Shown in pieces: positions 1-25,151 of a stretch of 25,151 nt of DNA. The stretch comes from a virus, in IMG/VR virus record IMGVR_UViG_3300042473_000273, positions 1-25,151 of that record. One strand, given 5' to 3'. A program made the position numbers and the translations under genes. The notes under the pieces were generated by a model that searched no databases, had not been told where the DNA came from, and saw only the letters and a program-made list of their open reading frames with translations. Position 1 is the stretch's first letter. Each line of letters opens with the position of its first letter.

Positions 1-160
1 AACCAACACCTGCAGAAGTTAAGCCAGAAGTTAAACCAACACCTGCAGAAGTTAAGCCAGAAGTTAAACCAACACCTGCAGAAGTTAAGCCAGAAGTTAA
101 ACCAACACCTGCAGAAGTTAAGCCAGAAGTTAAACCAACACCTGCAGAAGTTAAGCCAGA
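1..160 (+). repeat. 33-bp direct tandem repeat, 4 full copies plus one partial, coding
   Basis: Units begin at 1, 34, 67, 100 and 133. The first four are identical in DNA; the fifth diverges after about 27 bases. The period is exactly 11 codons, so copy-number change would keep the frame. The array may continue upstream of the window. Confidence 0.95.
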
Positions 161-1112
161 CGAACCACAAGGACCAAGTCTTTGGGATAAGATAAAGCAA
201 GGTGCAAAAGACGTAGGTGATGCCATCGGCGGTGCATTAACACCAAGCAATACGCCTGGGACAGGCTCCGCAACCGAACCAGTCACAAAGCCTGCACCTG
301 CACCTACTCCTGCAGAACAAAGATCTAACATTGAAAAAATGCTGGATGAGTTAGACAAATCAACTGATCTAGAAGTTAGAAAAAGAGCACAGGCAGCTAG
401 AGCTAAATTAAACGGACCACCAGGTGCCGCGCCCGGCTCAGGCAGTGGTGCCAAAGTACAACCTACTGGTCCAAATCCCGGAGGCGGCGGCAACTCAGAC
501 ATAAACAACACTACCGGCCCTGCAAAAGATAAACCGGGTAACAACTCAGGTAACAATACAACAGTGCCAGGCCAAGGTACTAATCCACAAGGAACTACGT
601 CTGGCCCAGCTGGGCCCGGAAATGGGCAGCAAGGTGCGCCGGGCGCAGGCACTGTACCAGGAAAAGTTCCTGGAGTTACTCCAAATAATGTACCTGGAGA
701 TGTTGACGGAGACAAAATAAGAAAACAACGTCGTGAACAAGAAGCCAAATTGAAACAATTACAGCAGTTACCTGATAAAACTGGTACTACCAGCGGTGGA
801 TGGAGAGATGCTGGAATGGGAGCAAGGATATGGAGAGGTGGGCCAGGCGAAGATCCACAGGGTAAGTGGAAAGGTTATGTGTTCAGTGACGGAGATATAA
901 TGCCAGCCGGTGATTACAGTACAGGAGTTGGAAATTCAAGAACAACCACTTATAGCGGTAATGCAGGAACAGATCAGTTTGATAGGCAAGGAGTTGATAA
1001 GCTATTATACGATAGAGAAAGACGAGCACAGGAAATAGAAAGATTACAGAAACAAAAAGGCGTAAAAGAAGACTTTGATAGAATATTAAAACTGGCAGGC
1101 CTTAACAAGTAA
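1..1112 (+). CDS. Pro/Gly-rich low-complexity protein with 11-aa tandem repeats (5' truncated)
   Basis: The reading frame is open from the window edge (first full codon at base 3) to TAA at 1110-1112, so the gene begins upstream; the Met at 339 is internal. The visible 369 residues start with PTPAEVKPEVK repeated about five times, then a short charged segment (LWDKIKQGAKDVGDAI), then a long Gly/Pro/Asn/Thr-rich linker. The C-terminus (about the last 100 residues) has normal composition, with an Arg/Glu/Lys-rich probable helix and the ending FDRILKLAGLNK. No enzyme motif is visible. The composition suggests a flexible linker in a virion or membrane-associated protein, but this is inference and I do not recognise the family. 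A hairpin terminator follows directly. Confidence 0.8.
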   Translation, partial: PTPAEVKPEVKPTPAEVKPEVKPTPAEVKPEVKPTPAEVKPEVKPTPAEVKPDEPQGPSLWDKIKQGAKDVGDAIGGALTPSNTPGTGSATEPVTKPAPAPTPAEQRSNIEKMLDELDKSTDLEVRKRAQAARAKLNGPPGAAPGSGSGAKVQPTGPNPGGGGNSDINNTTGPAKDKPGNNSGNNTTVPGQGTNPQGTTSGPAGPGNGQQGAPGAGTVPGKVPGVTPNNVPGDVDGDKIRKQRREQEAKLKQLQQLPDKTGTTSGGWRDAGMGARIWRGGPGEDPQGKWKGYVFSDGDIMPAGDYSTGVGNSRTTTYSGNAGTDQFDRQGVDKLLYDRERRAQEIERLQKQKGVKEDFDRILKLAGLNK

Positions 1113-1114
1113 TC

Positions 1115-1141
1115 AAAATGGCAGATTTATTCTGCCATTTT
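1115..1141 (+). terminator. Rho-independent terminator hairpin
   Basis: AAAATGGCAGA (1115-1125) and TCTGCCATTTT (1131-1141) form a perfect 11-bp stem around a 5-base loop, three bases after the stop of the upstream gene. The A/T ends give a U-rich 3' side on either strand, so it could work in both directions. It separates the repeat protein from the next promoter. Confidence 0.85.
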
Positions 1142-1163
1142 CACCTCTAAAATATCTAACAGC

Positions 1164-1192
1164 TTGCATACACAAGATAAGTAGTATATAAT
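1164..1192 (+). promoter_or_regulatory. Sigma70-like promoter for the dsbA-like gene
   Basis: -35 TTGCAT (1164-1169), 17-bp spacer, perfect -10 TATAAT (1187-1192), about 25 bases before the ATG at 1218. It lies directly after the terminator, as expected for a new transcription unit. Confidence 0.75.
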
Positions 1193-1217
1193 AGGCATAT
1201 ACATTAGGAGAGTTACA

Positions 1218-1475
1218 ATGGGTGGTCGTTCATACGGTGCAGAAGAAAAGGCAAAGCTAGAGCGTTTGATTACAGAAGGATCCACAGTCCTTCGTGAAAT
1301 TGACGACTTGCAAGTAGGCTTAAAAGAAACAGTACAGGCAGTAGCAGAAGAATTGCAGGTCAAGGCCAGTGTTATCAATAAAGCAATCAAGATTGCACAC
1401 AAAGGCGATTGGAGCACTTACAATCAAGATTGGGAAGAAATTGAAGCAATTTTAGATATTACAAAACGTATCTAA
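1218..1475 (+). CDS. dsbA: DsbA-like dsDNA-binding protein
   Basis: This 85-residue protein is close in length to T4 DsbA (89 aa), a double-stranded DNA-binding protein linked to late transcription. By eye the central and C-terminal parts follow the T4 protein: an amphipathic helix (EKAKLERLITEG), a second helix (KETVQAVAEELQV), then INKAIKIAHKGDW where T4 has a similar hydrophobic helix ending in HK, and an acidic C-terminal helix. TTAGGAG stands seven bases before the ATG and its own promoter lies at 1164-1192. It precedes the DNA polymerase gene with no terminator between them, so readthrough is likely. Assignment is by remembered similarity, not a search. Confidence 0.7.
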   Translation: MGGRSYGAEEKAKLERLITEGSTVLREIDDLQVGLKETVQAVAEELQVKASVINKAIKIAHKGDWSTYNQDWEEIEAILDITKRI

Positions 1476-1525
1476 TAAATATTAGTAGTAAGGGTCAGCG
1501 GGCCATAAATCGCACATAAGGTATT

Positions 1526-1550
1526 TGTCAGCCGGAAATGACATATGGAG
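1526..1550 (+). promoter_or_regulatory. Candidate gp43 translational operator (hairpin plus Shine-Dalgarno)
   Basis: TGTCA (1526-1530) and TGACA (1539-1543) form a 5-bp stem around an 8-base loop GCCGGAAA, followed three bases later by the GGAG (1547-1550) that serves the polymerase ATG at 1556. In T4 the polymerase represses its own translation by binding a hairpin of the same shape, 5-bp stem and 8-base loop, next to the gene 43 ribosome site. The loop sequence here differs from T4 as I recall it, so the role is inferred from shape and position. Confidence 0.5.
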
Positions 1551-1555
1551 AACTA

Positions 1556-4222
1556 ATGAGCTATGTAGACGCATGGTTTGACCGCGATAACGATGTTATC
1601 AAAGTGGTTGAACGAAATAAGAAAAATGAGCGTGAGTATCGTGACATTCCTGTCAAGCACACGCTGTATTACAAAGACCCTCGTGGCAAATTTCAAAGTA
1701 TTTACGGAGATGCACTTAGTCGCATTGTTTGTAAAAATACAAAAGACTTTCGCAAAGAACAAGCAATTAATTCAGGTAAGCAATTATTTGAAGCTGACAT
1801 CAATCCAGTATTCGTTTGTCTAAGCGAAAACTATCTAAACGCAGAACCTCCAAAGCTCAATGTGGCATTTTTCGACATTGAGGTGGACTTTGATCCAGAA
1901 CGTGGCTATAGCACTCCTGAAGATGCTTTTATGCCAATTACTAGTATTGCAGTTCACCTACAATGGTTGGAAACACTTGTTTGTTTTGCAGTACCTCCAA
2001 AGACACTAACCTGGGAAGAAGCACAAGAAGCTGTTAAAGACTTTCCTAACACCATGCTGTTTAAAACAGAAGCGGAAATGCTGGATGCTTTTCTTGATAT
2101 TATCCAAGATGCTGATATGCTTAGTGGATGGAATAGTGAAGGTTATGATATTCCGTATACAGTAAATCGTGTGACTAAAGTGCTGAGTAAAGACGACACA
2201 CGCAGATTCTGTTTGTTTGGTCAATATCCCAAGCGCCGTGAATATGAAAAGTTTGGCAAGAAAGCCATTACATACGACTTTATCGGTCGTGTACATTTGG
2301 ATAGTCTTGAACTGTATCGCAAGTACACATATGAAGAACGTCACAGCTACAGACTGGATGCTATTGCAGAATACGAACTAGGCGAACGTAAAACACAATA
2401 CGAAGGCACACTTGATCAATTGTATAACAATGATTTTAAAACATTTATTGAATACAACAGGCAAGATACAATGCTGTTGGATCGTCTGGACAAGAAACTA
2501 AAGTTCATGGATCTTGCCAACACACTGGCACACGAATGTACTGTATTGCTACAGACCACAATGGGTGCAGTTGCTGTTACAGAACAGGCTATTATCAACG
2601 AATGTCACAGACGTGGATTCCAAGTACCTAATCGCATCAAGATGGATGAGCGCGAAGATAGCCAAGCGGCAGGTGCGTATGTTGCCTATCCCAAAGAAGG
2701 TATTCATGACTGGATCGGTTCATTGGATATTAACAGTCTGTATCCCAGTGCAATTAGAGCACTTAACATGGGTCCGGAAACTATTGTTGGACAGTTGCGT
2801 CAAACTAAAACAGAAGAATTTATTGAACTACAAATGGCCAAGGGTAAGTCTTTTGCAGCCAGTTGGGAAGGAGTATTCAGTAGTTTGGAATATGAATGTG
2901 TTATGAATCAAGAGATTGGTACAGACATTACTATCGACTGGGAAAACGGAGACACTGATGTTGTCAGTGCTGCCGAGGTATATAGACTTATATTTGAAAG
3001 TAATCAGCCGTGGATTCTCAGTGCTAATGGTACAATCTTCACTTACGAGAAGGAAGGCATTATTCCCGGACTGCTCAAGCGTTGGTATGCGGAACGTAAA
3101 GAGATGCAGGCCAAGTTAAAGGAATGTATTAAAAGTGGTAATAAAGTCGAAGAAGAATACTGGGACAAACGACAACTTGTCAAAAAGATTAACCTCAATA
3201 GTTTATATGGTGCCATTCTTAACAGCGGTTGTAGGTTTTTTGATAAGCGTATTGGTCAGAGTACCACACTAAGTGGTCGACAGATTGTTAAGCATATGGC
3301 TGGAAAGGTCAATGAAATTGTCACTGGCGATTATGACTATCGTGGTAAAGCAATTATCTACGGTGATACCGACTCGTGTTATTTTAGTGCTTACAAGACT
3401 CTTGAGAAAGAAATCATAGCAGGTAAAATTCCTTGGACAAAGGAAAGTGTAGTACAGTTGTATGATCAAATTGCTGACGAAGTAAACAATACATTCCCGC
3501 AGTTTATGTTGGACACGTTCCACGTACCAAAGACTCGTGGCGAAGTTATCAAAGCAGGTCGTGAGATTGTTGGCAGTAAGAGTTTGTTTATTACTAAAAA
3601 GAGGTATGCTGTATTGTATTACGACAAAGAAGGCAAGCGCACTGATATAGAAGGTAAACCTGGTAAGATCAAGGCCATGGGCTTGGATCTCAAGCGTAGT
3701 GATACTCCAGAGTTTATCCAGAACTTTCTTAGTGATGTTCTTGAAATGGTATTGATGGGTAAACCTGAACAAGAAGTGCTGGATCATATTAGTGAATTTA
3801 GATTACGATTTAAAAGCAGACCCGGTTGGGAGAAAGGTAGTCCTAAACGTGCCAATAACATTACTGAATACGAAGCCAAGGAAAAGAAAGACGGCAAAAC
3901 TAATATGCCAGGACATGTACGTGCTAGTATCAATTGGAACACACTGAAACGTATGTACCAAGACAAATACAGCATGGGTATTACTGACGGTGCAAAGGTT
4001 ATTGTTTGTAAGTTAAAACAAAATCCTATGGGCTTTACCAGTGTGGCATATCCAGTCGATGAACTACGACTTCCGCAATGGTTCAAAGACTTGGCTTTTG
4101 ACCATGCTGAGATGGAACAGACTATTATTGACAATAAGTTAGATAATTTAATTGGTGTGTTGAAATGGGATGTACGTAGCACAGAAGAAAAGAATACATT
4201 TAACAGTTTATTTGAGTTTTAA
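1556..4222 (+). CDS. 43: Family B replicative DNA polymerase (T4 gp43-like)
   Basis: The product has 888 residues (T4 gp43: 898) and combines 3'-5' exonuclease and polymerase. Exonuclease motifs: DIEVD at 107-111, NSEGYD at 193-198, YNRQD at 300-304. Polymerase motifs: A, DINSLYPS at 391-398; B, KKINLNSLYG at 543-552; C, YGDTDS at 602-607. All catalytic carboxylates are present, and the gene is not split and contains no intein. The C-terminus, NTFNSLFEF, looks like the peptide by which gp43 binds the sliding clamp. I chose ATG 1556 because GGAG lies five bases before it; the in-frame ATG at 1538 falls inside a hairpin and has no ribosome site. The clamp gene follows two genes later. Confidence 0.97.
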   Translation: MSYVDAWFDRDNDVIKVVERNKKNEREYRDIPVKHTLYYKDPRGKFQSIYGDALSRIVCKNTKDFRKEQAINSGKQLFEADINPVFVCLSENYLNAEPPKLNVAFFDIEVDFDPERGYSTPEDAFMPITSIAVHLQWLETLVCFAVPPKTLTWEEAQEAVKDFPNTMLFKTEAEMLDAFLDIIQDADMLSGWNSEGYDIPYTVNRVTKVLSKDDTRRFCLFGQYPKRREYEKFGKKAITYDFIGRVHLDSLELYRKYTYEERHSYRLDAIAEYELGERKTQYEGTLDQLYNNDFKTFIEYNRQDTMLLDRLDKKLKFMDLANTLAHECTVLLQTTMGAVAVTEQAIINECHRRGFQVPNRIKMDEREDSQAAGAYVAYPKEGIHDWIGSLDINSLYPSAIRALNMGPETIVGQLRQTKTEEFIELQMAKGKSFAASWEGVFSSLEYECVMNQEIGTDITIDWENGDTDVVSAAEVYRLIFESNQPWILSANGTIFTYEKEGIIPGLLKRWYAERKEMQAKLKECIKSGNKVEEEYWDKRQLVKKINLNSLYGAILNSGCRFFDKRIGQSTTLSGRQIVKHMAGKVNEIVTGDYDYRGKAIIYGDTDSCYFSAYKTLEKEIIAGKIPWTKESVVQLYDQIADEVNNTFPQFMLDTFHVPKTRGEVIKAGREIVGSKSLFITKKRYAVLYYDKEGKRTDIEGKPGKIKAMGLDLKRSDTPEFIQNFLSDVLEMVLMGKPEQEVLDHISEFRLRFKSRPGWEKGSPKRANNITEYEAKEKKDGKTNMPGHVRASINWNTLKRMYQDKYSMGITDGAKVIVCKLKQNPMGFTSVAYPVDELRLPQWFKDLAFDHAEMEQTIIDNKLDNLIGVLKWDVRSTEEKNTFNSLFEF

Positions 4223-4223
4223 T

Positions 4224-4994
4224 ATGAAAATAATAATTGCAGGATATGGATTTGTGGGCAAGGCTGTGGCAAAAGCACTGCGTACCAAACACGAAGTTGT
4301 TATTGTGGATCCGAAATACACAACTGATACAATCGCAAATAATCATGATGCAGATGGTTTGATTATTTGCGTTGATACTCCCACAGCGGATGGAATATGC
4401 GATATAGGAAATGTTGCAAACGTAATGGATACTGTTCCTATCTTTATGCCTGTATTGATTAAGAGTACTATTACACCCGGCACATTAATAGAAATAGAGG
4501 AATTGTACACCAATCATTCGATTGTATATAATCCCGAGTTTCTAAGGGCACGTACTGCTGATCAAGATTTTATTGATCAAAAATACTGTGTGCTAGGCGG
4601 GGAAGATCCTGCAGGATTTTGGCAGGAACTATTTACAAGCATATTGCCAAATTGTAAATTGTTCTTTCACTGTACTATAGTAGAAGCGGCAACAGTCAAG
4701 TACAGCATCAATGCATTCCTAGCAACAAAGGTTGCATTTTTTAATCAACTGTATGACATTTGCGAGCAAAACGGTGCCGATTATAAAATGGTCAGACAAA
4801 TGATCACACACGATAGTCGCATTGGTAATAGTCATACATTGGTACCAGGATTAGATAGTGAACGAGGATTCGGTGGTGCTTGTTTTCCAAAGGATACCGA
4901 AGCGTTTGTACACTATGCCAATACAATCAATGCACCATTTAGTATACTAAATGAATCGGTGGAATACAACAAGAAGGTTAGGAAAAATCCTTGA
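4224..4994 (+). CDS. Short UDP-glucose/GDP-mannose dehydrogenase-family protein
   Basis: The family oxidises the C6 alcohol of a nucleotide sugar to a carboxylate with two NAD+. The N-terminal Rossmann motif is GYGFVG (7-12). Other family signatures are DTPTADG (51-57), KSTITPGT (80-87), YNPEFLR (102-108), a central helix with VKYSIN (158-163) and the catalytic-loop GGACFPKD with Cys220. At 256 residues the protein stops just after the active site, whereas family members usually have about 390-450 residues with a third, nucleotide-sugar-binding domain. ATG 4224 follows the polymerase stop by one base; an upstream in-frame ATG at 4170 would overlap the polymerase by about 50 bases and lacks a ribosome site. 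Its TGA overlaps the next promoter's -35 box. Confidence 0.85.
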   Translation: MKIIIAGYGFVGKAVAKALRTKHEVVIVDPKYTTDTIANNHDADGLIICVDTPTADGICDIGNVANVMDTVPIFMPVLIKSTITPGTLIEIEELYTNHSIVYNPEFLRARTADQDFIDQKYCVLGGEDPAGFWQELFTSILPNCKLFFHCTIVEAATVKYSINAFLATKVAFFNQLYDICEQNGADYKMVRQMITHDSRIGNSHTLVPGLDSERGFGGACFPKDTEAFVHYANTINAPFSILNESVEYNKKVRKNP

Positions 4995-5019
4995 CATTGT
5001 CAAAAAATCTAAGTATAAT
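4991..5019 (+). promoter_or_regulatory. Sigma70-like promoter for the sliding-clamp operon
   Basis: -35 TTGACA (4991-4996) and -10 TATAAT (5014-5019) both match consensus, with a 17-bp spacer. The -35 forms half of a 13-base palindrome, TTGACA-T-TGTCAA (4991-5003), which could be an operator. ATG of the clamp gene follows at 5040. Confidence 0.85.
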
Positions 5020-5039
5020 CACAACATATGGAGAATAAC

Positions 5040-5771
5040 ATGAAACACTTTTTACAAGATCTAGTAGCGCATACACACAGCTTGGGCTTTTTGCCTTTGG
5101 TCAAAGTATCATCAACTACTAAAGAAACAAGCATTGAATCGATGGCTGAAGATCGGTCAGTTATTGTTAATGCAAAAACACATAGTCCAGTCGACGACTT
5201 TGAAGGCACATTTGGTATGCCTAACTTAAACAAATTGGACATTCACCTAAAGTGTCCAGAGTATAAGGAAAATGCAACTATTTCGGTTGTTAAACAAGAA
5301 CGCAATGGAGAAACAATTCCTACAGGACTGCACTTTCAGAACGGACTTGGCGATTTCCAAAACGATTATCGTTTTATGAATCAAGACATTATCAATGAAA
5401 AATTGAAGAGTGTTAAATTCAAAGGTGCTAAATGGGACATTGAGTTTCAACCAAGCATGGCTAGTATTCAACGTCTTAAGTTTCAAGCAAATGCACACTC
5501 AGAAGAACAAACCTTCCAAGTTAAAACAGAAGGCAACGATCTAGTGTTTAGTTTCGGTGATGCAAGCACACACGCTGGTTCGTTTGTGTTCCAAGCAGGT
5601 ATAGATGGTAAGTTGCGCCAAACATGGTCGTGGCCTGTTAATCAGGTTCAAAGCATTTTGAATCTAACCGGAGATATCACAATGCGTATTGCAGATGCAG
5701 GTGCATTGAACATTACAGTTGATAGTGGTATTGCTACATACGAGTATATTCTTCCAGCACAGTCTAAATAA
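5040..5771 (+). CDS. 45: Sliding clamp, DNA polymerase processivity factor (gp45-like)
   Basis: The 243-residue product matches the size of T4 gp45 (228 aa), the trimeric ring that tethers polymerase to DNA and activates late transcription. The sequence has the clamp look: alternating beta strands, a first domain ending near NLNKLDIHLKC, and a second domain ending in ADAGALNITVDSGIATYEYILPAQ. The ending resembles clamps of marine T4-like phages as I remember them; similarity to T4 itself is weak. ATG 5040 has GGAG six bases upstream; the earlier in-frame ATG at 5028 overlaps that ribosome site. It is the first gene after a consensus promoter, and its stop overlaps the dpdA start, so the two are probably co-translated. 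Confidence 0.75.
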   Translation: MKHFLQDLVAHTHSLGFLPLVKVSSTTKETSIESMAEDRSVIVNAKTHSPVDDFEGTFGMPNLNKLDIHLKCPEYKENATISVVKQERNGETIPTGLHFQNGLGDFQNDYRFMNQDIINEKLKSVKFKGAKWDIEFQPSMASIQRLKFQANAHSEEQTFQVKTEGNDLVFSFGDASTHAGSFVFQAGIDGKLRQTWSWPVNQVQSILNLTGDITMRIADAGALNITVDSGIATYEYILPAQSK

Positions 5772-7453
5772 TGAATAAAAACCTGACAGCCGCACAAAGC
5801 GATTATGCGTATTTCCTGCCAGCAACGTCAGGATTTTATAGCACATACATAGGCAAACAACGCTATAGTAACTATGTGGATCCTGCTCGTATTCCAGCGA
5901 GCTTTGGACCTATGGGTATTGAAGCGATGAACTACTTGAATCCAAATGCGGCATTTTACTTTGACCATTGTTTGTACTCGGCTGGTCATGCTAACTTAGA
6001 TTTGTCTAAACCTGATCCTAGTGAAGACATGTTCCGCAATAGAGATCGTACAACAAGTTGGGTATTAGGCGACTCAGGCGGATTCCAGATTGGTAAAGGT
6101 GTATGGGAAGGCGAGTGGAATGATCCAAGCGGCCCAGTAGTTGCACAACGAATGGCTGAAGCAGTTGCAAAAGGTGTTGAACTTGTACCGCAAGTACATC
6201 CAACTGGTGATCCAAAGACAGATAAAAATGGTAATCCCAAATATACTAAAATTGATCACGTTAAACTGTATCAGGCAAAACTAGATGCGGCACAAAAAAA
6301 ACGTGAACAGGTATTAGCATGGATGGATGCATTAATGGATTATGGTATGGTGCTTGATATTCCGGCATGGGTTGGTCGTAGTCCAGTTGGCGCTAAGAAT
6401 AGTGGTATTGCCAGTTACGATCAATCAGTTAGTGCTACCAAGTATAATAACGAATACTTTATTAAACATCGTACAGGTGCTTGTAAATTCTTAAATGTTT
6501 TACAGGGAGAAAATCACGATCAAGCAGAAGATTGGTATCAGCAAATGAAAGATTTCTGCGACCCAACAAAATATGAACGACCATTTAATGGTTGGGCCAT
6601 GGGCGGACAAAACATGTGCGATGTAGATCTAGTACTACGCAGAGTAGTAGCATTGAAGTTCGACGGATTACTAGAAGAAGGTCATCAAGACTGGATGCAC
6701 TTTCTTGGCACAAGTAAACTTGAGTGGGCATTGTTATTAACAGATATCCAACGTGCTGTTCGCAAGTATCACAATTCTAAATTTACAATTAGTTTTGACT
6801 GTGCTAGTCCGTTTCTTGCCACTGCAAATGGACAGATTTATGTGCAAACAGAAATTACAGATAGACAAAAGTGGTTGTATAGAATGTTGCCAAGTTTGGA
6901 CAATAAAAAGTACAGCAAAGACACACGACTCTTTCAAGATGTCGTTGTACAAGACAAGCACTTTAAATCATTTACAACTAGTCCTTTAATGGACGGAGTA
7001 GAAGTTAAAGATATATGTATATACGGACCCGGTGACCTAAATAAGATAGGTAAAGAAGGTAAAACTAGCTGGGATAGTTTTACTTACGCAATTATGATGG
7101 GGCATAATGTTTGGTTGCATTTGAATAGTGTACAAGAAGCTAATCGCCAATATGACGCTGGATTATGTCCTGCCATGTTAGTGGATGAAAAGTTTGAACG
7201 CATCTACTTTAAAGATGTAGTGGATGCTATTTTTAGTGCTCCGGATAGAGAAACTGCTGTTGCTATTATTGACGGATTTGATAAATTTTGGCAGGCTATT
7301 CCCGGTACTCGTGGTGCAACTGGAAAGAAAACAGTCAATGCAAGTGGAATGTTCTCCGCTTTGTTTGACGAAGTGGACGAAGATAGTGTACAATTAGAAG
7401 ACGAAGAAGAATTTGATACTCAAAAATTAGATGATTTAGAATCCGGTGTATAA
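5771..7453 (+). CDS. dpdA: DpdA-like 7-deazaguanine DNA transglycosylase
   Basis: The 560-residue protein carries the signature of the tRNA-guanine transglycosylase superfamily: DSGGFQ (101-106, substrate-binding Asp), LQGE (244-247, in place of VQGG), GWAMGG (274-279), FLGTSKLEWALLL (311-323) and FDCASP (342-347, with the predicted nucleophile Asp343). The CxCxxC zinc site of tRNA enzymes is not seen, and long insertions and an acidic C-terminal tail (from about 525) are present. In phages with folE/queE genes such homologues are DpdA, which swap guanine in DNA for a 7-deazaguanine base. folE and queE do lie in this window. The start overlaps the clamp stop (TAATG) without a clear ribosome site. 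Substrate base and recognised DNA sequence cannot be read from sequence. Confidence 0.85.
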   Translation: MNKNLTAAQSDYAYFLPATSGFYSTYIGKQRYSNYVDPARIPASFGPMGIEAMNYLNPNAAFYFDHCLYSAGHANLDLSKPDPSEDMFRNRDRTTSWVLGDSGGFQIGKGVWEGEWNDPSGPVVAQRMAEAVAKGVELVPQVHPTGDPKTDKNGNPKYTKIDHVKLYQAKLDAAQKKREQVLAWMDALMDYGMVLDIPAWVGRSPVGAKNSGIASYDQSVSATKYNNEYFIKHRTGACKFLNVLQGENHDQAEDWYQQMKDFCDPTKYERPFNGWAMGGQNMCDVDLVLRRVVALKFDGLLEEGHQDWMHFLGTSKLEWALLLTDIQRAVRKYHNSKFTISFDCASPFLATANGQIYVQTEITDRQKWLYRMLPSLDNKKYSKDTRLFQDVVVQDKHFKSFTTSPLMDGVEVKDICIYGPGDLNKIGKEGKTSWDSFTYAIMMGHNVWLHLNSVQEANRQYDAGLCPAMLVDEKFERIYFKDVVDAIFSAPDRETAVAIIDGFDKFWQAIPGTRGATGKKTVNASGMFSALFDEVDEDSVQLEDEEEFDTQKLDDLESGV

Positions 7454-7490
7454 TATTACCCGTGAAAACTTTCATGAAAAGAGCTATAAA

Positions 7491-7733
7491 ATGACATTAC
7501 CCGATGAAAGATATCGAGCAGTAGTACAGACTCAAAAGTTTTTAGTTGAGATTCTGTCTACACCCCGAGTTCCAAAAGCAATTAAAGATCGAGCTAGAAG
7601 TTGTCTACGACATTATCCTAGCGACTGGGATATGAAACGTGCGGCAGATGGCGCACCAGATGTATTCCAAGAACAAATGGAAGCAGTAACCCGTTTGTTT
7701 AAATCCTACGAGCAAACTAAAAATGAAGCGTAG
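7491..7733 (+). CDS. BPSL0761-like small protein
   Basis: This 80-residue product begins MTLPDERYRAVVQTQKFL and contains TPRVPKAIKDRARSCLRHYPS. That layout (PDER.RAV.QT..FL, then a Pro-Arg-Val-Pro turn and LRHYP) resembles the BPSL0761 family of short bacterial proteins of unknown function. ATG 7491 is preferred because the family match starts there; an upstream in-frame ATG at 7446 overlaps dpdA. The ribosome site (AAAAGAG) is weak. Its stop lies within the next gene (11-base overlap), so translation is probably coupled. Function is unknown. Confidence 0.7.
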   Translation: MTLPDERYRAVVQTQKFLVEILSTPRVPKAIKDRARSCLRHYPSDWDMKRAADGAPDVFQEQMEAVTRLFKSYEQTKNEA

Positions 7734-8604
7734 CCTAATTGTTGGTATGGGTATAGGACAGTTGTACAAGACTGTTCTAGAAAAACTTGGACATGAGATT
7801 ATTACTGTAGATCAAGATCCAAAGAAAGGTGCAATGTACACGTCTGTGGATCAAGCAGTTCTTATCTACAAAACATTTGACACTGCACATATCTGTACTC
7901 CTAACTTTACACATTTTGATGTTGCAAGTAAAGTTGCACCATGTAGTAAAATTGTGTTTATCGAAAAGCCAGGTGTTTCAAATAGCTTTACGTGGCAACG
8001 ATTACTAGAAGAATACAAGTATACCCGTTTCATCATGGTTAAAAACAACATGTGGCGTAGTAATATTGCTGAATTGAAAGAGTCAGCTACAAAGTCTAAG
8101 TCGGTAAAGATTAAATGGCTACGTAGAAATTGTATTCCCAGTCCTGGTAGTTGGTTTACTACTAAGAAATTAGCATTTGGCGGTGTTAGTCGTGATTTAA
8201 TGCCACATTTGTTAAGTTTATATATTGCTATGAATCCACACTGGCGAGCAGACAAAGTTAAAGGTAACACTACACTATCAGCTTGGCGGTTAGAAGATAT
8301 TGATAGCACAGACTATGGTGTTGTTAATCCTACAGGAACATATGATGTGGATGATGTATGTGTTATCAACTTTGGTGACAAATGGTCGTGTGCTGCCAAC
8401 TGGCGTAGCATGATTGATGACGATAGTTCCATTGAATTCATAATGCCGGATAACAGTGTAGAACGTTTTGAACTAGGATGGTGTCCCGAAGAAGCATATC
8501 AAGCTATGATCAAAGAAGCAATCGATCGTGTTGATGATGCTAAATTTTGGACAGAACAATACGAGCAAGATACTTGGATACACGGAATAATTGAAAAACT
8601 ATGA
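7723..8604 (+). CDS. Gfo/Idh/MocA-family NAD(P)-dependent oxidoreductase
   Basis: The 293-residue protein starts with a Rossmann strand-turn-helix, LIVGMGIGQLYKTVLEKLG, and has the family landmarks CTPNFTHFDVA (58-68) and EKPG (81-84). The EKPG Lys is the usual active-site/cofactor residue of this family, which oxidises or epimerises sugars and cyclitols. The second half (YGVVNPTGTYDVDDVCVINFGDKWSCAANWR) fits the family's beta-sheet domain. It overlaps the BPSL0761-like gene by 11 bases and the following dehydrogenase by an ATGA junction, so the three form one translational unit. A role in making a modified sugar is inferred; the substrate cannot be predicted. Confidence 0.8.
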   Translation: MKRSLIVGMGIGQLYKTVLEKLGHEIITVDQDPKKGAMYTSVDQAVLIYKTFDTAHICTPNFTHFDVASKVAPCSKIVFIEKPGVSNSFTWQRLLEEYKYTRFIMVKNNMWRSNIAELKESATKSKSVKIKWLRRNCIPSPGSWFTTKKLAFGGVSRDLMPHLLSLYIAMNPHWRADKVKGNTTLSAWRLEDIDSTDYGVVNPTGTYDVDDVCVINFGDKWSCAANWRSMIDDDSSIEFIMPDNSVERFELGWCPEEAYQAMIKEAIDRVDDAKFWTEQYEQDTWIHGIIEKL

Positions 8605-9494
8605 GAAGTAGAATCCTATTTACAAACGGTGATGGTAACTTTGTCGAAACAGCATGGGATAAACCCGAACCAGCAGATAATGAAATCGAAGTTCGAGCAC
8701 TAATGACTGGCGTATGTCGTAGTGATATTGACATGATGGTTGGAGAGTTTGGTCCATTACCCTTGCACATGAGTGGTCATGAAGGCATCGGAGTTGTTAC
8801 TAAAAGTAATGTTAGTATGACTAAGGTTGGTGATATTGTTGCCACACGGGGTGAACCTGCTTATTCAGATTATTACAATGTTCGTAAATATGAATACGTA
8901 CAAGTCCCCGAAGCGGATCCAAAGTATATATTAGAGCCTGTTGCTTGTGCAGTCAATATTGTGTATCAACCGATGGAAGAAATTGCCAAACGTAGTGGCT
9001 CAGGTAAGAAGTTGTTAATTATTGGTAGTGGATTTCTTGCTTATGTTGCACATCAAGTGTTAGAGATTAATGCATTGGATTTTAGAATTGATGTGCTAGG
9101 TTCACACAACATAGAGTTGTGGGGAGACAAACTATTAATAGCCACTAACGAAACCTACGATGTAGTGATTGATTTGAGTGGCAAGTATGAACTAGGTACA
9201 GAAATTAATCTAAATAACAATGCACTAATTATTGATGCTGTTGGTAAGGCTGTTAGTCATAAAGAAGCACAACAACAACTTTGGAAGGCCGTTACCACTA
9301 TCAAGCCCAGTCCACGCAACGATAAGTTTTACCAATGTATGGTAGATGCCAAATATTGGATTACAAACGGTAAGATTGAGGTTGATAGTTTCTGGACAAA
9401 GTGTTATAATCGTAACACTGAATGGCAGCAAGCATTTGCGGATGGTACGGATCGTCCAAATGGTTACAGCAGAGGTTATATCAAATGGGACTAA
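8601..9494 (+). CDS. Zinc-type medium-chain alcohol/polyol dehydrogenase
   Basis: The 297-residue MDR-superfamily protein keeps the catalytic zinc positions of sorbitol/alcohol dehydrogenases: Cys39 in GVCRSD, His60-Glu61 in SGHEG and Glu112 in LEPVACA. A Rossmann motif, IIGSGFLAYVAHQ (about 140-152), follows. The four-cysteine structural-zinc lobe seen in many relatives is absent: the region after VGDIVATRG runs straight into YSDYYNV. It is shorter than the usual 340-350 residues. It is coupled by ATGA to the Gfo/Idh/MocA gene, which suggests consecutive steps on one sugar or polyol, but this is inference. Confidence 0.8.
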   Translation: MRSRILFTNGDGNFVETAWDKPEPADNEIEVRALMTGVCRSDIDMMVGEFGPLPLHMSGHEGIGVVTKSNVSMTKVGDIVATRGEPAYSDYYNVRKYEYVQVPEADPKYILEPVACAVNIVYQPMEEIAKRSGSGKKLLIIGSGFLAYVAHQVLEINALDFRIDVLGSHNIELWGDKLLIATNETYDVVIDLSGKYELGTEINLNNNALIIDAVGKAVSHKEAQQQLWKAVTTIKPSPRNDKFYQCMVDAKYWITNGKIEVDSFWTKCYNRNTEWQQAFADGTDRPNGYSRGYIKWD

Positions 9495-10000
9495 ACACTG
9501 AAGAACGGCAAGATGTCGTTTATTTTACAGGCTACGAAGTTGAACATACTATTTGTTATGGTATGAAAACATTGTTTGTTGTCGGAACACCGTCTTTAGA
9601 AGAAATTTTTGACAAGGCAAATGATAAAGATTGTACGCATATCTACTTTGGCACTAGTCAAAGTTTTAATCCCAAATCGATTTCACAAGAAGAATACAAA
9701 TCTTGGGATGACGTTATTATTGGCTGTCTAAAAGCAGACTACTGGGTTTCGCTAGACTTTGGTGTTGAACACATTGAAGGTGTACTAGAGTCTGGATATA
9801 ACGAATATCCCAAGTTTGTACCTATGATTAGTGTCAAGCTGCCTTACATCAATCAACTCAACTACAATGCCACACTTAAACTGGATGATCAAACTTGGGG
9901 TGCTACAAATCCAGGTGTGTGGACACATCACTTACAGAGCTTGATGAGTAAAGACAAGTATACTCACTGGGATCAGTACACACAAGATACAACACTATGA
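9485..10000 (+). CDS. Conserved phage protein of unknown function
   Basis: The 171-residue product begins MGLNTEERQDVVYFTGYEVEHT. Mixed hydrophobic strands (KTLFVVGTPSLEEIF, THIYFGTSQSF, DDVIIGCLKADYWVSLDF, PKFVPMISVKLPYI) suggest an alpha/beta domain, and the C-terminus is rich in Trp and His. I see no catalytic signature and recognise it only as the kind of unknown found in marine T4-like phages. ATG 9485 was chosen because AGAGG lies about 10 bases upstream and the overlap with the dehydrogenase is then only 10 bases; an in-frame ATG at 9422 would overlap by over 70. It is coupled by ATGA to the possible queD-like gene. Confidence 0.75.
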   Translation: MGLNTEERQDVVYFTGYEVEHTICYGMKTLFVVGTPSLEEIFDKANDKDCTHIYFGTSQSFNPKSISQEEYKSWDDVIIGCLKADYWVSLDFGVEHIEGVLESGYNEYPKFVPMISVKLPYINQLNYNATLKLDDQTWGATNPGVWTHHLQSLMSKDKYTHWDQYTQDTTL

Positions 10001-10386
10001 TTATTAAACAAGACATTCGACCTAACAAAATGATTTGGGTTACCTTTAACAAAGAAGGTATGCACAAGTATCCAGCCGCACTTACAGATCCAGCACTTGC
10101 TACAGGTGATGAGTATGACGTAAGTTTCCTGGGCTATCCACATCGTCACATCTTCCACTTTAAAGTTTGGATTGGTGTCACACATGACGATCGTGACATT
10201 GAGTTTATTCAGTTCAAACGATGGTTGCTAAATCTTTATAAAGATGCTACACTAAGTTTAGACTTTAAGAGTTGTGAGATGATGTCAGGCGATTTGTTTG
10301 ACGCTATCTCTGCAAAGTATCCCAACCGTGAGGTTTGGATTGAGGTCTCCGAAGACGGAGAAAATGGTTCATTTATTAAATATTGA
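9997..10386 (+). CDS. Conserved phage protein, possible divergent QueD/PTPS-type T-fold enzyme
   Basis: The 129-residue product is the length of QueD (about 120), which makes 6-carboxytetrahydropterin from dihydroneopterin triphosphate between FolE and QueE. The element order agrees loosely: an early His (His23), an HxH pair (His49, His51) at the start of a beta strand (HIFHFKVWI), an IEFIQFKRWL segment where QueD has a conserved acidic/Phe turn and helix, and a C-terminal strand with Glu (VWIEVSED, 113-120). The catalytic Cys normally just before the HxH is missing. These are weak by-eye matches, so the protein may instead be a conserved unknown. ATGA coupling joins it to the preceding gene. 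Confidence 0.35.
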   Translation: MIIKQDIRPNKMIWVTFNKEGMHKYPAALTDPALATGDEYDVSFLGYPHRHIFHFKVWIGVTHDDRDIEFIQFKRWLLNLYKDATLSLDFKSCEMMSGDLFDAISAKYPNREVWIEVSEDGENGSFIKY

Positions 10387-10395
10387 GAGGCTATC

Positions 10396-10644
10396 ATGGC
10401 TAATAAAAATTACAAAGACAACAATTATTTCGAAAACCGGCCTGAGATTGTTAAGATCTTTGATGACCTTGAGGCATATCTAGATTTTTGCCGATTGGAA
10501 ATGTTTCCATTCGACGAAGCGGATCTTTATAACCGCGAAAGCTGGGCATGGAGAAACTTTGAAAAGAGCAAGCGTCCAAAGAAAGTGTGGACTGGCGAGC
10601 GCAAACCTTACCAAGGCACTAAGCCTCAATACAACAGAGTATAA
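10396..10644 (+). CDS. Small conserved phage protein
   Basis: The 82-residue product has a well-placed ribosome site (GAGAGG, five bases before ATG) and a TAATG overlap with the next gene. The first half is acidic (EIVKIFDDLEAYLDFCRLEMFPFDEADLY); the second is basic and Trp/Lys/Pro-rich (SWAWRNFEKSKRPKKVWTGERKPY). This charge split would suit a nucleic-acid- or protein-binding peptide, but no family is recognised. Confidence 0.75.
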   Translation: MANKNYKDNNYFENRPEIVKIFDDLEAYLDFCRLEMFPFDEADLYNRESWAWRNFEKSKRPKKVWTGERKPYQGTKPQYNRV

Positions 10645-11759
10645 TGAATATATTCTTAATTGATTTAGAATCGGTTGAGACTAGGTATACGGGTCAATGG
10701 AAGACTCATGTGCCTGATCTCTTACGAAAGGCAGGACACAATGTCAACATTATATCAGGTCCTACGGACATTCCTAGTGCTACCACTCCTGGAGCATTTC
10801 TCAACTTTGGCGGCACTAATATCTACAAGGCTAAGCAAGTTGAAACCATGGGTAGGTTATTTTGCGACGGAGCCGTTTGCCCAGGTGACCATTTTATATT
10901 TACTGATGCTTGGCACCCTGGTATCATCAATCTCAAGTACATGAGTGAGTTACTGAACATTCCAGTAGTCACTCATGGCTTATGGCATGCTGGCAGTTAT
11001 GATCCGCAAGATTTTCTTGGTCGACTAGTTGGCAACAAGCCTTGGGTTAGGCATGCTGAGAAATCATTCTTCTATGCCTTTGACCACAACTACTTTGCTA
11101 CAGACTTTCATATTACAATGTTTTATGCAAATCTGTTAAACGATTATCCTACAGAAAATCCTTGGTTTAGTGAACACCTTGACGAAATATTAAAAGGTGA
11201 AGAACCAAAGATTGTGCGAACTGGTTGGCCCATGGAGTATATGGAAGATACACTAACTGCATATAAAGGTCTCAAAAAGCGTGACCTTATATTGTTTCCT
11301 CATCGAATAGCACCTGAGAAACAAGTTGATATCTTCCGCGACTTGGCTACATATTTGCCCCAATATGAATTTATTGTGTGTCAAGATCAACAACTTAGCA
11401 AACACGAGTATCATACATTGTTAGGCGAAAGTAAAATGGTGTTCTCTGCTAACTTGCAAGAAACACTGGGTATTAGTTGGTATGAAGGTGCTATTGTAGA
11501 TTCTATACCTATGATTCCTGATAGGCTTAGTTATAGTGAAATGGCATTTGATACATTTAAATATCCTAGCGAATGGACTGAAAGTTTTGAAGCATATTCT
11601 AGATATAGACCTTTTATTTGCAAAACAATAATCGAGCATATGGAAAATTATAAAACTAGACTTCCTATGCTACATAAACAAACGGAGGCATTACATGACA
11701 ATTTCTTCTCAGGTCGCGTCTTACTCGACAACATCGGACGATACAATAACCATAACTAG
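10644..11759 (+). CDS. GT-B fold glycosyltransferase (GT4-like)
   Basis: The 371-residue protein looks like a two-domain GT-B glycosyltransferase. The C-terminal domain starts near 214 with DLILFPHRIAPEKQVDIF, a form of the GT4 motif in which a bound nucleotide sugar meets a basic cluster. An exact EX7E motif, Glu273 to Glu281 (ETLGISWYE), follows and normally contacts the donor sugar. The N-terminal domain (MNIFLIDLES, then strands at PVVTHGLWH) should bind the acceptor. Acceptor and donor are unknown: phage enzymes of this type modify DNA bases or surface sugars. The start overlaps the preceding stop. The last 65 bases overlap the next gene in another frame. Confidence 0.8.
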   Translation: MNIFLIDLESVETRYTGQWKTHVPDLLRKAGHNVNIISGPTDIPSATTPGAFLNFGGTNIYKAKQVETMGRLFCDGAVCPGDHFIFTDAWHPGIINLKYMSELLNIPVVTHGLWHAGSYDPQDFLGRLVGNKPWVRHAEKSFFYAFDHNYFATDFHITMFYANLLNDYPTENPWFSEHLDEILKGEEPKIVRTGWPMEYMEDTLTAYKGLKKRDLILFPHRIAPEKQVDIFRDLATYLPQYEFIVCQDQQLSKHEYHTLLGESKMVFSANLQETLGISWYEGAIVDSIPMIPDRLSYSEMAFDTFKYPSEWTESFEAYSRYRPFICKTIIEHMENYKTRLPMLHKQTEALHDNFFSGRVLLDNIGRYNNHN

Positions 11760-12093
11760 TTTAGATACTATTGATTTTAATTCAATTAGTACAATTGGCA
11801 ATAGTATAACATATGTATCATCACCGTCATCATACACGTATAGTACAAGTGGCACTATTACATTTCCGTCAATCTCCACAGTACAAATTGGTGCAATAAA
11901 CAGTATAGATACTTCATCATTCACAATAAATTTGCCCGAAGAGTGGGTTAATCAATTTCCAGACTTTGATCGTGTGCAAAAAATGTGTAAAGAGTATCCA
12001 GGACTGGCAATTGCATTTGACAAGTTTAAAACAACGTATAAATTAGTGCGGGATGACTATGATACTCCAAAAAATAAAAGACCTCGGCCTTGA
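11695..12093 (+). CDS. Ser/Thr-rich conserved phage protein
   Basis: The 132-residue product has an N-terminal half dominated by Ser, Thr and Ile in short repeating strands (TITITSLDTIDFNSIST, TITFPSISTVQIGAIN) and a conserved-looking C-terminal half (LPEEWVNQFPDFDRVQKMC, GLAIAFDKFKTTYKLVRDDYDTP). Position and style suggest a virion accessory protein, but this is inference. The start is supported by GGAGG (11684-11688) six bases upstream, even though it lies 65 bases inside the glycosyltransferase gene. The downstream cupin gene overlaps its end by 41 bases. Confidence 0.75.
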   Translation: MTISSQVASYSTTSDDTITITSLDTIDFNSISTIGNSITYVSSPSSYTYSTSGTITFPSISTVQIGAINSIDTSSFTINLPEEWVNQFPDFDRVQKMCKEYPGLAIAFDKFKTTYKLVRDDYDTPKNKRPRP

Positions 12094-12529
12094 TTGGTTA
12101 GAGAAGCTGGATCGCAAACGGATCATTATGGATCGTCAGTGCAACGAACCCTTGCTGACTCGTTACTACTTGTTTTTAAAAGAACGTAAGCATTTTCCAT
12201 TCAATGTGTTCTTACACAAGTTTCACAAAGGAGATCCTGGTGATGTGCATGATCATCCGTGGCCCTATGCCACACTGATACTAAAAGGCGGTTACTATGA
12301 ATACACTCCCAATTTTGAACATGGCCGAATGGTCAGTGAAACCAAACATTGGCGTGGGCCTGGACATTTTAGATTTTGCAGTGCTAACAGTTATCACCGA
12401 ATTGAGCTTGTGCCAGAAGTAACAGCATGGACCTTGTTTGTTCCTGGCCCGCAAAAACAAGAATGGGGATTTTTAGTAAACAACAAATGGATACACAATG
12501 ACAAGTACCTCGAAGAACGCCGTCAGTAA
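12053..12529 (+). CDS. Cupin-fold protein
   Basis: The 158-residue product has cupin motif 1 as HDHPWPYATLILKGGYYE (HxH at 66/68) and motif 2 around NSYHRIELV (His115) followed by AWTLFVPGP. The metal-binding His residues suggest a small metal-dependent dioxygenase, isomerase or sugar-binding protein; phage examples have no assigned substrate that I know. The start is uncertain: ATG at 12053, 12059 or 12128 are in frame and none has a good ribosome site. I keep 12053 because the intervening residues form a plausible helix. It lies between two possible structural genes and overlaps both. Confidence 0.7.
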   Translation: MTMILQKIKDLGLDWLEKLDRKRIIMDRQCNEPLLTRYYLFLKERKHFPFNVFLHKFHKGDPGDVHDHPWPYATLILKGGYYEYTPNFEHGRMVSETKHWRGPGHFRFCSANSYHRIELVPEVTAWTLFVPGPQKQEWGFLVNNKWIHNDKYLEERRQ

Positions 12530-12917
12530 CGGATTAGTTGGCAGCACGGTATCAGTAGGATACGGGGCAATACCGCCGGCCGCACCACTAACTATTGGAA
12601 AAGCGTATACCACTAATACTATAGCAGGACAATTTTTAACAAGTGGATCAAACGGTACAAGCTGGGTTAATAATAGTCCATATGACAACATATTGGTTGC
12701 TAAAAACAATCCCCCGGAACTAGAAGTCAAAGGTCGGCTGGTACTTAACGGTGTTGACTTAGAAGAACGGTTAAACACAATCGAAAAAGTCTTGCAAATT
12801 CCCGAACGAGATGTTATACTAGAAAAGAAGCACCCAAAGCTAAAGAAATTGTATGATGAATACATTGCGGCATTGGGTAAGTATAGAACTTTTGAAGCAA
12901 TAAAGGAATCAAAATAA
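12498..12917 (+). CDS. Fibre-like/virion accessory protein with C-terminal coiled coil
   Basis: The 139-residue protein begins with Ser/Gly/Thr-rich strands and a segment TIAGQFLTSGSNGTSWVN typical of phage fibre or decoration proteins. It then has LEVKGRLVLNGVDLEERLNTIEKVLQIPERD, a beta turn into a heptad-like helix, and a charged helix KHPKLKKLYDEYIAALGKYRTFEAIK. The 'VKG..VLNG..L.ERL..IE..L' pattern recurs in many short phage structural proteins. Assignment to the virion is inferred. The start is the only ATG in the frame and overlaps the cupin gene by 32 bases without a ribosome site, so translation may be coupled. Confidence 0.7.
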   Translation: MTSTSKNAVSNGLVGSTVSVGYGAIPPAAPLTIGKAYTTNTIAGQFLTSGSNGTSWVNNSPYDNILVAKNNPPELEVKGRLVLNGVDLEERLNTIEKVLQIPERDVILEKKHPKLKKLYDEYIAALGKYRTFEAIKESK

Positions 12918-13144
12918 TGTTACACGAATCAGTTGCAAGTACACGCAAGGAAATGACAGTTAAAAAATCTGAAGGATTTCGAGTACGTTTAGTAAAACAC
13001 GAAGTACTTGCTGTTAACGGACTTTTTAGTCTTGATATTATTCAAGAAAGTTTAAAGGATGGTGAAGTTACCGATTCACAAACTTATAATTTCTTTATGA
13101 CTAAAAGTGAATTAAACACACTTGCCCACGCCTTAACATTATGA
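12917..13144 (+). CDS. Small unknown protein
   Basis: The 75-residue product starts at the TAATG overlap with the preceding gene and ends in an ATGA overlap with the phosphoribosyltransferase gene. It is predicted to be mostly beta (FRVRLVKHEVLAVNGLFSLDIIQES) with a short C-terminal helix (KSELNTLAHALTL). No family is recognised. The strict stop-start overlaps on both sides are the main evidence that it is real. Confidence 0.7.
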   Translation: MLHESVASTRKEMTVKKSEGFRVRLVKHEVLAVNGLFSLDIIQESLKDGEVTDSQTYNFFMTKSELNTLAHALTL

Positions 13145-13659
13145 AAAAGATTTACTATACTTGGCAACAAGTAGAAGGTGCTTGTTTAGATATTGCTAGA
13201 CAAATCAACAATAGCGATTGGCGTCCAGACTATATTGTAGGTATTACCCGTGGTGGATCTATTCCTGCTGTATTACTAAGTCAGTATATGAGTATTCCTA
13301 TGCAATCATTAGATGTTAGTTTGCGAGACGGTGGCGCTACTGTAAGTAATTGCGGAATGGCTGAAGATGCGTTTGGTTATAATGCCGCAGAAGTTGGAGA
13401 CCCATTGTGTAAAAATATTCTCGTAGTAGATGATATAAACGATCAAGGATCTACTATTGCATGGATCAAGAAAGATTGGCAAGAATTGTGTTTATCCAAT
13501 GACGCACGTTGGGAACATGTATGGGGACAAAATGTACGCTTTGCTACGCTAACTAACAATCTGGCTAGCAAGGAAGATGTTGATTACTCAGTATGGGAAG
13601 TCAACAAAGCGGAAGAAGATTGTTGGTTAGTTTATCCTTGGGAGGAATTTTGGAAATGA
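13141..13659 (+). CDS. Type I phosphoribosyltransferase (purine-type)
   Basis: The 172-residue protein has the PRPP-binding signature VVDDINDQGSTI (95-106), with two acidic residues followed by the phosphate-binding loop, and an early ITRGGSIPA (35-43) loop where pyrophosphate is held. Layout and length fit hypoxanthine/xanthine/guanine phosphoribosyltransferases, which turn a free base and PRPP into a nucleotide. In this phage it could salvage guanine released when DpdA exchanges bases, but this link is a guess. It is joined by ATGA to genes on both sides. Confidence 0.85.
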   Translation: MKKIYYTWQQVEGACLDIARQINNSDWRPDYIVGITRGGSIPAVLLSQYMSIPMQSLDVSLRDGGATVSNCGMAEDAFGYNAAEVGDPLCKNILVVDDINDQGSTIAWIKKDWQELCLSNDARWEHVWGQNVRFATLTNNLASKEDVDYSVWEVNKAEEDCWLVYPWEEFWK

Positions 13660-13847
13660 CATCAGCTTTAATTAAACTTATAGTAGGCATTGCACTAATT
13701 ATAATTGCCATTGCAATCGGACCTATATTAGGTATCTGGTCTTTGAACACTTTGTTCCCAGTATTACAAATTCCGCTAACATGGGAAACATGGGCAGCTT
13801 TTGCTATTTTATTTGGCGGCAGCATTGCTACAAGGTTGAAAAAATGA
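13656..13847 (+). CDS. Small membrane protein
   Basis: The 63-residue product has two predicted membrane spans: a strong one at about 5-26 (LIKLIVGIALIIIAIAIGPI) and a weaker one at about 41-56 (WETWAAFAILFGGSIA), with a basic tail (RLKK). ATG 13656 is supported by the ATGA junction and by GGAGG upstream in the phosphoribosyltransferase gene. It lacks the size and catalytic residues of known holins, so no function is assigned. Confidence 0.75.
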   Translation: MTSALIKLIVGIALIIIAIAIGPILGIWSLNTLFPVLQIPLTWETWAAFAILFGGSIATRLKK

Positions 13848-14011
13848 GTGATTTATCAATTCAAGCATTAAAAGCTAAAATAGAAACTGTGGATACGGAT
13901 ATTCAAAAATTACAAGCGGATAGTGAAAGCCCTCGAAAAGTCGAAACTCTAATAGAATATAAAAAATATCTACAAGATGAATTATTGTCACTGGAAAAAG
14001 GTACATCATGA
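13844..14011 (+). CDS. Micro-protein with predicted coiled coil
   Basis: The 55-residue product is almost entirely helical and charged (IQALKAKIETVDTDIQKLQ, then VETLIEYKKYLQDELLSLEK) with heptad-like spacing of Leu/Ile. It starts at an ATGA junction with the membrane-protein gene and ends at another with the next cistron. Function unknown. Confidence 0.7.
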   Translation: MSDLSIQALKAKIETVDTDIQKLQADSESPRKVETLIEYKKYLQDELLSLEKGTS

Positions 14012-14169
14012 TATCCGAATTTTTGCAAATTAAATCAACTGTCGAATCTATAGAATCCGACTCACGTAAAGTTTGTTATTTGTGTTTGCCAAGAAGTCAA
14101 TGGATCACTGATAACAAAGAAGAACTCACTGATAATAATTTGTGTGAAATGGAATTGGTAAATGAGTAA
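14008..14169 (+). CDS. Micro-protein with CxxC motif
   Basis: The 53-residue reading frame starts at an ATGA overlap and ends 8 bases inside the next gene. It has a single CYLC (residues 23-26) and a third Cys at 46, so a minimal metal- or redox-active site is conceivable but incomplete. The rest is acidic. Support is mainly the unbroken chain of overlapping cistrons, as the gene otherwise would be a 150-base gap. Confidence 0.6.
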   Translation: MISEFLQIKSTVESIESDSRKVCYLCLPRSQWITDNKEELTDNNLCEMELVNE

Positions 14170-14410
14170 AGGTAGCAAACAGCGTCCAACAAATTTAAAT
14201 GCATACAATGCAAATTACGACGCAATTTTTGGAAAGAAAGATATGCAAATTAGAGTAAAAGAAGACCCAAAAGATTTTGGAAAATGCGGTTGTGGTCGTA
14301 GTCCAACAGGCAAGTGTATTGGTTGGCACGGGCTCACAGAAGAACAGTTTCAAGAACGTTTAGAAAAATATCAAACTGGCCAGCAAGACTTGGCAGGGAA
14401 AGATCTGTAA
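14162..14410 (+). CDS. Small Cys-rich protein with CDGSH-like motif
   Basis: The 82-residue product begins MSKGSKQRPTNLNAYNANYDAIFGK, an opening that I associate with small phage proteins. It then has KCGCGRSPTGKCIGWH (about 41-56). The C-x-C-x2-S ... C-x3-H spacing is close to the CDGSH iron-sulfur motif, with one residue fewer between the second and third Cys and IGW in place of DGS. It may bind a 2Fe-2S cluster or zinc; neither is shown. It overlaps its neighbours on both sides. Confidence 0.75.
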   Translation: MSKGSKQRPTNLNAYNANYDAIFGKKDMQIRVKEDPKDFGKCGCGRSPTGKCIGWHGLTEEQFQERLEKYQTGQQDLAGKDL

Positions 14411-14619
14411 TGTCTCCTAGTGATCATGAAGTCATTGTTGGCTGGCATGCTCCCAATGGAGAATTTTGGTGGAATGAAACGTGTGCTATGGTGGTAGAAG
14501 TATTTGGATTACCGGGACAACGTTTTATGTATTCCCCAACCGGAGACTTCATGACATTTTGCTTCAAATCAAAAAGAGACGCTGATTTATGTCGTATACT
14601 CCTAAGCGAACGATTGTAA
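14410..14619 (+). CDS. Small unknown protein
   Basis: The 69-residue product begins at the TAATG overlap with the preceding stop; a longer in-frame start at 14314 would lie inside the Cys-rich gene and is rejected. It is Trp/Phe-rich (VGWHAPNGEFWWNETC, FMYSPTGDFMTFCF) and ends in a charged helix (KSKRDADLCRILLSERL). No family recognised. It is the last gene before the folE promoter. Confidence 0.65.
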   Translation: MSPSDHEVIVGWHAPNGEFWWNETCAMVVEVFGLPGQRFMYSPTGDFMTFCFKSKRDADLCRILLSERL

Positions 14620-14639
14620 AACATTTAACATCAAATATC

Positions 14640-14668
14640 TTGCAAAAACCTAAATAAACCTATATAAT
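14640..14668 (+). promoter_or_regulatory. Sigma70-like promoter for folE
   Basis: -35 TTGCAA (14640-14645), 17-bp spacer, perfect -10 TATAAT (14663-14668), followed by ACAAACATAGGAG and ATG 14687. It sits in one of the few non-coding gaps. Confidence 0.75.
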
Positions 14669-14686
14669 ACAAACATAGGAGTAATA

Positions 14687-15514
14687 ATGACTAATAAAGA
14701 ATTCTCACCAGATCCAGTATTTCACTCAGACGCCGGCAATACGTTTGTTCCGGACAACTACACACCTTTAGGCAAAGAAGTCTACATCAAGGCGGGCGAA
14801 GATATGTCTGACAAAGGTTATCAAGAAGCCTACTTTGCAGATGTAATCCGTACTAAGATGAAACGTGATAACAAACGTTTTTGGGCTGGCGACAATATAA
14901 GTGATTACCTACATGAAGGTGATAAAGATAAACTAATCGATGAAGCTACAGCAGCATTTGAACTAGTGCTTGATCGTTTGCTAATTGATCGAGAAAACGA
15001 TCCTAACTCAAAAGGTACTGCAAGACGACTTGCCAAGATGTACTTCAATGAAATCATGGAAGGTAGATATGAACCAGCACCAGATGCAACAGCTTTTCCA
15101 AATGACAGCGCCGATCGTTACGAAGGTATGCTTGTGGTACGTAGTGAGCTACGAAGTATGTGTTCTCATCACCACCAGCCTGTCTCTGGGGTTGCCTACA
15201 TCGGTATCATTGCCGCTAATAAACTTATTGGTCTCAGCAAGTATACCAGAATAGCACAGTGGTGTGCTCGCCGAGGAACACTGCAAGAAGAACTCTGTAA
15301 CGACATTGCCCGCGAAATAATGAAAGCAACTGAGTCGGAAAATGTAGCAGTGTACATACAAGCGATTCATGGATGTTGCGAGAATCGCGGCATTATGGCA
15401 CACTCTAGTCTAACACAGACTACAGTACTCAAAGGTGCATTTAATAGCGACATGGGTACAAAGAAAGAATTCTTTGATAACATTAAAATGCAACAAGAGT
15501 TTGCTCCACGATGA
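14687..15514 (+). CDS. folE: GTP cyclohydrolase I
   Basis: This enzyme opens GTP to dihydroneopterin triphosphate, the first step to 7-deazaguanines and to folate. The 275-residue protein has the zinc site CSHHH (Cys159, His162) and the partner Cys230 in HGCCENRG, plus the conserved IGLSKYTRIAQ (181-191), ARR-LQEEL and AVYIQAIHGC segments. About 95 N-terminal residues precede the core, longer than usual. AGGAG lies seven bases upstream of the ATG and a clear promoter precedes it. With queE and dpdA in the window, the 7-deazaguanine route is the likeliest role; feeding folate for thyX is an alternative. Confidence 0.95.
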   Translation: MTNKEFSPDPVFHSDAGNTFVPDNYTPLGKEVYIKAGEDMSDKGYQEAYFADVIRTKMKRDNKRFWAGDNISDYLHEGDKDKLIDEATAAFELVLDRLLIDRENDPNSKGTARRLAKMYFNEIMEGRYEPAPDATAFPNDSADRYEGMLVVRSELRSMCSHHHQPVSGVAYIGIIAANKLIGLSKYTRIAQWCARRGTLQEELCNDIAREIMKATESENVAVYIQAIHGCCENRGIMAHSSLTQTTVLKGAFNSDMGTKKEFFDNIKMQQEFAPR

Positions 15515-15684
15515 TTCCAAAATATCTATATACTATTAGATGGTCGCAACCATATGCTACATATCAAATGCGTCCATATCTAAGACAATTGCGTAACGAC
15601 TACGAAAAGGCCATCGAAGCACAATTAGAAAGAAAAGAATTTACACAGGCTATAGAAGTAATCGAAAGGATAATGAAGTTATGA
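15511..15684 (+). CDS. Micro-protein, unknown
   Basis: A 57-residue frame with ATGA overlaps at both ends fills the space between folE and the next gene. It is rich in Tyr, Arg and Gln at the start (YLYTIRWSQPYATYQ) and has a long charged helix afterwards (NDYEKAIEAQLERKEFTQAIEVIERIMKL). No family recognised. Confidence 0.65.
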   Translation: MIPKYLYTIRWSQPYATYQMRPYLRQLRNDYEKAIEAQLERKEFTQAIEVIERIMKL

Positions 15685-15977
15685 ACTGGTTAAAACAAAT
15701 GGTGGTTAAATGGGTTCGTGAGGATTGGGATAACGTTAGAGATCAACCCGATTGTTATTCCACTTCTAAAAATAGTATTAGTGTTAGTACAAGAGATGTC
15801 AACAGTGATCCTACACTACAATTCAAAGTATATAATGCCATTGGTGGCAAGGTTGTAGAGTTTAGCCGGTACGATCGTCAGAAAGATCGTAACTTCCACG
15901 ATATCTACATTATTGGAAAAGATGAAGATTTTGGTGAGAAGATAGCTAAGATTGCTATGCTAGAGGTTCTTAAATGA
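15681..15977 (+). CDS. Conserved phage protein, unknown
   Basis: The 98-residue product starts with an amphipathic Trp/Lys helix (NWLKQMVVKWVREDW), followed by beta-rich sequence (ISVSTRDV, LQFKVYNAIGGKVVEFSRYD, DIYIIGKDED) and a closing helix. It looks like a small alpha/beta phage protein of the marine T4-like type. Function unknown. ATGA overlaps join it to both neighbours. Confidence 0.75.
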   Translation: MNWLKQMVVKWVREDWDNVRDQPDCYSTSKNSISVSTRDVNSDPTLQFKVYNAIGGKVVEFSRYDRQKDRNFHDIYIIGKDEDFGEKIAKIAMLEVLK

Positions 15978-16315
15978 CTCCGCAGATTCCAGCCGAGGGT
16001 ATACTAAAAACGAACGACTGGGGCAATTCAAAAGTCTACCGGATTGCTTGTAATTGCGGTGACGAAAATCACAATCACAACATGTGGGTGGAAGCAGATG
16101 ATTGCGACATTGTTGTGACCATTTATACCACAGGCAAAACAAACTGGTGGAGCAAAGCACGATGGTATCATATTTGGACATTGCTAACTAAAGGCTATAT
16201 AGATACTGAATCAGCAGTACACTTAACCAAACAACAAGCTCTTAACTATGCAAGTGTGTTACAATTAGCAATTAGCGATGTAGAAGATTTTAGGAAACAA
16301 AATGTCAAAAATTAA
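15974..16315 (+). CDS. Conserved protein with Cys/His cluster, unknown
   Basis: The 113-residue product has CNCGDENHNHNMWVE near residues 26-40, a possible zinc-binding cluster, followed by strands (DIVVTIYTTG) and a Trp-rich stretch (NWWSKARWYHIWTLL). The C-terminal half is helical. No family is recognised. It overlaps queE by 14 bases and may be co-translated, but nothing ties it to the QueE reaction. Confidence 0.7.
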   Translation: MTPQIPAEGILKTNDWGNSKVYRIACNCGDENHNHNMWVEADDCDIVVTIYTTGKTNWWSKARWYHIWTLLTKGYIDTESAVHLTKQQALNYASVLQLAISDVEDFRKQNVKN

Positions 16316-17153
16316 AATAGCAGAATTATTTTATAGTATTCAAGGAGAAGGACGCTACATGGGTGTTCCGTCTGTGTTTTTACGCACATTTGGTTGCAAC
16401 TTTACCTGTGACGGATTTGGCATGCCACGTGGCGAGCAAAGCAAAGAACGTGATTTCATTGCGGCCGATATTAAAAAGTTTTTCAAATACGAAGACTTGC
16501 CACTAGTGAGTTCAGGATGTGATAGTTACGCCAGTTGGGATCCACGTTTTAAAGATCTAAGTCCAATGCTCACAAGCGATGCTATTGCAGAACGCATTAT
16601 GGAAATTCTTCCATACAAGACATGGGTAGACGAGCACTTGGTTATCACAGGTGGCGAACCACTACTAGGTTGGCAACGTGCTTATCCTGAATTGTTGGAT
16701 CATGTTTATATGAAACAATTGAAGGAAATTACTTTTGAAACAAACGGTACTCAACCGCTTACACCAGAATTTAAAGAATACTTGCAAGATTGGTCTATGC
16801 AGATTCCAGGCGAACGTTGTGTAACATTTAGCGTGAGTGCTAAACTTCCAGCAAGTGGCGAGAATTGGTTTGACGCTATTCGCCCGGAAGTTGTGTGTGA
16901 GTACGAAGAAGTAGGTGTAGTGTATCTTAAATTTGTAGTAGCAACAGCGGAAGATATCATTGATGCAGAACACGCTGTTGACGAATTTAGAGAAGCAGGA
17001 TTTAACGGACACGTTTATCTAATGCCGGTAGGTGGTGTAGAAAGTGTTTATACACTTAACGCAAAGAATGTAGCACTGGCAGCTATGAAGCGTGGATGGC
17101 GATACAGCGATAGATTACAAGTGCCATTGTTTAAAAACGAGTGGGGTACTTGA
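16302..17153 (+). CDS. queE: 7-carboxy-7-deazaguanine synthase (radical SAM)
   Basis: QueE rearranges 6-carboxytetrahydropterin to 7-carboxy-7-deazaguanine using S-adenosylmethionine and a 4Fe-4S cluster. The 283-residue product has the QueE opening SIQGEGRYMGVPSVFLRTFGCNF and the SAM-binding GGEP (117-120) followed by FETNGT. The cluster cysteines are unusual: Cys32 and Cys36 keep CX3C, but the position three residues later is Phe, and the next Cys is Cys73 in SGCDSYASW. The motif would be CX3CX36C with an insertion. AGGA stands upstream of the ATG and the start overlaps the preceding gene by 14 bases. Confidence 0.92.
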   Translation: MSKIKIAELFYSIQGEGRYMGVPSVFLRTFGCNFTCDGFGMPRGEQSKERDFIAADIKKFFKYEDLPLVSSGCDSYASWDPRFKDLSPMLTSDAIAERIMEILPYKTWVDEHLVITGGEPLLGWQRAYPELLDHVYMKQLKEITFETNGTQPLTPEFKEYLQDWSMQIPGERCVTFSVSAKLPASGENWFDAIRPEVVCEYEEVGVVYLKFVVATAEDIIDAEHAVDEFREAGFNGHVYLMPVGGVESVYTLNAKNVALAAMKRGWRYSDRLQVPLFKNEWGT

Positions 17154-17605
17154 TGTTAACCAAATTCTTTAAACGTATAACTGGTTTGGATAAGGTTGAA
17201 CAGGCACTTATCGAAACACAGGCTAAATTGGTAACAACTGTAGACGAAACTGCCAAACATTTAAAAGAAGCTGAAGATGCAAAAGCGGCCGAAATACAGG
17301 CCAAATTGACTCCAAAAGAACGTGCAACTGCCAAAGGCGAATCCTGGGTTGCTGTACTGAATACACATGTCAACAAAGATAATATCAGAAATGGCTTTTT
17401 TGAGCTTGACTGGAATGCCGAGTTTGTAGTACAATTAAAACAAGAAGGCTATGGGTTTGAAGGCGATCCGGATGAAGAGATCGTGGATCGTTGGTTCAAA
17501 GATCTAGCCCGAAACGTGCTAGCCGACGAAGGTCAAGATACTACTCGTGGTGCTGGCTATATTAATGTAAGAAAATTGCCGGGTGGCAAATCGGAAATTG
17601 AATGA
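17153..17605 (+). CDS. Conserved phage protein with N-terminal coiled coil
   Basis: The 150-residue product starts at a TGATG overlap with the queE stop. An N-terminal charged helix, about 1-65 (KVEQALIETQAKLVTTVDETAKHLKEAEDAKAAEIQAK has heptad character), precedes a compact domain (SWVAVLNTHVNKDNIRNGFFELDWNAEFVVQLKQEGYGFEGDPDEEIVDRWFKDLARNVL). No function is known. It is joined by ATGA to the RNase H-like gene, so a replication-related role is possible but unsupported. Confidence 0.75.
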   Translation: MLTKFFKRITGLDKVEQALIETQAKLVTTVDETAKHLKEAEDAKAAEIQAKLTPKERATAKGESWVAVLNTHVNKDNIRNGFFELDWNAEFVVQLKQEGYGFEGDPDEEIVDRWFKDLARNVLADEGQDTTRGAGYINVRKLPGGKSEIE

Positions 17606-18618
17606 CATATATTATTGTTGATACTGCTAACACATTCTTTCGTGCTAGACACGTTGTACAAGGTGCTGCCGATATTAAACTTGGCATGGCATTCCATATT
17701 ACATTTAACAGTATCAAGAAAGCATGGAAAGACTTTGGCGGCACTCATGTAGTGTTCTGCCTCGAAGGTCGCTCATGGCGTAAAGATTTTTACACTCCTT
17801 ACAAAGCTAATCGAACTGCTGTACGTGCGGCACATACTGCCAAGGAAGCAGAAGAAGAAAAGATCTTCTGGGAAGCGTTTGATGAGTTTAAAAACTTTGT
17901 AGCAGAGAAAACTAACTGCACAGTAATGCAACATCCTCGCTTAGAAGCAGATGATTTGATCGCAGGTTGGGTACAAGCACATCCAACCGACAAGCACGTG
18001 ATCATTTCAACAGACGGAGATTTTGCACAATTGATTACACACAATGTTAGTCAATATAACGGTGTAGGCGATTTACATATTACTCACGAAGGCACCTTTG
18101 ATGCTAAGGGCAAACCTGTTAAAGATAAAAAGACAGGATTACCAAAGGCTGCACAAGATCCAGAATGGATGCTGTTTGAAAAATGTATGCGTGGTGATAC
18201 AAGCGACAATGTGTTTAGTGCTTTCCCAGGTGTGCGTACTAAAGGTTCAAAGAATAAAGTTGGTCTTACTGAAGCATTCGAAGACCGTAAATCCAAAGGA
18301 TATAGTTGGAACAATCTCATGTTGCAACGTTGGGTTGACCACAATGGACAAGAACATCGTGTTATGGAAGACTATCAACGTAATGTACAGTTATGCGATT
18401 TAACTGCACAACCCGACGATATTAAAGAACATATACGTGAAACAATTGCAACACATGCAGTACCAAAGACAGTAGACCAAGTTGGTATCCGCATGTTAAA
18501 ATTCTGCAACAGTTACGACATGAAAAAGATTGCTGATAATATTCAATCATATGCTGAACCTTTTCAAGCAAGATATCCGCTTACAAAAGCGGCATTAAAT
18601 TTATTCGAGGAGAATTAA
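17602..18618 (+). CDS. rnh: RNase H-type 5'-3' exonuclease (FEN/PIN family)
   Basis: T4 RNase H is a flap/5' nuclease that removes RNA primers. This 338-residue protein has the family's metal-binding acids in order: Asp7 in IIVDTANT, Glu115/Asp117/Asp118 in EADDLIAG, Asp138/Asp140 in STDGDFAQL, and Asp199/Asp202 in RGDTSDNVFSAFPGV, the last leading into the DNA-binding helical region. The basic SWRKDFYTPYKANR (58-71) matches the helical-arch entry of FEN proteins. T4 RNase H has 305 residues. It starts at an ATGA overlap and complements polymerase and clamp for lagging-strand work. Confidence 0.9.
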   Translation: MTYIIVDTANTFFRARHVVQGAADIKLGMAFHITFNSIKKAWKDFGGTHVVFCLEGRSWRKDFYTPYKANRTAVRAAHTAKEAEEEKIFWEAFDEFKNFVAEKTNCTVMQHPRLEADDLIAGWVQAHPTDKHVIISTDGDFAQLITHNVSQYNGVGDLHITHEGTFDAKGKPVKDKKTGLPKAAQDPEWMLFEKCMRGDTSDNVFSAFPGVRTKGSKNKVGLTEAFEDRKSKGYSWNNLMLQRWVDHNGQEHRVMEDYQRNVQLCDLTAQPDDIKEHIRETIATHAVPKTVDQVGIRMLKFCNSYDMKKIADNIQSYAEPFQARYPLTKAALNLFEEN

Positions 18619-18619
18619 T

Positions 18620-19126
18620 ATGTCTAAAGTATATCTAATCAAACCACTTGAAAAGAAAAGCATTGTTTATCATGTGGAAATGTTTCGTGGTAACAAAGAC
18701 GGTTCTGTAAGTTGGTTTAACATCGACGAAACTTATCGCTGGGGGCAGGGCTTTGTTGAAGGTGACTTAGATTGCAATCTTCCTTGGCAAGGTGACAACG
18801 TTGCCTACGCTCGAGCAGATGTAGGTTGGGGTTGTGAGTTTGATGACAGCGTCAGCGTTGAGTGGGAATTCAGTGATGACATCGGCGAACTAGAACAGCA
18901 AGAACTCAAAGAATTGTACTACGAAGGTGGTGCAGGTTGGTTATTCGACGGAGAGCATGAATGGGCAGAAGAAGACACTGCCGTGCATATTATTGCACCG
19001 TATCAAATTGACCTGTGCGAAGATGATGGTACAGTTATTGAAGAAAATATAAAATTATCAAAACGTCCAACAAGTGCAGAAATTAAAGCATCTTTTGCAC
19101 AGTGGCCGTTTCCAACTGAAGAATAA
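18620..19126 (+). CDS. Acidic conserved phage protein, unknown
   Basis: The 168-residue product is strongly acidic and Trp/Gly-rich, with GWGCEFDDSVSVEWEFSDD and GGAGWLFDGEHEWAEEDTAVHIIAPYQIDL. It has no recognised catalytic site. The acidity would fit a protein mimicking or binding basic partners, but this is only a compositional remark. GGAG eight bases before the ATG is a clear ribosome site, and the gap to the nuclease gene is one base. Confidence 0.75.
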   Translation: MSKVYLIKPLEKKSIVYHVEMFRGNKDGSVSWFNIDETYRWGQGFVEGDLDCNLPWQGDNVAYARADVGWGCEFDDSVSVEWEFSDDIGELEQQELKELYYEGGAGWLFDGEHEWAEEDTAVHIIAPYQIDLCEDDGTVIEENIKLSKRPTSAEIKASFAQWPFPTEE

Positions 19127-19200
19127 AAATGTATATTACAGAAGAATGTGTTTATAAAGAAACATGTCCCAATAAGACAGATAATTGTGAGGAAAGAACA

Positions 19201-19683
19201 ATGACAGATATATACGCAAAACCTATTGTTGACGGCAAGTTTTGGATTGTAGAGCAAGACGGTACTAAAATTGCTACACTACACAAGAAAGAAAACAATA
19301 AATTTATTCTCAGTAGCACTAATGGCGAAGTTATGTTTAACAAGAAAGAAGATTTGACCAAGCAATTTGGCAGTAATTTCTTTTTAAAAAATACAAAAGT
19401 CAAAGTAACTGCTGTGGAAGAAACACACGAGTGTCACGGATATCCAACACTGTGTTCGCCATTCAACAGCATGTATGATGTTAGACGTAAATTGCCCTTG
19501 TTTACCAAAAGCGAACAAAGCAAGAGTCTGTATTGTGCGGGCTATTATGTTATTAAGTTTAACAAAGGCTGGGTCAAGAGTTTTTGCCCAAAAGCAATTA
19601 CAATCGAACGGTATCCTTACAAGGGTCCGTTTAAAGATAAATTCGAAATGAAGGCAATTCTTACCAATGCAAAATCCGATTAA
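19201..19683 (+). CDS. Conserved phage protein, unknown
   Basis: The 160-residue product begins MTDIYAKPIVDGKFWIVEQDGTKIATL, a beta-rich start, followed by Cys/His residues (ETHECHGYPTLCSPF) and a C-terminal basic portion. I chose ATG 19201 because GAGGAAAG lies five bases upstream; an in-frame ATG at 19129 would add 24 Cys-containing residues but has no ribosome site. The 74 bases between 19127 and 19200 would otherwise be a leader. Function unknown. Confidence 0.75.
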   Translation: MTDIYAKPIVDGKFWIVEQDGTKIATLHKKENNKFILSSTNGEVMFNKKEDLTKQFGSNFFLKNTKVKVTAVEETHECHGYPTLCSPFNSMYDVRRKLPLFTKSEQSKSLYCAGYYVIKFNKGWVKSFCPKAITIERYPYKGPFKDKFEMKAILTNAKSD

Positions 19684-19915
19684 TACCAGCCCTGTTGCAC
19701 AGTTTATCCAGGCAATGAGAGCGGCTGAGTTGGGTCAGCAAAAAGAAGTCAAGTTGTCTATCCAGCAAGCACGATTGCTAAGTCTAACACTGACCGAAAT
19801 GTTAGACAAGTTAAATCGTGACTTAGAAACTGTTTATAACGCGGTTAAAAGCAATTCTGCTACAGAAGTTATAAATGTACAAATGGATGGCGGCGGGTTT
19901 GGTGAGTCAAAATAA
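19667..19915 (+). CDS. Small helical conserved phage protein
   Basis: The 82-residue product is mainly helical: VAQFIQAMRAAELGQQKEVKLSIQQARLLSLTLTEMLDKLNRDLETVYNAV, followed by a short glycine-rich end (MDGGGFGESK). I associate the IQQARLLSLTLTE segment with a small protein common in marine T4-like phages, function unknown. It overlaps the preceding gene by 17 bases without a clear ribosome site. Confidence 0.75.
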   Translation: MQNPINTSPVAQFIQAMRAAELGQQKEVKLSIQQARLLSLTLTEMLDKLNRDLETVYNAVKSNSATEVINVQMDGGGFGESK

Positions 19916-19923
19916 GGATAAAT

Positions 19924-19952
19924 ATATGCGTATATTATCAGGATACGCATAT
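19924..19952 (+). promoter_or_regulatory. Perfect 10-bp hairpin immediately before a start codon
   Basis: ATATGCGTAT (19924-19933) pairs with ATACGCATAT (19943-19952) around a 9-base loop, ending one base before ATG 19954. The loop end carries AGG (19940-19942), the likely ribosome site of the next gene, so the structure could hide or present it. ATAAATA (19918-19924), like a T4 late-promoter core, lies at its left edge. There is no T-run for a terminator. Confidence 0.6.
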
Positions 19953-19953
19953 T

Positions 19954-20238
19954 ATGTCGAGACCAAAACCCAAAGTACTTTTAGAGTACACTAACAAGAA
20001 GACCTATAAAGCCGAGCAGGTTTTAGAGGCAGAAGCCATTTGGGCTGTGTTCTATAAGAACGAGCCGTTTAATTTAAAATCGTTTAACAGTCTTACCTCC
20101 TATCCTGGCCCTAAGTATAAAAAAGTATCATTTAGCAACCCTGGACATGCTAGAAATCTTGCTAAAAAATTGAATTTAACATTTGGCACAACCGACTTTC
20201 AAGTTGTTAAGCTAACAAGTGGCACAGTCGTTAAATGA
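19954..20238 (+). CDS. Conserved phage protein, unknown
   Basis: The 94-residue basic product (MSRPKPKVLLEYTNKKTYKAEQVLEAEAIWAVFY) contains YPGPKYKKVSFSNPGHARNLAKKLN, which looks conserved in marine T4-like phages as I remember them. The Lys richness suits nucleic-acid binding, but no family is assigned. Its ATG follows a perfect hairpin. It is joined by ATGA to the next gene. Confidence 0.8.
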   Translation: MSRPKPKVLLEYTNKKTYKAEQVLEAEAIWAVFYKNEPFNLKSFNSLTSYPGPKYKKVSFSNPGHARNLAKKLNLTFGTTDFQVVKLTSGTVVK

Positions 20239-20624
20239 TAACAAGAACTGCATTGACTAAGATATTTTTACAACAATGGGGTAAGAGTACAGATGATGCT
20301 AATATAAACTTGTACAGCCATAAATGGTGGCAATCTAATCGTGTTAATAAACCAAATGCATTCCGTCTAAGTGACGACGGTTATGAGTTTTTGGTTAAGG
20401 AATTGGAACTTAAAGAATACGAAATTCCATTTACCGAACCAATCGAACTTAGTCCGCAAACAATTATCTTTTTGGAGAGGTATGTGGATTGTCCATATTA
20501 CCTTACTAACCAAAGTATTACCGTTTTTGCCGAAAGAAAAGGGTTTGAATTGATGTTGTTTTCGGACGACATCCGTAAATTTGGTTTGGTTAAGGCCATG
20601 ACCGAACGCCAAAAAGAATTGTAA
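20235..20624 (+). CDS. Conserved phage protein, unknown
   Basis: The 129-residue product begins MITRTALTKIFLQQWGKSTDDANINLYSHKWWQ and contains ANAFRLSDDGYEFL-like helix-turn sequence (residues about 37-55) and FLERYVDCPYYLTNQSITVFAERKGFELMLF. The helix-rich start followed by 'RLSDDGYEFL' recalls winged-helix proteins, but the match is too weak to name. It is the last gene before a strong promoter. Confidence 0.75.
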   Translation: MITRTALTKIFLQQWGKSTDDANINLYSHKWWQSNRVNKPNAFRLSDDGYEFLVKELELKEYEIPFTEPIELSPQTIIFLERYVDCPYYLTNQSITVFAERKGFELMLFSDDIRKFGLVKAMTERQKEL

Positions 20625-20652
20625 ATTTTGGCAAAAACTTCTTAAAAAGCAC

Positions 20653-20681
20653 TTGACTCTTCTCCTATTCCGCTGTATAAT
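20653..20681 (+). promoter_or_regulatory. Sigma70-like promoter for the MoxR-type ATPase gene
   Basis: -35 TTGACT (20653-20658), 17-bp spacer, -10 TATAAT (20676-20681), then ACATACATA. A leader of about 50 bases with TTAGTT/AACTAA arms (20698-20703, 20719-20724) runs to AGGA and ATG 20737. Confidence 0.85.
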
Positions 20682-20736
20682 ACATACATAAACAGCGTTA
20701 GTTCAACAACATTTTTTTAACTAAGATAGGAAATAT

Positions 20737-21828
20737 ATGAGCGAGATCCTTAGCCGCACAGTCGGCCCAAAAAATGCCAAAAAGTCTTTGCGTAAGGCTT
20801 TTAAAAATCAGCGTCCAATCTTTATCTGGGGACCTCCAGGAATTGGCAAGTCCGACATTATTAAACAGTTGGGCGAAGAACTTGACGCTCACGTTATTGA
20901 CGTGCGTTTGAGCCTGTGGGAACCTACTGACATTAAAGGTATTCCTTACTTTGATAGCAATGTTAATAAAATGGTTTGGGCACCTCCCAGCGAATTGCCC
21001 GACGAAGAGTTTGCCAAAAAGCACAAGAAGATTGTGCTGTTCTTGGACGAAATGAACAGTGCGGCTCCTAGTGTACAGGCCGCGGCTTATCAGTTAATTT
21101 TGAATCGCCGTGTTGGTACTTATAAACTGCCAGACAATGTTGTTATGGTAGCGGCTGGTAATCGTGAAACTGACAAGGGTGTGACATTCCGTATGCCTGC
21201 TCCGTTGGCTAACCGCTTTGTTCACCTGGAAATGACTGTTGAGTGGGACGACTACTTTGAGTGGGCCGCTGAAAACAAGGTTCACAAGGACGTGGTTGGT
21301 TTCCTGAGCTTCAGTAAAAAGGACTTGTACGACTTTGATCCAAAGTCTAGCTCACGTGCTTTTGCTACTCCACGCTCTTGGTCTTTTGTATCCGAACTGT
21401 TGCATGACGATGACTGCGATAACGAAACATTGACTGATTTGGTGTCGGGCTCAGTTGGTGAAGGTCTTGCTATTAAGTTTATGGCACACCGTAAACACTC
21501 TAGCAAAATGCCTAACCCTACAGACATTTTGAATGGTAAAGTTAAGAAGATGGAGTCAAAAGAAATTTCGGCCATGTACTCTTTGACTGTGTCCCTGTGC
21601 TACGAATTGAAAGATTCATGCGACAAGAAAGCTAAAAACTGGAATGAACAAGTTAATAACTTCTTCCAGTTTATTATGGATAACTTTGAAACAGAATTGG
21701 TTATAATGGGAACTAAATTGGCGTTGAGTACTTACAAATTGCCATTGGATCCAGATGAAATCGAATGCTTTGACAAGTTCCATGCCAAATTTGGCAAGTA
21801 CATTGCGGCCGCAACTGACAAGAATTAA
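20737..21828 (+). CDS. MoxR-type AAA+ ATPase
   Basis: The 363-residue protein has Walker A GPPGIGKS (32-39), Walker B VLFLDE (100-105) and sensor-1 AAGNRE (139-144), followed by RMPAPLANRFVHLEM (152-166) with the likely arginine finger. This arrangement is that of MoxR/RavA-like ATPases, which act as chaperones to activate or remodel partners. It lies directly before a von Willebrand A protein gene, the usual partner arrangement for MoxR. Each of the two genes has its own promoter. The phage-encoded target is unknown. Confidence 0.88.
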   Translation: MSEILSRTVGPKNAKKSLRKAFKNQRPIFIWGPPGIGKSDIIKQLGEELDAHVIDVRLSLWEPTDIKGIPYFDSNVNKMVWAPPSELPDEEFAKKHKKIVLFLDEMNSAAPSVQAAAYQLILNRRVGTYKLPDNVVMVAAGNRETDKGVTFRMPAPLANRFVHLEMTVEWDDYFEWAAENKVHKDVVGFLSFSKKDLYDFDPKSSSRAFATPRSWSFVSELLHDDDCDNETLTDLVSGSVGEGLAIKFMAHRKHSSKMPNPTDILNGKVKKMESKEISAMYSLTVSLCYELKDSCDKKAKNWNEQVNNFFQFIMDNFETELVIMGTKLALSTYKLPLDPDEIECFDKFHAKFGKYIAAATDKN

Positions 21829-21844
21829 TTCAGTTTAGCACTAT

Positions 21845-21873
21845 TTGACACCTCCTTCGGGAGGTGTTATACT
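21845..21873 (+). promoter_or_regulatory. Sigma70-like promoter whose spacer is a TTCG hairpin
   Basis: -35 TTGACA (21845-21850) and -10 TATACT (21868-21873) are 17 bp apart. ACACCTCC (21848-21855) and GGAGGTGT (21860-21867) form a perfect 8-bp stem with a TTCG tetraloop that fills the spacer and enters the -35 box. It drives the VWA gene at 21903. Confidence 0.8.
21848..21867 (+). terminator. Possible terminator hairpin overlapping a promoter
   Basis: The C(TTCG)G-capped 8-bp stem lies 20 bases after the MoxR-type gene stop. Such ultra-stable tetraloops are common in T4 terminators, but here no T-run follows (TATACTATATAC), so it may only attenuate or protect the upstream transcript's 3' end. 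Confidence 0.4.
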
Positions 21874-21902
21874 ATATACATAGTAAACATTCAGGAGCAA
21901 AT

Positions 21903-23090
21903 ATGTCACACGTAGATCCAATTATTGATAAAATTATTATAGCCCGTGTGGGTCTATTACTTCGTCATCCGTTTTTCGGCAACATGGCTACCCGTTTGAA
22001 AATTCAAGAAGGTACAGAATGGATGGGTACTGCCGCAACGGACGGACGCACTATCTTTTTTAATCGAGAATTTTTTACTCCGCTGTCAGTTAAGCAAGTT
22101 GAGTTTGTTATTGCACACGAAATTCTACATAATGTGTTTGACCACATGGGACGTCGCGAAGGTCGTAATCCACGCATCTTTAACATTGCCGCTGACTATT
22201 GTGTAAATGGTCAATTGGTACGGGACCGCATTGGCGAACATAATATCGAAGGTATTAAAATCTTCCATGATCCTAAATACTACGGTATGGGTGCAGAAGA
22301 AGTTTACGACAAAATCTTTGATGAGATGGACGAGGAAGAACTTAATCAGTTGGGACAATTACTCGACGACCACATTGACTGGGGTGACAAGGACGGCAAA
22401 GATGGTCAGCCTAAGTACAGCAAAGAAGAGTTGAAACAAATTCGTGACGAGATCCGCGAAGCAACAATGCAAGCGGCACAGGCAGCGGGTGCGGGAAATG
22501 TACCTGCAAGTGTTCAACGCATGATTAAAGATCTCACAGAACCTAAAATGAACTGGCGTGAAATTTTGCGTCAGCAAATTCAAAGTACTATCAAATACGA
22601 TTACAGCTTTATGCGTCCTAATCGTAAGGGCTGGCACATGAGTGCAATACTGCCTGGTTCTGCATACGAAGAAACTATTGACATTTGTGTAGCAATTGAC
22701 ATGAGTGGTTCAATCGGTGACGACCAAGCAAAAGATTTCTTAACAGAAATTAAAGGCATTATGCAAGAGTACAAAGACTTTAAAATTAAAGTTTGGTGCT
22801 TTGATACTCGAGTATACAACGAACAAGATTTCGATGGATACTCTATGGATGAGTTTGACACTTATGAAGTTATGGGTGGTGGTGGAACTGAATTTGATGC
22901 CAACTGGGATTACATGAAGGAACATAATATCAATCCTAAAAAGTTTATTATGTTTACAGACGGTTATCCGTATGGCAGCTGGGGCGACGAGAACTACTGT
23001 GATACAGTGTTCATCATCCACGGAAATAACAGTATTGTTCCACCGTGGGGCGAGTTTGCCTACTACGACATGGCCACAGAAGAAGCATGA
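21903..23090 (+). CDS. VWA-domain protein with N-terminal HExxH metallopeptidase-like region
   Basis: The 395-residue product has HEILH (72-76) in a helix (VIAHEILHNVFDH), followed by a second charged region and, in the C-terminal third, a von Willebrand A fold with the MIDAS metal site DMSGS (266-270), Thr329 in GGGGTEF and Asp353 in FTDG. This two-part design resembles the DUF2201 family (metallopeptidase-like plus VWA-like) encoded next to MoxR-type ATPases. Peptidase activity is unproven. ATG 21903 follows CAGGAG; an in-frame ATG at 21864 lies inside the promoter hairpin and cannot be the start of its transcript. Confidence 0.88.
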   Translation: MSHVDPIIDKIIIARVGLLLRHPFFGNMATRLKIQEGTEWMGTAATDGRTIFFNREFFTPLSVKQVEFVIAHEILHNVFDHMGRREGRNPRIFNIAADYCVNGQLVRDRIGEHNIEGIKIFHDPKYYGMGAEEVYDKIFDEMDEEELNQLGQLLDDHIDWGDKDGKDGQPKYSKEELKQIRDEIREATMQAAQAAGAGNVPASVQRMIKDLTEPKMNWREILRQQIQSTIKYDYSFMRPNRKGWHMSAILPGSAYEETIDICVAIDMSGSIGDDQAKDFLTEIKGIMQEYKDFKIKVWCFDTRVYNEQDFDGYSMDEFDTYEVMGGGGTEFDANWDYMKEHNINPKKFIMFTDGYPYGSWGDENYCDTVFIIHGNNSIVPPWGEFAYYDMATEEA

Positions 23091-23374
23091 GTCTAAAGAA
23101 CGGCAAGCCCAATCCTCTGAATTATTTCGATTTGCGGAGGGTTGAGTTTGCCTGTCCGCATTTCAAATACACACATTTAGATAGATACAATCCCACACTG
23201 TATAAAAATATTGACGATTGGATTAAAAAGAATCTCAATAATAGGTATTATATAGGGCAAGGTATTACTGTGGATCGTACAAATACCATTGCACACAACA
23301 CTAAAATAGGCTTTGAAAGTGAAAAGGAACTCAGTTTCTTCACAATTGCCTGTCCGCATTTGCAGACGAGATAA
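23087..23374 (+). CDS. Small conserved phage protein, unknown
   Basis: The 95-residue product starts at the ATGA overlap with the VWA gene; a longer in-frame start at 23045 lies inside that gene. It has two Cys-Pro-His triplets (ACPHFKY near 22-28; ACPHLQTR at the end), a possible metal site, and a basic centre (DDWIKKNLNNRYYIGQGITVDRTNT). No family recognised. It may be co-expressed with the MoxR-VWA pair. Confidence 0.75.
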   Translation: MSLKNGKPNPLNYFDLRRVEFACPHFKYTHLDRYNPTLYKNIDDWIKKNLNNRYYIGQGITVDRTNTIAHNTKIGFESEKELSFFTIACPHLQTR

Positions 23375-23404
23375 ATTATATACGTACTTACTTAAGGAGA
23401 TATT

Positions 23405-23632
23405 ATGACTGATACTGTACAAGAAAACACGCAAGCTCAAGAAACTGCAACCCAAGAGCCGGCGAACGAATTGAATATCAACGACCTAAATGCAATGAAA
23501 GTTATCATTGATATTGCCAGTTCGCGGGGTGCTTTTAAACCTAACGAAATGACAGCAGTTGGACAAACTTATACTAAGTTAACTGCATTCTTGGACCAAG
23601 TTGCCAAGCAAGCTGAAGGAGCAAAGAAATAA
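23405..23632 (+). CDS. Small conserved phage protein, unknown
   Basis: The 75-residue product has an acidic Gln/Thr/Glu-rich start (TDTVQENTQAQETATQEPAN) followed by a helical segment LNINDLNAMKVIIDIASSRGAFKPNEMTAVGQTYTKLTAFLDQVAKQ that looks conserved in marine T4-like phages. AAGGAG sits seven bases before the ATG. Function unknown. It overlaps the next start by one base (TAATG). Confidence 0.8.
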   Translation: MTDTVQENTQAQETATQEPANELNINDLNAMKVIIDIASSRGAFKPNEMTAVGQTYTKLTAFLDQVAKQAEGAKK

Positions 23633-24219
23633 TGAGTGAATTAAAGCACATTGGTAGGGTCAAAGCTACTAATAAAAAATGTTTAGTGGCATATCGTACA
23701 CTACCAGGTGATGCTTACTATTGTCTAATTGTACCAACAGAAAATTTACCAGATGCATATCACGATGCATTGATCAATTTGGTTGAAAGCCATGCGGGCC
23801 AAGATGCGTACGAATTTGCAGAAGCGTTGGATCGTACTCAATTTCCAGATGGAAGTCGCATGCTGCCTGCACTGCACGGAAGTGGACGGTTAATCAAAGT
23901 AGCAACCGATGCTATCGAAATGACTCCGACACTATCATATAGTATTCCGTTATCTGAGTTAAATCAAATAATTGCAGAACAACGTGGAATTCCAGTCGAT
24001 GAACTTTCTGTACAACCAAGTTTAGCAGAAGGTAAACGTACACGAGATCTCGGTGAGCCAGTAGTTGCAGAAGCTGTTACAACTCCAGTCACTGCTACAA
24101 TTGCATTGACACCAGATGCACAGGCTAAAGAGTATCGTTCCAGGGCTGATAAATTGTCCAAGGAAGCGGCATCATTTAGACGCATGGCTGAAGAGCTAGT
24201 ACCCACAACAAAAAAATGA
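23632..24219 (+). CDS. Conserved phage protein, unknown
   Basis: The 195-residue product begins with a beta-rich domain (KHIGRVKATNKKCLVAYRTLPGDAYYCLIVPTENL) and a helix (YHDALINLVESHAGQDAYEFAEALDRTQFPDGSRMLPALHGSGRLIKV). It ends in a Pro/Thr/Ala linker (about 135-165) and a basic helix. I remember similar sequences in marine T4-like phages with no assigned function. The start overlaps the preceding stop (TAATG) and the end overlaps the next by ATGA. Confidence 0.8.
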   Translation: MSELKHIGRVKATNKKCLVAYRTLPGDAYYCLIVPTENLPDAYHDALINLVESHAGQDAYEFAEALDRTQFPDGSRMLPALHGSGRLIKVATDAIEMTPTLSYSIPLSELNQIIAEQRGIPVDELSVQPSLAEGKRTRDLGEPVVAEAVTTPVTATIALTPDAQAKEYRSRADKLSKEAASFRRMAEELVPTTKK

Positions 24220-24536
24220 CGTCTCAGGGAAGAATTCTTCCCAAGGATGTCATCGATCATTGGCCCGAGGTATTTGGTGATATAAAACTTAATGTACTGC
24301 CAATAAGTTATTTGAATGCAGTACTAGTCAATTTTAAAGATGGGAAAACTTGGGAAATCCGTGTGACTCCGCAAACTAGAAAAGCTGGTTGGGAATCTTT
24401 TGAAAAATCGTTATCTGAACTAGTAAAGAGCTACGAAGATAAAATTGACAATGTTGATTTCAAATTAGATACCGAAAAAGTTAAAAAAGACATTAAAAAA
24501 TCTACCGATAAATTCTTAAAGAAAAAGAAGCTATAA
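24216..24536 (+). CDS. Conserved phage protein, unknown
   Basis: The 106-residue product has a compact domain (HWPEVFGDIKLNVLPISYLNAVLVNFKDGKTWEIRVTP) and a very Lys-rich C-terminal helix (KVKKDIKKSTDKFLKKKKL). The tail would suit nucleic-acid contact. No function is known. It begins at an ATGA overlap and ends three bases before the thyX start. Confidence 0.8.
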   Translation: MTSQGRILPKDVIDHWPEVFGDIKLNVLPISYLNAVLVNFKDGKTWEIRVTPQTRKAGWESFEKSLSELVKSYEDKIDNVDFKLDTEKVKKDIKKSTDKFLKKKKL

Positions 24537-24539
24537 ATA
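24532..24539 (+). promoter_or_regulatory. T4 late-promoter-like TATAAATA
   Basis: The exact T4 late -10 sequence overlaps the stop of the preceding gene and abuts the thyX ATG. A transcript from it would start inside thyX, so it cannot serve the annotated start. Chance, or a late promoter for downstream genes, are both possible. Confidence 0.3.
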
Positions 24540-25151
24540 ATGAATGTTCAGTTATTATCCTATTCACAGCCAACACCAGAATTTAAAAATCTTGGTATCT
24601 CAGATGCACAGGAACTCATTGCGTATTGCGCCCGTGTCAGCAATCCAAGCAATCAACTCAACACAGACACATCCGAAAAACTTATCCGATACTTGGTCAA
24701 ACACCAACACTGGAGCCCACTTGAAATGGTCAGTGCCTGTATCGAAATTACCACAACCAGAGACATTGCCCGACAAATACTCCGACACAGAAGTTTCAGT
24801 TTCCAAGAGTTCTCTCAACGCTATGCTGACCCAACAAAAGATCTCAATTTTGTCACAAGAGAAGCTAGACTTCAAGACCCCAAAAACAGACAGAACAGCG
24901 TTGAAGTGGATGATACATTGTTACAAAATGAATGGTATCGAGCTCAACAACGAGTCATCTATGCCGCTAAACGTGAATACGAATGGGCTATCGCTAATGG
25001 CATAGCCAAAGAACAAGCCCGTGCAGTATTACCCGAAGGGCTTATTGAAAGCCGTTTATATATGAATGGTACCCTACGTAGTTGGATTCATTTTATTGAA
25101 TTACGCAGTGCAAATGGTACTCAGAAAGAGCACCAAGAAGTGGGGCTTTCC
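24540..25151 (+). CDS. thyX: FAD-dependent thymidylate synthase ThyX (3' truncated)
   Basis: ThyX methylates dUMP to dTMP using methylenetetrahydrofolate and FAD. The frame from ATG 24540 runs open through the window edge, giving 204 residues. It has the ThyX motif as RHRSFSFQEFSQRY (about 82-95), the start NVQLLSYSQPTPE, and the substrate-binding segment ARAVLPEGLIESRLYMNGTLRSWIHFIELR (about 160-189). The C-terminal end lies outside the window. The gene begins three bases after the preceding stop without a clear ribosome site. A different-frame run at 24544-25005 is its shadow. Confidence 0.93.
   Translation, partial: MNVQLLSYSQPTPEFKNLGISDAQELIAYCARVSNPSNQLNTDTSEKLIRYLVKHQHWSPLEMVSACIEITTTRDIARQILRHRSFSFQEFSQRYADPTKDLNFVTREARLQDPKNRQNSVEVDDTLLQNEWYRAQQRVIYAAKREYEWAIANGIAKEQARAVLPEGLIESRLYMNGTLRSWIHFIELRSANGTQKEHQEVGLS

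Follow-up and report, generated by a model that had tools for sequence, protein, structure and literature searches.

The closest described systems are the DNA transglycosylases of phages. DpdA1 of Enterobacteria phage 9g and the Queuovirinae is a DNA transglycosylase of about 310 aa that belongs to the TGT fold family, and DpdA3 and DpdA4 were reportedly described in a 2023 paper as phage or viral DNA transglycosylases. DpdA2 is known from Vibrio phage nt-1 (YP_008125322) and its relatives, and the DNA of nt-1 contains dPreQ0 (Hutinet 2019, PMC6884629). A different kind of precedent comes from phage T4, in which the clamp-interacting peptide (CIP) of gp43, SLDFLF, occupies the pocket of gp45 and binding is lost without the last six residues (PMC12746103). 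Moreover, gp43, gp55 and gp33 have C-termini that can replace one another in binding the clamp, and that of gp55 sits on a variable linker (PMC2988020). Here, we compared with these systems a protein, P0001, that is encoded by a fragment of 25,151 bases from a giant freshwater phage (the whole stretch that was analysed, hereafter the window), and we consider it quite likely that P0001 is a DpdA that is held at the phage clamp by a peptide in its tail and exchanges guanine on new phage DNA. The tail peptide is the new result; a literature search that covered few subscription papers found only coincidental co-mentions and no link between a DpdA and a clamp, and the priority of the result is not proven.

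Fold, motifs and relatives of P0001

The gene of the DpdA-like DNA guanine transglycosylase P0001 lies exactly where an earlier note on this DNA had placed it, at 5771-7453 on the plus strand (as do all of the window's features given below), starts with ATG and encodes 560 aa. Searches of Pfam, PHROGs and NCBIfam with P0001 gave no usable match (TIGR00449, tgt_general, at E 0.21 was below the cut-off), and because phmmer and hmmsearch against the PDB sequences found no TGT, only one chance match, a search by fold was needed. The AlphaFold2 model, which was based on an alignment of 37 native relatives, had a mean pLDDT of 86.3 and a pTM of 0.84. Its best match in VIA-align was the TGT of Thermotoga maritima, 2ash (Z 20.2, 299 residues, 4.3 A), followed by the archaeosine TGT 1iq8 (Z 19.5) and then by other bacterial and eukaryotic TGTs, and Foldseek (5lpq, E 5e-7) agreed with the TGT fold. 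The predicted fold of P0001 is the TGT (beta/alpha)8 barrel.

The two TGT motifs that the earlier note had read as intact are so. DSGGFQ occupies residues 101-106 (6071-6088), with Asp101 at the position of the TGT substrate Asp, and D101, S102, G104 and Q106 are invariant in the 37 sequences. FDC..P reads FDCASP (residues 342-347); the nucleophile motif DCASPF (6797-6814) begins with Asp343 (6797-6799), its D343, S346, P347 and F348 are invariant, and it aligns with D266 of DpdA2 and with FDCVMP of E. coli Tgt. A further motif, LDIP (6356-6364), carries Asp196 at the position of the second TGT pocket Asp; L195, D196 and P198 are invariant and align to FDEIP of DpdA2. In a low-identity alignment, DSGGFQ, FDECTP and FDCVMP of E. 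coli Tgt match the motifs of Asp101, Asp196 and Asp343, with the placement of Asp196 leaning mainly on the comparison with DpdA2. The earlier note had proposed structure prediction and alignment of the nucleophile as checks; neither a fold without the barrel nor the loss of the catalytic Asp, which it had named as evidence against its reading, was found, because a TGT barrel was predicted and the invariant Asp343 lines up with the nucleophile Asp of the TGTs and DpdA2.

It has also to be considered that P0001 might be a catalytically altered accessory subunit with a TGT fold, like the eukaryotic QTRT2, which places another enzyme at the clamp. The variable pocket position, LQG or LSG, would suit such a role, but none of the catalytic positions, Asp101, Asp196 and Asp343 among them, varies in the 37 divergent sequences of the alignment of P0001 relatives, which makes a subunit of this kind most improbable. 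As for the pocket position itself, the LQGE that the note had singled out as a replacement of VQGG is present at residues 244-247 but is not distinctive, as LQGS, LQGG, LQGW and LSGS occur in the relatives. The note was also right that P0001 has no CxCxxC; the CxCxxC...H zinc site is absent from P0001 and from all 159 relatives (0/159). However, its emphasis on this was misplaced: because the DpdA1 of 9g and the DpdA2 of nt-1 are without the site too, its loss is ordinary among phage DpdA, and the view of a zinc-less P0001 as unusual was rejected. The approximately 180 residues beyond a typical barrel are accounted for in part by an insertion of about 45 residues near 119-164, which is found in close relatives only, a small helical C-terminal part and a disordered tail of about 45 residues. 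The Asp/Glu-rich C-terminal end is real.

Comparison with the phage DpdA subfamilies, which had also been proposed, revealed a kinship with DpdA2 at the profile level (hhalign probability 85.5, E 5.7e-6). The alignment spans 181 columns, and DSGG, QG and HxLG line up in it, as do the second Asp and the nucleophile Asp. There was no detectable profile similarity to DpdA1 (0.4%). Direct similarity to DpdA2 was not found, i.e., P0001 had no tblastn match with nt-1 and no phrog_10773 match, and the member from Vibrio phage 2.275.O reached only E 0.13. Judged against the DpdA1 and DpdA2 sequences, P0001 is probably a DpdA of an unnamed subfamily that is a distant sister of DpdA2. It shares with DpdA2 (Hutinet 2019, PMC6884629) the order of the TGT motifs and the missing zinc site, and a clamp-like C-terminal peptide is present in most DpdA2. 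However, P0001 is longer by 100-150 residues, its putative peptide is embedded in a long acidic tail instead of forming the very end of the protein, and its gene has a clamp gene as the neighbour, whereas that of DpdA2 is beside queuosine genes. DpdA1 resembles P0001 in that its gene adjoins the clamp gene, frequently with a 1-base overlap; it has a clamp-type C-terminal peptide, and it differs in its length and in that this peptide is of the beta-clamp QxxLF type. In Campylobacter phage CP220, searches by profile and by motif detected no transglycosylase; a match to the A2 profile (E 0.032) was a prohead scaffold protein and was rejected as chance.

The nearest solved folds are tRNA TGTs, and QueE, FolE and QueD serve queuosine synthesis too, as would be expected if P0001 acted on RNA and exchanged guanine in the tRNA of the host or the phage. 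We regard this as very unlikely, because P0001 has no zinc site, as in 9g DpdA1 and nt-1 DpdA2, it is akin at the profile level to DpdA2, whose phage nt-1 has dPreQ0 in its DNA (PMC6884629), and its gene is linked to those of a polymerase and a clamp. Moreover, a clamp peptide would be senseless in a tRNA enzyme, and a clamp-type end was found in 0/11 bacterial TGTs.

A tblastn search of the GenBank phages returned 13 records, in all of which the product is annotated as "hypothetical protein". Eleven belong to Pseudomonas jumbo phages of the PA5oct/Paride type, at 30% identity, and the other two to Vibrio phage 2.275.O and to Sinorhizobium phage Phosso. The P0001 family is abundant in IMG/VR, where each of two scans confirmed close to 600 stretches or more. 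Related loci were recovered with the alignment as the query; the Paride and 2.275.O proteins as queries gave none.

The clamp gene and the peptide in the tail

The gene upstream of P0001 (5028-5771) encodes a protein of 247 aa (phrog_12062), whose AlphaFold2 model (pLDDT 92.4) matched PCNA 8dr4_G with Z 18.2 over 228/247 residues. Because this fold search matched PCNA, the identity of the product is settled as a sliding clamp of the PCNA/gp45 type, with a predicted PCNA fold. Its homologue in Vibrio phage 2.275.O matches the processivity factor phrog_223 (E 6.7e-5). Ribosomal proteins that an hmmsearch with the clamp alignment found in the PDB at E about 0.02 were rejected as chance. The stop-start overlap of the two genes, which the earlier note had pointed out, is TAATG, with base 5771 common to the stop codon and the ATG. 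Elsewhere, 154 loci have the clamp gene upstream of, and no more than 1.6 kb from, that of the DpdA-like protein, and 26 show the same 1-base overlap. The window also encodes a family-B DNA polymerase (1538-4222; phrog_262, E 1e-199, PF00136) with a C-terminal clamp-interacting peptide, NTFNSLFEF (4193-4219), that corresponds to the T4 gp43 CIP SLDFLF (PMC12746103). The order of polymerase, clamp, DpdA-like protein, QueE and exonuclease is present in Paride too. In that phage (L082:3608-8834), a homing endonuclease gene divides that of the family-B polymerase into two parts, of which the C-terminal one retains an HFDSLFGW end. At the window's edge, positions 1-160 hold a perfect 33-bp tandem repeat (4.8 copies) that encodes an 11-residue PTPAEVKPEVK repeat.

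The tail of P0001 contains a putative peptide of the same kind, GMFSALFDE (residues 526-534, 7346-7372), in a region that is predicted to be disordered (residues 516-549, pLDDT <50). Its own copy is weak (score 4.5, shuffle p 0.055; not significant in a scan of the window alone with the matrix described below), so that the claim for P0001 rests on the alignment to its relatives. Even in this disordered stretch, at least 90% of the 37 aligned relatives keep Phe532, and the aligned DpdA-like tails, such as NTFNNLFDL, NTFGGLFEV, NEFNKLFDF and NSFNSLFDV, resemble the C-terminal ends of the polymerases from the same phages, such as NTFNSLFEF, NTFGSLFSF and NTFNKLFDF. A position matrix was made from the polymerase ends only, with no DpdA tails in the fitting. 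Its best match in the whole protein fell within the last 75 residues in 33/41 representative DpdA-like proteins compared to 5.8 expected, and a score of at least 14 was reached by 38/156 DpdA-like proteins and by 3/2476 other predicted proteins of the same loci; the matrix derives from polymerases of the same phages, and shared composition could raise the scores, yet the other proteins of the loci score low. No strong match was found in the relatives of loci L074, L158, L161 and L162. Where the polymerase end has FF, the DpdA-like tail has FF as well (7/7 near and 4/4 distant loci, with 7/67 and none elsewhere), a co-variation of FF and LF that is partly phylogenetic and inflated by related sequences (near-clade p 0.037 for unique motif pairs). 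A second conserved motif of acidic residues and leucine, FDTQKLDDLE (residues 548-557, 7412-7441), falls largely in a predicted short helix (550-559), and a DDxxLRxLE-like end follows the clamp-type peptide in most of the P0001 relatives. Polymerase-like peptides also occur in proteins of 182-195 aa at L034:14218-14805 (STLNSLFIF), L043:11332-11913 (NNFGDLFK) and L145:10260-10808 (NEFNSLFDV), which are candidate clamp clients.

Clamp-type ends were found in DpdA1 and DpdA2 too. T4-like ends (SLDDLFG, SLEDLFE, TLEEFF and others) are present in 17/19 divergent DpdA2 members and in 74/78 DpdA2 compared to 1/390 other genes. In four phages, they closely match the ends of the phages' own polymerases: SLDDLFG and SLEDLFGW in Moby, SLEELFG and SLESLFG in X1, TLDELFE and SLDDLFE in ACP17, and SLDSFFD and TLDDFFS in BUCT-ZZ01 (DpdA2 and polymerase, respectively). 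DpdA1 of the 9g type ends in the beta-clamp type QxxLF (QELF, QMGLF, QIGLF, QMSLF) in 38/47 divergent members and in 67/78 compared to 0/473 other genes, and its gene lies directly or nearly 5' of the beta-clamp gene in the annotated cases. The regular expressions for both classes were written after the first examples had been seen, and therefore these enrichments describe a pattern and are not a test stated in advance. Among other proteins of the DpdA2 loci, an unannotated 447-aa protein beside the DpdA2 of BUCT-ZZ01 (L291:4653-5996) ends in GSLEDFFND and is possibly a second clamp-bound enzyme of the pathway, and a recurrent neighbour gene in L314-L393 ends in GGIVxNDLFN or GGIIENDLFS, another LF-ending tail.

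Taken with the polymerase-like peptides in the tails of most relatives, the clamp-class-matched peptides of DpdA1 and DpdA2 lend support to the guess of the earlier note of a possible tether between base exchange and replication. P0001 might instead act freely on DNA, with an LF peptide that is incidental or helps the protein to dimerise or fold and with a clamp gene that is adjacent because both belong to a shared early operon. Co-expression alone can give the gene order, the motif copy in P0001 is weak, and the DpdA2 of nt-1 and KVP40 work although the peptide is absent from them; the DNA of nt-1 still has dPreQ0 (PMC6884629), which counts against a tether. However, the tail that carries the peptide is disordered, hardly any neighbouring protein has one, and the type of the peptide tracks that of the clamp: in DpdA1, QxxLF goes with beta clamps; in DpdA2, SLxxLF goes with clamps of the gp45 type; and the P0001 family has polymerase-like ends. 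A role in folding or dimerisation is disfavoured because it would not predict such tracking, and we consider a freely acting enzyme unlikely. Like the C-termini of T4 gp43, gp55 and gp33, the putative peptide of the P0001 family is a short hydrophobic-acidic one on a flexible tail that would serve a clamp of the gp45/PCNA type (PMC2988020, PMC12746103); unlike them, it sits on a predicted base-modifying enzyme.

Pathway genes and the probable base

The window encodes FolE, the GTP cyclohydrolase I of the 7-deazaguanine pathway (14687-15514; PF01227, E 2.7e-38), and QueE, the 7-carboxy-7-deazaguanine synthase (16302-17153; phrog_2076, E 2.4e-50), to which the nearest phage QueE is that of Synechococcus phage BUCT-ZZ01 (48.6% identical). 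Among 16 records, which were mostly fragments and included three contigs of 353-383 kb and the Paride and Phosso genomes, QueE was present in 16/16, FolE in 14/16, QueD in 12/16 and QueC in 1/16. The phage-encoded pathway therefore usually ends at 7-carboxy-7-deazaguanine; that QueC is absent is secure only in Paride and Phosso, whose records are complete, because the rest are mostly fragments. By gene content, the inserted base is probably 7-carboxy-7-deazaguanine or a derivative; alternatively, the host QueC may complete the pathway to preQ0. The sole record with QueC, Vibrio phage 2.275.O (L083:12898-16931), also has genes annotated as a 7-cyano-7-deazaguanine reductase (QueF type) and a vitamin/preQ0-type transporter, and therefore it probably inserts a different base. 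In large IMG/VR contigs (G001, G002, G003, G006 and G011), 6-8 QueE-like radical SAM profile matches, mostly weak, were found in each, which indicates several other radical-SAM genes per genome.

Proposed mechanism and its meaning for phages

The mechanism that we propose builds on what was computed, i.e., the fold, the motifs, the gene content, the fold of the clamp, the linkage to its gene and the similarity and specificity of the peptide at the family level. From these, we infer that P0001 has DNA as its substrate and binds the clamp. Asp343 would attack the deoxyribose C1' of a guanosine in the phage DNA, as in the TGT mechanism, guanine would leave and a free 7-deazaguanine would fill its place. 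This base would be supplied by the phage FolE-QueD-QueE, probably as 7-carboxy-7-deazaguanine or a derivative, and the host QueC could extend it to preQ0. The peptide of the disordered C-terminal tail would dock in the pocket of the PCNA-like clamp that is used by the C-terminus of the polymerase and would keep the barrel at the replication fork. A tether to the clamp at the fork would mean that exchange takes place on freshly copied phage DNA and that the host DNA is largely spared, because the tether would recognise the phage clamp.

Such tethering may be general to the DNA transglycosylases of phages. We lean, with less assurance than for P0001 itself, towards the view that at least three DpdA lineages independently gained a peptide for their own clamp, so that the base would be inserted at the fork and self would be told from host by the clamp. 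In eukaryotes, DNA methylation is coupled to replication by clamp-bound enzymes, which is a parallel logic.

The results offer a function for a "hypothetical" protein that is conserved in phages of the Paride/PA5oct type and in many freshwater jumbo phages, and predict a modified base in the DNA of these phages. Cultivable phages that bear such enzymes are 9g, Moby and Paride. If true, a tether to the clamp would answer how a DpdA picks phage over host DNA and when in the infection it does so, and it would make clear why such phages leave their mark on no DNA but their own new copies.
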